A stretch of DNA of 64,000 nt from Alphaproteobacteria bacterium (lineage in GTDB: Bacteria; Pseudomonadota; Alphaproteobacteria; Caulobacterales; Maricaulaceae). Below, piece after piece: positions 1 through 64,000 of the stretch (positions are counted from its first letter, which is position 1; the number at the start of each line of letters is the position of its first letter). Position numbers and translations under genes: made by a program. The notes under the pieces are model-generated. The model was not told the DNA's origin, ran no database searches, and worked only from the letters and a program-made list of their open reading frames with translations. The stretch spans positions 124,001-188,000 of the forward strand of contig WGOD01000001.1 in NCBI GenBank assembly GCA_016124205.1. The letters are read 5' to 3'.

Positions 1-937
1 TCAGCTGGAAACCGTCGAAATCGACATCGACCTGGCCGGAGAGGCCGCGCGTGTCGATCTGGGTGTTCACCGGCGAATTGGTGGCAACCTGACGGTTGTA
101 CGGATTGGCCGGAAGCACAGTGCCGCCGAGTGCATTGAGCGCTCCGGCGTTCTGCGGCAGGTGGAAGGAGAAGGGCGCGGCGCAGCAATTCTCGTCCACA
201 ATGCCGTAGTCGCCGATCAGGCGAACCGAGACGTTCTCGCCGAGGTCGGCGGCGAACTGGCCGCGGAAGCTCCAGCGGTCACGGTTGTTCAGCGTGCCGC
301 CGGTGGAAACGTTGTCGAGGAAGCCGTCACGCGTGTTGCGGTTGAAGTCGAAGCGGACCGCAGCATTGCCGTCCATGACCGGGCCGGTGACGGTGCCGCG
401 GAAGATGCGGCCGTCATAGTTCGAAACCGTCACTTCGCCGACGGCGCCGAATTCATATTCCGGTGCGCGGGTGATGAAGTGAACCACGCCGGCCGGAGAG
501 TTCTTGCCGAACAGGGTCGATTGCGGGCCGCGCAGGACTTCCACGCGTTCCAGCGACAGGAAGTCGTTGATCGCGGCGCCCTGACGCGAGCGGTAAACGT
601 TGTCGACGAAGATGGCGACCGACGGCTCGAGGCCGACGTTATCGGCGGACGTACCCAGACCGCGGATCGCGAATTCCGTCACGCCGGAGCGCGAGAACTG
701 CGACACGCGCAGGGACGGAACGAGCTGTTGCAGATCGCGAACGTCGCGGATCTGGCCAAGTTCGAGCTGTTCTTCCGGAACCGCGGAAACCGCAACCGGG
801 GTTTCCTGCAGCGTTTGCTCGCGGCGTTGCGCCGTCACCGTGATGGTGTCGACCTGCGCCGCGGCGATGTCCGAGATGACGAGGCTGGCGCCAAGCGCCG
901 TGGATGCCAATGCGATGGCGCGGATTGAAGACTTCAT
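1..937 (-). CDS. TonB-dependent receptor, N-terminal part (cut by window edge)
   Basis: This is the first 312 residues of an outer-membrane TonB-dependent receptor; the barrel continues beyond the left edge. Translating the minus strand from the ATG at 937 gives a signal peptide (residues 1-28, cut after AAAQ), then a TonB-box-like VDTITVTAQRRE stretch (29-40). The plug domain follows, with the phrases typical of alphaproteobacterial receptors (LQETPVAVSAV, FAIRGLGT, VEVLRGPQSTLFGKN, GVVHFITRAP). A strong ribosome site (AGGGGGAG) sits 4 bases upstream of the ATG. Known family members import siderophores, B12, glycans or other large substrates; the substrate cannot be told here. The downstream hydrolase and oxidoreductase genes on the other strand suggest uptake of an organic compound, which is inference. 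Confidence 0.93.
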   Translation of the reverse strand, partial: MKSSIRAIALASTALGASLVISDIAAAQVDTITVTAQRREQTLQETPVAVSAVPEEQLELGQIRDVRDLQQLVPSLRVSQFSRSGVTEFAIRGLGTSADNVGLEPSVAIFVDNVYRSRQGAAINDFLSLERVEVLRGPQSTLFGKNSPAGVVHFITRAPEYEFGAVGEVTVSNYDGRIFRGTVTGPVMDGNAAVRFDFNRNTRDGFLDNVSTGGTLNNRDRWSFRGQFAADLGENVSVRLIGDYGIVDENCCAAPFSFHLPQNAGALNALGGTVLPANPYNRQVATNSPVNTQIDTRGLSGQVDVDFDGFQL

Positions 938-1123
938 GTCACTCCCCCTGAGACGCCGGGATCCCGTCCGGCGTGTTTGGTTTATCGACGCATAACACCA
1001 TCGTTTGATCCCGGTGTCAGTAGCGAACGCGCAACAGGCGAACAACGAATAACCGTTGCACTTTGCCGGTGTTCGTCGTGACACTGGAACCTCAACAACC
1101 GGTAACCGGAACTGGGGGAGACG

Positions 1124-2347
1124 ATGGTTCTAAGGATTCTGGGTGGTGTTCTGCTGGCCGCAGTCGTGGCCGTAACCGCCATAGCAGCATGGTTTTTCCG
1201 CCCCTGGTCGGAGTATTCTCCGGCTGAAATCCAGCGGCTTTCAGATCCGGCAGATTTCACCGAAACCTTCCAGACGATGGATTCGATCTTTCCGTACCGG
1301 ACCATCGAAGCCACCAGTCCCGAACCGCTTGATGGTGCATCGCAGCCGCTTGACGTCACCTATGAGTGGGGCGGCGAGGCGCGGACACTGGACCAGTATC
1401 TGGATGAATCGCGTTCCCTTGGCCTTGTCGTGCTGCACAATGGCGAGCTGGTTCACGAGCGTTATCTGAACGGGGCCAATGCCGGAACGCGGCTGACGTC
1501 CTGGTCGGTCGCCAAGAGTTTCGTCGCGACGATGATCGCGATGGCGATGGAAGAGGGGCGGATCGAGTCGCTCGACCAGCTGGCGCAGGAATTCGCACCG
1601 CAATACGAAGGCAGCCCGATGGGCGAGACCAGCCTGCGGCATCTCCTGATGATGTCGGCGGGCGTGGATTTCAACGAAGACTATTCCGGTCCCGATTCAG
1701 ACATCCGGCCGCTCTTCTTCAACACCTTCATCCTGGGCCGCAGCGTCGACGAACAGATCGCGCAGATCGAACGCAATCGCGAGCCGGGCCAGGACCTGCA
1801 CTATACGAGCCCGAACACGCACGTGCTCGGTGCCGTGCTGCGCGGAATCTACGGCGAGACTCTCGCCGCGATCACGCAGCAGGAAATCTGGGCGCCGCTG
1901 CACATGTCGAGCGATGCCTACTGGTCGCAGAATGTCGAAGGCGATCGCGCAGAGGCGATCGGATATTGCTGCCTCAATGCGACCACCCGCGACTATGCGA
2001 GGTTCGGTCAATTCTACCTGCAGGACGGGATATGGAATGGCGAGCGTCTTTTGCCCGAAGGCTGGGTGGAGATGGCGACGACGCCGAATGTGCCATTCCA
2101 GGAGCCCAATGAAACCATCCCGCTCCGCGGCTACGGCCTGCACTGGTGGATGCCCGAAAATTATGACGGCGAGTATTTCGCGGCGGGGGTCTACGGCCAG
2201 TATATCTGGGTCGATGAACGCCGCGGTGTGGTGATCGCACGCTTTGCCGGAGATCCGGACTGGGGCGCACGCACAGGTGAAACACTCACCGTGATGCGGG
2301 CCATTGCCGAGGCGGTTTCGCCCCTGGTGGAGAGCGGCGATGAGTGA
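1124..2347 (+). CDS. Beta-lactamase-fold serine hydrolase (class C / esterase family)
   Basis: 407 residues. An N-terminal hydrophobic segment (about 5-24) anchors or exports the protein. The catalytic Ser-x-x-Lys is Ser128-Val-Ala-Lys131 in SWSVAKSF, and a Tyr227 motif (HYTSPNTHVLG) supplies the second conserved element, as in class C beta-lactamase-related esterases and peptidases. The family cleaves esters, amides or D-amino-acid peptides, so a true antibiotic-resistance role should not be assumed. The ATG at 1124 follows GGGGGAGACG. The stop overlaps the next gene's ATG by 8 bases, so it is probably translated together with the GMC oxidoreductase and could release the alcohol substrate for it (inference). 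Confidence 0.9.
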   Translation: MVLRILGGVLLAAVVAVTAIAAWFFRPWSEYSPAEIQRLSDPADFTETFQTMDSIFPYRTIEATSPEPLDGASQPLDVTYEWGGEARTLDQYLDESRSLGLVVLHNGELVHERYLNGANAGTRLTSWSVAKSFVATMIAMAMEEGRIESLDQLAQEFAPQYEGSPMGETSLRHLLMMSAGVDFNEDYSGPDSDIRPLFFNTFILGRSVDEQIAQIERNREPGQDLHYTSPNTHVLGAVLRGIYGETLAAITQQEIWAPLHMSSDAYWSQNVEGDRAEAIGYCCLNATTRDYARFGQFYLQDGIWNGERLLPEGWVEMATTPNVPFQEPNETIPLRGYGLHWWMPENYDGEYFAAGVYGQYIWVDERRGVVIARFAGDPDWGARTGETLTVMRAIAEAVSPLVESGDE

Positions 2348-3941
2348 GACGCGGGAATTCGACTACATCATCGTGGGCGCCGGTTCGGCGGGCTGTGTCG
2401 TCGCCGAGGGCCTATCGCGCGACCGGGATGTGAGCGTCTGCGTGCTCGAAGCCGGCAAGCCGGACAAGGCGCCCGCGATCCGGACCGCGATGATGCTGGC
2501 GCAAGTTGTTTCCGGCGGCCCCTATAACTGGTCCTACGAAACCGAGCCGCAGAAGCATCTGAATGACCGGCGTCTTTTCTGGCCGCGCGGCAAGACACTC
2601 GGCGGGTCCTCCTCGATCAACGCGATGCACTACATGCGCGGCGCGGCGGAGAATTTCGACGAATGGGGCGCCATGGGTGCTGAAGGGTGGGACTGGTCGG
2701 ACGCGCTGCCCCGCTTCAAGGCGATGCAGTGCCAGCAGCGCGGTGCGGACGCCTTCCATGGCGTCGACGGTCCGCTGCACGTTCAGGACATTCCGGACCT
2801 CAATCCGCTGACGGAAGCCTTCTTCGAAGCCGGCGACCAGCTGCAGTATCCGCGCAATCCCGACTTCAACGGCGATAAGCAATTCGGCTTCGGTCCCTAT
2901 CAGGTGACGATGAACGGGCCGCGCCGCTGGAGTGCGGCCGATGCCTTCCTGCGACCTTCCCTGGCGCGCGGCAATGTCACCGTCATTACCGAGGCGCTGG
3001 CGCACAGGGTCATTCTGGAGAATGGCCGGGCGACCGGCGTGGCGCTCGACATCAAGGGCGAGCCCGCAACGCTAACCGCTCGAAAGGAAGTGATCCTGGC
3101 TGGCGGCGCGATCAATTCGCCGCAATTGCTGCAGCTGTCCGGGATCGGCGATCCCGACTGGTTGAAGGCTGCGGGCGTCAGTCCCGAGGTCGATCTGCCC
3201 GGCGTCGGTCGCAATCTTCAGGACCATCTCGATATCGCGGCGCTCATGCGCACGAAGAGCGCCACCTCGCTCGGCTGGTCGATGGCGACCATCGCGAAAA
3301 ATTTCGGCGATCTGTTCCGCTGGATGCTGCGCGGTGACGGGCCGCTGACGAACAATCCCGTACAGGGCGGCGCGTTCCTGTCTTCATCGCTCGCGGGCGA
3401 TCTGCCGGACCTGCAGCTGGTCTTCATTCCCTCGCTGTCGAAGAACCACGGCAAGGAGCAGGTGTGGGGTCACGGTGTGACGCTGCACGTCTGCCACCTC
3501 TATCCGGAAAGCCGCGGCGAGATCCGGATCAAGAGCGCCGATCCGCGCGAATATCCCGCGATCGATCCGAATTATCTCGACAAGGAAGGGGATCTCGTCG
3601 CGCTGATCGACGGGCTGCAGATCGTGCGCCGCATTCTGTCCGCGCCAGCGTTCGACTTCGACCGCGCCGAGGAATGGCTGCCGGGCCCCGAGGCCAAGAC
3701 CCGGGCGGATCTGGAGGCCGACATAAGGGCGCGCGCCGAGACGCTCTACCATCCGACCTCGACCTGCACGATGGGCAAGGGCGAGCTGGCGGTGGTCGAT
3801 CCGGAGTGCCGGGTCTACGGTGTCAAAGGACTGCGCGTGGTGGACGCTTCGGTGATGCCGCGCCTCGTCGGTGGCAATACGAATGCGCCGACCATGATGA
3901 TTGCCGACAAGGCGGCGGACATGATCCGCGCCTCGGCCTGA
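2340..3941 (+). CDS. GMC-family FAD-dependent alcohol/choline dehydrogenase-like oxidoreductase
   Basis: 533 residues starting at ATG 2340 (MSETREFDYIIVG). A longer in-frame start at 2304 exists but would lie deep inside the previous gene. The Rossmann FAD motif GAGSAG is at about residues 10-15. GGSSSINAMHYMRG is the first GMC signature, and HPTSTCTMG near the C terminus carries the catalytic His, followed by NTNAPTMMIADKAADMI. The family oxidises primary alcohols or choline to aldehydes. Followed 11 bases later by an aldehyde dehydrogenase, so the two probably act in series. The exact alcohol is unknown. Confidence 0.95.
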   Translation: MSETREFDYIIVGAGSAGCVVAEGLSRDRDVSVCVLEAGKPDKAPAIRTAMMLAQVVSGGPYNWSYETEPQKHLNDRRLFWPRGKTLGGSSSINAMHYMRGAAENFDEWGAMGAEGWDWSDALPRFKAMQCQQRGADAFHGVDGPLHVQDIPDLNPLTEAFFEAGDQLQYPRNPDFNGDKQFGFGPYQVTMNGPRRWSAADAFLRPSLARGNVTVITEALAHRVILENGRATGVALDIKGEPATLTARKEVILAGGAINSPQLLQLSGIGDPDWLKAAGVSPEVDLPGVGRNLQDHLDIAALMRTKSATSLGWSMATIAKNFGDLFRWMLRGDGPLTNNPVQGGAFLSSSLAGDLPDLQLVFIPSLSKNHGKEQVWGHGVTLHVCHLYPESRGEIRIKSADPREYPAIDPNYLDKEGDLVALIDGLQIVRRILSAPAFDFDRAEEWLPGPEAKTRADLEADIRARAETLYHPTSTCTMGKGELAVVDPECRVYGVKGLRVVDASVMPRLVGGNTNAPTMMIADKAADMIRASA

Positions 3942-3952
3942 AGGAGACCGCC

Positions 3953-5368
3953 ATGAGCGAGACCGACGCCCGACAGATTGAACGCCTGAAGACCCTTCTC
4001 GCACGCCAGAAGGAGGCCTTTGCCGATCAGCGCCACCGCCCGATCGACCAGCGCAAGGCCGACATCCAGAAAGTCGCCGATCTGACGAAAAATCACGCCG
4101 AAGACATCATGGCGGCGATTTCCGCTGACTATGGCGTCCGGTCATGCGCCGAGACGCAGATCGCCGAAATCGGCTTCGTGATCAGCGCAGCAAAGCACGC
4201 GAAGTCGCATGTCGGAAAATGGGCGAAAGCCAGGTCGGCTTCGGTTCCCATGACGCTGGCGCCGGGCAAGGCTTATGTGCGCCGCGAGCCGAAAGGCGTG
4301 GTCGGCATCGTGTCGCCGTGGAACTATCCGTGGCAGCTGGCAATCGCGCCACTGATTGCCGCGCTGTCTGCAGGGTGCCGCGCGATCATCAAGCCGTCGG
4401 AGCTGACGCCGAAAACGGCGGATCTTATGGGCCGCCTCCTGGCGGAAGCCTTTGATGAATCCCAGGTCGCGGTCGTGACCGGCGGGCCGAAGGTCGGCGA
4501 GGCGTTCACGCAGCAGAAGTTCGACCACCTCTTCTATACCGGTTCGACGCATGTCGGCCGGCTCGTCGCAATGGCGGCGGCAGACAATCTCGTGCCGGTC
4601 ACGCTGGAACTTGGCGGCAAGTCGCCGGCGATCCTGACCGAGGACTATGACCCGGCCGATGCCGCGTCGCCGCTCGCCTGGGGCAAGTATTTCAATGCGG
4701 GCCAGACCTGTATCGCGCCGGACTATGTACTCGCGCCCCGGTCCAAGGTGGAGGCCACGGCCGAGGCTGTGCTGGGTCAGGTCGAGACCTTCTTCCCGGA
4801 TTACGCGGTCGACACCGACTACACCGCCATCGTGTCCGACCGGCACCATGCGCGCCTGACCGCGATGATCGAGGAGGCTCGCGCCGCCGGAGCGCGGGTC
4901 CTGCAGCCGAAGGGCAGCGAAAGCGGCAATGCCCGCAAGCTGCCTCCGACGATCGTGATCGATCCGCCGGTCGAAAGCCAGCTCATGAAGGAAGAGATCT
5001 TCGGGCCAATTCTGCCGATCCTGCCCTATGATACGCTGAATGATGCGATCGCCTTCGTGAACGAACGCGACCACCCGCTGGCGCTCTATGTCTATTCGCG
5101 CGACAAGTCGCTGGCGCGCAGCGTGCTCGACCGGACGATTTCGGGCGGCGCGAGCGTCAACGCCTCCATGCTGCACATGTCGGTGGAGGGCATGCCGTTC
5201 GGCGGTGTCGGCGCGTCCGGGCAGGGGGCGTATCACGGCGAGCACGGCTTCCTGACCTTCACGCACGAACGCGCGGTGTTCGAGGCGCCGAAATGGCATC
5301 CCTCGCGGCTGATCGCGCCGCCCTATGGCAAGACGTTCGACTTCATCTCGAAGCTGCAATCGAAATAG
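3953..5368 (+). CDS. Coniferyl-type aldehyde dehydrogenase (class 3 ALDH-like)
   Basis: 471 residues from ATG 3953, preceded by AAGGAGACC; open frame further upstream overlaps the GMC gene and is not used. It shows SPWNYPW (121-127), the NAD-site FTGSTHVG-like stretch (YTGSTHVG, 195-202), the general base Glu219 in LELGGKSP and the catalytic Cys253 in NAGQTCIAP. Length and the short C terminus match the coniferyl-aldehyde/fatty-aldehyde dehydrogenase branch. It oxidises the aldehyde made by the preceding alcohol dehydrogenase to an acid with NAD(P)+. Substrate assignment to coniferyl aldehyde is by family resemblance only. Confidence 0.93.
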   Translation: MSETDARQIERLKTLLARQKEAFADQRHRPIDQRKADIQKVADLTKNHAEDIMAAISADYGVRSCAETQIAEIGFVISAAKHAKSHVGKWAKARSASVPMTLAPGKAYVRREPKGVVGIVSPWNYPWQLAIAPLIAALSAGCRAIIKPSELTPKTADLMGRLLAEAFDESQVAVVTGGPKVGEAFTQQKFDHLFYTGSTHVGRLVAMAAADNLVPVTLELGGKSPAILTEDYDPADAASPLAWGKYFNAGQTCIAPDYVLAPRSKVEATAEAVLGQVETFFPDYAVDTDYTAIVSDRHHARLTAMIEEARAAGARVLQPKGSESGNARKLPPTIVIDPPVESQLMKEEIFGPILPILPYDTLNDAIAFVNERDHPLALYVYSRDKSLARSVLDRTISGGASVNASMLHMSVEGMPFGGVGASGQGAYHGEHGFLTFTHERAVFEAPKWHPSRLIAPPYGKTFDFISKLQSK

Positions 5369-5371
5369 GCC

Positions 5372-6124
5372 ATGCCCGGACAATTGAACGGAAAGCGGAT
5401 CCTTGTGACCGGAGCGTCGCGCGGTGCCGGGAAATCCATCGCGCGCGCCTGCGCTGCCGACGGCGGTGATGTCGTCATTCACTACAACGCACAGCGGGAT
5501 TCGGCAGAGGCGCTGGCGCAGGAGCTGGGGGATCGTGCGCTCGGCGTGATCGGGAAAGACCTCGGCGAGGCAGGGGCCGGCGCCGCGCTCTGGGCGGAAG
5601 CCGAAGCGCAATTCGGACCGCTCGACGCGCTGGTCAACAATGCCGGGATCTACCGCGCGACACCGCTCAATGACGACGCACAATGGGAGGCAGGCTGGAC
5701 GGACCAGCTCGCCGTCAATCTGCGCGCGCCCTGCGATCTGATGCGGGCCGCGGTGAATGCCTTCCGCACACGCGGCGGGGGTTCGATCGTCAATGTCGCC
5801 TCGCGCGCCGCCTATCGCGGCGACGGGCCGGACCATTGCGGCTATGCCGCGGTGAAGGCCGGACTGGTGGCCGCCGCGAAGACGCTCGCCCGGGCGTATT
5901 CCGGTGATGGCGTCCTGATCTATACGCTGACGCCCGGCTGGATCGAGACTGACATGGCGCCAAGCCGGGTCGAGGCGCGCCGTGCCGCCGTCGCGGAAAT
6001 TCCGCTCGGCGCAGTCGCTCAGCCGGACGAGATCGGTGCGGTCACGGCCTTCCTCCTGTCCGGTCTGTGTCCGTCTGCGACCGGCACGGTGATGGACATC
6101 AACGGCGCGTCCTACGTGCGCTAG
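5372..6124 (+). CDS. Short-chain dehydrogenase/reductase
   Basis: 250 residues; classical SDR. NAD(P) site TGASRGAGKS (14-23), NNAG (89-92), and the catalytic set Ser144, Tyr158, Lys162 (GYAAVKAG) are all present. The ATG lies 3 bases after the aldehyde dehydrogenase stop, so it closes the hydrolase-GMC-ALDH-SDR run. Role presumed to be another redox step on the same carbon skeleton. Substrate unknown. Confidence 0.92.
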   Translation: MPGQLNGKRILVTGASRGAGKSIARACAADGGDVVIHYNAQRDSAEALAQELGDRALGVIGKDLGEAGAGAALWAEAEAQFGPLDALVNNAGIYRATPLNDDAQWEAGWTDQLAVNLRAPCDLMRAAVNAFRTRGGGSIVNVASRAAYRGDGPDHCGYAAVKAGLVAAAKTLARAYSGDGVLIYTLTPGWIETDMAPSRVEARRAAVAEIPLGAVAQPDEIGAVTAFLLSGLCPSATGTVMDINGASYVR

Positions 6125-6174
6125 GCCCGTTGCAGCGGCCCACTGGCGCTGCGCGGCGGTCCTGATACTCTCGC

Positions 6175-6193
6175 ATGTGAACGGCGTTCACAT
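6175..6193. promoter_or_regulatory. Perfect 19-bp palindrome, probable operator (GTGAAC-N3-GTTCAC)
   Basis: The arms ATGTGAACG and CGTTCACAT flank one central G. The palindrome sits 14 bases before the ATG of the penicillin-acylase gene, where a bound repressor would block transcription or initiation. The same core, GTGAAC-N3-GTTCAC, recurs at 13193-13207. Odd-spaced arms of this kind suit a dimeric LacI/GntR/TetR-type regulator. The regulator gene is not recognised in the window. Confidence 0.65.
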
Positions 6194-6207
6194 TGGGGGT
6201 GGGTCGC

Positions 6208-8532
6208 ATGCGTATTCTGGTTCGGATTGTCCTGTTTCTCGGAGGGCTGGTTGCGGCCGCGGTGCTGATCGGAGCCGGGTTCTGGCTCTGGGCTTTCTGG
6301 GGCACCAAGCCGGATACGAGTGGTCAGGTGCGCGTCGCCGGTCTGACCGGCGAGGTGACCATCGTGCGCGACGAGCACGGCGTGCCCCACATTTTCGGCG
6401 AGACGGAAGCGGATGTGTTCTTCGGGCTGGGCTATGCCCACGCCCAGGACCGCTTTTTCCAGATGGACATGATGCGCCGCTATGTGCAGGGCCGCCTGTC
6501 GGAGGCCATTGGTGAACGGGCCGTGCGGGTCGACGCGCGCAACCGGATCCGGGGCTATCCGAATGTCGCTGCCGCTGCCGTTGCCAACATGGATGCCGAG
6601 ACGCTCGCCGCGGCCGAGGCCTATACGGCGGGTGTGAATGCGCGCCTCGCGCGCGGCACGCCCTCGCCGGAATACCGGGTGCTGATGTTCAACCCGGCCA
6701 CCTGGATGTTCCACCCCGAAGAATGGCGGCTGGTCGATACCGCGTCAGTCGTCGTCTACATGGCCGACTCTCTGGCCGCCGGCGAAGACAGCGAGATGTC
6801 GCGCCGCCGTCTGGAAGACATCCTGATGCCCGATCAGCTGGCCGAATTCCTGCCGGAATATCCCGAATGGGCGCCGACAATGCTGCAGGCGGAGGACTAT
6901 GCCGACCGGGCCGCGATGCCCGCGGATAATGGCCTGCCGGCGGATGAGGTTCAGCCGGATGTCGACGAAGGGTCCAATGCCTGGGTGCTGTCGGGCGATC
7001 ACACGGCCAGCGGTGCGCCGCTGCTGGCCAACGACCCGCATCTGTCGCTGTCTGCGCCGGGCATCTGGTATTTCGCGCACCTCGCGCTTCCCGATGGCCA
7101 TGTCGTTGGCGCAACGGTTGCCGGTGCGCCCCTGGTGGTGCTGGGCCGGAATGACGTGTCGGCGTGGGGCTTCACCAATACCGGCTTCGACGTCATCGAC
7201 CTTCAGGTCTTCGAGCGCGGGGAGCTGGAGATCGTCGAACGCACTGAGACGATCGACGTTCGCGGCGGCGATCCCGTCGAACTGACGATCCGCCAGAGCC
7301 CGATCGGACCGGTACTCGACCCCGACTATTTCGCTATCGACGCCTATGGCGATGTCGATGTCGTGCTGCAATCGACCGCGCTCGACATGTCGAACGATGT
7401 GGCCGGTGTTGCCTACCGCATCATGAAGAGCCGCAGCTGGGACGAGTTCGTCGAGGCGGGGCGCGGCTACACCGCACCGATTCAGAACATGCACTACGCC
7501 AATGTCGACGGCACGATCGGCTATACGACAGCAGGTCTCGTGCCGCTGCGCGACGAGAATGGGCGCTGGACGGGCTATATTCCCTATGACGAGCTGCCGC
7601 GCGTCCGGAACCCGGAATCGGGCCGGGTCGCGAGCGGCAACAACCGCATCACGCCGGACAATTACGGCTATCCCACCCCGGGCGAGTACGCGATCTTCCG
7701 AGCGGTTCGGATCAACGAACAACTCGACCTGACGGCCCGGCATGATGCGGAGAGCTACCACACGCTTCAGATGGACGTGCTGTCGGCACAGGCCGCGCGC
7801 CTGATTCCGGCCATCGCCGCGTCCGAGCCAGAGACGCCTGAAGGGCAACGCGCTCGCGATCTGCTGGCGGCCTGGGACGGGTCGATGCCGGTCTATTCCA
7901 ACGAGGCGCTGATCTATGCGCTGTGGTACCGCGCCTTTGCCCGCGCCCTTTACGGTGACGAGCTGGGCGAGGATTTCCCGCGCTTCATCGGCCGCCGCGA
8001 AGGCCTGGTCGACAACGTTCTCGTCGGCGGAGAAACGCGCTGGTGCGACGACGTCACCACGCCGGCGGCGGAAAGCTGCGCGGTTACCGTCGGGGCGGCG
8101 CTCGACGCGGCGATGGAAACGGGGATCGCGCAGTTCGGCCCGGATATCGACAACTGGTCGTGGGGCAGCGTGCATGCGGCTGTGTTCGACCATCCGGTCT
8201 TCACGGGCATGCCGGTACTGGATGGCATGTTCACCGTGCGCCAGCCGGTTGGCGGCGACGGATCGACAGTGAATGTCGCCGTCTATCCGATGCGCGGCGA
8301 CAGTTTCGACGTATTCCACGGCCCGTCCCTGCGGGCGATCTACGACATGTCGGACCTCGACGCCTCGCGCTTCATGCATGCGCCGGGACAGTCTGGGCAC
8401 CCGTGGTCGGGGCATTACCGCGACCTCGCGCCGATGTGGGCATCGGGCGAGAGCTTCGAGATGCGGACGGACTGGACGCCGGACACTGCGCCTGACGGGT
8501 CCGACACGCTGGTGCTGCGGCCGAGGGACTGA
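6208..8532 (+). CDS. Penicillin-acylase-family N-terminal nucleophile hydrolase
   Basis: 774 residues from ATG 6208, which follows GGGGGTGGGTCGC; a TTG at 6193 in frame is less likely. There is an N-terminal membrane/export segment (about 4-28). The precursor has the usual alpha chain, spacer and beta chain, with autocatalytic cleavage expected before Ser256 in EG-SNAWVLSG, whose Ser becomes the N-terminal nucleophile. VPHIFGETEADVFFGLGYAHAQDRFFQMD is the typical alpha-chain signature region. The family cleaves amide bonds in penicillins, acyl-homoserine lactones, phenylacetyl amides and acyl peptides, acting in the periplasm. Quorum-signal or lipopeptide breakdown is possible but not shown. 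A palindrome lies directly upstream. Confidence 0.93.
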   Translation: MRILVRIVLFLGGLVAAAVLIGAGFWLWAFWGTKPDTSGQVRVAGLTGEVTIVRDEHGVPHIFGETEADVFFGLGYAHAQDRFFQMDMMRRYVQGRLSEAIGERAVRVDARNRIRGYPNVAAAAVANMDAETLAAAEAYTAGVNARLARGTPSPEYRVLMFNPATWMFHPEEWRLVDTASVVVYMADSLAAGEDSEMSRRRLEDILMPDQLAEFLPEYPEWAPTMLQAEDYADRAAMPADNGLPADEVQPDVDEGSNAWVLSGDHTASGAPLLANDPHLSLSAPGIWYFAHLALPDGHVVGATVAGAPLVVLGRNDVSAWGFTNTGFDVIDLQVFERGELEIVERTETIDVRGGDPVELTIRQSPIGPVLDPDYFAIDAYGDVDVVLQSTALDMSNDVAGVAYRIMKSRSWDEFVEAGRGYTAPIQNMHYANVDGTIGYTTAGLVPLRDENGRWTGYIPYDELPRVRNPESGRVASGNNRITPDNYGYPTPGEYAIFRAVRINEQLDLTARHDAESYHTLQMDVLSAQAARLIPAIAASEPETPEGQRARDLLAAWDGSMPVYSNEALIYALWYRAFARALYGDELGEDFPRFIGRREGLVDNVLVGGETRWCDDVTTPAAESCAVTVGAALDAAMETGIAQFGPDIDNWSWGSVHAAVFDHPVFTGMPVLDGMFTVRQPVGGDGSTVNVAVYPMRGDSFDVFHGPSLRAIYDMSDLDASRFMHAPGQSGHPWSGHYRDLAPMWASGESFEMRTDWTPDTAPDGSDTLVLRPRD

Positions 8533-8593
8533 GCGTCGCGGAAACGTCGCGGGAAGGTGACAGAACTCGTCCGTAACGAAGGGGAGAGAGACC

Positions 8594-10276
8594 ATGCCGC
8601 TACCGATCAACCGGCGACACCTTTTGCTCGGATCGACGGGTCTGGCGCTGACGGCGGCCGCGTGCGGCACGCCGAACCGGCAATTGCCACCAGCTCCGAC
8701 CGGTCCCTTCCGGCATGGCGTTGCATCCGGTGAGCCCGATCAGACGAGCGTGGTCCTGTGGACCGCGGTCAGCGAGGATGGCGGCGGCGAGCTGACTTGG
8801 CAGGTCGCGGCCGACGCGGATTTCACCGACATCGTCTGGGAGGAGACCGAACAGCGGCAGTACATCCGGATGAATCCGGTCTCGACCTACAAGGCAGTGG
8901 CGACCGGGCTCGATCCCGACCGCCGGTATTTCTACCGAGCCCTGCACAATGGCGAGCCGTCTCCGGCTGGGCGAACGCGGACGCTGCCGGCCCAGCCGCG
9001 CGACCGGTTCAACATCGCCTTCTGTTCTTGTTCCAACTATCCGGCGGGCTATTTCAACGCCTATCGCGAGATGGCGAACACGGACGATCTCGACCTCGTC
9101 CTGCACCTAGGCGATTACATCTATGAATACGGGCAGGGCGGCTACGCCACCGAGGACGCCGAGGATCTGGGGCGGGTGCCGAACCCGGTCCACGAATGCC
9201 TGACCTATGCCGACTATGCTGCGCGCCATGCCCAGTACAAGTCCGATCCGGACCTGCAGGCCGCCCATGCCGCGGCGCCCTGGTTCATCACCTGGGACGA
9301 TCACGAAGTCGCCAACGACACCTGGTCGGGCGGGGCGGAAAACCACAATGACGGCGAAGGCGAATGGGCGACCCGCCGCAGCGAGGCCTTGCGCGCCTTC
9401 CATGACTGGAACCCGACGCGTGAACCGGCCGACCTGATCGGCGGGCTGAAAACCGTCGAGATCGCGGGACTGGCCACGATCGCCCTGACCGAAAGCCGCC
9501 ATACGGCGCGTTCCGAACAGCTGACCTTCGACAGCTTCCCGATTGCCTACGATGCCGAGGACACGCCGGAGAACCGCGCGCTGGTGGCCGAATGGCTGCG
9601 CGATGTGGTTGGTGATCCGTCGCGTGAAATGCTGGGCATGGCGCAGATCGAGGCAATTGCCGACGCGTTCCGCTCCTCCCGGGAGGGCGGTACGCCCTGG
9701 CAGGTGCTGGGCGGTCAGGTGCTGCTCGGCAAGCTGAACATGCCGAATTATGTCGAGGCCTTGCCGGGCTGGCTCAAATGGATCGTGCGCAACCGCGAGC
9801 CGCTCGCCTGGGAATATGTGATGCGGTCGCGCTTCGACAGTCCGTTCAGCTTCGACAGCTGGGATGGCTATCCCGCCGAACGCGAGCGGCTTTATTCGGC
9901 GGTGCTGGACGCCACGGACGGCATGATCGCGCTGGCGGGCGATACGCACAATTTCTGGACCTGCGCACTGGCAACAGAGGCGGGCCGGCCGGTCGGGTAC
10001 GAGTTCGGCACGACGTCGATCTCCAGCCCCTCGGAGTTTGAAGGCATCCCCGCTCCCGGCGTGCATTTTGGCCGCATCACCGAAGCGGCGAATGCGGAGA
10101 TCCTGCACCACGAACCCTATCGTCGTGGCTTCATCCTGCTGTCGCTGACACCGGAAGCGGTCGAGGCGGACTATGTCGAAGTCTCGACGGTGAAACGGAC
10201 CGGCTATGACGCCGGGATCGACAGCCGCTGGCGCGTGACGCGCGGTGAGGGCGGGCTGGAGCTTGAAGCGCTCTGA
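8594..10276 (+). CDS. phoD: PhoD-like alkaline phosphatase/phosphodiesterase (lipoprotein-type signal)
   Basis: 560 residues. The N terminus combines a twin-arginine-like stretch (NRRHLLLGS) with a lipobox (LTAAACGT), so export and lipid anchoring are likely. The N-terminal beta domain (PFRHGVASGEPDQTSVVLWT) and the metallophosphoesterase core follow, with metal ligands in HLGDYIYEYG, TWDDHEVAND and the late GDTHNFW. The family releases phosphate from mono- and diesters with Fe/Ca cofactors. The start ATG follows GGGGAGAGAGACC. No Pho-box was identified by eye. Confidence 0.93.
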   Translation: MPLPINRRHLLLGSTGLALTAAACGTPNRQLPPAPTGPFRHGVASGEPDQTSVVLWTAVSEDGGGELTWQVAADADFTDIVWEETEQRQYIRMNPVSTYKAVATGLDPDRRYFYRALHNGEPSPAGRTRTLPAQPRDRFNIAFCSCSNYPAGYFNAYREMANTDDLDLVLHLGDYIYEYGQGGYATEDAEDLGRVPNPVHECLTYADYAARHAQYKSDPDLQAAHAAAPWFITWDDHEVANDTWSGGAENHNDGEGEWATRRSEALRAFHDWNPTREPADLIGGLKTVEIAGLATIALTESRHTARSEQLTFDSFPIAYDAEDTPENRALVAEWLRDVVGDPSREMLGMAQIEAIADAFRSSREGGTPWQVLGGQVLLGKLNMPNYVEALPGWLKWIVRNREPLAWEYVMRSRFDSPFSFDSWDGYPAERERLYSAVLDATDGMIALAGDTHNFWTCALATEAGRPVGYEFGTTSISSPSEFEGIPAPGVHFGRITEAANAEILHHEPYRRGFILLSLTPEAVEADYVEVSTVKRTGYDAGIDSRWRVTRGEGGLELEAL

Positions 10277-10287
10277 TTTCTCCTCGT

Positions 10288-10402
10288 CCTTTCCCCGCCT
10301 ACGCGGGGAAAGGCGAGAGATCAGAATAACTTCATGGGTTTCTCGCGAAAGCGGGAACCCGAAACCGGGTGCATGCTTCAGGTCCCCTCTTTCGTGGGGA
10401 CC
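10288..10402. repeat. Three tandem intergenic hairpins between convergent genes
   Basis: Three separate inverted repeats fill the gap between phoD and the convergent amidohydrolase. The first has arms CCTTTCCCCGC (10288-10298) and GCGGGGAAAGG (10303-10313) with a 4-base loop. The second spans about 10336-10360 and is imperfect (GGGTT...AACCC). The third has arms GGTCCCC (10381-10387) and GGGGACC (10396-10402). They lack long T runs, so they resemble palindromic intergenic repeats or mRNA-end stabilisers more than simple terminators. Confidence 0.7.
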
Positions 10403-10429
10403 CCAGTGGTTGCGGGCAATCGCGAGATC

Positions 10430-12190
10430 TCACCGCCCTGCGCGCACCAGACGGCCCGGGCGTTCATCCGTGACGACATCGTCGAGAACCACCGGCACGC
10501 CCGAAACAAGTGTCGCGCGATAGCCCTTCGCCTTCTGAAGGAGGCGCTGACCGCCGGCGGGCAGGTCCTTGACCATGTAGGGCGGCAGGACGTTCAGGCT
10601 TTCGTGATCGATAATGTTCAGGTCAGCCTTCTGCCCGACTTTGATCCGGCCCCGATCCTTCAGCCCCAGATAGTCGGTGATGTCCGAGGTCAGCATCTGA
10701 ACCGCGCGCGGCAGCGGCACGCGCGGTCCGCGCGTGCGGTCCCGCGTCCAGTAGCTCATCAGATAGGTGGGGGTGGACGCGTCGCAGATCGTGCCGACAT
10801 GGGCCCCGCCATCGCCCAGCCCCTGAAGCGCTTGCGGGTGGGTCATCATGGTGTGGACGTTGCCGTAATCGCCTTCGGTGTAATTGTAGATCGGGAAGTA
10901 GATCAGCTCCTGACCGTCGCGCTCTAGCACGGTGTCGTAGAGCTTCTCCATCAGCGGAATACCCTCCCGCTCGGCCTGGGCGGCGAGGGATTGTTCCGGC
11001 GGCTGCTCGTAGTCTGGATTGTCACCGAGCTTGAACAGCTTGGTGGCGACGAAGTCGATATGCTCCATCAGGAGGTCGGCGAGCGGCGGAACGGACGAGC
11101 CCGGCCCCGACAGCTTGTCGGTCTTCTCCGACAGGATCTGCGCCTTGAAGTCCGGTGTCTTCATGATCGCGACCCGCTCTTCGAACGGCAGGTGGGCGAT
11201 CTTCTTGTAGCTCGGATAGCCCATGAAGAAGTGGAAGGTGCATTGCAGGCCGAGGAAGACGCCGATACCGCGCGGCGCGACCTGCACCCGCATGTCGACG
11301 CCCTGACGCTTCATCTCCTCGGCCTTGCCCAGGATCTGCTTCCACTGATCGGGCGCGAAGTCGCGCTGCATCAGCGACATGGAGAAGGGACGCCCGCCGG
11401 CGGCCTTCACATAGGCTTCGAGGACTTTCCATTCCGCCTCGAAACGGTCGCCCTCGCGTTCAAGATCGAAATCGCTGACGGCCTGCACGACGCCATAGCC
11501 GAGCCCGTCAAAAGCGGAAGCGATGCCCGCGAGTTCGCGCGCCGTGGCCTCCGATGAGGGCGTGAAGTCACCGTCGGCGGTCTTGTGGACATCGCTGCGG
11601 CCGGTCGAGAAGCCGATCGCTCCGGCCTCCATCGCGGCGCGCACAAGATCGCGCATTTTCGCGATGTCGGCGTCGGTCGCGTCTTCGTCGGCAATGGCCC
11701 GATCGCCCATGACGTAGACGCGGAGCGGGTCGTGGCCAATATGCACGGCGATGTCGATCGTGCGGTTCTGGGCCTCCAGCGCGTCCATATAGTCCGGGAA
11801 GCTGTCCCAGTTCCATTTCAGACCTTCGGCCAATGCCGTGCCGGGAATATCCTCGACGCCTTCCATCAGCTTGATCAGGCGTTCGTGGTCGGTCTTGTGC
11901 ACCGGCGCGAAACCGACACCGCAGTTTCCCATCACCGTCGTCGTGACGCCGTGGCAAACCGAGGGTTCCAGGCGGTCGTCCCAGGTCGCCTGGCCGTCAT
12001 AATGGCTGTGCAAGTCGATGAAGCCGGGTGTGACGATGCAACCTGCCGCATCAATCGTGCGCCTGGCTTCGCCAAGCCCGGAACCGATCTCGGCGATCTT
12101 TCCGTCGATTATGCCAATCTCCGCCGAATAGGGTTCGCCGCCGTCGCCGTCATGGATCAGGCCGCCGGTGATTTTCAGATCGAAGGTCAT
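10430..12190 (-). CDS. Amidohydrolase, D-aminoacylase/N-acyl-D-amino-acid deacylase type
   Basis: 586 residues. It starts with the composite beta strands of the amidohydrolase fold ([17 protein letters not shown]) and has the metal motif [16 protein letters not shown] (HxH). [11 protein letters not shown] and GFSTGRSDV are typical of the D-aminoacylase (amidohydrolase 3) branch, and a late Asp lies in GDGGAHVG. The family hydrolyses N-acyl-D-amino acids or cyclic amides in the cytoplasm. Its ATG overlaps the stop of the upstream transporter gene by 4 bases, so transport and hydrolysis are probably linked. Confidence 0.9.
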
Positions 12191-13122
12191 TCTGCTGCAC
12201 TCCCGGATGCGGCGCGTCTGGCGTTCCAGACGCGGAAAGCTGTAGCAAGGGACAGTCCGGCGACAAGATGCCAGATCGCCCAGGTGGCGGTCACGGCCGC
12301 GGCCCCGCCCAGCCCGTCGAACTGGGCGAGCAGGATGACGAGGCCGAGGCCGGAATTCTGGATGCCAATTTCAAAGGTCAGGGCGCGGCGCGACGGCGGG
12401 TCGAGCCGCAGGATCCGGCCCGACGCAGCGCCCAGGGAGAAGGCGGTCGCATTGTGGATGACGGCGACCGGCACGATGATCAGTCCGGTTGCCATGACGA
12501 TCGCCCAATTGCCCTGCAGTCCGACGACGATCAGGGCGATGATGATCAGGATGGCGAGCCCCTGAAAGATCGGCTGAAGCCGGTCGGCCAGCTTCGGCAG
12601 TTTCGCGCGCACGAGCATGCCCAGAGCCAGCGGCACGGCGAGCATCGCCGCGACCTGTACAAGGAAGGGCAGCGGGTCGACATCGACCTGGTGGATCAGT
12701 TCGGCAGTGGGCGGGTAGAGGCTGGCCCAGAACAGGATGGAGAGCGGCGTGACGAGGAAGGCGAGCGCGCTCGAACCCCCCGTCAGGGCCACCGAATAGG
12801 CCACATTGCCACGCGCGAGCATGACGAAGAGGTTCGAGACATTCCCGCCCGGACAGCAGGCCACCACGATCATGCCGAGCGCGACCGAGGGCGTTGGCGC
12901 GATCAGGGCCGCAAGGGCGAGCGTCACGAGGGGCAGGCCCAGCACCTGCGTGATGACGCCGCCGACGAACATTTTCGGATGGGTCTTGAGGAAGGCGAAG
13001 TCGGAGATGCGCAGCGACAGGGCGACGGCGAACATCATCACCGCCAGGGCTATGGCGAGACCAATCTCGCTGCCCTGACCCAGCGAAACGTTCGCGGCAT
13101 CAATCATCGCCGGATCCGTCAT
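12187..13122 (-). CDS. Bile acid:sodium symporter-family (BASS-like) transporter
   Basis: About 311 residues if started at ATG 13122 (MTDPAMIDAANVS); a GTG at 13140 would add six residues and neither has an ideally spaced ribosome site. About nine hydrophobic segments are visible. CCPGGNVSNLFV is the conserved BASS sodium-site region. Family members import bile acids, pantoate, pyruvate and other organic acids with Na+. Coupled by a 4-base overlap to the amidohydrolase, whose substrate it may import (inference). Confidence 0.88.
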   Translation of the reverse strand: MTDPAMIDAANVSLGQGSEIGLAIALAVMMFAVALSLRISDFAFLKTHPKMFVGGVITQVLGLPLVTLALAALIAPTPSVALGMIVVACCPGGNVSNLFVMLARGNVAYSVALTGGSSALAFLVTPLSILFWASLYPPTAELIHQVDVDPLPFLVQVAAMLAVPLALGMLVRAKLPKLADRLQPIFQGLAILIIIALIVVGLQGNWAIVMATGLIIVPVAVIHNATAFSLGAASGRILRLDPPSRRALTFEIGIQNSGLGLVILLAQFDGLGGAAAVTATWAIWHLVAGLSLATAFRVWNARRAASGSAAE

Positions 13123-13192
13123 CTCTCCCCGATCCCGCACCGTGTGGCGGTGTCATCTGCGAGGGTGACGGCGGCCCGACTCCTCGCTTAAA

Positions 13193-13207
13193 GTGAACAC
13201 AGTTCAC
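13193..13207. promoter_or_regulatory. Second copy of the GTGAAC-N3-GTTCAC palindrome
   Basis: GTGAAC-ACA-GTTCAC lies between the divergent symporter/amidohydrolase pair and the beta-helix/diheme pair, 34 bases before the beta-helix ATG. It has the same arms and spacing as the element at 6177-6191, and only these two intact copies were found by eye. It could control either or both divergent transcripts. Confidence 0.6.
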
Positions 13208-13241
13208 CACGCGAGTGGACAGGAACAAAGGGGGAGGGCGC

Positions 13242-14471
13242 ATGAAAGCGCATCTGATCGCCATTCTGGCGGGAACGGGCCTGGTGCTGGCCGCGTGCGG
13301 CGGCGAACCGCAAGGCCGTGACGTGTCCGAGGCCGACACCGACTATCAGACCACGCTGATGGAGCAGTTGCTCGACGCGCAGCCCGGCGACGTGATCGAG
13401 ATTCCGGCCGGTGTGTTCAGCTTCGACCGTTCCCTGTCGCTCACCGTCGACGGCGTGACGATCCGTGGCGCGGGAATGGACGAGACCATCCTGTCCTTTG
13501 CCAACCAGTCGTCTGGCGCGGAAGGCCTGCTTGTCACGGCGAGCGATTTCACCATCGAGGACCTCGCCATCGAGGACACGAACGGCGATGCGCTGAAGAT
13601 CAATGAGGGCGAGAACATCATCATCCGGCGCGTCCGCACCGAATGGACCAACGGACCCGATACCGACAACGGCGCCTACGGCATCTATCCGGTGCAGACC
13701 ACCAATGTGCTGATCGATGGCGCAGTGGCGATCGGCGCCTCCGACGCCGGCATCTATGTCGGCCAGTCGCGCAATGTGATCATTCGCAACAGCCGTGCAG
13801 AACGGAATGTTGCCGGGATCGAGGTCGAGAACACCGAAGGGGCCGACGTCTACGGCAATGTCGCGACGGAAAACACCGGCGGGATTCTGGTGTTCAACAT
13901 GCCGAACCTGCCCCAGCCGGGCCGCCAGACGCGCGTGTTCGACAATCAAGTCTTCGACAACAACACCCGCAATTTCGGCCATCCGGGTACGCCGGTGGCC
14001 AGCGTTCCGGCCGGGTCAGGCATCGTGATCAATTCCAATGATGACGTTGAGATTTTCAACAACGACATCCGCGATCACCGCACCGCGAACATCATCATCT
14101 CCAGCGTCTATTCGACCGGCTATTCCGACCTCGGCACGCGCGAGGATTTCGACCCGTATCCGGAAGGCATCTACATCCATTCGAATACGCTCGGCGAGGG
14201 CGGCAACAACCCGGACGGGATGGATCTGCAGGCGCTCCGCGTCGCCATGTTCGGGCTTAACGGGCGTTTCCCGGACGTGCTCTGGGATGGCTATATCGAC
14301 GACGCCAAAATGGTCGACGGCGTGATGCCGCACGCGCTTCGCATCTGCATCGACAATGGCGATGCCGAGATGATGAATGCCGACGGTCCGGGTGGTTACG
14401 GCAATCCGCGCATGGCCGAGGATTATCGCTGCCAGCTCGATCCGCTGCCGGAAATCACGTTGCCGTTCTGA
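13242..14471 (+). CDS. Parallel beta-helix lipoprotein (partner of diheme cytochrome, TIGR03805-like)
   Basis: 409 residues from ATG 13242 after GGGGGAGGGCGC. The signal ends in a lipobox (LAACGG), so it is an envelope lipoprotein. The body is a right-handed beta-helix: repeated short strands with Asn/Asp turns, such as FTIEDLAIEDTNGDALKI, NIIIRRVRTEW, NVIIRNSRAERNVAG and EIFNNDI. This family is known to occur in two-gene pairs with an uncharacterised diheme-type lipoprotein family, exactly as here. Its substrate is unknown; the fold suggests polysaccharide binding or lyase/epimerase-like action. The stop shares one base with the next ATG (TGATG). Confidence 0.88.
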   Translation: MKAHLIAILAGTGLVLAACGGEPQGRDVSEADTDYQTTLMEQLLDAQPGDVIEIPAGVFSFDRSLSLTVDGVTIRGAGMDETILSFANQSSGAEGLLVTASDFTIEDLAIEDTNGDALKINEGENIIIRRVRTEWTNGPDTDNGAYGIYPVQTTNVLIDGAVAIGASDAGIYVGQSRNVIIRNSRAERNVAGIEVENTEGADVYGNVATENTGGILVFNMPNLPQPGRQTRVFDNQVFDNNTRNFGHPGTPVASVPAGSGIVINSNDDVEIFNNDIRDHRTANIIISSVYSTGYSDLGTREDFDPYPEGIYIHSNTLGEGGNNPDGMDLQALRVAMFGLNGRFPDVLWDGYIDDAKMVDGVMPHALRICIDNGDAEMMNADGPGGYGNPRMAEDYRCQLDPLPEITLPF

Positions 14472-15592
14472 TGCTACGCGCCGTTATTGTTGTCAGCCTC
14501 CTCCTGCTGGCGTCCTGCCAGTCGGAGGAGGGCGCGCCGACGCCGCAATTCCATGCCAGCGAAAACCCGCTTTCGCTGAGCGAGTGGGGCATGCTGCGGG
14601 TCACGCGCGAGACGCTGCTCACCGGGTTCGACGTCGAGCCCTACGACCTCAACACGCCGCTGTTTTCCGACCATGCCGGCAAGTTCCGGACGATCTGGAT
14701 GCCCGAAGGATCGAGCGCGCGCTATAGCGAGGACGGTGTGTTCGACTTCCCGGTCGGCACGGTCATCACCAAGACCTTCTACTATCCGATCGGCGAACAC
14801 GGTCAGCTTGAACGCGGCGACGTCCCCGCTGATGTCTGGGCGGCCTCCGGCACGCTCGACATGACGCGGGTGCATCTCGTCGAGACGCGCATTCTGGTGC
14901 GACGCGAGACTGGCTGGGTCGCGCTGCCCTATGTCTGGAATGATGAGCAGACCGATGCCGTGCTGATGCGAACCGGCGACATGCAGCATTTCACGCTGGT
15001 CGATGACGGACATGCCATCGAGATCAACTACCTCGTCCCCAATGCGAACCAGTGTCAGGGCTGTCACGCGACCAACAACACGACACGGGAAATCCATCCC
15101 ATTGGTCCGGCGGCGCGGCATCTCAACCGCGAATTCGACTATGCCGATGGACCGGCCAACCAGCTCGAGCATCTCGTCGCTGTGGGATATCTGACCGGCG
15201 CACCAGCATCCGGCGATGCGCCGCGGGCGCCGGACTGGACCGATACGCGTTTGCCGGTCGAGGCGCGCGCCCGCGCCTGGCTCGATATCAATTGCGCGCA
15301 CTGCCACAACCCGGCGGGGCCGGCGGACACGTCCGGGCTCTATCTCGATCGGGGTACGCCCATGGGACCGAATTTCGGCCTGTGCAAGGTGCCGATCGCG
15401 GCCGGGCCGGGGTCGGGCGGACACCGCTTCGACATCGTTCCCGGACAACCGGACGAGAGCATTCTGATCTTCCGAATGGAGTCGCTGCGCCCTGACGTGA
15501 TGATGCCGGAACTCGGCCGATCCGTGGTTCACGACGAAAGCGTGGCGCTGCTACGGGCGTGGATTTCCGGGCTGGAAGGCGACTGTTCATAA
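14471..15592 (+). CDS. Diheme c-type cytochrome lipoprotein (HNE_0200/SO2930-like family)
   Basis: 373 residues. The lipobox LLLASC places the lipidated Cys at 16. Two haem-binding motifs are present: CQGCH at 195-199 and CAHCH at 275-279, the second followed by PAGPADTSGLYLD. The N-terminal half has no haem motif and is a conserved domain of unknown role. The family was named for its pairing with the beta-helix protein just upstream and is predicted to work with it outside the inner membrane, perhaps passing electrons from a sugar or alcohol oxidation. Translationally coupled to the upstream gene. Confidence 0.88.
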   Translation: MLRAVIVVSLLLLASCQSEEGAPTPQFHASENPLSLSEWGMLRVTRETLLTGFDVEPYDLNTPLFSDHAGKFRTIWMPEGSSARYSEDGVFDFPVGTVITKTFYYPIGEHGQLERGDVPADVWAASGTLDMTRVHLVETRILVRRETGWVALPYVWNDEQTDAVLMRTGDMQHFTLVDDGHAIEINYLVPNANQCQGCHATNNTTREIHPIGPAARHLNREFDYADGPANQLEHLVAVGYLTGAPASGDAPRAPDWTDTRLPVEARARAWLDINCAHCHNPAGPADTSGLYLDRGTPMGPNFGLCKVPIAAGPGSGGHRFDIVPGQPDESILIFRMESLRPDVMMPELGRSVVHDESVALLRAWISGLEGDCS

Positions 15593-15683
15593 AATCGCGA
15601 TTGATCCCGCGCTGCGGCCTGCTAGCTTCGTGTCAGGCGCGAGGGAATGGGGATCAAATTCGCGCACAAGGGGAGAATTCCAG

Positions 15684-15995
15684 ATGTTTCTGACTGCCAT
15701 CATCGCTGCCGCGACGCTTCAGTCTTCCGGCATGGACGCGCTTCTGCAGTACGATCTGCACGTGTCCGCGCCGTCGGCGGAGTATACCGTATCCTTCCAT
15801 GAAGACGGCACGTATTCGTCCGACGTCGGCATCCACGGCACGTGGGAGGTCGTCGATGGCGAACTCTGCACGACGCGGTCGACGGGCGAGCATGCCTGTG
15901 AGGCCCTGATGGACGTTCCGGCCGAAGCCGGCACCAGCTGGACCGGCACGAATACGGCGGGTGAGGAAGTGACGTTCACGCTCGTCGAGCGCTGA
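15684..15995 (+). CDS. Small secreted protein of unknown function
   Basis: 103 residues from ATG 15684, chosen because it follows AAGGGGAGAATTCCAG; an in-frame upstream start at 15630 has no such site. The N terminus (MFLTAIIAAATLQSS) looks like a short signal peptide. The mature part is rich in beta-strand and acidic residues (SFHEDGTYSSDVGIHGTWEVVDGEL), like small lipocalin-type 'GTWE' domains, with two Cys that could form a disulphide. No function assigned. A good terminator follows. Confidence 0.72.
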   Translation: MFLTAIIAAATLQSSGMDALLQYDLHVSAPSAEYTVSFHEDGTYSSDVGIHGTWEVVDGELCTTRSTGEHACEALMDVPAEAGTSWTGTNTAGEEVTFTLVER

Positions 15996-16021
15996 TCGCA
16001 ACCGACCCATCGATACCTGAG

Positions 16022-16052
16022 AGGGCCGCCATCGCGCGGCCCTTTCTATTTT
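16022..16052 (+). terminator. Intrinsic terminator after the small secreted protein
   Basis: Arms AGGGCCGC (16022-16029) and GCGGCCCT (16036-16043) with a 6-base loop, followed by TTCTATTTT. The T run overlaps the end of the convergent ABC transporter gene. Confidence 0.8.
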
Positions 16053-17896
16053 CCGCCGGCATTGTCGCGGTAGAATTCGCCTTGCTGGTCGAACAGCTTC
16101 CGGTATCGGCCCTTGGCCTGGAAGAGTTCGTCATGCGTGCCGGTCTCGATGATCCGGCCCTTGTCCAGCATCACGATCCGGTCGCAATGCTGGAGATTCG
16201 ACAGCCGGTGGCTGATCAGGATCAGCGTGCGTTGTTCCTGACGTGCGATTTCGAGGAATTCGGCTTCGGCCTCCGGGTCGAGCGCAGCCGTGGGTTCGTC
16301 GAGGATCAGGATATCGGCATTCGTCCGCAGCATGGCGCGGGCCAGGGCCAGGCGCTGCCACTGCCCGCCCGACAATTCGCGTCCATCGAGAAAGCGTTTC
16401 GACAGACGCGTATCGAGCCCTTCGGGCAGTTCCGCGACCAACGGTCCGGCCAGTCCTTTTTCGGCGGCGGCGAGGAGCGCTCCGGGCTCGACCGGGCGCA
16501 GGCCTTCGCCCATGGCGATGTTTTCTCCGACCGTCATCTTGTAGCGCTGGAAGGGCTGAAACAGCGTTGCGGTTCGCGCGGCGAGGGCGGTCCAGTCCCA
16601 GTCCTTGAGCTCGGTTCCATCAAGGGAAATGCGGCCCGATGTCGGGCTGTAGAGCCCCATCAAGAGGCGGACGAGCGTGGTCTTGCCAGAGCCATTCGCG
16701 CCGACCAGGCCCAGCTGGGTGCCGGCGGGAATGTCGAGCGTGATGCCGGCGACGGCCGGACGGCTTCCACCCGGATAGGTGAAAGCCACATCGTCAAGCC
16801 GGAAACCGGTTCCCGGTACGGCGCCGGCCGTCGCCGTGCCTGGCCGCTCCGGTTCGGCGATGGCGAGCAGGTCATAGAGATTTGAAATGTAGAGGAGGTC
16901 CTCATACCCGCCGCCGACGGCGGTGAGCATGGAGGACAGCGTGTTCTGGCCCTGGCGCAGCACCGTCACCAGCATTGTCATCTGACCGAGCGTGATCGTG
17001 CCGCCGATCGTGACAAGCACGATCCAGACCTTGCCGCCAAGGAAGATCGCCGACGACAGGACGCCGAGTGCAATGGCCCAGCCGGCGCGGCGCGCCTGAA
17101 GCTTGCGATCATGTCCGAACAGCCAGCCGAACAGGTTCTCGTACCGCGACAGAATTTGCGGGCTGGCTCCGGCATGAATGCGTTCCGGTGCCGAGGTCTC
17201 CGTCGTCATCAGGGTTTCGAGATAGGAGCGCTCGCGCATCTCCGGGGTCCGCCCGGTATGAAACCGGAAGAGGTGACCGGAGAAATTCACCTCGCTCAGG
17301 AAGAGCGGCAGGCCGCCGGCGACGACGATCAGCACGGCCCACGGCGAAAACGTCCACAGCACGACAGCGAAGCTGACCACTGTGATCGCGAACTGGGCGG
17401 TTTCGAAAATCCGGCTGACAAGCCCGTAGGGCCGCGAGGATGCGAACTGCTTGGCGAGGAGGATCTGCTGCTGGATCGACGCATCTTCCAGCTGAGTCAG
17501 GTCCATGCGCAGCGTCTTGTCGTAGATCAGGTGGCTGACCGCATAGCCGAGCCGCGCCTGCAGCATGCTTTTCAGGAAGGTTAGGGCGCGCCGGACCGCG
17601 AGCATGGCGGCCAGCACACCGGCCTCGGCCACTGTCCACCAGATCGCCGTGTTCCGGCTCACTGCCGTTCCGGCGTCGATCGCGGCAAGAACCGAGTCGA
17701 TGACTTCCTTGGCCAACCAGGCTGCGGCGGCCGGCAGCAGGGCCAGGATGACGGTCAGGATGCCGATGCCGATCGCCAGCCAGCGGTCATTCTTCCAGAC
17801 GAGACCGAGCGCGCGCAGACCGTAGCCAAGCCCGTCGCGAAGGCTCGGGGTGTCGATATCGTCGAACGGTGTGTCGGCCGCGCGGGCCATGGGCAT
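16046..17896 (-). CDS. ABC exporter, fused permease-ATPase
   Basis: 616 residues, the standard half-transporter layout: six-helix permease (about 40-330) and a C-terminal nucleotide-binding domain. Walker A GANGSGKTT is at 399-407; the signature LSGGQWQRLALARAM and Walker B ADILILDEPTAALD follow. It would work as a homodimer in the inner membrane. The ATG at 17896 follows AAGGACGA. It lies 16 bases after a glycosyltransferase/sulfotransferase gene and continues the same minus-strand run, which suggests export of a sulfated or glycosylated lipid or peptide (inference). Confidence 0.92.
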   Translation of the reverse strand: MPMARAADTPFDDIDTPSLRDGLGYGLRALGLVWKNDRWLAIGIGILTVILALLPAAAAWLAKEVIDSVLAAIDAGTAVSRNTAIWWTVAEAGVLAAMLAVRRALTFLKSMLQARLGYAVSHLIYDKTLRMDLTQLEDASIQQQILLAKQFASSRPYGLVSRIFETAQFAITVVSFAVVLWTFSPWAVLIVVAGGLPLFLSEVNFSGHLFRFHTGRTPEMRERSYLETLMTTETSAPERIHAGASPQILSRYENLFGWLFGHDRKLQARRAGWAIALGVLSSAIFLGGKVWIVLVTIGGTITLGQMTMLVTVLRQGQNTLSSMLTAVGGGYEDLLYISNLYDLLAIAEPERPGTATAGAVPGTGFRLDDVAFTYPGGSRPAVAGITLDIPAGTQLGLVGANGSGKTTLVRLLMGLYSPTSGRISLDGTELKDWDWTALAARTATLFQPFQRYKMTVGENIAMGEGLRPVEPGALLAAAEKGLAGPLVAELPEGLDTRLSKRFLDGRELSGGQWQRLALARAMLRTNADILILDEPTAALDPEAEAEFLEIARQEQRTLILISHRLSNLQHCDRIVMLDKGRIIETGTHDELFQAKGRYRKLFDQQGEFYRDNAGGK

Positions 17897-17912
17897 TCGT
17901 CCTTGCGGCGCG

Positions 17913-19343
17913 TCAGGCGACCGCGACTGCGGCCTCGGCCCGCGCCTGTTCGACCTTCTGGCTCATCACCGCCCCCTTATGCGGGAAGGGCTGGGCCGGC
18001 TTCGGGCGGTTCAGGAAGGGGGCGAGCTTCTCAAAGCCTTCCCCGCCGACCACGTCGATGATCAACAGATCGTCGGGGCGGTCCTTGAAATACTCCTTCA
18101 CCTCGGCGAGGTGACGGTCATAGACCCAGGAAAAGCGATCCGGCACGAAGGTGTAGCAACCGAAGACAGCCGAGCGCAGGAATTGCCGCATCAGCAGATG
18201 GGTTTCCTCGTCCGGGTCATCGGTCGGTGCGAAGGCCGGGCGGTTGAACCAATGGTTCTGGCAAGAGCGCAGCCAGCTGTCCTTGTCCCGGACGGTCAGG
18301 ATGAATTTCGAACCCGGATACTGCTTGTCGAACTGCTGGTAGAAGGGGACGGTCGTGATGTCGGTCAGACCGTCATAGTCCTTGAACAGGGACAGGTCGT
18401 ACTGACCGTTCGACAGCTCAGTATAGGTGTCTTCGTCGATCGGATAGTGGCTGCAATCCCAGCCCAGAACCTGAAGCGCGGAGGTCAGGCTGCGCGTTCC
18501 TGTACGGCTGAGACCGATGCCGAAAATCTTCGGCTTGTCCGGGTCCGATCCGAAGCCAAGCTTGTGTTCGTTGCGCGACATCCACGCCTCCAGTTCGGCC
18601 ATGGTGAACTCGCCTTTCTCGGCAACGCCCAGACGGGCCATTTCCGCTTCGGCGTGACGGGGCAGTTCCTTGATGAAGTCGTGGACCTCCGCCGAGGAGG
18701 AGCCGTGCGGGCACATCTTGCGGGCAAACTCGATCGCGTCGCGCGCGATCTTGTAGTCGTCGTGTTCGCCATTGGGCTCCGGCCAGCGCTTCATCGCCAT
18801 CGACAGGCGGCGGTATTGCTCGTCGGTCCGGCTGCGGAGTTCGCGCAGGGCGTATTTCTGGAAGACATGGCGATAATACTGGAAATGGTCGTGCAGGATC
18901 TCGAAGTTCCGGAACTGCTTCGACAGGCGCAGCGGCTTCATGGCGAGATTGCGCAGGCGCGATTCCGGACGCAGCACGTATTTCAGATCGTCCTGGGGAA
19001 CCGGCGTGGCCGCCATCTGCCGGACGAGATCGATGCGGGTGATGTGCAGGCCGCAATGGATGCGGCCGCGGAACCGGTCGGAGACATATGCATCGACATA
19101 GGCGGCGTCGCACTGGTCGATGAAGTCGCGCATTTCCTCGAGGATGAGGCAATCCGCGTCGAGATAGACGACATAGTCGCACTCGTGCGGGATCTGCAGC
19201 ATCTGGTTCACGCACTCGGTGAACGGACGCACATCGTCCATGATGAAGATGTTTTCCGGACGGATATGCTTCTTGGCGAGTTCGAGCGCGACGTCCCGTG
19301 TGCGTTCGTCCACCTGCCGGAAAACCAGATCAACCTTGGCCAT
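17913..19343 (-). CDS. Glycosyltransferase-like domain fused to a sulfotransferase
   Basis: 476 residues from ATG 19343, which follows GGGGGGAATAGGACGC. The first ~130 residues look like a GT-A glycosyltransferase fragment: YVVYLDADCLIL carries a DAD (62-64) of the DxD type, and GRIHCGLHITRIDLVRQM resembles the acceptor side. The C-terminal ~200 residues begin with the PAPS-binding loop GIGLSRTGTRSL (about 275-286) and contain a later KDSWLRS stretch of the sulfotransferase type. The fusion suggests one protein that adds a sugar and a sulfate to the same product. Five bases separate it from the upstream sulfotransferase gene. Confidence 0.82.
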   Translation of the reverse strand: MAKVDLVFRQVDERTRDVALELAKKHIRPENIFIMDDVRPFTECVNQMLQIPHECDYVVYLDADCLILEEMRDFIDQCDAAYVDAYVSDRFRGRIHCGLHITRIDLVRQMAATPVPQDDLKYVLRPESRLRNLAMKPLRLSKQFRNFEILHDHFQYYRHVFQKYALRELRSRTDEQYRRLSMAMKRWPEPNGEHDDYKIARDAIEFARKMCPHGSSSAEVHDFIKELPRHAEAEMARLGVAEKGEFTMAELEAWMSRNEHKLGFGSDPDKPKIFGIGLSRTGTRSLTSALQVLGWDCSHYPIDEDTYTELSNGQYDLSLFKDYDGLTDITTVPFYQQFDKQYPGSKFILTVRDKDSWLRSCQNHWFNRPAFAPTDDPDEETHLLMRQFLRSAVFGCYTFVPDRFSWVYDRHLAEVKEYFKDRPDDLLIIDVVGGEGFEKLAPFLNRPKPAQPFPHKGAVMSQKVEQARAEAAVAVA

Positions 19344-19348
19344 GCGTC

Positions 19349-20182
19349 CTATTCCCCCCATTTCAGGGATGTATTGAAGCGTCCCGCCACCTGTTCGAAC
19401 AGGGCGGAGTGCTCGGGTTTCATTTCTCGCTTCCAGCGCAGATCGAGGCTGATCCCGCCGGAATGATCCTTGTAGTAGTCACGCGTGCGGTTCGGCAGCG
19501 ACACGAAGCTGTCGGCGGCCTGCTGGCGCGCGACAAGAAACTGGGTGCCGTTATTGCCCCCGAGCGGGTGGTGCTGGCGCGCCGCAAAATCGAGCATGCC
19601 GACATCGAACCGGATGCCCGCTGCATCGCAGATGTCGCGTGTCACGGATTCCGGCGCGCTCGCGAATTCCTCATAGCGAACCCGGATTTTCGGGCCGTCG
19701 AAGGATTTGAAGAGCGCCTCTGACCGGTCCACCTGGGCCATCCAGTCGAGGATCTGCTGTTCGGGATCACGGTCGGGGTATTTGCGCAGGCGGGAATTGA
19801 TGACGGCGCGGCCGTCCCGCAAGAGAAGAACCAGGACGGACCGGTCGCCTGCGGCCTTCAATTCCGCTGAACGGGCCTCGATCCAGTCCGGATTCTTCGT
19901 GGAATCGACAATGATCGACGCGTTCGCATGTGCCGTGACCTGGCGGTAAAGCGGTTCGTCGCGGTTCCACTGAAAGCGCGACCAGATCTCGCAGGGTTCG
20001 CCGCAAATCTTGCAGACGCGCTTTTTCAGCGGCTTCTTCTCGTCGTGCAGATAACGGATCTTGGCGCCTTCGCCGACGTAAAACGCGTCGCTTGCGCTGC
20101 CGAGTACCATACCCAGCAACGTCGAACCGGAATGACCGGCGCCGCAAATCGAAATGCCCGTGATCTGTTGACCCGGCGCCAT
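19349..20182 (-). CDS. Sulfotransferase-family protein
   Basis: 277 residues if the ATG at 20182 is used; a GTG at 20197 would add five. The PAPS 5'-phosphosulfate loop is GAGHSGSTLLGMVLG near the N terminus. A Cys cluster, CKICGEPC, suggests a small metal or disulphide site that is unusual in plain sulfotransferases but occurs in several bacterial ones. LLLRDGRAVINSRLRK carries the expected 3'-phosphate-binding Arg/Ser. First gene of the sulfotransferase, GT-sulfotransferase, ABC exporter run. Confidence 0.85.
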   Translation of the reverse strand: MAPGQQITGISICGAGHSGSTLLGMVLGSASDAFYVGEGAKIRYLHDEKKPLKKRVCKICGEPCEIWSRFQWNRDEPLYRQVTAHANASIIVDSTKNPDWIEARSAELKAAGDRSVLVLLLRDGRAVINSRLRKYPDRDPEQQILDWMAQVDRSEALFKSFDGPKIRVRYEEFASAPESVTRDICDAAGIRFDVGMLDFAARQHHPLGGNNGTQFLVARQQAADSFVSLPNRTRDYYKDHSGGISLDLRWKREMKPEHSALFEQVAGRFNTSLKWGE

Positions 20183-20239
20183 GGCGCTCGCCTGCACGGC
20201 CCGGCCGGTCCCACACCGCCGAGCGTCCCCCTCGCGGCC

Positions 20240-20275
20240 CCTCTTGGAAGGCGTTTTGCGTAAAAACGCAAGAGG
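20240..20275. repeat. Large imperfect hairpin between crotonase and sulfotransferase genes
   Basis: Outer arms CCTCTT (20240-20245) and AAGAGG (20270-20275) and inner arms GCGTTTT (20251-20257) and AAAACGC (20263-20269) form one stem with a bulge. It follows the stop of the crotonase gene on the minus strand and may end that transcript or process the mRNA. No clear T run. Confidence 0.55.
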
Positions 20276-20292
20276 ATTCGGCCGAAGGGCGA

Positions 20293-21078
20293 CTAGCGTC
20301 CCTCGAATTTCGCGGGGCGTTTTTCGAGGAAGGCGGCGACGCCTTCGGCAAAATCGGCCGTGCGCCCGGCATCGCGCTGGTCGCGGCGTTCAAGGTCGAG
20401 ATGGGCCTCGAACGAAGACTGCAGGGCAGACCAGGCGGCCTGCCGCGTACGCCCCAATGCGAAGGTGGGTCCAGACGCCAATCTGGTGGCCAGAGCGAGG
20501 GCCGTCTCCTCGACCTCGCCATCGGGTACGACGCGATTGATCAGACCCCATTCGAGCGCCTTTTGTGCCGGAATTTTCTCAGCGAGCAGCATGGCTTCCA
20601 TCGCGCGCGCCTTGCCGGCGCCGGACGTGAGAAGGAAAGCCGATCCGCCATCGGGCACGAGGCCGATGCGCGTAAATGCCTGCAGGAAGTAAGCGTTTTC
20701 TCCCGCCACGATCAGATCACAGGCGAGTGCGAGCGAGCACCCGACGCCGGCGGCCGGGCCGTTGACCGCGGCCACGGCCGGCACCGCCAGGTCGCGCAGG
20801 GTCATAAGTAGCGGGTTGTAACCCGTTTCAAGGGTGGCGCCGAGATCGGGGCCGTTGTCATCGGATGGTACCGGGTCGCCGGAGGCCAGATCCGCGCCGG
20901 ACGAGAAGGCGCGGTCCCCGCCGGTCAGAAGGACCGATCGCGCGCTGCCGAGCTCTTTCAGTGCCGTGTGCAGCTCGGCGACGGTCCGCGCAGACATGGC
21001 GTTCATCCGCTCCGGACGGTTGATCCGGAGGATGGCGACATCACCGCGTCTCTCGGTGACGATGTGCGCATCGGACAT
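20293..21078 (-). CDS. Enoyl-CoA hydratase/isomerase family (crotonase)
   Basis: 261 residues with an excellent ribosome site (AAGGGAGGT). Crotonase landmarks are present: ILRINRPERMNAMS near the N terminus, the oxyanion-hole segment DRAFSSGADL, and AAVNGPAAGVGCSLALACDLIVAGENAYF. It acts on acyl-CoA thioesters in the cytoplasm, as hydratase or isomerase. Residues at the two usual catalytic Glu sites are hard to place by eye, so the exact reaction is open. Confidence 0.9.
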   Translation of the reverse strand: MSDAHIVTERRGDVAILRINRPERMNAMSARTVAELHTALKELGSARSVLLTGGDRAFSSGADLASGDPVPSDDNGPDLGATLETGYNPLLMTLRDLAVPAVAAVNGPAAGVGCSLALACDLIVAGENAYFLQAFTRIGLVPDGGSAFLLTSGAGKARAMEAMLLAEKIPAQKALEWGLINRVVPDGEVEETALALATRLASGPTFALGRTRQAAWSALQSSFEAHLDLERRDQRDAGRTADFAEGVAAFLEKRPAKFEGR

Positions 21079-21162
21079 TCAGACCTCCCTTTTTGATGCA
21101 GGCTAGCGGTGTGCGGCGGCGCTGTCTTGCGTCACGGATGAAGCCCGTCCAGAACCCGATGC

Positions 21163-22377
21163 ATGAATCCAAATACGCCCGACATCGCCGTCATCGGAGC
21201 GGGACCGGCCGGTCTGTTCGCTGCTGAATACCTGTCTGCTCGCGGGCACAAGGTGCGCGTGTTTGATCGCATGCCGACACCGGGCCGGAAATTCCTGATG
21301 GCGGGGCGGGGCGGGCTGAACCTGACCCACAGCGAAGGGCTGGATGCGTTTCTCTCCCGGTACCGGCCGGCCAATCCGCGGGTCGAAGCCGCGATCCGCG
21401 CCTTTCCGCCGGCCGCGCTTCGCAACTGGTGCGAAGAGCTCGGTCAGGAAACCTTTGTCGGATCGTCCGGCCGGGTCTTCCCCAAGGCGATGAAGGCCTC
21501 GCCGCTTCTACGGGCCTGGCGCGGGCGGCTTGACGCGCACGGCGTGGACCTGGCGCTGCGCCATGACTGGACCGGCTGGGACGGACAGGGCGCGCTGACG
21601 TTCGAAACGCCAGATGGACCGGTTTCCGTCAGGCCCAGCGCAACCCTGCTGGCCCTCGGCGGCGCCAGCTGGCCGCGACTGGGCAGCGATGGTGGCTGGG
21701 CAGGCATGCTGGCGGATCGCGGCGTCCCGATCTCGCCGTTTCAGCCGTCGAATTCCGGTTTCATGGTCGATTGGTCGCCGACATTCGGCGAACGGTTTGC
21801 GGGGACGCCCCTGAAACACATAACGGTGTCTTTCGGCGGCCGTGATGTGACCGGAGACGCGATGATCTCTGCCTACGGCATCGAGGGCGGGGCGATCTAT
21901 GCGCTGTCGGGCGAGGTTCGCGATGCGCTCGGGTCGGGGCGGGTCACCTTGCATCTCGATCTGCGGCCCGGTGTCAGCCCTGCTGCGCTGTCCGAGCGAC
22001 TGACAAATGCGCGGAAGGGCGAGTCGATCGCCAATCGCCTGCGCAAGGCGGCCGGGCTGTCGCCCGTTTCTGCAAGCCTGCTGCGTGAAGCCGTGCATCC
22101 CTTGCCGACCGACCCCGGGATGCTGGCCATGCTGATCAAGGCCTGCCCGGTTGAACTTACGGGGGTTTCCGGTCTCGCCCGGGCGATTTCTTCTGCCGGC
22201 GGCATCCGGTTCGATGCGCTTGATGACGGCCTCATGCTGAAGGCGTTGCCGGGCGTATTCGCGGCTGGCGAAATGCTCGACTGGGAAGCGCCAACGGGTG
22301 GTTATCTGCTGCAGGCGTGTTTTGCGACCGGGCTGGCCGCGGCCAGAGGCGTCGAGCGGTATCTCAGCGATCGATGA
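21163..22377 (+). CDS. FAD flavoprotein of the HI0933/BaiN type (TIGR03862-like)
   Basis: 404 residues. The N-terminal Rossmann motif GAGPAGLFAAEYLSARGHKV binds FAD, followed by GRKFLMAGRGGLNLTHSE, the hallmark of the HI0933/YhiN/BaiN family, and a C-terminal AGEMLDWEAPTGGYLLQACFATG that closes the FAD site. LLALGGASWPRLGSDG is also typical. The function is poorly known; BaiN-like members reduce steroid double bonds. The 3' end overlaps the convergent phosphoribosyltransferase gene by 14 bases. Confidence 0.88.
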   Translation: MNPNTPDIAVIGAGPAGLFAAEYLSARGHKVRVFDRMPTPGRKFLMAGRGGLNLTHSEGLDAFLSRYRPANPRVEAAIRAFPPAALRNWCEELGQETFVGSSGRVFPKAMKASPLLRAWRGRLDAHGVDLALRHDWTGWDGQGALTFETPDGPVSVRPSATLLALGGASWPRLGSDGGWAGMLADRGVPISPFQPSNSGFMVDWSPTFGERFAGTPLKHITVSFGGRDVTGDAMISAYGIEGGAIYALSGEVRDALGSGRVTLHLDLRPGVSPAALSERLTNARKGESIANRLRKAAGLSPVSASLLREAVHPLPTDPGMLAMLIKACPVELTGVSGLARAISSAGGIRFDALDDGLMLKALPGVFAAGEMLDWEAPTGGYLLQACFATGLAAARGVERYLSDR

Positions 22378-22915
22378 GGCCGACAGGTTTGTGTGCCGCG
22401 ATTTCCTCGTCGGTCAGACCGCACAATTCGTGGGGGAAGACCAGCCAGTCTTCCGATTCACGGACGAAATAATCGGGCTTTCGTGATGTCCGATTGCGGC
22501 TTGGCTTGTACCAGACCGTCGCAATCCGGATGCCCGCGGGTTCATTTTCGCCGCAGCGTTCATGCAGTGCGGCTTCGAGCGCCACCGCGCTGCGCCCGGT
22601 GTCGAACACATCGTCGACGATCAGAACCCGATCGTCCGGGCCGAGCTTTTCGACGAAGTATCCAAGGCCGTGAATACGCACTTCGGGATTGATCTGATCA
22701 ATGCCGTGATAGGCGGACGTACGCACCGCGATATGGTCCGTCTCAAGGCCTTTCCAGGCGAGATATTCCTGTACCGCGATGCCGGGCAGGGACCCGCCGC
22801 GCCAGACCCCAATGATGTGCGTTGGCTGAAATCCGCTCTCGAGCACTTGCCGGGCAAGCGCGAAGGAATCGGCAAGCAGGTCTTCGGCGCTGATGTATCG
22901 CTTGGGGACGGTCAT
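22364..22915 (-). CDS. Phosphoribosyltransferase (purine-type)
   Basis: 183 residues. The PRPP-binding loop VLIVDDVFDTGRSAVAL is unmistakable, preceded by the GVWRGGSLPGIAV phosphate loop. The layout matches xanthine/hypoxanthine-guanine phosphoribosyltransferase relatives, which salvage purine bases. The C-terminal tail (ELCGLTDEEIAAHKPVGLIDR) may form part of the base site. Exact base unknown. Confidence 0.88.
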   Translation of the reverse strand: MTVPKRYISAEDLLADSFALARQVLESGFQPTHIIGVWRGGSLPGIAVQEYLAWKGLETDHIAVRTSAYHGIDQINPEVRIHGLGYFVEKLGPDDRVLIVDDVFDTGRSAVALEAALHERCGENEPAGIRIATVWYKPSRNRTSRKPDYFVRESEDWLVFPHELCGLTDEEIAAHKPVGLIDR

Positions 22916-22956
22916 GACTGCCTTATGGGGCGCAGGCTTTGGCTCCGCAATGCGGG

Positions 22957-23838
22957 TCAGAGGTCCGGTGCTTCAACGACGAAGGGTTTGAAACGCGGAT
23001 GCGGCTGTGTGCCCTCGACGCGGGCCGCCAGTCGCCGCATGGCCTGGCGCGAGTCTTCGTCATCGGGCAGGGCGACGGACAGGCGGTATCCCGGGTAGAG
23101 CGGTTCGGCATAAGAGGCCGCGACACGAAGTTCGAGAGTGGGGATTCGCAGCGAAATCCGTTCACCCCCGACCTTGATATGCAGCGGGATCACCTGGGGT
23201 GCGGCGGCGAGCGAACTCGGCTGCGCCCATTCGCTCCGTATGCCCTTGTAGGTCCGGACCTTGCGCAGAAGGGCGTCGAAGGTTGCGGGTTCGCGAAGCC
23301 GGTCGCGAACCATCGCCTGAATCAGGGCTTCTGCGTAGGGTTCCCAGTCCCGGGCGATGCTGCGTGTCCCGTTCGGGTGCAGACTGCCGAGAATGAAGCT
23401 GAACAATCCGTCGTCCCAGATCTCGTCGATATCGGCGGCGACCGCGAAAATTTCCGCCGCTGCGCGATTCATCCGGACCACGCGGCTTCTGGTATCGAGT
23501 ATGGCGGCCGGAGCCGGCATGCTTCCGGCCAGAACCTGGTTCGCCCAACGGATGAACAGATCGCTGGCGTCCCGTGTCGGTTCGGGATTGGGGAAAGCTT
23601 CGGCGTAACCCGCCAATGCCAGCAGGCGATTGGTGTCCAGCGGCTTCATTCCGAGCGCGTCGCTCATGCGTAACACCAGCTCGCGGCTGGGATTGGCCCG
23701 CCCGTTCTCGATAAAATTCAAGTGCCGGGTGGAGCATTCGACGCGCGAAGCCAGTGCGCGCTGACTCAAGCGTTCACGCGTTCGCCATTGGCGAAGCAGC
23801 GTCCCGAATCCGGGACCGCTCGACATATGGTTGCTCAT
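22957..23838 (-). CDS. XRE-type transcriptional regulator with MmyB-like ligand domain
   Basis: 293 residues from ATG 23838 after GGGGAATACGC. The N-terminal helix-turn-helix (about 10-70: LSQRALASRVECSTRHLNFIENGRANPSRELVLRMSDALGM) is of the Cro/C1 type. The rest matches the MmyB-like sensor domain (PNPEPTRDASDLFIRWANQVLAGSMPAPAAILD..., LPDDEDSRQAMRRL), which binds a small hydrophobic ligand in relatives. An inverted repeat just upstream suggests self-regulation. Target genes unknown. Confidence 0.9.
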   Translation of the reverse strand: MSNHMSSGPGFGTLLRQWRTRERLSQRALASRVECSTRHLNFIENGRANPSRELVLRMSDALGMKPLDTNRLLALAGYAEAFPNPEPTRDASDLFIRWANQVLAGSMPAPAAILDTRSRVVRMNRAAAEIFAVAADIDEIWDDGLFSFILGSLHPNGTRSIARDWEPYAEALIQAMVRDRLREPATFDALLRKVRTYKGIRSEWAQPSSLAAAPQVIPLHIKVGGERISLRIPTLELRVAASYAEPLYPGYRLSVALPDDEDSRQAMRRLAARVEGTQPHPRFKPFVVEAPDL

Positions 23839-23852
23839 GCGTATTCCCCGTC

Positions 23853-23871
23853 CGGGTATGGTGATTACCCG
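23853..23871. promoter_or_regulatory. Inverted repeat upstream of the MmyB-like regulator gene
   Basis: CGGGTA-N7-TACCCG lies 15 bases upstream of the regulator's ATG (minus strand). Its place and symmetry fit an autoregulatory operator for the helix-turn-helix protein. The remaining gap to 24021 also holds CACCCGG-N5-CCGGGTG at about 23927-23945. Confidence 0.5.
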
Positions 23872-24021
23872 AAACGTAACAACATGGCGACCGGCAATTG
23901 AGCGCAGGCTGAATTATGGTGCAAATCACCCGGTCGCTCCGGGTGGGTTCGAGCACTCACCACCACCCCTCGGATCCGGTACCGGGGCGGCGCTTGCCCG
24001 GCTTGTCCGCGCGCAATCAGG

Positions 24022-24049
24022 GAGCCGGCGTTCGGGGGGACGCCGGCTC
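24022..24049. terminator. Stem-loop directly after the SDR stop codon
   Basis: Arms GAGCCGGCGT (24022-24031) and ACGCCGGCTC (24040-24049) with an 8-base G-rich loop start at the base after the stop of the minus-strand SDR gene. The T run is weak, so it may be a rho-independent terminator of low strength or an mRNA-end stabiliser. Confidence 0.6.
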
Positions 24050-24847
24050 TTATTGTCTGGATTGCGACAGACGCGACAGCCGGGACCAGTAGCTGTCCGG
24101 AAAAATCCGTTCGATCAGGGCGGCGATCCGGGCATCCCTTCCGATCAGGACACGGCGCTTTTTGCGTTCAATCCCGCGCAGGATGACCTCGGCGGCGTCT
24201 TCCGGCGGCATTTTGAGAAAGGCGTTCATCCGCTCCCTGCCTTCCTCGGCGTCGTTGATGCCGGCGGGCAGGCGCGCGTCGTCCGCGATCGCAGTCCGCA
24301 CACCACCCGGGTGGACGGTCATGACCCGGATACTGGAACCGGAAAGCTCGTGCCGCAGGGAGTCGGAGAAGCCGCGCAAGCCGTACTTGCTGGCGCAGTA
24401 GGCCGTTTGCCCGGCGGGAGCGATCAGGCCGAACAGGCTCGAAATGTTGACGATCACCGCCTCTGGCGCTTCGCGGAGGAGCGGCAGGAAGGTCCGCGTC
24501 ATGCGGATCGGGGCGATGAGATTGATCGACAGCAACCAGTCGAAATCGGATTCGGCGATGGTCTCGAAGTCCCCGCCGACCGCCACACCGGCATTGTTGA
24601 ACAGCAGTGTCGGCGCTGCGCCCAGCTGCGCGGGTAGGGCGGTAATGGCTGCAGGGTCCGACACATCGAGCCGAAGGCATTGGACGCCCGGCCCGCCATC
24701 AAGTTCTTCGGCCACCCGATCAAGCCGCGCCGTGTCGATATCCGTCAGGATCAGGGCGCATCCACGGGCGTGAAGCGCATTGGCCAGCGCGCGGCCGATC
24801 CCGCTGCCGGCGCCTGTGATGAGTGCGGTCTGCCGCGTCCAGTCCAT
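24050..24847 (-). CDS. Short-chain dehydrogenase/reductase
   Basis: 265 residues from ATG 24847, placed because GGGGACGACG precedes it. NAD(P) motif TGAGSGIGRALA near residue 10, NNAGVAVGG, Ser in NISSLFG and the catalytic YCASK are present. The C terminus carries basic residues (ERKKRRVLIGRDARIAALIERIFP) common in membrane-associated SDRs that act on lipid or acyl chains. Substrate unknown. Confidence 0.9.
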   Translation of the reverse strand: MDWTRQTALITGAGSGIGRALANALHARGCALILTDIDTARLDRVAEELDGGPGVQCLRLDVSDPAAITALPAQLGAAPTLLFNNAGVAVGGDFETIAESDFDWLLSINLIAPIRMTRTFLPLLREAPEAVIVNISSLFGLIAPAGQTAYCASKYGLRGFSDSLRHELSGSSIRVMTVHPGGVRTAIADDARLPAGINDAEEGRERMNAFLKMPPEDAAEVILRGIERKKRRVLIGRDARIAALIERIFPDSYWSRLSRLSQSRQ

Positions 24848-24888
24848 CGTCGTCCCCAAGCCGAGGCTGCGACGATAATGCGGGCATC

Positions 24889-24925
24889 AGGCAAAGCGAA
24901 ACGCCCGGTGCATGGCACCGGGCGT
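24889..24925 (-). terminator. Intrinsic terminator of the curlin-repeat gene
   Basis: Arms ACGCCCGGTGC (24901-24911) and GCACCGGGCGT (24915-24925), 3-base loop; on the minus strand it is followed by a T-rich stretch (TTTCGCTTT). It lies about 30 bases after the curlin-repeat stop codon. Confidence 0.85.
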
Positions 24926-24955
24926 TCGACGGCCCCCCAGCCGATTTCGAGCGGT

Positions 24956-25468
24956 TTAGTGCTCGCCCTGGATGACGAGGGTCACGTTGCCGCGGCCGGA
25001 CTGGTTGACGTTGGCGTGGTTGCCATTGCCGACCTGGATCACGCCGGACATGTTGTGGCTGCCGGACTGGGTCGTCACCGCCGTGTTGTTCGAGCCCATC
25101 TGATAGACGCCCGATTCGTTGCGGTAGCCCGACTGGTAGGTGTCGGCGTAGTTGTTGTAGCCGTCCTGGCCGACAACCGCGCTGTTGCGGCGACCATTCT
25201 GGTCGATCACGGCACCATTGCGCGCGCCGTTCTGGTAGGCGGTCGTGCCGTTGCCCGTGCCGTCCTGATAGATGGTCACCCACTGCTGACGGCCATTCTG
25301 ATCGACGACCATCACGTTGCGATAGCCATTCTGGCGTCCGCCGACCTCGTTGCCGACGCCGCGCTGATCGACGCGGACCTGGTTGCGATACTGCGCATCT
25401 GCGATTTCAGTCGTGCCGAGGATCGAAACCACAGCGGCGGCGCCTGCGATGAAAAGACGAATGTTCAT
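24956..25468 (-). CDS. Curlin-repeat (CsgA/CsgB-like) amyloid subunit
   Basis: 170 residues from ATG 25468 after ACGGAGACAGAC. Signal peptide of about 25 residues ending ADAQ. The mature chain is a string of short repeats built on Q-x-G-x-x-N: VDQRGVGNEV, QNGYRNV, QDGTGNGT, QNGARNGA, QNGRRNSA, QDGYNNYA, QSGYRNES, QMGSNNTA, QSGSHNMS, VGNGNHAN, QSGRGNVT. This is the curlin beta-solenoid pattern, which assembles into extracellular amyloid fibres for adhesion and biofilm. It is followed by its own terminator. No CsgG/CsgE/CsgF gene is in the window. Confidence 0.87.
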   Translation of the reverse strand: MNIRLFIAGAAAVVSILGTTEIADAQYRNQVRVDQRGVGNEVGGRQNGYRNVMVVDQNGRQQWVTIYQDGTGNGTTAYQNGARNGAVIDQNGRRNSAVVGQDGYNNYADTYQSGYRNESGVYQMGSNNTAVTTQSGSHNMSGVIQVGNGNHANVNQSGRGNVTLVIQGEH

Positions 25469-25614
25469 GTCTGTCTCCGTTTCGTTGGGCCGGACGCTTC
25501 GTTGCGTCGCCGGCTGGGTTCGTGTGTAGCGGGGCCGGGATGAGGCAATGCTGAGTGCCGGGTTCATTTTCGTTTCATTTTCGGTCTAAATTTCAAATGC
25601 TTGATCCCAAACGC

Positions 25615-25641
25615 AAAAACGCCCGGGCGAGCCCGGGCGTT
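25615..25641 (-). terminator. Intrinsic terminator of the CsgH-like gene
   Basis: A near-perfect stem with arms AACGCCCGGGC (25618-25628) and GCCCGGGCGTT (25631-25641) and a 2-base centre, followed on the minus strand by GTTTTTGCG. It separates the CsgH-like and curlin-repeat transcripts. Confidence 0.85.
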
Positions 25642-25666
25642 CTGCTTCTGACGTGAATTCGCTGGA

Positions 25667-26224
25667 TCAGTACCAGGGGCTCCGCGCCGGCGTTCCTTGC
25701 TGCGCCCGGCGTGCCGCAAGGCGGCCACCGAAGGGAAGCGGGACGTTTTCGTAGCGGTAGTCGCTCTGGCGGCAAACGAGACGGCCCGAAGAATCGCGGA
25801 CTTCGAAGTCAACGAGCAGGCGGGCATCATCACCATAAACGCCATCGCGCAGTTCGCTCAGTTGACGGCGCGGGGCATCCGGGCGGCCATTGATCGGCGA
25901 GTTGGCATCATTGACATAGGTGGTCGAGAGCAAGGTGCTGACCACCATCGTGGGATAGCTTCCGCGTCCCGAGAAACCTCCGGACAGATTGGCGAGCACG
26001 GCATTTCCGGGCGTGGCGGAGCGTACGAGCAGGGAATAGGTGCCGGAATAGCCCGGTGCGACGGTCGCACTCAGCATTCCGCCATTGGGCTCTCCCTGGA
26101 AGGTGATGGAGCACCGGTCGCCGCCGAAATCTGACGCATGAGCCGGGGCACCCGCGACGGCAATGAAAGCCGCGGCGGCCGCTGCAGCCGTGGAAAGGCT
26201 GGAAAGAAGGGCTTGGGTCTTCAT
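25667..26224 (-). CDS. csgH: CsgH-like curli chaperone/inhibitor (extended C terminus)
   Basis: 185 residues from ATG 26224, preceded by AGGAGACAAGCG. Signal peptide with an Ala-rich core ends at AHAS. The mature part has the layout of alphaproteobacterial CsgH: early Cys in CSITFQGEPNGGM, SGTYSLLVRS, NLSGGFS, then DARLLVDFEVRDSSGRLVCRQ with the second Cys, a likely disulphide pair. CsgH binds curlin subunits in the periplasm and prevents early amyloid formation. The segment NDANSPINGRPDAPRRQLSEL and the basic tail are longer than in a minimal CsgH. Neighbour of the curlin-repeat gene, which supports the call. Confidence 0.65.
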   Translation of the reverse strand: MKTQALLSSLSTAAAAAAAFIAVAGAPAHASDFGGDRCSITFQGEPNGGMLSATVAPGYSGTYSLLVRSATPGNAVLANLSGGFSGRGSYPTMVVSTLLSTTYVNDANSPINGRPDAPRRQLSELRDGVYGDDARLLVDFEVRDSSGRLVCRQSDYRYENVPLPFGGRLAARRAQQGTPARSPWY

Positions 26225-26345
26225 CGCTTGTCTCCTGGGTTGGACGAAGGATGAAGCGGTTCTGACACGCGTGCGGTGAGCCAATGCTGAGCCGCGCGTT
26301 CAGGTAACGTTTAAGTGCGGCGCGCGCCAAAGTCAGGGAAGGGTC

Positions 26346-26359
26346 TGGCGGAGAGGATG
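26346..26359. repeat. 14-bp direct repeat of the tRNA-Ser 3' end (candidate attachment site)
   Basis: TGGCGGAGAGGATG here is identical, in the same orientation, to 47011-47024, the last 14 bases of the tRNA-Ser gene including its CCA. It lies just outside the csgH promoter and just before the first gene of the putative island. This is the pattern left by site-specific integration into a tRNA 3' end. Confidence 0.55.
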
Positions 26360-26387
26360 TCTGCTCCTCCGCACAAACACTCAGCAC

Positions 26388-26879
26388 ATGAACGGCCATG
26401 AAACCCTTCAAAAGACAGTCCGGCATTTGAGACGCGCTGTCGATGATGCGGTCATCTCCTGGTGCGCCGCTCCGTTGGACTGGTTGCGACTGGCGGCTCG
26501 CTTCAAATTTTCCGTCCCGGCTGCGCTTCGCCGTGCCGTCGAGCGCGAGACGGAAGAACCGGTCGACCTTGCGCCTGTCGTCGCCGCGCAGAAGCGGGAA
26601 ATCGCGTCGCTGCGTGGTCAGCTTGCGCGGGTTGGCGATGGAGATCTGGCACGTCGGCTGTCGGGCCGGACGCAGCAGGTGCGGACGCTTCAGCTCTTGG
26701 TCAAAGGGCTTGCCTCGCAGTGCAACCTGTATCGCGAAGACGGCACTCTGGCACGAAACGCCGGCCAACGGGTCGCGGCAATGATTGCGAAGTCGGGCAA
26801 TGAGCCGCCATCGGACACGACTCTCATGACGCATCTGCGCGCCGCTTGGGAAGCCGAGATTCCGGAGGATCCGCTTTAG
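26388..26879 (+). CDS. Hypothetical protein at the left end of the island
   Basis: 163 residues; codon use is like that of real genes here, with G/C-rich third positions. Mostly helical and basic, with a middle stretch (AAQKREIASLRGQLARVGDGDLARRLSGRTQQVRTLQLLVKGL) that may form a coiled coil. No conserved domain recognised, and it does not resemble an integrase or excisionase. No strong ribosome site precedes the ATG, so the start could be a little different. Confidence 0.6.
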   Translation: MNGHETLQKTVRHLRRAVDDAVISWCAAPLDWLRLAARFKFSVPAALRRAVERETEEPVDLAPVVAAQKREIASLRGQLARVGDGDLARRLSGRTQQVRTLQLLVKGLASQCNLYREDGTLARNAGQRVAAMIAKSGNEPPSDTTLMTHLRAAWEAEIPEDPL

Positions 26880-26980
26880 AACGGGTGGCCGACCTCCCGC
26901 TCCGTGGATCGCGAGCTGGGACGGTCGGCCGGGAAACGCTTGTCAGAACTGCTCAGCCTATCTCGCAAGCACGGGAATAC

Positions 26981-27412
26981 TTACAACAGTTCACGAACAT
27001 CGGAACGCAAGAGACTAACCAATCCGGACGTGACGAAGCCGTACAGTGCGAGATCGATGATTGGCCAGCTGTGCCAGCCATTCGTTCTGATCTCCACGAT
27101 CGACAGGAAGGAGCCGATGGCGACGTAACCTGCCAGCACGCCGACCGACCATGCAATCTTCCGATCGCGAAGCGGAAACCAGGTGGAAGCGGCGAAGGTG
27201 AGGGCGAGCGCGACGCCCGATGTGAAAAGTTGGAACAGGGCGGTTCGAAAGCTGCCCCATTCCAGCGCGCTACCGAGACCCAGCATCCACATGCCGCCCG
27301 TCACGATAAACGAGGCTGCGATGCGGGCGGGAAAGTAGGCAAGGGCGGCAAAGCCAACTCCCAGAAACACGAACATCAGCCCGAGATTCTTCACCAGTTG
27401 ATAGACGCGCAT
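26981..27412 (-). CDS. Small integral membrane protein, last gene of the Hsp70/M48 operon
   Basis: 143 residues with four hydrophobic segments (about 10-28, 33-48, 60-77, 88-104) and a fifth weaker one near 118-135. The ATG follows GAGGTGATGCC and lies 4 bases after the M48 peptidase stop, so it is co-translated. No domain recognised. It may tether or be a client of the soluble M48 peptidase and the chaperones encoded upstream (inference). Confidence 0.8.
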   Translation of the reverse strand: MRVYQLVKNLGLMFVFLGVGFAALAYFPARIAASFIVTGGMWMLGLGSALEWGSFRTALFQLFTSGVALALTFAASTWFPLRDRKIAWSVGVLAGYVAIGSFLSIVEIRTNGWHSWPIIDLALYGFVTSGLVSLLRSDVRELL

Positions 27413-27416
27413 GGCA

Positions 27417-28439
27417 TCACCTCGAATGCTGTATCCAGGCCCTGCGGTCGCGTGTCGACCGCAGCTCCGCCTCGATGGCCGTCAGAAGTTCATCCCGGCC
27501 GTGGCTGGCGAAGAAGTTTCGCATCTTGGCGGTCAGTTCGGAGCCAAACCGATCCTCGAACCCTGACCAGTCCAGGGCCTCGTCCGCAGCTGCCGTCCCG
27601 GCCATCTGCCCTGCCGCCATCCACATGGCGATATCATCGTCGAGCGCTGTCAGTTCGGCGCGCGTTGCCCCGTCGAGATAGGCGTCAAGTTCCTGCGCGA
27701 CGAGCGCATTGACCCGTGTGATCGCCGTCTCGTCGGCCCGCTCCTCGAAGGCCTCGACATGAACCTGGCTGGCAAACCGCGCCAGAACCCGGCCGCGCAG
27801 GGCGATGGGCGGGTGGGTCAGCTGGCCGCCCGCATCACCGGTTTCCGGAACGGAGCGGACCTGTTCGAGGAATTCGCCGGGATTGAGATTGAGATGCCGG
27901 TCGTCGAGCCCCGATGCGGTCTTCATCAGGGCCCGTAAGGCAATTTTCAGTTCGCCGCAGGCAAAGAGACCGATCCGATCGGCCGATATCTCGGCGGCGC
28001 GTTGTTCGATGAATTGTGTGCTCGATCCGCCGCCGCCATGGATCACACCATCGAGATAGATGAAATGCGCAAGTTCATGCCCGAGCACAAAGGCAAGTTC
28101 TTCCGCTGCGAGGAGGCGCACCAGACCGGAGCTGATCACCACCGATGCCGTGTACAGGCCTGTAACCTGACAGAGGGCCTGAATGAAGGGATCGCTTCGC
28201 ACGAACAGGCGAACGCCGTCGGGCGGTAGGGACAGCCGGGTCAGGACCGACTTCCAGATCTCCGACAGGTAGGGCGAGGTGTAGGAAGTGATTTCCAGGC
28301 TCGACAGTGCGTTCGTCCGGTCGAGCCGGGCATTGAAATGGGACGGCGCCGGCCGGCTGCTCGGCTCGCCGGGCCGTGCGTAGCGATAGACGCCAGCCAA
28401 TCTGCGGACGCGATCAAGGTCAGGTTTTGTATCGGTCAC
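27417..28439 (-). CDS. M48-family zinc metallopeptidase (soluble)
   Basis: 340 residues from GTG 28439. The zinc motif HELAH is at 121-125 (ELAFVLGHELAHFIYLDG) and the third-ligand helix AAEISADRIG has Glu150 and Asp154, as in M48 (HtpX/Ste24/Oma1) peptidases. Unlike HtpX there are no membrane helices. The C-terminal 120 residues are rich in acidic helix (LDDDIAMWMAAGQM). It overlaps the TerB gene by 20 bases. In M48 relatives the protease removes damaged proteins; with Hsp70 partners a quality-control role is likely. Confidence 0.9.
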   Translation of the reverse strand: MTDTKPDLDRVRRLAGVYRYARPGEPSSRPAPSHFNARLDRTNALSSLEITSYTSPYLSEIWKSVLTRLSLPPDGVRLFVRSDPFIQALCQVTGLYTASVVISSGLVRLLAAEELAFVLGHELAHFIYLDGVIHGGGGSSTQFIEQRAAEISADRIGLFACGELKIALRALMKTASGLDDRHLNLNPGEFLEQVRSVPETGDAGGQLTHPPIALRGRVLARFASQVHVEAFEERADETAITRVNALVAQELDAYLDGATRAELTALDDDIAMWMAAGQMAGTAAADEALDWSGFEDRFGSELTAKMRNFFASHGRDELLTAIEAELRSTRDRRAWIQHSR

Positions 28440-29649
28440 GCAGATTCCCGATCCGGTCGAGCATCGACTGGGCCTTGTCGCGTTCCGGTCCGGCCGGAAG
28501 CGTATTCAGGCGGTTATTCCACTTCTGGAATTCCTGGGTTAGATGGCGTCGCTTTTTCGCCAGATCCCAGTCCGGATCAATGCCGAGCAGGGATTCGTCT
28601 GTCGCGCCGACCGAGAGCGTGGCGGCCGACAAGGTGATCTTGCTGTCATGGATACGCTGCACTTCGGCGGGATCGAGCCCCAGGGCATCGGCGATTGACT
28701 TGATCGTCGACAATTCCTCGGGGTCGATATGCCCGTCGGCCGCCATGACGTTGTAGCAAAGTTCTATGGCTTCGTACTGGCTGGCCCGGTCATCGAGCGC
28801 CTTGATCTTCTCCGCGATCGCGGACAGTGACACCTGCCCGGCCTCTGCGTCAGCAAAGAAGGATTCCAGCGCAGCATTGAATTCGCCTTTCAGCCGGTCA
28901 TGCTCGGGGCCGCGAATGCCGGCCAGATAGCGCCGCATCCAGGCCTGGATGGTTTCGCCTTCGCGGTCATCCAGCGACCCGTCGGCCATCGCAACCGCGA
29001 CGGCTAGCCCGATTGCCAGCTTCCGGCTCTCGTCGCCGTGCTCGACGGCTTCGACATAGCCTTTGCCTTCGAATTCGAAGTCGAAATCAAGATATGTCGA
29101 CCAAAGCGCAGGCGAAACCGGATGGGTCGCAGTTCCATTCATGTCGGGCGTTCCAAGTACGATGGTAGGAACGCGGCGCGCATCGTACAGTCGCAGAGCG
29201 ATGGTCAATGTTTGTTTGCCTCCTCTAGGAGGAACAAGCGCCAATTTTGGAAACCCGCCGACTCTCACCCAGTCACGAAACCCTTGATTCGGCGGCACGA
29301 AGCCGATGTGTTGTTGTTGCAGGAAGGCATTGGTGATTCCTTCCGACATCTCGGGCCAGCGAGAGAATACGGCTTGCTGTTGCGAACGGTCGGACCTGTC
29401 GATGATCGAGAGGCTGAACATCAGTTCCATTGGAACCTGATTGGGAAGTGGGCCTCGAACCTCGATCGCTTTAACTTCGATTGCCGGCCCTCCGTCCTTC
29501 GGAGGCAAGTCTGCGGATTTGATTCTGGCCTCAAGCTTGTTCAGTCCGTTGAACGGCACTCCCGATGCAGCGTTTCCAAGGCCGCGTACGAACCAGTTGA
29601 AAAGGAAAATCCCACCGATAATTAGGATGGTTGCAAGTATACCCTCCAT
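28420..29649 (-). CDS. Membrane TerB protein with degenerate J-like C terminus (DjlA-like layout)
   Basis: 409 residues from ATG 29649, overlapping the Hsp70 stop (TGATG). Residues 2-19 form a membrane helix. A ~150-residue beta-rich domain of unknown family follows (VELMFSL-type strands). The TerB domain is at about 205-330: LAIGLAVAVAMADGSLDDREGE and MAADGHIDPEELSTIKSIADALG. The last 60 residues (ESLLGIDPDWDLAKKRRHLTQEFQKWNNRL...DRIGNLRDRY) fit the J-domain outline, but the HPD tripeptide is missing (KWN instead). Membrane helix, TerB and J domain in this order is the DjlA layout, so it may be the co-chaperone of the Hsp70 encoded just upstream. Confidence 0.83.
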   Translation of the reverse strand: MEGILATILIIGGIFLFNWFVRGLGNAASGVPFNGLNKLEARIKSADLPPKDGGPAIEVKAIEVRGPLPNQVPMELMFSLSIIDRSDRSQQQAVFSRWPEMSEGITNAFLQQQHIGFVPPNQGFRDWVRVGGFPKLALVPPRGGKQTLTIALRLYDARRVPTIVLGTPDMNGTATHPVSPALWSTYLDFDFEFEGKGYVEAVEHGDESRKLAIGLAVAVAMADGSLDDREGETIQAWMRRYLAGIRGPEHDRLKGEFNAALESFFADAEAGQVSLSAIAEKIKALDDRASQYEAIELCYNVMAADGHIDPEELSTIKSIADALGLDPAEVQRIHDSKITLSAATLSVGATDESLLGIDPDWDLAKKRRHLTQEFQKWNNRLNTLPAGPERDKAQSMLDRIGNLRDRYKT

Positions 29650-31148
29650 CACGACACCTTGAATTTCTCGATGCCGCCTGAACCGAATTTCTTGTCCAGT
29701 TCATGAAGGTCGATGCTCGTTGTCTTGCCCGTGGCAACATCCTTGAATCTCGCGGTCATGTTCTGGTTTTCATCGAAGCCGAACGTGACATCGATTTGCT
29801 GTCCGGCGGGGCGGCCCGCCGGCAATTCAAGGTCACCTTCCCAGACCTTTTTCACGAAGCGGGGATCGGTTTCCGGGCTCTTCGACATCGTCACACAGCA
29901 CCGGACGCTCGTTTGCCCGTCGCCGACCGTGAAGAAGGATTCGGTGACTTCGACCGGAATCTTTTCGCCTTTGTGGATCAGGATGGTGTTCTGCAGCTCT
30001 TCGCTGCCCTTGGACGCGTTCATGCCGACCGAGATCGTTCCGAAATACTCGTTCGTGATTTCCTCGACCTTCGAGATGGCGGAGATGGCTGCCTTCTGGG
30101 TCGCATTCAGTTGGCTGCGATCGCCCTTGAAGGCTGCGAAGAGGGCCGCACCCATCGCGACGACCTCATCGACATTGGCTGTTGAGATCGGCTCCTGCCC
30201 GAAGGCTTCGGTCACGCTGCGGCGGATGGCTGGCACGCGCGTGCTGCCTCCGGCAAGGAAAACGCCCTTGATGTCCCCGGGCGTCAGTCCCGCCTCATCC
30301 AGGACGGCTTCACAGGCCATCTCGGCTTGGCTGACGAGCGGCGCGATCGCGGCCTCGAATTCCTCGCGGGTTAACTCAACCGGTTTCAGTGGCGGACCGG
30401 CCTTGATCTTTGGCCGGTCGGTTAGCTTCTTCTTGTCGACCTCCGCTGCATCGAGAGAATAGGCGTGTTCGGGCAGCGGCTCGCCATGGGTCGCCTCGAA
30501 TTTCTCGGCCACCAGTTTCTGGAGAGCGCGGTCGAGGTCGTCGCCGCCCAGGCGCGAGACGCCGCTGGATGCGACCACTTCGATGTTTTCACCATCGATG
30601 CGGATGATCGAGACATCGAAGGTTCCGCCACCGAAATCGAACACGGCATAGGCGCCGTTGAGCTCGGTCCGCTTTGCATAGGCATAATAGAGGGCGGCCG
30701 CGGTGGGTTCGTCGATGATGTTCCGGATCTCCAGTCCGGCGCGCCGTGCGGCCTCGAGTGTCTCGGCACGCGCTTCCGAGGAAAAATTCGCGGGAATGGT
30801 GACGACGGCTTCGCCGAGCTTGCCGAGCTGGCTGCGCCCGATATCCGACATGCGCTGCAGTATGATCTGACTCAGCTCTGCGGGTGTAATGCTGCGTCCC
30901 AGGAAGGCGTAGCTCGTATCGGTTCCCATATCGCGCTTGAACCGGGCAAGACCCTGCGTGTGGTCCTCGGCCCACATCTGCCGGGCGGGTTCGCCCACCA
31001 GAGTCTCACCGCCTTCCATGGCAACGACGGACGGTGTCAGATTCTCGCCGCGCTCGTCGCGGATGATGATCGGCCGGCCGGTATCGTCGATGAAGGCGAT
31101 GGCCGAGTAGGTCGTGCCGAGATCGATGCCGATGAATGCGGACATCAT
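29649..31148 (-). CDS. Short Hsp70 (DnaK-like) chaperone
   Basis: 499 residues. The ATPase domain is complete: GIDLGTTYSAIAF, the phosphate-2 loop FDFGGGTFDVS, and AGGSTRVPAIR. A beta-type substrate domain follows (about 370-490), but the helical lid and acidic tail of DnaK (about 640 residues) are absent. Such short Hsp70s have specialised partners instead of general folding roles. ATG-ATG start after AGGAGCTC; the first ATG overlaps the GrpE-like stop by 4 bases (ATGA). It is not the housekeeping dnaK, which would sit next to dnaJ. Confidence 0.92.
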   Translation of the reverse strand: MMSAFIGIDLGTTYSAIAFIDDTGRPIIIRDERGENLTPSVVAMEGGETLVGEPARQMWAEDHTQGLARFKRDMGTDTSYAFLGRSITPAELSQIILQRMSDIGRSQLGKLGEAVVTIPANFSSEARAETLEAARRAGLEIRNIIDEPTAAALYYAYAKRTELNGAYAVFDFGGGTFDVSIIRIDGENIEVVASSGVSRLGGDDLDRALQKLVAEKFEATHGEPLPEHAYSLDAAEVDKKKLTDRPKIKAGPPLKPVELTREEFEAAIAPLVSQAEMACEAVLDEAGLTPGDIKGVFLAGGSTRVPAIRRSVTEAFGQEPISTANVDEVVAMGAALFAAFKGDRSQLNATQKAAISAISKVEEITNEYFGTISVGMNASKGSEELQNTILIHKGEKIPVEVTESFFTVGDGQTSVRCCVTMSKSPETDPRFVKKVWEGDLELPAGRPAGQQIDVTFGFDENQNMTARFKDVATGKTTSIDLHELDKKFGSGGIEKFKVS

Positions 31149-32071
31149 GAGCTCCTGTATCGGTAGATGGCGATGGCGGCTTTCTTGATGATGCGGTCGC
31201 CTGACCGTTTCGCTATGTCACCTCGAAATACTCGGGCAGGGCGCAAGATTTCGGCGATATGGAAGTCGAGCATCTCGTCGTCGGTTTCGCGCTGCTCTGG
31301 TCGATCGGCGATAAACTCCGCAACGGTCTTTCTATGGACACCAGCGGCAGGCGAATACTCTTCCACGCCGCAGCTGAAGAGGCTTTCCCAGATCGCGTCG
31401 TGAATGTTCCGAATGGTCGGATCGACCGCGTCGTTGGATAGAAGCTGATCTTCGATCATGTCGGCGAGGTCGACCAGACCGCGCACATGCCGTTTGAGGA
31501 TCTGCGCATCGTAGCCGTCCTTGTATCGCTGGAGTTCGCGATCCCGGTCTTCGATCCGGGTCACAAGGCGCGCCGAGCTTTCCTCGATCTCGTTGACCTT
31601 TTCGGCGACGAACTGCGCGACCTGCCTCTGCAAATCGTCGAGTTTCGCGACGCGCGTTTCGAGCGCCTCGATCGCGCCGCCCTGCGCTTCGATGGCACTG
31701 GCCCAGCTGTCCGGTGCAAGGACTGCAGCCTCTCCGATCCGGATCAGGCGCCAACGAAAAACATAGATTGTTGCAAAGAGCGCAAGCAGCGTCGCGGCAC
31801 CGGCAATTCCAAGGACAATGACCGTCCAATCGATCGTGCTGGCGACCTTGACTTCGCTCGGCGCTTCGCGCGTTTCCTGGTTGAGACGCGTTCCACGCGT
31901 GGATGAAGGCGGTTCCGCATTCTCTGCCGTGGACGGTTCGACGATCGCGGTCTCGCCAGCCTCGTCAATCGCGTGATCGCGTCCGCCGACCGGCATCACC
32001 TGGGTCAGCAGGACGACGATGACGATCGCAGCGACCACAAAGCCGGAGATCAGAAGGGCAAGACGGATCAT
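31145..32071 (-). CDS. Membrane-anchored GrpE-like nucleotide-exchange factor
   Basis: 308 residues. Two membrane helices (about 3-24 and 82-105) bracket an acidic Pro/Glu-rich loop that would face the periplasm, placing the C-terminal half in the cytoplasm. A coiled coil (about 125-185) leads into a GrpE-like head: LKRHVRGLVDLADMIEDQLL...NIHDAIWESLFSCGVEEYSPAAGVHRKTVAE. GrpE-family proteins release ADP from Hsp70, and the Hsp70 gene is directly downstream with a 4-base overlap. First gene of the five-gene operon. Membrane anchoring of the exchange factor is unusual. Confidence 0.75.
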   Translation of the reverse strand: MIRLALLISGFVVAAIVIVVLLTQVMPVGGRDHAIDEAGETAIVEPSTAENAEPPSSTRGTRLNQETREAPSEVKVASTIDWTVIVLGIAGAATLLALFATIYVFRWRLIRIGEAAVLAPDSWASAIEAQGGAIEALETRVAKLDDLQRQVAQFVAEKVNEIEESSARLVTRIEDRDRELQRYKDGYDAQILKRHVRGLVDLADMIEDQLLSNDAVDPTIRNIHDAIWESLFSCGVEEYSPAAGVHRKTVAEFIADRPEQRETDDEMLDFHIAEILRPARVFRGDIAKRSGDRIIKKAAIAIYRYRSS

Positions 32072-32325
32072 TGAAACCCCGCCCGGGGCATCGCGTCTTT
32101 CCCGCGAACGGGATGAAGAAACTTATGGATGTTCGATTCTGTTTCCCGCCATGTCGGCATGCGAAATCCCCCGCCCCGAATTAAAGCCGGGAGCCCGCGG
32201 GAAAGGCAATCAAAAATGAAATCGGAGATAGAAGATGTGATCGCGGCTCGCTTGAGCGGCTTTTTCGTCCTGGCATAAACTCGCTCATCTTCGGCATCAG
32301 GATATTGAGACATGGACACCCGCCA
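32072..32325. other. Divergent intergenic region
   Basis: Gap of 254 bases between the GrpE-like operon (minus) and a small helix-turn-helix gene (plus). It is less GC-rich than its surroundings near 32210-32300 and holds a short inverted repeat with a T run (CGCTTGAGCGGCTTTTT, about 32250-32268). It probably contains the promoters of both transcripts; no clear -35/-10 pair was picked. Confidence 0.4.
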
Positions 32326-32586
32326 ATGACCCGCCTTGACGACCCCGCAACCCGCGCCGCGCGCGTGCTGGAACGGATCAAGGCCGAAGGCCCTGTCAGT
32401 GCGTCCCGTCTTGTCCAGGCACTGGGATATCCGGAAAAGACGGTCCGTTGCGCGATCGACAGTCTCCGCGCCCGCGGCGAAGCCATCTGGCACGATCCAG
32501 ATACCGGGGGCTTCTGGTGGAGGGATGACCAGCCTCCCGGCAAGGTGCCGCATCAGCGCTGGAAGCGGCGTTTCGCAGACCATTAG
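32326..32586 (+). CDS. Small winged-helix DNA-binding-type protein
   Basis: 86 residues from ATG 32326; an in-frame TTG at 32305 would add seven. The segment ARVLERIKAEGPVSASRLVQALGYPEKTVRCAIDSLRARGEAIWHDPDTGGFWW is a typical winged helix (helix, helix-turn-helix, beta wing). It stands alone on the plus strand beside the promoter of the minus-strand Hsp70 operon and could regulate it. No strong ribosome site seen. Confidence 0.68.
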   Translation: MTRLDDPATRAARVLERIKAEGPVSASRLVQALGYPEKTVRCAIDSLRARGEAIWHDPDTGGFWWRDDQPPGKVPHQRWKRRFADH

Positions 32587-32599
32587 TTGTTGAATGGTT

Positions 32600-33100
32600 C
32601 TATTCCGTCACGTTCTTCCTGATCGCGTCGAGGCGCTCTTGCCAGATCCGGACCGCCTTGGGGCTGATTGGTGAGCCCGAAGCGTGATAGCGATCGATAA
32701 CGAAGGCAAGAAAGTCCTCGGCGGCTTCGGGATCAAGGATCAGTCCGGAGGCCTCGATGATCCGGGTGATCCGCGAATGATTGTGATCGCGTCTGCGAAG
32801 CCAATGGTCATTTCGGGCATAGAAAGCGCGCAAGCGGTCAAGTCCGCGACGGAAATTCGCAAGCGCCGTCGGTGAGGCTTGGATCGACCGGAGCGCGCTT
32901 GCATTCAACAGGGGAGCTTCCGGATTGACCGCGCTGCGATGCGCAGTCGGAAACAACCATTGGATGTAGAGGTGGTCAGCTTCGAGGACGATGTCCGGAG
33001 CGTGGACGATATCTTCGATCTCGCGGCCGTGACCGGTTTGTCCCCGGCCTTCGAAGAAGGCGAGCAGGCGCCGATCAGAGGCCGCCGAGATTTGGTTCAT
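32600..33100 (-). CDS. OGFr-domain protein (opioid growth factor receptor-like conserved region)
   Basis: 166 residues. DIVLEADHLYIQWLFPTAHRSAVNPEAPLLN (36-66) matches the signature of the OGFr N-terminal conserved domain: a helix that ends in YIQWLFP followed by the N-x-x-AP-L-L turn. The domain is best known from a vertebrate nuclear-membrane protein, but bacterial members exist with no known role. Nine bases downstream of a HEPN-like gene and last in the long minus-strand operon. A link to restriction or defence is suggested only by context. Confidence 0.82.
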   Translation of the reverse strand: MNQISAASDRRLLAFFEGRGQTGHGREIEDIVHAPDIVLEADHLYIQWLFPTAHRSAVNPEAPLLNASALRSIQASPTALANFRRGLDRLRAFYARNDHWLRRRDHNHSRITRIIEASGLILDPEAAEDFLAFVIDRYHASGSPISPKAVRIWQERLDAIRKNVTE

Positions 33101-33109
33101 GGGCGCGTC

Positions 33110-34093
33110 CTATCGGGGCGGCGCTGACGGTGCATGTTCAATCAGGTCACGAACGGCAACGAACAGGCGTGTCATTTCCAGTTCGAGCGACTTGTCCGTG
33201 TTCCAAGCGGCTTCAAGCGAAGGATGGTCTCCGTCATGCAACGCCGCATTAGCCAGCTGACGCAATCGATGAAGCGCCGCGGCATTGGCCGCTCCCGTCA
33301 GTCCTTTGGCGTTCCCGATCATCTCGGTCAGACCGGACCCCGACGACCGGTAATGGTCACGAAGCGAGACTTCCACGATCGACCTCAGCAGCGCCAACGC
33401 GGCGAGCGGCAGTCCATAGATGAAGGCCTCTTGGGCCTGGCGCAATCGTTCTGCCAGTGACCGTTTTTCGGAAGATCCATAGCGGTTTGCGACGTGTCGC
33501 GGGATCAGGACAAAGGGCAGGAGCGCCCGCCGGCGAATGATGCCATCCACATCGAGTGGAACGCTGTTCGTGAGGTCAAGCCATGCGGCACGACCAAGCT
33601 CGGCCAATTCATCTGGGAGTTCAATCGAACCCTCGTCTTCTTCCCGTTCCTCGAGAGCGTTACCGATCATCCCGAGGAGATCATCGAGCTCGTCTTGCTG
33701 GCCTGCCACGTCCGACCAGAACCAGTCCCACGCTTGCCGTGGGTCAGGAATGAAGGGAAGGTGAAGTTCGGCAAACTCCGGAAACTCCCGAGCGACGGTG
33801 CGGCAAGCCTCGGAAACCGGGCGCTCGTAATCCCGCTCGTATTCTCTCCAGGATTCGAGGAAACGCGGGTCGACAGGAGAGGTGAAGGCTGATTGGGACT
33901 GTCCTTCACTGTTCCGGATCTCGCTTGCTGCATACCCCAGCAGAACGACCAGATTTCGCAGATCAGAATCGCGCAATGCATCCTCGGAAAGCGCATCTGT
34001 CTCGTCTCCGATCAGACGCTTGAGCCTCAAAAACGCATGCCGGAAGGCAATGACTTCCAGAGAATCCTTGTTGGCGGCGGTCACGGAGCGCAC
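33110..34093 (-). CDS. Hypothetical protein with HEPN/DUF4145-like C terminus
   Basis: 327 residues from a GTG at 34093; no ATG is available upstream in frame. The first 220 residues are acidic and helical without a recognised domain. The C-terminal ~100 residues (LALLRSIVEVSLRDHYRSSGSGLTEMIG...RLRQLANAALHDGDHP) look like the DUF4145/HEPN family, with Arg278, Asn282 and His286 in the helix that carries the RNase motif in active HEPN proteins. The R-to-H spacing is longer than the usual RX4-6H, so catalysis is uncertain. Lies in the restriction island. Confidence 0.7.
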   Translation of the reverse strand: MRSVTAANKDSLEVIAFRHAFLRLKRLIGDETDALSEDALRDSDLRNLVVLLGYAASEIRNSEGQSQSAFTSPVDPRFLESWREYERDYERPVSEACRTVAREFPEFAELHLPFIPDPRQAWDWFWSDVAGQQDELDDLLGMIGNALEEREEDEGSIELPDELAELGRAAWLDLTNSVPLDVDGIIRRRALLPFVLIPRHVANRYGSSEKRSLAERLRQAQEAFIYGLPLAALALLRSIVEVSLRDHYRSSGSGLTEMIGNAKGLTGAANAAALHRLRQLANAALHDGDHPSLEAAWNTDKSLELEMTRLFVAVRDLIEHAPSAPPR

Positions 34094-34202
34094 CTCGTCA
34101 TTGTGGCGGAGAATCCGGTTGGTCGTTTATCAATCCGAATGCCAATGAGCGTCCTGTCAATCGGCACCGGAGTGAACTGGATCATTGCCGTTCAACCGGC
34201 TG

Positions 34203-34877
34203 TCATCGAATGGCACCGGTCTCAATCAAGACCGACGTCACCATGTTTCGTGGATCGGTGGCGGGTGTCGTCCAGCGGGCGACCGAGGGATGGGTCAGAG
34301 TGAAGATCAGGCGGCCATCGGGCGCTCTATGGGCCAGGCTGGTCCATCCTCTGTTGTTCGGCTCGACAAAACGGGCAATCTCGGTTTCGACCTTCAGGCG
34401 ACTCCGGATGATCCCGCCGGTTTGAGACCCAAGAGCAATGATGGCTTGAGGATTGACCGTATCCAGAACCCTCGCGTGGAACGGCCAGCAACGATCAACG
34501 TGGGTATGGGCGTGATTGAGGTCTGCCGCACGGGACGAGCGAACGAAGATCAGATTACTGGCGGGCACTTCGCCTGGATCAAGGCCAAGGCTTTCGAGGA
34601 AGTCGCACATGACAGGCTGGAACTTCGCTCGGCCGGCGGGCTTTCCGCCCCAGCATTCGTCGCGATAAGCTGACCAGTTGGCGGGGCGACGTCTTGTCAC
34701 GTCGTCGATATTCTGGCGCAGCGTTTCACCGGGACGGTCCGCAGGTGCGCCGCCGGGATTGTATCCGAGGACATAGACAGGGCGCCCCGGCTGGAAGGCG
34801 TCTCGACCCGAGTAGAACACCTTGCCTGACTGATCGAGCAGATCGTCTGGAACAGTTTCAATAAGGTCCGCAATCAA
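34203..34877 (-). CDS. Uracil-DNA-glycosylase-fold protein
   Basis: About 224 residues if started at TTG 34877, which has GGAG 8 bases upstream; the frame stays open to 35000 (TTG) but that extension is basic and unlike a domain. UDG-superfamily landmarks: motif 1 VYVLGYNPGGAP (34-45), a middle strand NLIFVRSSRAADL and IIALGSQTGGIIR, and motif 2 LTHPSVARW (His196-Pro-Ser). UDG-fold proteins remove damaged or foreign bases from DNA. In a restriction island it may act on modified DNA, but this is inference. Confidence 0.68.
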   Translation of the reverse strand: MIADLIETVPDDLLDQSGKVFYSGRDAFQPGRPVYVLGYNPGGAPADRPGETLRQNIDDVTRRRPANWSAYRDECWGGKPAGRAKFQPVMCDFLESLGLDPGEVPASNLIFVRSSRAADLNHAHTHVDRCWPFHARVLDTVNPQAIIALGSQTGGIIRSRLKVETEIARFVEPNNRGWTSLAHRAPDGRLIFTLTHPSVARWTTPATDPRNMVTSVLIETGAIR

Positions 34878-35015
34878 TTCGGCTTCTCCGTCAAATCCTT
34901 TTCTGCCGCTGAAACAGCGCCGTGAGATCTGCGACCTCGCTTGAGTCCTTCGCGGCCGCCCGTTCGTTCCCGGTTCGGTTAAAGTTCGAACCTTATACAA
35001 GCGCGCTGGAGTTCC

Positions 35016-37277
35016 TTAACTTCCGATCACCTGATCGAACCACTTGATAGCCGCATCGCCTTCCTGGCGGGTAACCGTGTCGACGGTTCGGGAATGGGCG
35101 ATGCCGTTTCGCAAAGAGGCTAGCTGACCAAATTTGGCGATCAGCGTTTCCTTGTTCACGAATGTGTCGGTGAAGTCCGGCCAGACGGCCTTTGCGACAA
35201 TGGTCTGCTCCAGTTCGCGGAGGTCGGCGAATTCGAGTTTCGACAACAGGTTTTCGTACGCTTCGATCTCGAAAGCCGGGTTTTTCTTCTCTTCACGGGT
35301 TAGCCGTTCATCGATCTTCTGTCGTACATGATCGGGCAAACTATCGGGATCGTTGCCGAGGCGCTCGGCGATCAATGCACGCAGCCGCTTCTCGACCCGT
35401 TCGACGGCCTCGTCGAGGTCGCGCATGACCGGGGTCAGGTCCATCCGTTCCTTGATCACGAGATTTTCGATGGCGTCGAAAATTGTTCGCTGCCTTTCGG
35501 TCAGGAAGGCCTCGTAGTCCTCGGGTGTGAACGGGTTTCGCAGCAGGATTTCGAGTCCCTTGGCCGAGATGAAATGGCTTTCCAAGATTTGTCGAACGCG
35601 CGCTTCGCCGTTCTCTGCGATCAATTCAGGCAGGTAGGCGTTGGGCAACCGGTCGCGGATGACATGGCGATTGGTCTTGGAGGTTAGCGGTGCTCGGTTG
35701 AGGATGGTGTGCACCGAGGTGTTCTGATCCTTTTTCAAAAGCTTCCAGCTGACAGGAACAATGTGATGATCGTCGAGCTGATCGGTCGGCGGCATTTCCC
35801 CGGTTACCCAGTCGCGCGCGCCCGCCAGGACGAAGAGATTGAAGACCGCGTTGTAAATCGACTGGCCTGATTTGACATGGCTGCGGAAATCGATCTGGCG
35901 GAAGCTGCGATTGAAATCGGTCACGGCCGCCGGGATTGCAGCGTCGTCCTCGATCCAGCTGCGCACATCCTGGAAGTCGCGTGTCGCTGTGGATTCAACA
36001 GACCCGGAATACCGGCTCAGGAAGACCGAAGCCCAATACCAGTGACGGATCTTGCGCTCGGCACCGAGTTGCTTTGCCGCCGGCAGATCGGCCGCGTGGG
36101 CGCCGAGCGCGGCAAAGGTCGGCAGGATCGAGACGTAGGGGATGAAGCGGGGCGAGACGGCACCGAATTCCTGCGGGTGACGCAGCCGCTCGATCGTCCG
36201 CGCGAGCGCATCGACCGCATGGTCCCACCGCTGCTTGAAGTCGTGCTCGTCGGGCACAAGAACTTCCCGCTCGAGCGAGCCGTCAGGCTGGCGAACGGGT
36301 TTTTTCTCGCCCGGAAGGAGGTAGTAGAGATAACGCGGCGAGCAATAATACTGGCGCAGGATCGACATCACCTGCAGCACGTAGACATTCATCTTCTTCG
36401 CGTCGGGGAAGGACAACCGGTCTGCCGCCTCGCGCCACATGAAGCGCAGCTGCAGGCCCTTTGGTTTCAACAGTGCGTTCATCAGGTCGAATACGTCGAG
36501 CTGAACGCCGCGGCTGTTGATCTGGGTGAAGATGTCGCAAACCTTGTCGAGCGCGAGTTCCCGGTCGAGTTCGACATAGGAAATCTGGTACTGGCCATAA
36601 ATGGCTTGCACATGCGTGCCGAAGGCGACTGCGTTGTCGGCGTGGCGCCGGGCCTCTTGTGCGCCTTTTTCGTCTCCGTTTGCCTCCGCGCTTTCGGCCT
36701 TGGCTTTCCAGTAGTTCTGATAGCCTTCCAGCCAGCGATAGAGCGGGAACATGTCGCTCTGGCCGAGAAGACGGCACGGGAAAAAATGGCTCGCGAACTG
36801 CGCCTGGTCATCCTCCAGAAGGGCCCGCATCTGCCGGCCGACCCAGTCGTATGAAAAAGCATTCTCCTCGGCCGCCGGGTCCATGAACCGATCGACGTAA
36901 ACGTAATAGACGGCCCGGTTCCTGCGGTTGGGCAAGGCTTCGTTCGGGGCAACGAAAGCATAATGGAGAGCGGTCAGGCGTTGCTGGCCATCGAGCACGA
37001 TGAATTCGCGCGACGCCTCGTCATAGCCAGGTTCGCCCTTCTTCGGGCGGCCGAACAGGGGCTCGCAGGATAGCGCACCGAAATTATCCGGCTTGCCGCG
37101 CCAGAGTAGAAGGGAGCCGATGTAGTAATCCCGGAAAACACTGCTCACGAGATTGCTGATATCCCAGGGCTGCCATTCGAAATCGCGCTGGAAATCCGGC
37201 ACGACGTAGCGTCCTTCACGCAGGCGTTGGAGCAGCGTCTGCAGCGAGATGTGGTCGGGTTTCTGGGCGTTGAGCAT
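35016..37277 (-). CDS. DUF262 / HNH / HEPN protein (GmrSD-like restriction factor)
   Basis: 753 residues. N-terminal DUF262: VPDFQRDFEW (26-35), the nucleotide-site motif DGQQRLTALH (96-105) and FTQINSRGVQLDVFDLMNALL (250-270). An HNH-type nuclease core follows: DHHIVPVSW (503-511) and NRAPLTSKTN (528-537), as in DUF262-DUF1524 enzymes such as GmrSD and related type IV restriction systems. The C-terminal helix contains LRNGIAHSR with Arg723 and His728, a clean HEPN RX4H RNase motif. So two nuclease modules sit behind an NTP-sensing domain. Four bases after the MBL-fold gene. Confidence 0.85.
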   Translation of the reverse strand: MLNAQKPDHISLQTLLQRLREGRYVVPDFQRDFEWQPWDISNLVSSVFRDYYIGSLLLWRGKPDNFGALSCEPLFGRPKKGEPGYDEASREFIVLDGQQRLTALHYAFVAPNEALPNRRNRAVYYVYVDRFMDPAAEENAFSYDWVGRQMRALLEDDQAQFASHFFPCRLLGQSDMFPLYRWLEGYQNYWKAKAESAEANGDEKGAQEARRHADNAVAFGTHVQAIYGQYQISYVELDRELALDKVCDIFTQINSRGVQLDVFDLMNALLKPKGLQLRFMWREAADRLSFPDAKKMNVYVLQVMSILRQYYCSPRYLYYLLPGEKKPVRQPDGSLEREVLVPDEHDFKQRWDHAVDALARTIERLRHPQEFGAVSPRFIPYVSILPTFAALGAHAADLPAAKQLGAERKIRHWYWASVFLSRYSGSVESTATRDFQDVRSWIEDDAAIPAAVTDFNRSFRQIDFRSHVKSGQSIYNAVFNLFVLAGARDWVTGEMPPTDQLDDHHIVPVSWKLLKKDQNTSVHTILNRAPLTSKTNRHVIRDRLPNAYLPELIAENGEARVRQILESHFISAKGLEILLRNPFTPEDYEAFLTERQRTIFDAIENLVIKERMDLTPVMRDLDEAVERVEKRLRALIAERLGNDPDSLPDHVRQKIDERLTREEKKNPAFEIEAYENLLSKLEFADLRELEQTIVAKAVWPDFTDTFVNKETLIAKFGQLASLRNGIAHSRTVDTVTRQEGDAAIKWFDQVIGS

Positions 37278-37281
37278 GGGG

Positions 37282-38583
37282 TCAGAGCCTTAGCTGATCT
37301 GGATAGTTGAGTTTGGTGTCGATCACCACGCCTTGCTGTCCATTCGCAAGGAAGGTTCGCCGAGTGAGAACATCGTGGAGCACTTCGATATCAGGGTGCC
37401 CATAGATGTAGTTGGGGTCTGCACAGAACACCGTCGCATCGGGCTTGAGCTTGTCAGCCAGACCCTTATGCCAGTTGTGCCGTGAGCCGTGATGAGGCGC
37501 TTGAAATACACCGATATGCTCAATGCGTTCGCGAAAGCTCGGGTGTCTGCATAGCCTTTTGAAGGCTTGGACTTTATAGTCTGCGTCACCGGTCAGAAGC
37601 TGGCCATACTTTCCTCGATCATTCACGAACTGGGTGAATGGCCCTTGGGGAAGCGAGCGCCACGTCAGAGCGCTGTTATTTCGTTCGGTCGCGTGCGATT
37701 TCGGACCTGTATAGAGGGAAAGCGATATCCGGTTCCGGGCGGGTGAAGTATCGCCAAATTGTTCGTCGTAGAGTCTGCGTAATTGCGAAAGTGCCGAGGA
37801 TGAGCGGCCGCGCGCCTGCGTCAGGTCTTCCCTCAGCCGCGCGACAGCATCTGCGAATGCCTCAGGATGTCTGGGTTTCCATTTTTGATCGTTATAGGGG
37901 GCGAACTCCCAGATTGAGCTAAGAAGCACGCAGTTGCTCGGAAGTATCGTTGTGCGGCCGGCAGAGTGCGTGAGTCCCTCGGCCGCTGCCTCACTGTAAA
38001 CCTCAGGGTTCTCAGGCGAGAGATCGTACTCATCGAGCCGGCGCACCTCCGGCCGTGCGCCTTCTCTTAGATCCGGCTCATCGTCGAGCGAGATCAGGAT
38101 TGGGCTGCGCTCACCTTCCTCTCCCTTGTCGTCCGGTCCGGAGCCTCTGACATAGGCAATACGGTCTACCCTGCGCTCAGCACGTTCCATGATAAATTGG
38201 GTGGGATTGCGCGCGAAATGAGTATCTCCACCGCCCGCCCCACCCGCCATAGAGTCGGCGAGACGCACGTCGAGCGGAGCATAGGGAAGCAGGACCAGCT
38301 TGACATGAAATCGGTTCAGCAACCGGGAGAGCCCGTTGCGATGATCGGCGTCGAAATGTGAAATCGTCAGAATGTCGATTGTCGTGGTCAGCGCGGTATT
38401 AGCGAATTTGTCTATAACTCTGTTAAGCGTCCCCTGATGGGGCTCGCTTCCGCAGTCATAGACGTATGTCAGCTTGAGGTCTTCGGGGTCGAACGCGCCT
38501 GATCGGTGATCGAACAGCTGACCGGTGATAAAACCGCCTTGTCCGACCGGGTGAAAGATTAGCTGGTTCCGGTAGGACCTCAC
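37282..38583 (-). CDS. ComEC/Rec2-like metallo-beta-lactamase-fold hydrolase
   Basis: 433 residues. The metal motif HFDADH (His76, Asp78, Asp80, His81) in TISHFDADHRNGL, LLTGDADYKVQ and FQAPHHGSRHNW are those of the soluble MBL domain related to the competence protein ComEC. A ~180-residue insert of no known family lies between the first and later motifs. The gene overlaps hsdS by 4 bases and so is co-expressed with the restriction system. ComEC-like domains degrade one DNA strand, so a nuclease role in the same defence is plausible. Confidence 0.85.
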   Translation of the reverse strand: MRSYRNQLIFHPVGQGGFITGQLFDHRSGAFDPEDLKLTYVYDCGSEPHQGTLNRVIDKFANTALTTTIDILTISHFDADHRNGLSRLLNRFHVKLVLLPYAPLDVRLADSMAGGAGGGDTHFARNPTQFIMERAERRVDRIAYVRGSGPDDKGEEGERSPILISLDDEPDLREGARPEVRRLDEYDLSPENPEVYSEAAAEGLTHSAGRTTILPSNCVLLSSIWEFAPYNDQKWKPRHPEAFADAVARLREDLTQARGRSSSALSQLRRLYDEQFGDTSPARNRISLSLYTGPKSHATERNNSALTWRSLPQGPFTQFVNDRGKYGQLLTGDADYKVQAFKRLCRHPSFRERIEHIGVFQAPHHGSRHNWHKGLADKLKPDATVFCADPNYIYGHPDIEVLHDVLTRRTFLANGQQGVVIDTKLNYPDQLRL

Positions 38584-40331
38584 TCTGCCGCCTCCATGGC
38601 GTCATTGGCCGGTTCCAGCGCTTCGTGAAGGAGGGCTTCGAGGAGGCGGGTGCTTGTGGTGTCGGCGGTGGTGAGGGCGGCCTCCAGCCGGTCGCAGAGG
38701 GCCATGAGGGCATCGACCTTGGCCACGATGCGGTGTTGTTCGGCGAGGGGTGGGAGTGGGAATGGCAGCTTCCGAAAATTCCCAAGACCAATGCGAGTGA
38801 GTGTCATCCCGTGGTGGTGGGTTAGGGCAAACTCCTGCGCCAACGGAGAGTTGAGGTAGTGAAGCGCGAACCGGTGATCGAGGTCGGGGTGCACCGCGAA
38901 ACGATAGCAGTCCGCCTTCACCAGAGCCGGGCCTATATTATCAGGCACTTCGCAACAACGGACATTCGGGTCTACCAGACCAGCCACTACAAGATTTCCC
39001 GGCACTACATGGTGGTTTGCCAGCTCTTTGAATCTCGACTCATTGATGTATGAGCGGTGTTCGTCGCGAAACTGACCAGCCGCGATATTCTGTAGCCGGA
39101 TCACGCGAAAACCCGGGCGTTCGATGTAGTGAGCGGTTTTCAACTGCGATCCAAAGGGACCGTCCGTAATCGCTCGACTATCGTCGGCTGCGGTCTGATC
39201 AACGACGGTCCATAACCATCCGGAAGGAAGTGAAGGAGGCTCAATTTCCAACTCCTCTGAATTCAGTTGGGCAAACTTGCGCTTATGAATCCGGTTGCCA
39301 TGGATGCGCGTCAGCAACTCCGAAGCCGGTTCGTCGGTCGGGTCCTGGGCCACCAGTTTGCCACGGACGGCGAGATTGAGGATGGTCTGGCGGAGGGGTT
39401 TGATCTGGTCGGGGCGGGTGGTGAGGGCGGGGAGCACGTCGAGGGTGAAGCGGGCGTTCTCCTCGAAACCCGACTGATCTGTCTCCGGCGCGGTCAGGCG
39501 GGCGAGGCTGGCGGCGGTCAGCCGGTCGCGGGTGGCCTCGCGCGCGGTGCGGGCCGCCTCCAGCCGGTCCAGCAGCGCCATCAGCTCCTCCACCTTCGCC
39601 ACGATCCGCCGCTGCTCGGCGAGGGGTGGGAGGGGGAGCAAAGCCGGCCCCATGCGCTTCAGCGTGACCCGAGTTATCGCGGCTCCTTTCATGAAGCTGC
39701 GCATCTGCTCGTAGAAAAACGGTGACCGCAAGAAACGGACGATGAGCTGATTGTAGATGCATGGTGGCAGCTTCAGAAGCGCCACGCTCGACAACATGCT
39801 GAAGGGCTCTTTCAGGTCGTTGACAGTGACGATCCCGGTAGTCGCCCCGTCCTTGATGTAAAGGATGTCGCCGGGTTCGGGGTTGCAGCGTGCGTAGATT
39901 TCCTCATGGACCTTGCTTGAAACATAGGAGACATCGTCAAGCTTTACGCCGTCGTCTTTGATGTTCTTTGCCGTGATGTAGAGAAAGTCGCCTTCCGGTC
40001 CGTTCGGCGGGGAATGATGCGTGCCGTCGGTGAGCTTTGTGAGGATGTCAGAAAGTCGGACCCATCGCCATGAGCGGGGCAACTCGAAGGGCACGTCGTC
40101 CGGTTGAATGGGCTCAGTCGGTTTCGGCTTCCTGATCTCCCCCGCCGTCATCAACCGCGCCTTCTCCGCCGCGATCCGCTTCAGCAATTCCGACGCGGGT
40201 TCGTCGGCCGGGTCCTGTTCGATCAGCTTCCCGCGCACGGCGAGGTCCAGCACGAAGCGGCGGAGGCGGGCGATAGCGTCGGGAGCCTCGGCGACTTTCT
40301 CATAGAGGGCGAGCAGTCGGTCGGCCTTCAT
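38580..40331 (-). CDS. hsdS: Type I restriction-modification specificity subunit
   Basis: 583 residues with two target-recognition domains. The conserved linkers are duplicated: LDLAVRGKLIEQDPADEPASELL (28-50) and LNLAVRGKLVAQDPTDEPASELL (318-340), and again LPPLAEQRRIVAKVEELMALLDRLEAA near 234-260 and a near-identical copy near 525-550. This head-to-tail symmetry is how HsdS dimerises two methyltransferase subunits around a split recognition site. Overlaps hsdM by 4 bases (ATGA). The recognition sequence cannot be read from sequence alone. Confidence 0.95.
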   Translation of the reverse strand: MKADRLLALYEKVAEAPDAIARLRRFVLDLAVRGKLIEQDPADEPASELLKRIAAEKARLMTAGEIRKPKPTEPIQPDDVPFELPRSWRWVRLSDILTKLTDGTHHSPPNGPEGDFLYITAKNIKDDGVKLDDVSYVSSKVHEEIYARCNPEPGDILYIKDGATTGIVTVNDLKEPFSMLSSVALLKLPPCIYNQLIVRFLRSPFFYEQMRSFMKGAAITRVTLKRMGPALLPLPPLAEQRRIVAKVEELMALLDRLEAARTAREATRDRLTAASLARLTAPETDQSGFEENARFTLDVLPALTTRPDQIKPLRQTILNLAVRGKLVAQDPTDEPASELLTRIHGNRIHKRKFAQLNSEELEIEPPSLPSGWLWTVVDQTAADDSRAITDGPFGSQLKTAHYIERPGFRVIRLQNIAAGQFRDEHRSYINESRFKELANHHVVPGNLVVAGLVDPNVRCCEVPDNIGPALVKADCYRFAVHPDLDHRFALHYLNSPLAQEFALTHHHGMTLTRIGLGNFRKLPFPLPPLAEQHRIVAKVDALMALCDRLEAALTTADTTSTRLLEALLHEALEPANDAMEAAE

Positions 40332-41785
40332 CGGGTGAGGGCCTCGGTGAGAATGGCCTTCAACTGGTCACGGATGGCCGCGACGTCAGCCTCGGCGGCG
40401 GACAGATCCTTCAGCAGCGCTTCGGGATCGCCGTGATCCTCGGCCACGGTGTGGGGGTTCTTTATGTCGAGGTTGTAGCCGCGGGCCTTCACGTCCTCCG
40501 CGCTGACCTTCCAGGCGCGCTCGGTTTCCACCCGCCCCTCGCGGTGCGGCCCACCCCACCAGTCCGCGCAGTCGGCCAGGTGTTCGAGCCGGATCGGCTT
40601 CGTCATCGAATAGGCCTTCTGCCCCTCGGGCACCTGATGTTCCCAGAACCAGATGTCCCGCGTGGGCGCGCCCTTCTCGAAGAAGAGCAGGTTCGTGCCG
40701 ATCGAGGCGTAGGGGCGGAAGACCGAGTTCGGCAGGCGCACGATGGTGTGGAGATTGCATTCCTCCATCAGGTGTTCCTTGAGCCGGGTCTTCACGCCCT
40801 CGCCGAAGAGCGAGCCGTCGGGCAGGACCACGGCCGCGCGGCCGCCGGGTTTCAGGAGGCGGATGATCAGGGCGAGGAAGAGGTCGGCCGTTTCCCGCGT
40901 GCGCCAGGCCTGCGGGAAGTTGGATTCGATCCCGTCCTCCTCCTTGCCGCCAAAGGGCGGGTTGGTGAGGACGATGTCGACCCGGTCGGCCTGACCCCAG
41001 GAGATGTAGGGGCGGGCCAGCGTGTTGTTGTGCTTCACGAAGCTGGCGTCCGCGATGCCGTGGAGCAGCATGTTGGTGACCGCCAGCATGTGGGGCAGGG
41101 GTTTCTTCTCCACCGCGCGCAGGGCCGCCTGCATGCGCGCCTCGTCCTCCGGTTTGTGCACGGAGCGATCACGCATGTGCCGGATGGCGCAAGTGAGGAA
41201 GCCGCCGGTGCCGCAGGCGGGGTCGAACAGCGTTTCGCCCGGCTTCGGGTCGATCCGGTCGACCATGAAGGCCGTGACGGCGCGCGGCGTGTAATACTCT
41301 CCGGCATTGCCGGCCGATTGCAGGTCGTTGAGGATCTGCTCGTAGATCTCGCCGAAATGCTGGCGGTCGGCCAGCGTGTTGAAGTCAATGAGGTTGATCT
41401 TGTTGATCACCTGGCGCAGCAGCTGGCCCGACTTCATGTAGTTGTAGGCGTCCTCGAAGACCGAGCGTACGACCTGGCAGCGGGCGCGGTTGCGACCGTC
41501 GAGCGACAAAGATTTGAGCGCCGGGAAGAGATCGTCATTGACGAAGGCGAGCAGGGTGTCGCCCGTCATGCCTTCCGGATCGGCGGCCCAGTTGCGCCAC
41601 TGGAAACGGTAGGGGACGGGCGAGAGATAGTCCTCGCTGTCGAGTTCGAGCTCCTGGTCCTGGTCGTCGATGATCTTCAGGAAGAACAGCCAGCAGAGCT
41701 GGGAGATGCGCTGCGCGTCGCCATCGACGCCAGCATCCTTGCGCATGATGTCCTGGATGGATTTGACGGTGGTGCGGACGGTCAT
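40328..41785 (-). CDS. hsdM: Type I restriction-modification DNA methyltransferase subunit
   Basis: 485 residues. Motif I LFDPACGTGGFL (187-197) binds S-adenosylmethionine and motif IV NPPFGGKE (275-282) is the catalytic loop for N6-adenine. The N-terminal helical domain (SIQDIMRKDAGVDGDAQRI) and the segment GEYYTPRAVTAFMV are typical of HsdM. Works with HsdS for methylation and with HsdR for cleavage. The start ATG is 35 bases after the PD-(D/E)XK gene. Confidence 0.96.
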   Translation of the reverse strand: MTVRTTVKSIQDIMRKDAGVDGDAQRISQLCWLFFLKIIDDQDQELELDSEDYLSPVPYRFQWRNWAADPEGMTGDTLLAFVNDDLFPALKSLSLDGRNRARCQVVRSVFEDAYNYMKSGQLLRQVINKINLIDFNTLADRQHFGEIYEQILNDLQSAGNAGEYYTPRAVTAFMVDRIDPKPGETLFDPACGTGGFLTCAIRHMRDRSVHKPEDEARMQAALRAVEKKPLPHMLAVTNMLLHGIADASFVKHNNTLARPYISWGQADRVDIVLTNPPFGGKEEDGIESNFPQAWRTRETADLFLALIIRLLKPGGRAAVVLPDGSLFGEGVKTRLKEHLMEECNLHTIVRLPNSVFRPYASIGTNLLFFEKGAPTRDIWFWEHQVPEGQKAYSMTKPIRLEHLADCADWWGGPHREGRVETERAWKVSAEDVKARGYNLDIKNPHTVAEDHGDPEALLKDLSAAEADVAAIRDQLKAILTEALTR

Positions 41786-41820
41786 GCCTGAGCCTTTCAG
41801 ATGGACTGGACGCGAATGAG

Positions 41821-43035
41821 TCAGGATTCGGCCGGGAGTTCGAGAATGAACTTTCGCATGATGTCCATCACGTTCTGGAATTCGTCGGATTTCATCTCCG
41901 CTTTGGCTTTCTCAAAGGCCTCCGCAGCGAAGTCATCCGGATCCCGCTCTTCGGCGGCTTCGGTCAGAAGTTGAAAATCGATCCGGTGAGGTTTGAACCA
42001 GACATCGCCCCGCCTTCCGGAGCGACGGAACGGAAACTCTGATGCCGTCGACCAAACCCGATCGGCCCAGTCCCTAGGTGGATTAGAGCAAACGATATCA
42101 AGCCCGAGGTTCTTTCTGGTCAGCGTGAGTTCGCACAGAACGCGGCGATTATTCCCACCCCAGCAATGATGATCACGGTTTTGCTCGAGATCCCATTGCT
42201 TTGGACAAAATCGAACGATCAGCCCCCCTTCAGACTCCATCGACAGGCCGAGTTCCACCGCAGATTCGGAGAAGAGCCGATTGAGTTCTGAGACGGCGAC
42301 GTTTTTCGGAGCCTGTCTTTCCTCGAAAATGAAGTCGATCGCTGCCCGGTGCTTGCGGTAGATCTCGCGAGCGAGCCTGCGAGCTTCGTCATTCGGCATG
42401 AATTCCTCCTCCAGCAACGCCGCGTATTGCTCGGTCAGAGCGCGCTCGGCTCCACCCGTACGGATTGAAGAAAGCGTCTCGCTGAGTGCATGGAGGACGT
42501 CTCCATAAGTCGCGACCAGATACGCGTCGTCATCGGGTTCCTCTCCATCGCGGCTGAGCAAGATGAAGAACCGTTTCGTTGCCGCCTTGAAAGTGTTCTC
42601 CACGAGCCGCCGATACCGGACCAACTGGTCGACGCCTTGGGTCGAACCCACCTTGTTTTCGATGCAGACGGTCCAGTGAGCACCATCGCGCCAAGCGATG
42701 TTAATGAGAATATCGATGTGATTTCGCTCGCGCTCGACCGTGACATACCGGATGTCACCTCGCTCCGCCTGTCTCGCGGCAACCGGGTCGCCATCCCTCA
42801 GGCACCGCTTCAGCCAGGCCGCGAGAAATGCTGCGCCAAAGCCGTGCGAACCATCCGGGTCGAACAGCCAGGCCAGCATGTTTGAATGTGGCAATTCTCG
42901 ATGCGCAATACGCAGGACGCGGAACAGGTTGAACCGGCCGAATTCGCGGGAGATGCGTTCCAACGCATGCTGGTCGTCTCGAAGGGATTCGAGCTGTCCG
43001 ATTAGTTGAGCACCTGCCGAACGTTTCCCGCTCAA
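41821..43035 (-). CDS. PD-(D/E)XK nuclease-family protein (PDDEXK_4-like)
   Basis: 404 residues from TTG 43035, whose TTGA overlaps the stop of the small gene upstream. HSNMLAWLFDPDGSHGFG near residue 50 and the nuclease core IDILINIAWRDGAHWTVCIENKVGSTQG (Asp108, Glu126, Lys128) define the family. The rest is unassigned; FIFEERQAPKNVAVSELNRLF leads to a C-terminal half that may sense a ligand. Inserted between hsdR and hsdM and so probably part of the defence unit. Confidence 0.87.
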   Translation of the reverse strand: MSGKRSAGAQLIGQLESLRDDQHALERISREFGRFNLFRVLRIAHRELPHSNMLAWLFDPDGSHGFGAAFLAAWLKRCLRDGDPVAARQAERGDIRYVTVERERNHIDILINIAWRDGAHWTVCIENKVGSTQGVDQLVRYRRLVENTFKAATKRFFILLSRDGEEPDDDAYLVATYGDVLHALSETLSSIRTGGAERALTEQYAALLEEEFMPNDEARRLAREIYRKHRAAIDFIFEERQAPKNVAVSELNRLFSESAVELGLSMESEGGLIVRFCPKQWDLEQNRDHHCWGGNNRRVLCELTLTRKNLGLDIVCSNPPRDWADRVWSTASEFPFRRSGRRGDVWFKPHRIDFQLLTEAAEERDPDDFAAEAFEKAKAEMKSDEFQNVMDIMRKFILELPAES

Positions 43036-43202
43036 GACACGGCCTCCTCATAGAGCGCAGCCTGAAGCGCATTGGTCGCGGCCAGAAACCCGTCCTTGCC
43101 GCCGAAAAGACAGATCTGCTCGAGCCCACGTTGGGTACCAGAGATACCGGTACCATTGCGAAGAATGCCCCTTAGAGACGTGTCGGATAGGTATTCGTTC
43201 AT
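43032..43202 (-). CDS. 56-residue protein ending in a duplicated HsdR C-terminal tail
   Basis: Read from ATG 43202, which overlaps the FRG gene stop (ATGA), to a stop shared with the start of the PD-(D/E)XK gene (TTGA). The first ~30 residues (MNEYLSDTSLRGILRNGTG...) are unlike HsdR. The last 24, beginning FGGKDGFLAATNALQ and ending EEAVS, are identical to the HsdR C terminus encoded at 44083-44160. At the DNA level 43035-43107 and the hsdR 3' end differ at only a few, mostly silent, positions. It may be a remnant left by gene insertion or a working small protein; the unbroken frame and coupled overlaps argue it is translated. Confidence 0.6.
   Translation of the reverse strand: MNEYLSDTSLRGILRNGTGISGTQRGLEQICLFGGKDGFLAATNALQAALYEEAVS
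43033..43107. repeat. Duplicate copy of the hsdR 3' end
   Basis: About 73 bases match the end of hsdR (about 44087-44160) with a handful of differences, mostly third-codon positions. The two direct copies bracket the FRG gene. Similarity fades past the GGC-GGC-AAG codons on the upstream side. Confidence 0.85.
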
Positions 43203-44086
43203 TGACACTCCCGCCGGAGGTCGCTCATAGGCCGAAAAAGAGGGTCGGATCGGTTCGGGAAAAGCGCGGATTTCGGCAGCTTTCGGTGGGTCCTGCTTTT
43301 TTTCCAGAAGCTATCTACATTGAAATTGAATTTAGCCACCAATCGCACAGCGCACTCAACATCATCACCTCTATTTAACTCGGCTCTTCGTGTGGGTCGG
43401 AATGTAGGGTAGGGCCCAATGAGGTAACCTTCCTGCCAGTGCGGTCGAGCCGCGCTAGGGGGACAGAAATTACTGAGGCGAAGGACTTGAAACCCTTCAT
43501 CTGCAAAAACACTTGCCCCTCCTGTGAGGGCAGGTACGGCAAGTACCATAATGTGTGCAAAATCGGATTCGCTCTCAGATTTGTTTTTGTTAATTGATAT
43601 GCTGGCAAAACTACATGCTACTGACAAAGAGCTTGTGACATCTAAAAGTGGTGTTTTGCAAATTTCATAATGCTGAAGTATTGACCATCTCAGTATTTCA
43701 TTTCTTTTTAGGTCGTGTAAAAATTCGTTGCGTGAACCATACACATCGCTGAATTTTTCTATCAGTTTTGCCTCGCACATTTCTAGGTGTTTTGAGTTTT
43801 GTATTATTTTATCCCTATCAAATACCAGTCCTTTGCTGGGGCTATAGTTTCTGTACATGGACGGTTTAATGGTGGTGAGGCCCCTCTCGTCCGCGTAATC
43901 GCCATTCTGACCCCTAAATAAAAATACATAATCTCGGTTGCTATATTGAATTTCGGATATGTTACTAACTAATTCCCCGTAATTGCTGACGTAGTATCCA
44001 GCATCTTTTCTGGCGAAATCATTGCTTCCGCGTTTGAATCCATTCTCGGTAAAAACATAAAGTTCTTTCTCGCCAACTCTCTTCAC
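43199..44086 (-). CDS. FRG-domain protein, AT-rich cargo gene
   Basis: 295 residues from GTG 44086, which overlaps the hsdR stop by 4 bases (GTGA). The FRG motif is FLFRGQNGDYADE (56-68), followed by LTTIKPSMYRN, both typical. FRG proteins are common in phage-defence islands; their activity is not settled. The gene is strikingly AT-rich compared with its neighbours, including A/T third positions and runs such as TTTTTTATC, which marks recent transfer. It sits between two copies of the hsdR tail. Confidence 0.85.
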   Translation of the reverse strand: MKRVGEKELYVFTENGFKRGSNDFARKDAGYYVSNYGELVSNISEIQYSNRDYVFLFRGQNGDYADERGLTTIKPSMYRNYSPSKGLVFDRDKIIQNSKHLEMCEAKLIEKFSDVYGSRNEFLHDLKRNEILRWSILQHYEICKTPLLDVTSSLSVACSFASISINKNKSESESDFAHIMVLAVPALTGGASVFADEGFQVLRLSNFCPPSAARPHWQEGYLIGPYPTFRPTRRAELNRGDDVECAVRLVAKFNFNVDSFWKKSRTHRKLPKSALFPNRSDPLFRPMSDLRRECQ

Positions 44087-46545
44087 GACACGGCTTCCTC
44101 ATAGAGCGCTGCCTGAAGCGCATTGGTCGCCGCCAGGAACCCGTCCTTGCCGCCGAAGCGGCGGATCAGCTCGACCTTCGTCCCCATGCTCCGCAGCGGA
44201 TTGAGGTCGAGGACTTTTACGTCGTCGACATCGAGCACGCCGTCCTCGGCATATTTGTCGAGCAGGGCGTCGAGCACGGTGCGGGCCTCCGGCCCGTAGC
44301 GTGCGAAGACATCGCGCTTACGGACGTTTTCCGCGCGTTCCCGCCGTGTCAGGGGCGGACGGTCGAACGCGACATGGCAGATCAGGTCGAACGGATCGAG
44401 ATCCTTTCCGGCGACCTCTTCGAGCACGTCGAGCAGCACGCCCTCCTCGGCCAGTGCTTCGACAATGGCCGACTTGCGATCGGTCTCTGACCAGCGGCGC
44501 AGGAAGGCGTCGAGGCTGTCGAACTCGTCGCGCAGGCGGCGGCGCGTATAGTCCTTGAGGCTCTCGGTGACGAGCTTGCCATTTCGGTCGAGATATTCGA
44601 CGCGCTCGGCAAGAATGCGGACCTCAACCCCGTCGACATAGAGCTTCCGGATCGGCCGCTTGCCGTTGGGCGGGATGTGAACCCCGCTATCCCCGTCTTC
44701 CTCTGTCCCTGTTGTTTCCCCGGTCCAGGGCGCTTCGCTTTCGCTGCACCCCGGCGGCGTTCCGTCGTCGGGTTCGGGCGGGTCAACCGGGTCGCCTGCT
44801 TTCGGTTCGTAGATCTGAACCGGATCGCCATCGAAGTCCGGGTCGGCGAAGTGCGCGGTCGCACCGCGGAAGTCCATAAGGGTGAAATAGAGCTTGCCGG
44901 TTTCCTCGTGGATGCGCGTACCGCGCCCGACAATCTGCTTGAATTCGGTCATCGAACCGACCAGGCGGTCGAGCACGATCAGGCGGCAGGTCTGGGCATC
45001 CACACCAGTGGAAAGCAGCCGCGACGTCGTGACGAGGACCGGGTAGGGCGATTCCGGGTCGATGAAATTGTCGAGCTGGGCCTTGCCCTCCGGGTCTGAC
45101 CCGGTGATGCGCATGACGTACCGGTGGTCCTTGGCCACGAGGTCGGCATTTTCGTTGACCAGAGCCTGTCGCATGCGGGCGGCATGTTCTTCGTCAACGC
45201 AGAAGACGATGGTCTTGGCCATCCGGTCGCCGCTTTCCTTCAGGAATTGCGTGACCTTCTGAGCGACGAGCTGTGTGCGCTCGTCGATAACGAGGACGCG
45301 GTCGAAATCGCGGGCATTGTAAATCCGGTCCTCGATCTCTTCGCCGTGACGGTCGCGCGCGCCAGGCTCGGGCCGGTAGCCTTCGATGTCGCTGTCGATG
45401 TGAAGCTTGATCACCTTGTAGGGCGCGAGGAAGCCGTCCTCGATACCCTGCTTCAGCGTGTAGGCGTAAACCGGCTCGCCGAAATACTCGATGTTCGAGG
45501 CGTATTCGGTTTCCTTCGGCGTGGCCGTCAGGCCGATCTGGGTCGCCGCATCGAAGTATTCGAGGATTTCCCGCCAGGCGCTGTCCTCGGCCGCACTGCC
45601 CCGGTGGCATTCGTCGATCACGATGAGGTCGAAGAAGTCGCGCGACAGTTCCTTGAAGAGTTTCTGGCGCTCTTCCGGGCCGGTCAGGGCCTGATAGAGC
45701 CCCAGATAGATCTCGTAGGAGGTATCGATCCGACGGGCGGAATCGACCGCTGTCGTCAGGGACACGGCCTCGCCGTCGTCGCGCTCGATCGTCTTCGACT
45801 TCGTCGACAGCTTGGCCATCGCCCCGGCGAAGGGGCGGAAGTCGTTCACCATCGTTTGGTCAACGAGGATGTTGCGGTCCGCGAGGAACAGAATGCGCTT
45901 CTTTTCCTTGGCCTTCCACAGCCGGTGGATGATCTGGAAGGCGGTGTAGGTCTTGCCCGTGCCGGTCGCCATGACGAGCAGGATGCGGTCCTGCCCGCGG
46001 GCGATGGCGGCGGTCGCGGCATTGATCGCGTTGACCTGATAATAGCGCGGGCTCTTGCCTGATCCGTCGTCGTGATAGCGCCTTGTGAAGGTTTCGGCGC
46101 GCGCTTCGGTGTCGAGCCCCTTCCAGCGCCGGTAGGCCTGCCAGAGGGTTTCGGGCGAGGGGAAGTCCGATCGCGCGATCTCGCGCTCCATCGGGGTAGG
46201 CGCCCCGGTTCGGTCGTGCATCACGAAGCCGTCGCCATTTGAGGAAAAGGCGAAGGGGGCGTCGAGCGCCTCGGCATAGCGCAGGGCCTGGCCCATGCCG
46301 TCGGCCATACCGTGCGTATTGTCCTTGGCTTCGACCACAGCGAGATGAACATGCGGTGCGTGGGTGAGGACGTAGTCGGCTTTCGACGGCTTGCCGCGTG
46401 TCTTCAGCTTGCCGCGCACGATGACGCGGCCTTTGGTGAAATAGAGCTCCTCGCGAATCCGGTCTTCGGCCCATCCCGCCGCCTTGATGGCGGGCGTGAT
46501 GAAGCGCGTGCGCACCTCGGTTTCTGTCAGCTTTTCCCCTGCCAC
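44083..46545 (-). CDS. hsdR: Type I restriction endonuclease/translocase subunit (EcoEI-like)
   Basis: 820 residues. N-terminal nuclease: Asp57, Glu72-Ala-Lys74 (VVEAKDN) and the QxxxY motif Gln86-Tyr90 found in type I R subunits. The SF2 helicase motor follows: Walker A ATGTGKT (193-199), DECHRG (about 313) and LTATP, then the second RecA domain with VGRGTRIHEETGK. An EcoEI-type C-terminal domain ends the chain. It translocates DNA by ATP hydrolysis and cuts far from the site. First gene of a long minus-strand operon; its stop overlaps the FRG start. Confidence 0.95.
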   Translation of the reverse strand: MAGEKLTETEVRTRFITPAIKAAGWAEDRIREELYFTKGRVIVRGKLKTRGKPSKADYVLTHAPHVHLAVVEAKDNTHGMADGMGQALRYAEALDAPFAFSSNGDGFVMHDRTGAPTPMEREIARSDFPSPETLWQAYRRWKGLDTEARAETFTRRYHDDGSGKSPRYYQVNAINAATAAIARGQDRILLVMATGTGKTYTAFQIIHRLWKAKEKKRILFLADRNILVDQTMVNDFRPFAGAMAKLSTKSKTIERDDGEAVSLTTAVDSARRIDTSYEIYLGLYQALTGPEERQKLFKELSRDFFDLIVIDECHRGSAAEDSAWREILEYFDAATQIGLTATPKETEYASNIEYFGEPVYAYTLKQGIEDGFLAPYKVIKLHIDSDIEGYRPEPGARDRHGEEIEDRIYNARDFDRVLVIDERTQLVAQKVTQFLKESGDRMAKTIVFCVDEEHAARMRQALVNENADLVAKDHRYVMRITGSDPEGKAQLDNFIDPESPYPVLVTTSRLLSTGVDAQTCRLIVLDRLVGSMTEFKQIVGRGTRIHEETGKLYFTLMDFRGATAHFADPDFDGDPVQIYEPKAGDPVDPPEPDDGTPPGCSESEAPWTGETTGTEEDGDSGVHIPPNGKRPIRKLYVDGVEVRILAERVEYLDRNGKLVTESLKDYTRRRLRDEFDSLDAFLRRWSETDRKSAIVEALAEEGVLLDVLEEVAGKDLDPFDLICHVAFDRPPLTRRERAENVRKRDVFARYGPEARTVLDALLDKYAEDGVLDVDDVKVLDLNPLRSMGTKVELIRRFGGKDGFLAATNALQAALYEEAVS

Positions 46546-47010
46546 GTTCGGCTCGTTCTCCCCCGATCAGGCACACGCGACGAATCCCTGTCATCGGACC
46601 GGCACGTCTAGGTGGAAGATAAGCATGGCGTTCTGGTGAGAGGCCAGAGGGAATTGGATTTCCCGCGGCACTGCGTTCCAGCAGCCCCCTTGTTTCGTAC
46701 TAGGCGCACGGTCCCAAAAGCGCATGGAGAAGCTTGGACTCTCGAAATAAGCGAGGGACAAGAGGGCCGCAGGTCACCTGATGAGACGTTAATAGTGACG
46801 GGGCTTGAGACGCTAGCTGCCGAAAAGGCAACCAGAATCGCTCAAAAGAGAAAGATGTGGATCTCCTGAACGGAATCATTTCGCTCTTTTGATGAGTCCG
46901 GTGAGCCAGAAAACTTACAACAATCAAAGCAAAACGCTTGGGTGGTTGCTGGGGTCCTGAGAGTGATGATTCAATAAAATATTGATTCATATGTCGAAAA
47001 TAGAGTGGTA
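46546..47010. other. Intergenic region between hsdR and tRNA-Ser (island edge)
   Basis: 465 bases with no convincing gene; a plus-strand frame at 46612-46869 has no family features. It becomes AT-rich from about 46860. Near the tRNA it has TGATTCA at 46967-46973 and again at 46983-46989 around AATAAAATAT, a short repeat pair that could be a protein-binding site. The hsdR promoter should lie here. No integrase fragment was recognised. Confidence 0.5.
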
Positions 47011-47103
47011 TGGCGGAGAGGATGGGATTCGAACCCACGGTACGGCTTTTGACCGTACAACGGTTTAGCAAACCGCCGCCTTCGACCTCTCGGCCACCTC
47101 TCC
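47011..47103 (-). tRNA. tRNA-Ser (GCT anticodon)
   Basis: On the minus strand: acceptor stem GGAGAGG...CCTCTCC, anticodon loop TTTGCTAAA in the stem CGG...CCG, a long variable arm (TGTACGGTC...GCCGTACC), the TTCGAATCC T loop and an encoded CCA at 47011-47013. The long variable arm and GCT anticodon identify serine (codons AGC/AGT). Its last 14 bases recur at 26346-26359. Confidence 0.96.
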
Positions 47104-47262
47104 GGCAGGCGCGTTCCTTACCCAATGCCGGGGGCGATAATCAAGCGATTGCTGCGGCTCGCCTCAAACGCCGTTCACTGCAATCCGACGTTCACGATGA
47201 AATCTTTGTTTACGCCTCTTGCCTAGGTTCGCGCTGAACAAAAGCCCGCAAAGGGTGTGGTG

Positions 47263-48507
47263 GTGAAAAACATGGTGTCTTTCCGAACGCCGGGATTCAT
47301 TTCCGGGATTCTTCTGGTCGTCTCTGTTGCATTGGTGTCGGGCCTCGTGATTGGCGGCGGCGTGTTCATGCTGACCCGGCAAAACGGGCAGGACTGGGCA
47401 TTGCGGTCGGCAGAGCGCGTCATTGCCGAACAGGCCGAGACGCAATCGCGGCTGTTCGACGATATCCGGATTGACCATGAAGCGGCCGACTCGGTGCTGA
47501 TGCAGTGCTTCGCTGCGCTTGAAGGCATGGATGTCGACCGCGCGTTCGACCGGCTTTTCCCGCTGCGCGAGGACGGCACGCGCCGTAGCGCTCCGGAGTA
47601 TTTCGACGGATACCGCACCGCGGGCGGGGCCTATGTCGAAGGCATGGGCGCGTTCATCCAGCGCGGTGAGGGGCTGAGCGAACCGGAGAAACGCTTGCTC
47701 ATTGCAGCCTTCCAGACCGTGCACGAATTCGGGGCTGGGATGCGCGGCCGGGTCGATAATTTCTATTTCTTCACACCCAGCAACTCGCTGGTGATCTACG
47801 CGCCGACCCGCGATGACCGGCTTGAATTCTATCGCGTTACCGCGCCGGCAGATTTCGACATCCAGGCGCTGGAATTCGCGGCGATGATGCGGCCGGAAAA
47901 CAACGGCATCGGCGAAATGGTCTGTACCGGACTGGAAAATGTCGTCTACCAGCGCGGCGGTCCTGCGGTTTCCAGTGCTTGCGGGTCTCCCGTCAGGGCG
48001 CGGGGCGAGCATCTCGGCGCGTTCGGAAACTCGATCTATCTGCATACCTGGCTGTCCCAGGCCGTTGTCGAGGCACCGGAAGGCACGACGAGCTTTGTGC
48101 TGAACGCCAATGGCGACGTGATCGCCCACCGCAGCCTGATGACCCTCGACGCGCTCACGCCCGACGCCATGGCGACGGCGAATGCGCAGGTTGATGCCAG
48201 CGGCATTCTCGCTTCGATCGAAGCCGACGGCCGGTCCTATGGTGCGCTGATCTACAACGGTTCCGTTGTTTCCTTCGCCCGGATCGACGCCCCGGGCTGG
48301 CACTACGTCAATGTCCGGCCGGCGACCGCGATTGTCGGGCGCGCACTGCGCTTTTCCGTGCTTGCGGGCGGGTTGGCGATGCTTCTGGTGATTTTCGGCG
48401 CGTTCGGCCTGGCGGCGACCGCGCAGCGTCTTCGCGGATATGCATCCCGTGCGGTTTCCGGCCTGTTCGAAGACGTCGGCGGCGAAGAGGAACCGGCTCT
48501 GCGTTAA
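47263..48507 (+). CDS. Membrane protein with periplasmic sensor-like (Cache-like) domain, no output domain
   Basis: 414 residues if GTG 47263 is used, which has AAGGG 7 bases upstream; an ATG at 47272 is also possible. One membrane helix at about 13-35 and another near 365-390 bracket a ~320-residue periplasmic region. That region has features of a double Cache sensor, including the late strand YGALIYNGSVVSFARIDAPGWHYVNVRP. After the second helix only about 25 residues remain, so no HAMP, kinase or methyl-accepting part is present. Role unknown; a partner protein may carry the output. Confidence 0.7.
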   Translation: MKNMVSFRTPGFISGILLVVSVALVSGLVIGGGVFMLTRQNGQDWALRSAERVIAEQAETQSRLFDDIRIDHEAADSVLMQCFAALEGMDVDRAFDRLFPLREDGTRRSAPEYFDGYRTAGGAYVEGMGAFIQRGEGLSEPEKRLLIAAFQTVHEFGAGMRGRVDNFYFFTPSNSLVIYAPTRDDRLEFYRVTAPADFDIQALEFAAMMRPENNGIGEMVCTGLENVVYQRGGPAVSSACGSPVRARGEHLGAFGNSIYLHTWLSQAVVEAPEGTTSFVLNANGDVIAHRSLMTLDALTPDAMATANAQVDASGILASIEADGRSYGALIYNGSVVSFARIDAPGWHYVNVRPATAIVGRALRFSVLAGGLAMLLVIFGAFGLAATAQRLRGYASRAVSGLFEDVGGEEEPALR

Positions 48508-48589
48508 TGGACAGAGGAGTTCGCTGGCCATAAGGGGCAGACGCCTGTAATAGGGCGCCGCCTCTTCCCCCGCCGGAGCTCCGTATCCC

Positions 48590-50419
48590 ATGTCCGTTTC
48601 TGCTGACCGTTTGCGCAATATCGCCATCGTGGCGCACGTCGACCATGGCAAGACCACGCTGGTCGATCAGCTGCTCAAGCAGTCGGGCACGCTCGGCGAG
48701 CGCGCCGAAGTGTCCGAACGGATGATGGATTCCAACGATCTCGAAAAAGAGCGCGGGATCACCATTCTGGCCAAGAACACGGCCGTGACCTGGGGCGACT
48801 GGCGGATCAACATCATCGACACGCCCGGTCACGCCGATTTCGGCGGCGAGGTGGAGCGCGTCCTGTCGATGGCCGATTCAGTCCTGCTTCTGGTCGACGC
48901 GGTCGACGGTCCGATGCCGCAGACGGCCTTCGTGACCCGCAAGGCGCTGGAACGCGGTCTCAATCCGATCGTGGTCGTGAACAAGGTCGACCGGCCGGGC
49001 GCGCGTCCGGACTGGGTTGTTGACCAGACTTTCGACCTGTTTGATCGCCTCGGCGCAACCGACGAGCAGCTCGACTTCCCCGTGGTCTACGCATCGGCGC
49101 TGCAGGGCTGGGCCAGCCTCGACAGCGACGCGCGGGACGGCGACATGAATGCGCTGTTTCAGATGATCGTCGACCGTTGCCCGCCGCCGCCGGTGGATGT
49201 CGACGGTCCGCTTCAGCTTCAGGTCTCGGCGCTCGACTATTCCAGCTATACCGGCGTGATCGGTATCGGCCGCATCCGTCGCGGAACGCTGACCCGCAAC
49301 CAGACCGTCACGGTGATTGGATCGGACGGGAAAACCCGCAAGGGCAAGGTGCTGCAGGTGTTCGGGTTCCACGGCCTCGAGCGGGTGGAAATGCCCTCCG
49401 CCAGCGCAGGCGATATCGTGACCTTCACCGGCCTTGATCCCCTGAGCATCTCCGACACGCTGTGCGATCCCGACAAGGTCGAGGCGCTGCCGCCACTGAC
49501 GGTCGACGAGCCCACCATCGCCATGACCTTCCAGGTGAACGATTCCCCGTTTGCCGGCCGGGAAGGCAAGTTCGTCACCAGCCGTAACATCAAGGATCGG
49601 CTGGACCGCGAGCTGATCCACAATGTGGCGCTGCGCGTCGAGCAGCTGGATGACGCCGACAAGTTCCGCGTTTCCGGCCGTGGTGAGCTTCACCTGTCAG
49701 TCCTGATCGAGACGATGCGCCGCGAAGGATTCGAGCTGGCCATTTCGCGTCCGCGCGTGGTGACCAAGGAAGTCGATGGCGAGATCCATGAGCCGTGGGA
49801 GACGCTGGTCGTCGACCTGCCGGAGGAGAGCCAGGGCGCGATCATGGAAAAGCTCGGCGAACGCCGCGGCGAGCTGAAGAACATGGTTCCGGACGGGCAG
49901 GGGCGTGTGCGCCTCGACTACAACATCCCGACGCGCGGTCTGATCGGCTTCCGGTCGGAGTTCATGACGGCGACGTCCGGCGCGGGTCTGATGTATCACA
50001 CGTTCGACCGTTTCGCGCCGCGGACGCCGGGCGAGATCGGGCAGCGTCACAATGGTGCACTGATCTCGATGGTGGACGGAAAAGCGCTCGCCTACGCGAT
50101 CTGGAACCTTCAGGAACGTGGCCGCATGTTCATCGGGCATGCCACGGACGTATACGAAGGCATGGTGCTGGGCATCCACAGCCGCGACAACGATCTCGCC
50201 GTGAACCCGACCAAGGGCAAGCAGCTGACCAATATCCGGGCGGCGGGCGCGGACGAGGCCGTCGTGCTGACGCCGCCGATCCGGGTCACGCTGGAATTCG
50301 CGCTCGAATTCATCAATGACGACGAGCTGGTCGAGGTGACGCCGAAGTCCATCCGGATCCGCAAGCGCTGGCTGAAAGAGCACGAGCGCAAGAAGGCGAG
50401 CCGGGCCGCCGAGGCCTGA
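48590..50419 (+). CDS. typA: Translational GTPase TypA/BipA
   Basis: 609 residues, full length. GTPase motifs: [10 protein letters not shown] (G1), RGITI (G2), [12 protein letters not shown] (G3) and [11 protein letters not shown] (G4). The elongation-factor domains II and V and the BipA-specific C-terminal domain follow ([35 protein letters not shown]-like end). Ribosome-associated GTPase needed for assembly and growth at low temperature or stress. Single transcription unit. Confidence 0.98.
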
Positions 50420-50791
50420 TCAGGCCATATCGATGAAGACAATGCGATGGCCATCCGGGTCGCGGAAGGCGAAGTAGCGCCGTCCGTCAGGCGACCAGCC
50501 AAGGCTCTCTTCCATCACGACCGTGTCGTTCAGAAGGCCGTAAAGCCCGCTGGCATTGTCAACCTGGATCGTCACGGTGGCTTCGCCGCGGGGATCGCCT
50601 TGAGGGTCTGACTCCTCAACCAGGCGGAGATGCGCCTCGTTTTTCGAGACGAGCGCCTCTGTGGGGGCGTTTTCCGGCCAGATATCCACCGTGCGGAAGC
50701 CCAGGTGGCTCGCATAGAAGTCGAGTGACCGCTGAAGGTCTCCGACCGGCAATTGAGGCGCGGCGGATTTGATTTCCGTCAGATCCGCCAC
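50420..50791 (-). CDS. VOC-superfamily (glyoxalase/bleomycin-resistance fold) protein
   Basis: 123 residues from GTG 50791. Paired beta-alpha-beta-beta-beta modules: APQLPVGDLQRSLDFYASHLGFRTV at the start and YFAFRDPDGHRIVFID at the end. Metal-dependent dioxygenases, isomerases and antibiotic-binding proteins share the fold. Ends at the base after the typA stop, convergent with it. Ligand unknown. Confidence 0.88.
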   Translation of the reverse strand: MADLTEIKSAAPQLPVGDLQRSLDFYASHLGFRTVDIWPENAPTEALVSKNEAHLRLVEESDPQGDPRGEATVTIQVDNASGLYGLLNDTVVMEESLGWSPDGRRYFAFRDPDGHRIVFIDMA

Positions 50792-50803
50792 GCCGCTGCT
50801 CCG

Positions 50804-52663
<1,860 letters not shown>

Positions 52664-52772
52664 TAAATTGCCTCCCACCCCGCATTGCTGCGGTGGCCAT
52701 TTGTCCAACGTGTCGCGCTATCCTGCATTTCACCGGACGCGGCGCAACCGGTCTCAAGCGTTCGAAGGACAA

Positions 52773-53291
52773 TCAGCCGGTCGGGGACTGGGCCGTCACC
52801 AGCGCGCACAAATCCGACATGCGCCAGCCTTCGGCGGTGTTGACGAACTCGCACTCGATGTAGTCGCGGCGATGGTAGCCGTAGGGCTGATATCCGGTTT
52901 CCGGGACTACGGGCACGGTCGGACGGAGCTGGTTGTAGCGCGCCTGCGAATAGACGGCGATCGAACGCCGGGACTCCGGCGTCAGCGTCGGCAGGTCGAT
53001 CACGCAGAGCGGCGGGTCCGACAGGATCCCGAGCAGGGTTCCGCTGGTATAGCCCTGCGAGCCCCACATATGTCCGCTGGCGTAAGGATCTTGCGCGATC
53101 AGTGCGCTGCGCGCCGGTCCCTGCGCCGAATTGCGGATCAGCGTCTGCCGGTCGCGCGCAACGATGGCGCGGAAGATCTCGAATTCCTGCGCGTTCGGCG
53201 CACGGCATTGCGGTTCGACCGGTCCGGTCTCGGTTGTCGCGCATCCGGCGAGCGGCATAAGGGCCAGGGCGGCGAGTACGGGCAGACGCAT
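52773..53291 (-). CDS. Lipoprotein of unknown function
   Basis: 172 residues; ATG after AGAGGAAG. Lipobox PLAGCATTETG. Motifs such as RAIVARDRQTLIRNSAQGPARSALIAQDPYASGHMWGSQGY suggest a conserved but uncharacterised envelope family. The C terminus has YRRDYIECEFVNTAEGWRMSDL, like NTF2/SnoaL-type beta strands. No function assigned. Confidence 0.75.
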   Translation of the reverse strand: MRLPVLAALALMPLAGCATTETGPVEPQCRAPNAQEFEIFRAIVARDRQTLIRNSAQGPARSALIAQDPYASGHMWGSQGYTSGTLLGILSDPPLCVIDLPTLTPESRRSIAVYSQARYNQLRPTVPVVPETGYQPYGYHRRDYIECEFVNTAEGWRMSDLCALVTAQSPTG

Positions 53292-53360
53292 CGGAACACT
53301 TCCTCTCGAGATCAGGGCTTCAGTATCGCCTGCAATTCGTGCGCCGCAAGGGCTTCGATG

Positions 53361-55310
53361 TCAGACCGATTTCCGGTTTGCGACGAGGTCGTCGACCACA
53401 CCGGGTTCGGCAAGCGTCGTTGTGTCCCCCAGGCTGTTCAACTCGCCTTCCGCGATCTTGCGCAGAATGCGGCGCATGATCTTGCCTGAGCGCGTCTTGG
53501 GCAGGGACGGGGCGAACTGGATCGCATCGGGTGAAGCGATCGGGCCGATATCGTCACGAACCCACTGGCGAAGCTCCTTTTCGAGCGCGGCGTCCGACTC
53601 CGCATCCTGGTTCAGGGTGACGTAGCAGTAGATTCCCTGACCCTTGATGTCGTGCGGGAAGCCGACGACGGCCGCTTCCGCGACTTTCGGATGGGCGACG
53701 AGCGCGCTCTCGATCTCGGCCGTGCCGAGCCGGTGGCCGGACACGTTGATCACGTCATCCACCCGGCCGGTGATCCACCAATACCCGTCCTCGTCGCGGC
53801 GCGCGCCGTCGCCGGTGAAGTAGAGGCCGGGATAGGTCGAGAAATAGGTGTCGATGAAGCGCTGATGGTCGCCATAGACCGTCCTCATCTGACCGGGCCA
53901 GGAGGTCTTCAGGACCAGATTGCCGCTGGCCGCGCCCTTGATGAAATTGCCTTCGGCGTCGACGAGGTCGGGCTGAATGCCGAACATCGGTGTCGAGGCC
54001 GATCCGGGCTTCAGATCGGTCGCGCCGGGCAGGGGGGTGATCAGGGCCCCGCCGGTTTCGGTCTGCCACCAGGTGTCGACGACCGGGCACCGCTTGTCGC
54101 CGACGACGTCCCAATACCAGGTCCAGGCCGCCGGATTGATCGGCTCGCCGACCGTGCCGAGCAGTCGCAGGGACTGGCGCGAGTGCTTCTTCACATGCGC
54201 ATCGCCAAGACGCTCGAGTGCGCGGATCGCCGTCGGGGCGGTGTAGAAAATTTCCACCTTGTGCTTGTCGACCACCTGCCAGAAGCGGTCCGGGCCGGGA
54301 TAAGTCGGGATGCCCTCGAACATGAGCGTCGTGGCTCCGTTCGCGAGGGGGCCATAAACGATGTAGGTGTGGCCGGTGACCCAGCCCACATCGGCGGTGC
54401 ACCAGTAGATTTCTCCCGGGCGGTAGTCGAACACGTATTCATGCGTCATCGACGCCCAGACCATGTAGCCGCCGGTCGTGTGCAGCACGCCTTTCGGCTT
54501 TCCGGTCGATCCCGAAGTATAGAGAATGAAGAGCGGATCTTCGGCCTGCATGGGTTCGCACGGACAATCGAGATTGACGCCCTTCGCAGCCTCGTGAAGC
54601 CAGTGGTCGCGGCCATCCTTCATGGCAACGTTCGCATCGGTGTGGCGGACGACCAGCACGCCGGTCACGCCTGAAACCTTCTCGAGCGCCTTGTCGACAT
54701 TGGCTTTCAGCGGAATGGCCTTGCCGCCGCGCAGCCCCTCATTCGCGGTGATGACCCATTCCGACCGGCAGTCCTCGATCCGGCCGGCGATGGAATCGGG
54801 CGAGAAGCCACCGAACACGACGGAATGCACCGCGCCGATCCGCGCGCAGGCGAGCATGGCGTAGGCCGCCTCGACGATCATCGGCAGATAGATGGTGACC
54901 CGGTCACCCTTCCTGACGCCCATGTCCTTCAGGACGTTGGCAAAGCATCGCACCTCATCGTGCAACTGACCGTAGGTGACTTTCCTGTCGACGGATGGGT
55001 CATCCCCCTCCCAGATCAGGGCAACATCATTCTGCTTTTCGGGCAGATGCCGGTCGACGCAATTGTAGCAGGCGTTCAGCACCCCATCGGCGAACCAGCG
55101 GATGTGAAGATCGTCCTTTGACCAGGACACGTCGCTGATCTCGGTCGGGGCCTTGATCCAGTCGATCCGCTTCAGTTCCTCCGCCCAGAAGGCGTCGGGG
55201 TTGTCGACCGAGAGTTTGTATTGTTCGGCATAACGCCCGGCATTGATCTTTGCGCGTTTCGACCAGTCGGCCGGGACGGGGATGAGCGTGGGAGAGGTGT
55301 CGTGGGTCAC
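53361..55310 (-). CDS. acs: Acetyl-CoA synthetase
   Basis: 649 residues from GTG 55310, chosen because GGAG lies 8 bases upstream and the length matches Acs (about 650); the open frame beyond it is not coding. Adenylate-forming motifs: [44 protein letters not shown] and the C-terminal [15 protein letters not shown] with the acetylatable Lys. Converts acetate, ATP and CoA to acetyl-CoA in the cytoplasm. Confidence 0.97.
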
Positions 55311-55459
55311 GGTCGGCGCTCCGAACGGTTCGCGAATTTTCCGCAGGCTAGCGGGGTCACTCTGGCGCCGCAAACCTCCTTGCTGATGCCGGGTCCGTCG
55401 CGGGAGTTGCCTCTGCGTTCGGCGCGGCCAATGATGCGCGCGCACCAGCAAGGGACGAC

Positions 55460-55828
55460 ATGACGATGAACGGACTTGAGGATCTGACTCCGCAACAGGT
55501 GGCTGACGGGCTGAAGGCGGGAACCCTCATTCTTATTGATGTGCGCGAACCCCGTGAATTCGCGATCGAGCGGATTCACGGGACGCTGAATCATCCGCTG
55601 TCGACGCTTGAGCCCGCCGTGATGCCGGTCGACGGAAAGCGCCGCGTCGTGCTGAGTTGTGCGGGCGGACGCCGGTCCGCCGTGGCGGCGATCCACTGCC
55701 AGGATGCCGGTGTGAACGTGGATGCCCACATGGCTGGCGGTCTGGGCGCGTGGAAGGCGGCAGGCCTGCCCTTCATTTCGATCGATCCCGACACCGGCGA
55801 GATCATAGACAACGGAAAATCGAGCTGA
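55460..55828 (+). CDS. Rhodanese-like sulfurtransferase domain protein
   Basis: 122 residues, a single rhodanese domain. The active Cys67 is in [10 protein letters not shown] (loop CAGGRR), after [17 protein letters not shown]. Such proteins pass sulfane sulfur from one acceptor to another. Starts divergently from acs. Confidence 0.88.
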
Positions 55829-55873
55829 ATCATGGCATTGCGTGGCTAGCCGCGCAGAACTGCAATCGTCCGC

Positions 55874-55901
55874 TTGTTTTAGCGTGCTAAAACGATATAT
55901 G
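55874..55901 (+). promoter_or_regulatory. Promoter of the his operon with an overlapping TrpR-type palindrome
   Basis: A -35-like TTGTTT (55874-55879) and a -10-like TATATG (55896-55901) are 16 bases apart. Between them lies a perfect inverted repeat, GTTTTAGC-GT-GCTAAAAC (55876-55893). An 18-bp palindrome inside the promoter of a TrpR-like regulator gene is a strong candidate operator for that protein. Confidence 0.72.
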
Positions 55902-55926
55902 TCCGCACCGAAACCGGAGCGGACCC

Positions 55927-56250
55927 ATGACGTCAACCAGATCAAGTGACCCGAGAGAACGCCGTATCGAGGACAGGGATGCCCTGTGCGATGCGCTGCT
56001 GCAGCTCAAGAATCGCGGCGAAGCCGAACGTTTCCTGAAAGACCTCTGCACGCCGGGCGAAATCGAAGCGCTCGCGGAACGCTGGCGCGTCGTGCGGCTG
56101 CTCGATGCGGGCGGGAAGACCTATCGCCAGATCGCCGAGGAGACCGGTGCGTCGACCGCAACGGTCACGCGTGTCGCCCGCTTCCTGATGCAGGAGCCGA
56201 ATGAGGGCTATCGCCTCGTGCTCGACCGTCTGAAGGGGGGTAAGCAATGA
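55927..56250 (+). CDS. TrpR-like (YerC/YecD-type) DNA-binding regulator
   Basis: 107 residues. LCTPGEIEALAERWRVVRLLDAGGKTYRQIAEETGASTATVTRVARFL is the TrpR-fold core; the helix-turn-helix is at about 67-88. The stop overlaps the hisG ATG by 4 bases, so it is the first gene of the histidine operon. A palindrome covers its promoter, which suggests it represses itself and the his genes, perhaps with histidine as co-repressor (inference). Confidence 0.88.
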   Translation: MTSTRSSDPRERRIEDRDALCDALLQLKNRGEAERFLKDLCTPGEIEALAERWRVVRLLDAGGKTYRQIAEETGASTATVTRVARFLMQEPNEGYRLVLDRLKGGKQ

Positions 56251-57134
56251 GCGACACCCGTTTGAAACTCGCCGTTCAGAAATCGGGCCGGCTGGCCGAG
56301 GGCGGGCTGAAACTGCTCGAACGTTCGGGCCTGCGCTTTGCCTATGGCCGCGACGCGCTGCACCGGCGGGCGGAGAACATGCCCGTCGACCTGATGCTCG
56401 TTCGTGACGACGACATTCCGAGTTTCGTCGCCGGCGGGGCCTGCGACTACGGCATCGTCGGCGAAAATGTGCTCTACGAAATGCAGGCCCGGTCGAGCCG
56501 CTACGGTGACGTCGAGACGGCTTTGAAGCTTGGCTTTGCCCGATGCACGTTGAAGCTGGCCGCGCCGAAGGGCGGGGACATCCGCTCGGCTGCGGACCTT
56601 GAGGGCAAATCGGTCGCGACCTCCTATCCCGGACTGACGAAGGCGTGGCTCGCCGAACGCGGTATCAATGCGGAAGTCGTGGAGATGCGCGGCTCGGTGG
56701 AAGTCGCGCCGCGGATGAAGATCGCCGACGCGATCTGCGATCTGGTCTCCTCCGGCGCGACGCTTGAGGCCAATGGCCTTGAAGCCTTCGAGACGGTTCT
56801 GGAGAGCGAAGCGGTCCTGATCCGCCGCAAGAACGGGCGCAACGGGGCGGTAGAGGCAACGGCCAAGCTGTTGATCCAGCGGGCAGAAGGCGTCATCGCT
56901 TCGGCCCAGACCAAATACATCCTGCTGAATGCACCCACCGACCGGTTGGCCGAAATCAAGTCGATCCTTCCCGGGTCCGACGCGCCGACCGTGGCTCAGA
57001 TTGCCGGCCGTGACGACGTGGTCGCGGTCCATGCCGTGTGCCGCGAGCAGGTGTTCTGGGAAACACTCGAACGCCTCAAGGGCGCGGGTGCGCGAGCGAT
57101 CCTCGTTCTGCCAATCGAAAAGATGATGGCCTGA
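56247..57134 (+). CDS. hisG: ATP phosphoribosyltransferase, long form
   Basis: 295 residues. First step of histidine synthesis: joins ATP and PRPP. LKLAVQKSGRLAEGGL at the start, CDYGIVGENVL and the PRPP loop ISDAICDLVSSGATLEANGL-type segment (IADAICDLVSSGATLEANGL) are typical. Length and the C-terminal ~80-residue domain show the long HisG with its own histidine-feedback domain, so no HisZ is needed. Confidence 0.96.
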   Translation: MSDTRLKLAVQKSGRLAEGGLKLLERSGLRFAYGRDALHRRAENMPVDLMLVRDDDIPSFVAGGACDYGIVGENVLYEMQARSSRYGDVETALKLGFARCTLKLAAPKGGDIRSAADLEGKSVATSYPGLTKAWLAERGINAEVVEMRGSVEVAPRMKIADAICDLVSSGATLEANGLEAFETVLESEAVLIRRKNGRNGAVEATAKLLIQRAEGVIASAQTKYILLNAPTDRLAEIKSILPGSDAPTVAQIAGRDDVVAVHAVCREQVFWETLERLKGAGARAILVLPIEKMMA

Positions 57135-57137
57135 CCC

Positions 57138-58433
57138 ATGTTCGAACCGATCGAATGGTCCCGCCTGAGCACGAACGAGCGAGCAGCCTTGTTCGACCCC
57201 GCGCCCGCGCTCGTCGACGCGGACGCGGCGGCGATCGAAATCGTGGAAGGCGTGCGGCGCGGCGGAGAGGCCGCACTGAAATCCTATGCCCGCCAGTTCG
57301 ATGGATTCACCCGAGACAGGTTCCGCGTGCCGAGCGATGCCCTTCAATCGGCTGAAGCGGAGCTGGACCGTGCCGACGCAGACGCCCTCCAGTCAGCGAT
57401 CGGCGCGGTCCGGCAATTCCACCTCTCCCAGGGGCTTCCGGAATATGAAGTCGAAACGTGGCCGGGCCTCATCGCACGCCGCAAGACCGTTCCGATCGGG
57501 ACGGTTGGGCTCTACGTGCCGGCCGGCAGCGCGCCGCTTGTCTCGACGCTGATCATGCTCGCCGTGCCCGCGCAGATCGCGGGTGTCGGCCGGATCGCGG
57601 TTGTTGTGCCGCCCGCGCCGGACGGGTCGGTGAATTCCGCTGTTCTCGCCGCAGCCAGCCTTTTGGGACTCGACGAAGTCTATGCCATCGGCGGAGCGCA
57701 GGCGGTTGCGGGACTGGCCTTCGGCGTTGGCGAGTTGCCCCGCGCCGACAAGATTTTCGGGCCGGGCAATGCCTGGGTGGCCGCTGCGAAAGCCTATGTC
57801 TCGCGACTGCCGGGCGGACCGGCTGTCGACCTGCCCGCCGGGCCGAGCGAAGTCATGGTCGTCGCCGATGCGGCGGCGGATCCGGAATTCGTTGCTGCAG
57901 ATCTGCTTGCGCAGGCAGAGCATGATCCGATGGCACGCGTGGTTCTGGTATCCCGCGACGCGGATCTCGCAGCCATCGCCGCCGCGTGCGACGCGCAGCT
58001 GGCCCGCCTGCCACGCCGCGCGATTGCCGCGCAGGCGATGTCCAACGCGATCTGGGTTTCTACATCCAGCGACGCGGACGTTCTGGACGTTATCGAGGCC
58101 GCGGCGCCTGAGCACCTGATCCTTCAGACCGGAAACGCCTCCAAACTGGCCGAGCGTGTCCGCAATGCCGGTTCGATCTTCATCGGAGCGTGGACGCCAG
58201 AATCCGCCGGCGACTATGCCGCAGGGCCGAACCACACATTGCCGACCGGGCAAGCCGCGCGGGCCTATGGCGGTGTGACGGTCGAAGCGTTTCAGAAGAC
58301 GATCACGCTGATGGAAGCGAGCCCGGAAGGTGCGCGGAACATCGCGCCGACGGTTGAGCGTCTGGCGGCGCTTGAAGGTCTTGAGGGGCATGCGGCCGCG
58401 ATGCGGCTGCGCCGCGAAAGGGCGGGCTCATGA
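57138..58433 (+). CDS. hisD: Histidinol dehydrogenase
   Basis: 431 residues. Last two oxidations of the pathway (histidinol to histidine) with NAD+ and Zn. Signature YVPAGSAPLVSTLIMLAVPAQIAGV-type segment, KIFGPGNAWVAAAKAYV, PAGPSEVMVVAD and the metal/catalytic region LAQAEHDPMARVV are clear. Starts 3 bases after hisG. Confidence 0.97.
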   Translation: MFEPIEWSRLSTNERAALFDPAPALVDADAAAIEIVEGVRRGGEAALKSYARQFDGFTRDRFRVPSDALQSAEAELDRADADALQSAIGAVRQFHLSQGLPEYEVETWPGLIARRKTVPIGTVGLYVPAGSAPLVSTLIMLAVPAQIAGVGRIAVVVPPAPDGSVNSAVLAAASLLGLDEVYAIGGAQAVAGLAFGVGELPRADKIFGPGNAWVAAAKAYVSRLPGGPAVDLPAGPSEVMVVADAAADPEFVAADLLAQAEHDPMARVVLVSRDADLAAIAAACDAQLARLPRRAIAAQAMSNAIWVSTSSDADVLDVIEAAAPEHLILQTGNASKLAERVRNAGSIFIGAWTPESAGDYAAGPNHTLPTGQAARAYGGVTVEAFQKTITLMEASPEGARNIAPTVERLAALEGLEGHAAAMRLRRERAGS

Positions 58434-59566
58434 GTGCGGACCTGAAACTGGACGACCCGCGCTGGAGTGTCCTCGATCTCGCGGATCGTCTCCGCCGCAG
58501 GGTGGCGGCGCAACTCGATGTCCCGGCGGAACGCATATTTCTGTCGCCAACCCCGGAAGCGTTTGCATTCATCGGGGTCGATATCGCGCGCGCGATCCGT
58601 ATCGGCCGGCCCGACAATCCGGTCTGCGCCCTCGTGAGCGAGGAGGGCGGCCACCGCATCGCCGACCTCGAACTGGCCTTGACCGAAGCCGCGCTGTCGG
58701 CGGCGCTTGATGCCGTTACGCCCGCGGGCGCCGCAGCGCGTGACGCCGAGACCGCCAATCGACGCTCGGCTCTGGAGCAGGCTGCCGCGGTCTTCATCGC
58801 TTGGCCGGAGGTGGCCGGTGTATCGGTGTCGGACGACCGGATTTCGATAGCCGCGCGCGACAAAGAGGCTCTCCGCCGGAAATTCACTGCGGCCGGCCTG
58901 GTTGTGGCCGAGGACGACGTGGACGGATTCACACTGTTCTGCCCGTCGGGGCCGATCGCGACCGCACTCGCAAAACGATTGTCCGTGCCGTCATCCCGTT
59001 CGGCCTCCCTCCGCCGGACGACGAAGGAAACCGATATCGCGGTTTCGGTCGATCTTGATCGGGACGGGCCTGTTCGCGCTGAAACGGGGATCGAGTTCTT
59101 CGACCACATGCTCGACCAGATTGGCCGCCACGGCGGCTTTGCGCTCGGTGTGAAGGCCGAAGGCGATATCGGCGTCGATGCGCACCACACCATCGAGGAT
59201 GTCTGTCTGGCGCTCGGTGAGGCCTTGCGGCAGGCCCTAGGTAACAAGCGGGGTATCGCCCGCTTCGGCTTCGAATTGCCTATGGATGAAACCCGGGCCG
59301 GGGTCTGGATCGATCTGTCCGGCCGGCCCTTCTGCAAGTTCGAGGGGACGATCCCCGGCGAGCGCGTGGCCGGTTTCCCGGTCGAGATGACGCCGCACGC
59401 CTTCCGTTCACTCGCGGAAGCGATGAAGGCGTCGATCCACGTCCGGGTGGAGGGCGAGAATGCGCACCACATGATCGAAGCCTGCTTCAAGGCATTCGGA
59501 CGAGCGCTGCGGCAGGCAATCCGCGTCGAAGGGGATTCCATTCCCTCGACCAAAGGCGCGCTGTGA
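58430..59566 (+). CDS. hisB: Imidazoleglycerol-phosphate dehydratase with HisC-like N-terminal remnant
   Basis: 378 residues, about twice the usual HisB (about 195). The HisB domain runs from about 191: LRRTTKETDIAVSVDLD, TGIEFFDHMLDQ, DAHHTIEDV, PMDE, DLSGRPF and ENAHHMIEACFKAF, all metal and catalytic motifs kept. The first ~185 residues recall the small domain of histidinol-phosphate aminotransferase: LRRRVAAQLDVPAERIFLSPTPEAF at the start and SVSDDRISIAARDKEALRRKFTAAGLVVAEDD late. The PLP-binding large domain and its Lys are missing. Overlaps hisD by 4 bases. Confidence 0.92.
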   Translation: MSADLKLDDPRWSVLDLADRLRRRVAAQLDVPAERIFLSPTPEAFAFIGVDIARAIRIGRPDNPVCALVSEEGGHRIADLELALTEAALSAALDAVTPAGAAARDAETANRRSALEQAAAVFIAWPEVAGVSVSDDRISIAARDKEALRRKFTAAGLVVAEDDVDGFTLFCPSGPIATALAKRLSVPSSRSASLRRTTKETDIAVSVDLDRDGPVRAETGIEFFDHMLDQIGRHGGFALGVKAEGDIGVDAHHTIEDVCLALGEALRQALGNKRGIARFGFELPMDETRAGVWIDLSGRPFCKFEGTIPGERVAGFPVEMTPHAFRSLAEAMKASIHVRVEGENAHHMIEACFKAFGRALRQAIRVEGDSIPSTKGAL

Positions 59567-59570
59567 TCCG

Positions 59571-60185
59571 ATGGCTGTCGCACTGATCGATACGGGGTGT
59601 TCGAACCTGTTCTCCGTTCAGGCCGCGCTTGACCGGCTCGGGGCGACGCACACGCTTTCGCGTTCGCCAGCGGAAGCGGAGCGGGCGGACCGTCTGATCC
59701 TGCCCGGTGTCGGGGCCGCTGGACCCGCGATGGCACGACTGCGCGCGTCAGGCTGGGTGGAAGCGCTGCAGACCGAAAAGCGGCCGCTGCTCGGCATCTG
59801 TCTGGGCATGCAATTGCTGTTCGACCGAAGCGAAGAGGGCGGAGTGGATACGCTCGGGCTTATCCCGGGAGCGGTCCGCCGGCTGCCGCGTCCGGATGGT
59901 GGGGTCTGGCCGCATATGGGCTGGAGCCGGCTGCACCTCGAAAGCGAAAGCCCGTTGACCGCAAATCTGGGCGAGGGCGCCTACGCCTATTTCGTTCACG
60001 GCTACGCTGCAGATCCGGGCGCGGCGACCATTGCTTCGACCGAACACGGCCGAACATTCAGCGCGATCGTTCAACACGAGAACGTCTTCGGCTGTCAGTT
60101 TCACCCGGAACGGTCTGCCGAGGCCGGTTCGACGATTCTTCGCAATTTCATAGAGTTGAGTGATGCAGCTTTATCCGGCAATTGA
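59571..60185 (+). CDS. hisH: Imidazole glycerol phosphate synthase, glutaminase subunit
   Basis: 204 residues. Class I amidotransferase triad: Cys77 in LGICLGMQLLF, His178 and Glu180 in QFHPERS. Makes ammonia from glutamine for HisF. The gene overlaps hisA by 23 bases. Confidence 0.96.
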   Translation: MAVALIDTGCSNLFSVQAALDRLGATHTLSRSPAEAERADRLILPGVGAAGPAMARLRASGWVEALQTEKRPLLGICLGMQLLFDRSEEGGVDTLGLIPGAVRRLPRPDGGVWPHMGWSRLHLESESPLTANLGEGAYAYFVHGYAADPGAATIASTEHGRTFSAIVQHENVFGCQFHPERSAEAGSTILRNFIELSDAALSGN

Positions 60186-60897
60186 TCTTCTGGACGGTCA
60201 GATCGTTCGACTGACCCATGGCGATTTCGACGCCGTCACGTCCTATGGCGACGACCCGGTCAAGGTCGCAACGGCCTGGCGCGATGAAGGCGCGGACTGG
60301 CTGCATGTTGTCGATCTGTCGGGCGCCCGCGACGGTGCTCAGAGACAGACGGCTACGATCGCGAATCTGGCAGGGCTTGGCCTGAAGGTTCAGACCGGCG
60401 GGGGTGTCCGCAGTGCCGACGACGTGGCGCGACTGCTCGAAGCCGGAGCGAGCCGCGTGATTGTCGGCAGCATGGCGGTGATCGCACCCGACCGCTTTTC
60501 CGATTGGCTCGACAGGTTTGGCGGCGATCGATTGGTCGCCGCGCTTGATGTTCGCATGAATGGCGAAGTGGCCATTCCGGTCGTCAAAGGCTGGACCCAG
60601 GCGTCGACGACAACTCTCGATGCCCTCATGGCCAAATATCTCGACACGCCTCTGAAGCATGTCCTGACCACCGATATCGGCCGCGACGGAGCCTTGCAGG
60701 GGCCGTCGACGGATCTCTACGCGCGGCTGGCCGCGGAGTGGCCGGACATCGCATGGCAGGCGTCAGGGGGCGTTGCCTCGCTCGGCGATCTGCAGGCGCT
60801 GAAAGGATCTGGCGCGGACGGCGCAATTGTCGGGCGCGCGCTCTACGAGAACCGGTTCACGGTCCGGGAGGGGATTGCATGCCTGCGCGAAGGATAA
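60163..60897 (+). CDS. hisA: ProFAR isomerase
   Basis: 244 residues from ATG 60163 (GTG at 60160 is the only other option). TIM barrel: [19 protein letters not shown] with catalytic Asp8, the phosphate loop [27 protein letters not shown], and the late [11 protein letters not shown]. Opens the ring of ProFAR in the pathway. Confidence 0.96.
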
Positions 60898-61646
60898 TTC
60901 CCTGCCTCGACGTGAAGGGCGGCCGGGTTGTGAAGGGCGTGCGTTTCCGCAATCACGAGGATGTCGGCGACATCGCCGAACTTTCTGCGCGCTATTCGTC
61001 CGAAGGCGCGGACGAGCTGGTTTTCTACGATATCGCCGCCAGCCCTGAGGCGAGGGCTGTCGAACCGGAGTGGGTGTCGCAGGTCGCGCGGCTGATCGAC
61101 ATCCCGTTCTGCGTTGCGGGCGGTATCCGCAGTGTTGACGATGCGCGCGCGCGCCTGTTTGCCGGGGCCGACAAGATCTCGGTCAATTCGCCGGCGCTGG
61201 CCGACCCCGGCCTGATCGACGCCCTGGCGTATGAATTCGGGTCGCAATGCGTTGTCGTCGGGGTGGACAGCCGCCCGGTGGAGGGCGACTGGCGCGTGCA
61301 TCAATACACCGGCGATCCGGACAAGACCGCGGCCCTGCCGCGCCGCACGCTCGACTGGGTTCGCGAGGCAGTGGATCGAGGCGCCGGCGAGATCGTTTTG
61401 AACTGCATGGACAGTGACGGCGTCCGCGAAGGTTATGACATCGATCAGTTGTCCGCCGTCCGCGAGGTCTGCACCGTGCCGCTTATCGCCTCGGGCGGGG
61501 CCGGCGCGGTCCAGCATTTCGCCGACGTCTTCCGCGCTGCCCATGTGGATGGCGCGCTCGCGGCCAGCGTGTTCCACAGGGGCGTGATCGCCATTCCCGA
61601 ACTCAAAACCTATCTGCTCGAAGCCGGAATCGAGGTGCGGCCATGA
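60879..61646 (+). CDS. hisF: Imidazole glycerol phosphate synthase, cyclase subunit
   Basis: 255 residues from ATG 60879 after GGGAGGGGATTGC; the open frame upstream overlaps hisA and is not used. [21 protein letters not shown] with catalytic Asp11, [26 protein letters not shown] and [13 protein letters not shown] are signature segments. Works with HisH. Confidence 0.97.
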
Positions 61647-62254
61647 TCGACATCAGTGCGATCAATTTCGCCAAATCGGGTGGGCTCGTCCCCGCCATCG
61701 TTCAGCATGCGCGCACGCGTCAGGTGCTCATGCTCGGCTACATGAACGCGGAGGCAGTCCGGCAGACCATCGAAACGGGACAGGCGACCTTTTTCAGCCG
61801 CTCCAAGGGCCGGCTCTGGGTGAAGGGCGAAACGAGCGGAAACACGCTTTCTCTGGTCTCGGTTCGCGTCGACTGCGACCGCGACGCGCTTCTGGTCGAA
61901 GCCGAACCGGCGGGACCCGTCTGTCATCTCGGCACCGCGGGCTGTTTCGACGATGGTGAAGCGCCGGGTGTCGGTTTCCTCGAAGCCCTGGCGTCCATCG
62001 TTCATACGCGCCGCGAAGCGGATCCGAAGGACAGCTATGTCGCGCGGTTGCTCGCCTCTGGGCCGCTGAAGGCCGCGCAGAAGGTTGGGGAGGAAGGCGT
62101 GGAGGTGGCGTTGGCTGCGGCTGCACAGGACGATGCGGCGCTGACCGAGGAAGCTGCGGACCTGGTGTTTCACTTGCTCGTCGCGCTCGAAAGCCGCGGC
62201 GTCGCACTTTCAGATGTCGTCGAGACGCTGCGCGCGCGGCACCGGGCGGACTAA
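61643..62254 (+). CDS. hisI: Bifunctional PR-AMP cyclohydrolase / PR-ATP pyrophosphohydrolase
   Basis: 203 residues (HisIE). HisI half: [38 protein letters not shown] and the Zn-site CDRDALL...CHLG...CF. HisE half begins about 107 and ends with [35 protein letters not shown]. Last gene of the operon; overlaps hisF by 4 bases. Confidence 0.95.
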
Positions 62255-63405
62255 TCGCTCCTGGTCCAGTGGAGTTCGAGGCTGAGGCCCGCGCCATTCG
62301 GCCCCGGGCCGACATTTGCCGGGTTCCACACCTCACCGCTGGCGTCAGTCTCCGGCAGGGTGAAATGCCCAACAGTCTGGTAGTGGCGGAAGAGATAGGA
62401 GAGGGCGATGACGCCGGGATGGTTCACTTCGAGCACGCGCTCCCCGCCACCGGCACCCATCACAACCCGATCCTGAAACGTCAGCCGCACCGGATCGGCG
62501 ATGCCGGGATCCGGGGTGATGTTCAGCTCCAGATCGCCGCTCGATCCAATCACGTCCGCCTCCGCGGGACCAACCGCGCCTTCCGCTGAATCGAGCAACA
62601 GGCCTGTGACCGAAGTTGAAAGCGTCTCGTGCGTCATCACCACGGTTCGCCCGTCGACCTCAAAGGTCCAGGCGCCGTGATGATCCCAGCTCCAGTCCGT
62701 TCCGGCCTGGTGCATCGTGTATTCGAGGCGGCCACCGGGATCGGTTTCTTCCACATCGCCGCAAAATTCGACCTGCAAACTGCCCCCGAAAACCAGAACG
62801 ACATTGGTCGGCGGCATGATCAGATGTGTTTCCGGCAGTGGCGCGGCGGGTGCCGCGGGCAGTCCTGACGGCAAGGGCGGCGGCGCGACTGGCATCGCAA
62901 TCAACTCAACCGGAACAGCCAGGTTTTCTGCCGGGATCGGCGCAAGGGCCTGACCTGAAACGATGAGGCAGCCTCCATCGGGGTCCGGTACCGGTGCGTC
63001 CAGCGTGACCATGAAAGCGTCCAGTGCGAATTCGGGCACGGACGGAGAGGTGACGCTCAACATTTGGCAGGGGCGGCCAAAGCCGCACAACAGATCGCTC
63101 CCGAGGCGCGGCGCAAGGGCGAGTGTCTGCCCTGCGAACATGATTTCAGTCTCACCCTCATTCGCGGTCGCGGCCAGTGCACCGGGCACAGGTGTGGCGA
63201 GGTCAAAGAAGGCGAGGCCCGGCTGCTGAATCGGGACTGCGGCTTCCGGTCCGTTTTCGGTGGGGTAGGTTGCCCCGACCGGCCCGAACAGAGTGACATT
63301 GGCGGGTTGGACGTCCGGAACGGACATGATGCGCGCCGATATCGGTTGTGCATCTACGCCTGACGCGCCGAATACCAAAAGCAGGATAAAGAAAACGATC
63401 CGCAT
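62251..63405 (-). CDS. Secreted protein of unknown function
   Basis: 384 residues, ATG after AGGGGGCCTAT. Signal peptide ends VDAQ. A Pro-rich linker (PPPLPSGLPAAPAAPLPETH) splits two beta-rich halves, with two Cys pairs in the N-terminal half. No domain recognised. Overlaps the convergent hisI by 4 bases. Confidence 0.8.
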   Translation of the reverse strand: MRIVFFILLLVFGASGVDAQPISARIMSVPDVQPANVTLFGPVGATYPTENGPEAAVPIQQPGLAFFDLATPVPGALAATANEGETEIMFAGQTLALAPRLGSDLLCGFGRPCQMLSVTSPSVPEFALDAFMVTLDAPVPDPDGGCLIVSGQALAPIPAENLAVPVELIAMPVAPPPLPSGLPAAPAAPLPETHLIMPPTNVVLVFGGSLQVEFCGDVEETDPGGRLEYTMHQAGTDWSWDHHGAWTFEVDGRTVVMTHETLSTSVTGLLLDSAEGAVGPAEADVIGSSGDLELNITPDPGIADPVRLTFQDRVVMGAGGGERVLEVNHPGVIALSYLFRHYQTVGHFTLPETDASGEVWNPANVGPGPNGAGLSLELHWTRSD

Positions 63406-63464
63406 ATAGGCCCCCTGTCACCGATCCCGAAAACAGGGTTGTGGCCCGGACGGGTCAGGTCAAG

Positions 63465-64000
63465 TCAGGCGAGCAAATAGCGCATAGTGGATCGATAGCG
63501 CGCAGCGACGGCCTCGCGGTCCTTGTGAACGCCGTCCTTCACGCAGTGACGGCCTGCCGCCCAGACCTGCGCGACACAGGACCGATCTCCCGCGAAGATC
63601 CAGCTGTCGAGAATATCGTCGCCGGTCTTGCCGGTAATCGTGGGGTGTTGGGCGTCAAGCGACACCAGGTCGGCCCAGTTGCCGGGCGCGATCGCCCCGC
63701 TCGCCCGGCCAAGCGCCTGCGCGCCGCCCGCCAGCGTCGCATTGAAAAGGGTACGTCCCGTTGAGCCATTCGGCGGGGCGGCGATGTTGCGGGCGCGCTG
63801 AGTCAGGCGTTGCGCCCATTCCATCAGGCGAAGCTCCTGCGCCGCGTCGGTCCCGACATGGCTGTCCGTCCCGATGCCAAGCGCGCCGCCGGACTCGGTG
63901 AAGGCGCGGAACTGGAAGATGCCGTCGCCAAGGTCGGCCTCCGTCGAGGGACACAGTCCGGCGACCCCGCCCGTGCGGGCAAGGCGGGTCGCTTCATCCT
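63465..64000 (-). CDS. hutF: Formimidoylglutamate deiminase, C-terminal part (cut by window edge)
   Basis: The last 178 codons, open to the right edge. Translating the minus strand gives AGLCPSTEADLGDGIFQFRAF, GIGTDSHVGTDAAQELRLMEWAQRLTQRARN and IAPGNWADLVSLDAQHP, matching HutF and not other amidohydrolases. HutF takes part in the histidine-degradation route through formylglutamate. It is oddly adjacent to the histidine-synthesis operon. Confidence 0.87.
   Translation of the reverse strand, partial: DEATRLARTGGVAGLCPSTEADLGDGIFQFRAFTESGGALGIGTDSHVGTDAAQELRLMEWAQRLTQRARNIAAPPNGSTGRTLFNATLAGGAQALGRASGAIAPGNWADLVSLDAQHPTITGKTGDDILDSWIFAGDRSCVAQVWAAGRHCVKDGVHKDREAVAARYRSTMRYLLA

Follow-up and report, generated by a model that had tools for sequence, protein, structure and literature searches.

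In this branch of EcoAI/FtnUII-type restriction systems, single genes of probably defensive function are exchanged within the type I operon at the junction between hsdR and hsdM. In the window analysed here (the whole stretch of 64,000 nucleotides), this one-gene accessory slot holds two stacked cargo genes, with what is probably the displaced tail of the resident hsdR lying between them.

Organization of the window operon

The operon contains the following features, given in the direction of transcription.

44083..46545, minus strand: hsdR, EcoAI/FtnUII-type type I restriction subunit, 820 aa, open frame intact
44083..44174, minus strand: tail copy 1, the hsdR 3' end, overlapping the FRG gene at GTGA (sequence comparison)
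44096..44100, minus strand: GAGGA, Shine-Dalgarno-like motif of copy 1, 9 nt ahead of the FRG start codon GTG (motif scan)
43199..44086, minus strand: FRG-domain gene, slot cargo 1, 295 aa (Pfam FRG, PADLOC PDC-S15, alignment)
43032..43202, minus strand: 56-codon fusion frame, a 33-codon head plus the in-frame hsdR tail (open frame)
43104..43202, minus strand: 33-codon head of the fusion frame (weak resemblance to the HsdM N-terminus)
43032..43123, minus strand: tail copy 2, putative displaced hsdR 3' end (89% to copy 1)
43043..43049, minus strand: GAGGAGG, Shine-Dalgarno-like motif of copy 2, ahead of the PDDEXK_4 start codon TTG (motif scan)
41821..43035, minus strand: PDDEXK_4 nuclease-like gene, slot cargo 2, 404 aa (Pfam PDDEXK_4, PADLOC PDC-S26)
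40328..41785, minus strand: hsdM, right-hand border of the slot (profile match)
38580..40331, minus strand: hsdS (profile match)

HsdR matches the model NF046051 over its full length with 1135.5 bits (cut-off 550), which places it in the EcoAI/FtnUII type, and it matches EcoEI_R_C with 117 bits (cut-off 24); by both models, copy 1 is the true hsdR 3' end. A comparison of the two tails confirms that the hsdR end recurs directly on either side of FRG, as a repeat of 92 nt with 89% identity that is somewhat longer than the 73 nt of the initial annotation. The repeat core, 71 nt at 94%, has an E value of about 1e-27, so the repeat is not due to chance. As had been described, each copy overlaps the next start: the hsdR stop and the FRG start share GTGA, and the stop of the second tail and the PDDEXK_4 start share TTGA. 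Additionally, the FRG stop overlaps the ATG of the 56-codon frame (ATGA; frame 43202-43032), so that hsdR, FRG, this frame and PDDEXK_4 are chained by stop-start overlaps. The gene behind tail copy 2 is a second cargo, PDDEXK_4, and not hsdM, which starts at 41785, 35 nt beyond the PDDEXK_4 end. The AT-rich character ascribed to the FRG gene is also borne out, since the G+C content in 200-nt windows is 0.37-0.41 in its 5' two thirds and 0.50-0.52 in its 3' part, versus 0.635 for hsdR.

The two tails differ at 5 of the last 75 sites, and all five differences fall on third codon positions (chance 0.003) and are synonymous, so that both tails look like the ends of once-working hsdR alleles. Their longest common exact run is 20 nt. 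The copies are 93-94% alike, whereas copy 1 reaches at best 76% with the other tails compared, and this closeness within one operon would suit a duplication in place, in which slippage doubled the hsdR end before FRG inserted into the pair. However, a freed duplicate should drift at all codon positions unless the mini-ORF is constrained, which does not agree with five synonymous differences; FRG moreover occupies the same place behind single tails in other genomes, and one of the loci described below (L065) also has a second, allele-like hsdM head. A duplication in place is thus rather improbable.

The 33-codon head shows a weak likeness to the HsdM N-terminus that was noticed post hoc and scores 8.4 bits, compared with 4.6 for the best shuffle (2000 shuffles made, 1439 scored). 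The head has no match in Pfam or PADLOC and none among phages; its only match among 376 genomes of the class is itself (E 0.05), and the single plasmid match (E 5) runs antisense to the gene annotated there.

Cargo exchange at the hsdR-hsdM junction

The comparison covers 80 of at least 575 confirmed hsdR loci of this branch, and hsdM was found in 78 related loci. The gap between hsdR and hsdM is at most 10 nt in 57 of the 78 loci and exceeds 200 nt in 19, while two hold remnants. The inserts of the 19 filled loci measure 0.55-1.25 kb (544 nt between hsdR and hsdM in L102). Leaving the two remnants aside, the first cargo start lies within 5 nt of the hsdR stop in 16 of 21 inserts, and the last cargo stop lies within 14 nt of the hsdM start in 15 of 21. 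Most cargo genes are joined to their neighbours by stop-start coupling. The cargo comprises FRG, PDDEXK_4, OGG-like, PDDEXK_3 and Exo_endo_phos genes and pairs of DUF433 and DUF5615. In two Rhizobium loci (L057 and L063), the flanks on either side are 91-93% identical and the slot holds unlike genes. The proposal of a swap site for defence cargo inside an operon is therefore well supported, with 19 of 78 loci filled and contents that differ between near-identical operons, and the constant content among related genomes that would have spoken against it is not what is seen. The relatives of the family thus carry genes that lie inside a type I operon and vary between close relatives, the features that define a restriction-linked ORF.

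FRG is the lone occupant of the slot in L003, L026, L060, L079, L097 and L105, and PDDEXK_4 is the lone occupant in L031 and L070, which indicates that two alternative occupants are stacked in the window. Among the loci examined, such single-cargo arrangements occur only in distant species. With the own genome counted, orthologues of hsdR are present in 20 of 398 genomes of the order (E 1e-100) and in 3 of 385 genomes of the class (E 1e-240); in two orders around new matches, only the central genome has one (1 of 4 and 1 of 9). The 398 genomes of the order include no sister strain with hsdR-PDDEXK_4-hsdM or hsdR-FRG-hsdM, and the best matches there are 69% for hsdR, 42% for FRG and 33% for PDDEXK_4.

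The hsdR end behaves as if it often changed along with the cargo. In pairs of loci pre-filtered by shared 12-mers (the window, L040, L065, L094 and L005-L021 being left aside), identity over the final 75 nt of hsdR is 69.1% versus 89.5% for the body when the slots are differently filled (6 pairs, 4 loci), and 85.2% versus 89.6% when both are empty (23 pairs, 22 loci). Of 73 loci, 51 have a Shine-Dalgarno-like motif ahead of the next start (10 of the 17 filled and 41 of the 56 empty ones), compared with 275 of 1460 control positions. The tree leaves aside the 17 distant loci L005-L021 as well as L094, in which the hsdR match stops at residue 791 and the frame continues, and L041, in which the open frame is interrupted; L053, where the contig ends, carries no filled or empty label.

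Type IB operons of E. coli were also searched with a junction query, which is matched in 942 of 5426 genomes. In 935 of the 942, at least 80% of the query is matched in one place, joined pieces being allowed. All but one of the 60 matches listed are a single unbroken piece, so that no use of the slot is seen among the E. coli matches listed.

Tail copies in other filled slots

A tail copy is present in 3 of 23 filled slots, namely that of the window and two of the remaining 22 (L040 and L065), which indicates that most swaps leave no tail scar. The view that genes enter at the hsdR end, each with a new tail copy, is supported as regards the exchange slot but not, as a general rule, as regards the tail; likewise, the comparison of related loci yields the unlike cargo that was anticipated, and the accompanying tail in these two slots only. 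In both, the extra tail stands beyond the cargo and directly before a full-length hsdM match, so that in all three loci a presumably older hsdR end lies downstream of a newer end and its cargo and is joined to its own neighbour. L065 additionally keeps a second hsdM head (95% over 228 nt, with one frameshift and 11 substitutions, 8 of which fall on third positions), and L040 has at most a few bases resembling an hsdM head. First and second codon positions account for 4 of 10 tail differences in L040 and for 5 of 9 in one tail block of L065, which fits decay after the event rather than constraint.

Shorter matches of 12-17 nt between the tail and downstream sequence in L007, L015, L022, L045, L050, L072 and L084 were attributed to chance, and three of them (L022, L072 and L084) are located within hsdM. 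When hsdM tails were examined as a control in 71 loci, a 32-nt match at the hsdM-hsdS junction of L092 was taken as a similar scar behind hsdM, whereas 17-nt matches in L057, L058 and L081 were set aside.

The three genomes concerned bear on whether the repeat could be an assembly chimera, in which the metagenome assembler joined FRG and PDDEXK_4 haplotypes of two strains. L040 and L065 are labelled as MAGs, the window genome (69.86% complete, 9 contigs) is probably a metagenome bin too, and five synonymous differences are what two strains would show. However, the tail copies of the window share no exact run longer than 20 nt and those of L040 none longer than 11 nt, and runs of 11-20 nt are too short for the usual k-mer joining by assemblers; the window join is also in frame, with overlapping start and stop. 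The exact runs of 44 and 48 nt in L065 leave room for a chimera at that locus, and as an account of the repeat in the window a chimera is quite improbable.

The repeats of the window, L040 and L065 are of unequal extent and each resembles the hsdR of its own locus, so the three have neither a cassette end nor an att-like core in common. This bears on a further alternative, in which a mobile unit consisting of an hsdR tail and a cargo gene enters at the hsdR end and keeps hsdR intact, perhaps through a site-specific recombinase like that of elements inserting into gene 3' ends. The geometry, with a new tail on hsdR and the old tail at the far end, fits such a unit, as does the greater divergence of the last 75 nt of hsdR in differently filled than in both-empty pairs, although this divergence could also reflect selection on the ribosome-binding site and the overlap with the next gene. 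A recombinase acting at the site, which the initial annotation had proposed to look for, was not found on the contig of the window (C1; integrase family PF00589 and resolvase family PF00239), and FRG and PDDEXK_4 are the sole recognised genes of the insert. Elsewhere in the genome, PF00589 matches occur on C7 and C9 and, below cut-off, on C6, and the resolvase family has no match in the 69.86% that is represented. Site-specific recombination was set aside, as no recombinase was recognised on the contig and no core is shared, and with a tail in so few of the filled slots the cassette is an unlikely origin.

Probable origin of the second tail copy

The tail copy beyond the cargo reads better as a displaced old hsdR end than as a tail carried by each cargo. 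Cargo genes pass from strain to strain, and homologous recombination with its anchors in hsdR and hsdM is the probable mechanism. The resident allele of the window was most likely hsdR-PDDEXK_4-hsdM, and an incoming hsdR-FRG segment probably recombined by homology inside hsdR, with its other end joined illegitimately approximately 30 codons before the resident hsdR end. The product of such a one-sided event would be hsdR-FRG-short head-old hsdR tail-PDDEXK_4-hsdM, in which the displaced tail, no longer part of HsdR, ends an in-frame mini-ORF. Because the tail supplies a ribosome-binding site and a stop-start overlap, the translational coupling of PDDEXK_4 could be kept.

We tentatively consider a broader possibility, in which the hsdR end is a functional socket. 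The last approximately 75 nt (C-terminal residues, ribosome-binding site and stop-start overlap) would travel with the cargo as a unit, so that the operon could take up, stack or drop single effector genes without damage to hsdR or hsdM, and translation of the newcomer would keep pace with that of HsdR; tail scars would be the visible residue of stacking, and a like socket may exist behind hsdM.

Relation to known systems

Passages of earlier reports describe accessory genes, partly effectors, within the type I restriction operons of some strains (PMC2610378, PMC2928727, PMC3874165), and one describes a C-terminal hsdR relic beside rloC in G. kaustophilus (PMC2610378). The slot resembles the rlo genes of Campylobacter jejuni hsd loci and prrC of EcoprrI, as presented in those passages, in that accessory genes lie inside a type I operon. 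It differs in its position exactly at the hsdR stop and hsdM start of an EcoAI/FtnUII-type family, in its other cargo families (FRG, PDDEXK_4, OGG-like and more) and in the short in-frame hsdR tail that remains between two stacked cargo genes; a scan of 20 cargo proteins gave no match named PrrC or ABC ATPase. An account of an hsdR-hsdM cargo slot did not appear among the open-licence PMC papers listed in the literature searches.

For T6SS effector and Rhs loci, part of one report proposes that a module enters by one-sided homology and illegitimate joining, with the old part kept downstream (PMC5361080). The retention of a part displaced downstream would be common to both systems, to judge from that part of the report, but an immunity gene or effector 3' end is retained there, whereas approximately 75-90 nt of hsdR, apparently a translation signal, are retained here. 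Elements that integrate into gene 3' ends likewise leave the host gene intact and the old 3' end past the insert; in contrast, the inserts described here contain no recognised integrase, share no common core repeat at both ends and carry cargo of approximately 1 kb.

The slot gives the clustering of defence genes around restriction systems a definite location that can be counted, with one junction, mostly one gene, sharp edges and contents that differ between near-identical operons. Its cargo genes become candidate effectors that may act together with the type I enzyme, and it lets one ask whether cargo effectors fire once restriction is blocked, and the tail scar offers a way to read the arrival order of cargo genes.

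FRG and PDDEXK_4 cargo proteins

The FRG protein is assigned to the FRG-domain family by a Pfam match of 38.5 bits (cut-off 25, E 2.2e-9), and the motif FRGQ is invariant in an alignment of five proteins, the window FRG and four other slot FRG proteins. The PDDEXK_4 protein matches its Pfam model with an E value of 7.8e-26. Both also match PADLOC models of phage-defence candidates, PDC-S15 for FRG and PDC-S26 for PDDEXK_4. An ART superfamily fold and NADase activity are proposed for the FRG domain in part of one report (PMC9503650). The predicted FRG structure has a mean pLDDT of 50.8, too poor for fold comparison, and a sequence search gave no solved structural relative. The two proteins, FRG as a proposed NADase, may be back-up effectors tied to the restriction enzyme.

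When FRG relatives were sought regardless of hsdR, one was found among 398 genomes (own genome excluded) and one among 72,556 plasmid records, and both stand behind hsdR. The tally of FRG loci confined to the slot is drawn largely from loci fetched by hsdR. Three PDDEXK_4 relatives sought independently of hsdR have neither hsdR nor hsdM beside them, which indicates that the PDDEXK_4 family is not tied to the slot.

Gene content at the hsdR-hsdM junction

The junction between the hsdR stop and the hsdM start (the slot) was compared in related hsdR-bearing loci from other genomes or plasmids (L-numbers). In a sample of 80 hsdR loci from named genome records, out of at least 575 confirmed, hsdM is detected downstream in 78; the gap is at most 10 nt in 57 of these (empty slots), 552-1253 nt in 19 with an insert (filled slots), and 53 and 123 nt in two that hold remnants. 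Among five extra loci (66-70% identity), L003, L102 and L105 are filled and L004 and L103 are empty; among the distant loci L005-L021, hsdM lies at most 61 nt away in six and was not found in the short flank covered in 11. With the two remnants excluded, the hsdR stop and the start of the first inserted (cargo) gene are no more than 5 nt apart in 16 of 21 inserts, and in 15 the distance from the last cargo stop to the hsdM start is no more than 14 nt. The 123-nt remnant (L054) resembles, by eye, a mostly deleted OGG-like gene, and cargo therefore seems to decay in place as well; the 53-nt remnant is that of L058. On a Pseudanabaena plasmid (L118, 5203-7615), the gap contains three genes, each on the opposite strand: an IS1380 transposase gene, one with a PIN domain and a small one. 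On a Pseudomonas aeruginosa plasmid (L117, 5404-6722), two genes, one HNH-like, stand directly upstream of hsdM, and hsdR is absent from the incomplete gene table around this stretch.

The initial annotation had proposed a swap site, and the slot content indeed varies between relatives. One Rhizobium-Ciceribacter clade of five loci contains Exo_endo_phos, FRG, a gene without an assigned family, an OGG-like gene and a 53-nt remnant; hsdR is 87-92% identical among three of these loci, and L066 is more distant. Between L057 and L063, 7.2 kb upstream align at 93% and 3.6 kb through hsdR at 91%, the alignment breaks 15 nt before the hsdR end and restarts at hsdM (1.6 kb, 92%), and the gaps hold different genes, which indicates that the content is not constant and that the edges of the exchange are sharp. 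The two loci also differ in a 0.1-0.2 kb stretch upstream of hsdR and, beyond hsdM, at hsdS. In an hsdR tree (FastTree, 84 rows, with L102 mislabelled as empty), seven changes are needed for the seven FRG loci, and well-supported branches impose six of these; shuffled labels need 6.8 on average. Empty slots cluster on the tree (14 changes versus 20.4, with 0 of 500 shuffles as low), and all labels combined require 20 changes versus 22.7.

Cargo families in filled slots and remnants (family: loci; basis)
FRG: L003, L026, L060, L079; Pfam
FRG: L097, L105; tblastn with the FRG of the window, L105 also by annotation
PDDEXK_4: L031, L070; Pfam
OGG-like: L038, L066; Pfam
OGG-like: L054, L062; grouped by eye from gene ends
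Exo_endo_phos: L057; Pfam
DUF4357: L042; Pfam
PDDEXK_3: L083; Pfam
DUF433 + DUF5615 (presumably toxin-antitoxin): L040, L065; Pfam
Sub-threshold Pfam match only: L085
No match in the Pfam scan of cargo proteins: L041, L046, L063, L067

The duplicated hsdR end

In the window, the genes concerned are arranged as follows:
44083-46545, minus strand, hsdR of the type I restriction operon
43199-44086, minus strand, FRG-domain gene
41821-43035, minus strand, PDDEXK_4 gene
40328-41785, minus strand, hsdM
38580-40331, minus strand, hsdS
37282-38583, minus strand, gene weakly matching defence proteins of the metallo-beta-lactamase type
35016-37277, minus strand, GmrSD_N gene

The last two genes (35016-38583) continue the row after hsdS, with one short overlap and one 4-nt gap at their junctions.

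The last 92 nt of hsdR (copy 1) are repeated at 43032-43123 (copy 2) with 89% identity, including a core of 71 nt (94%, E ~1e-27). This duplication around the FRG gene, with the GTGA and TTGA overlaps at the following starts, had been described from the sequence, and its coordinates and overlaps are correct. Copy 2 closes, in frame, an open frame of 56 codons (43032-43202) that begins with an ATG overlapping the stop of FRG; stop-start overlaps thus link hsdR, FRG, this small frame and PDDEXK_4 without a break, and 35 nt separate the PDDEXK_4 stop from the hsdM start. Over 75 positions, the two tails show five differences, each of them synonymous and at a third codon position (probability of all five at third positions, 0.003), and copy 1 is at most 76% identical to the other tails compared. 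The G+C content of the FRG gene is 0.37-0.41 in the 5' two thirds (43500-44086) and about 0.50-0.52 in the 3' part (43199-43500), a mosaic-like pattern, and two GGTACC hexamers spaced 9 nt apart lie between FRG and copy 2 (43124-43202).

Tail copies were sought by comparing the terminal 150 nt of every hsdR with the next 8 kb, or a shorter stretch, in 102 sequences, two of which are the genome of the window again and some of which, from the same order, extend only 0.9-1.5 kb downstream. Copies of at least ~60 nt are present only in the window, L040 and L065, and separate tests of L102, L103 and L105 revealed no hsdR tail copy. The further proposal that each cargo carries a tail copy holds for these three but not for the rest of the 23 filled slots (the window, 19 of the 80-locus set, L003, L102 and L105). 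In all three, the extra tail lies beyond the cargo and is joined to whichever gene follows, PDDEXK_4 or hsdM. The order in L040 is hsdR, DUF433/DUF5615 pair, hsdR tail and hsdM; in L065, hsdR is followed by a frameshifted hsdM head of ~230 nt, a DUF433/DUF5615 pair, an hsdR tail and a full-length hsdM. Between the two hsdM heads of L065 there are 11 substitutions (8 at third positions) and a one-base insertion. However, 4 of 10 differences in the L040 tail and 5 of 9 in one L065 tail block (there are none in the other, of 48 nt) fall at first or second codon positions, which counts against the pattern of the window tails.

Our reading of the window is that a single uneven recombination stacked two alternative occupants of the slot; homology within hsdR would serve on one side and an illegitimate join near the resident hsdR end on the other. 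For the T6SS effector arrays of Vibrio cholerae, the available excerpt of PMC5361080 proposes an event of this kind, likened to homology-facilitated illegitimate recombination and, there as well, considered less frequent than clean replacement by homologous recombination; the available excerpt of PMC3240628 describes homology-facilitated illegitimate recombination at low efficiency in E. coli conjugation. The 33 codons that separate FRG from copy 2 lie at the hsdM start position of single-FRG loci, and they weakly resemble the HsdM start, a likeness noticed post hoc.

Some features of the records call for caution: the genome of the window is 69.86% complete and probably a metagenome bin, the L040 and L065 records are titled MAG, and the collections searched contain no sister strain of this operon. 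The tail copies share exact runs of at most 20 nt in the window, 11 nt in L040 and 48 nt in L065, and the short runs in the first two argue against a simple assembly join. The swap slot stands without these three loci, as it is also supported by records not titled MAG, for example from Rhizobium.

Divergence of the hsdR end

Identity of the last 75 nt and of the hsdR body in pairs of loci, by body identity threshold
Both empty, at least 85%: 85.2% and 89.6% (23 pairs, 22 loci)
One filled, at least 85%: 81.0% and 86.8% (12 pairs, 12 loci)
Same cargo, at least 85%: 80.0% and 89.4% (1 pair)
Different cargo in both, at least 85%: 69.1% and 89.5% (6 pairs, 4 loci)
Both empty, at least 80%: 82.5% and 84.8% (75 pairs)
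One filled, at least 80%: 75.4% and 83.7% (39 pairs)
Different cargo, at least 80%: 68.5% and 85.2% (14 pairs, 11 loci)

The divergence of the hsdR end with cargo is a tendency rather than a test because the pairs share loci. The diverged end could travel with the cargo or could adapt to each new neighbour gene; in line with the latter, 51 of 73 loci (filled 10/17, empty 41/56) have a Shine-Dalgarno-like motif at the hsdR end ahead of the following start, compared with 275 of 1460 control positions inside hsdR. In the window, these motifs are GAGGA in copy 1 before FRG and GAGGAGG in copy 2 before PDDEXK_4.

Potential function of the cargo

A defence function of the cargo is only what we infer. 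Both FRG and PDDEXK_4 of the window match PADLOC phage-defence candidate families, and FRG is placed in the ADP-ribosyltransferase superfamily as a proposed NADase in immunity (PMC9503650, available excerpt). Besides the genome of the window, 398 genomes of the order yielded a single FRG relative in a search independent of hsdR (E 1e-20), as did 72,556 plasmid records (E 1e-15); each of the two stands behind hsdR, which hints that FRG is a dedicated partner of the restriction enzyme. The position of the FRG relatives among the fetched loci is not independent evidence, as five of six were retrieved via hsdR. PDDEXK_4 is unlike FRG in this respect, since its three hsdR-independent relatives (one in the 398 genomes besides its own, two in plasmid records; 30-33% identity) lack hsdR and hsdM matches within ~6 kb. 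As far as the excerpts of PMC3874165 and PMC2610378 extend, the known precedent for a type I enzyme holding an effector is PrrC in EcoprrI.

The hsdM-hsdS junction

The hsdM-hsdS junction is possibly a second slot. The two genes are tightly joined in 60 of 72 loci and separated by 0.7-1.3 kb in eight (L068, L070, L071, L092, L093, L097, L099 and L105) and by 70 nt in two; the hsdS start was not found in the other two. One of 71 loci tested, L092, contains a 32-nt copy of the hsdM end (94%) at 493-524 nt past the hsdM stop, which closes in frame an open frame called PIN-like by resemblance rather than by a domain scan, and further small genes precede hsdS. This copy appears to be a tail scar comparable to that of the window, at the next junction. 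The L105 gap contains a NucS-domain gene.
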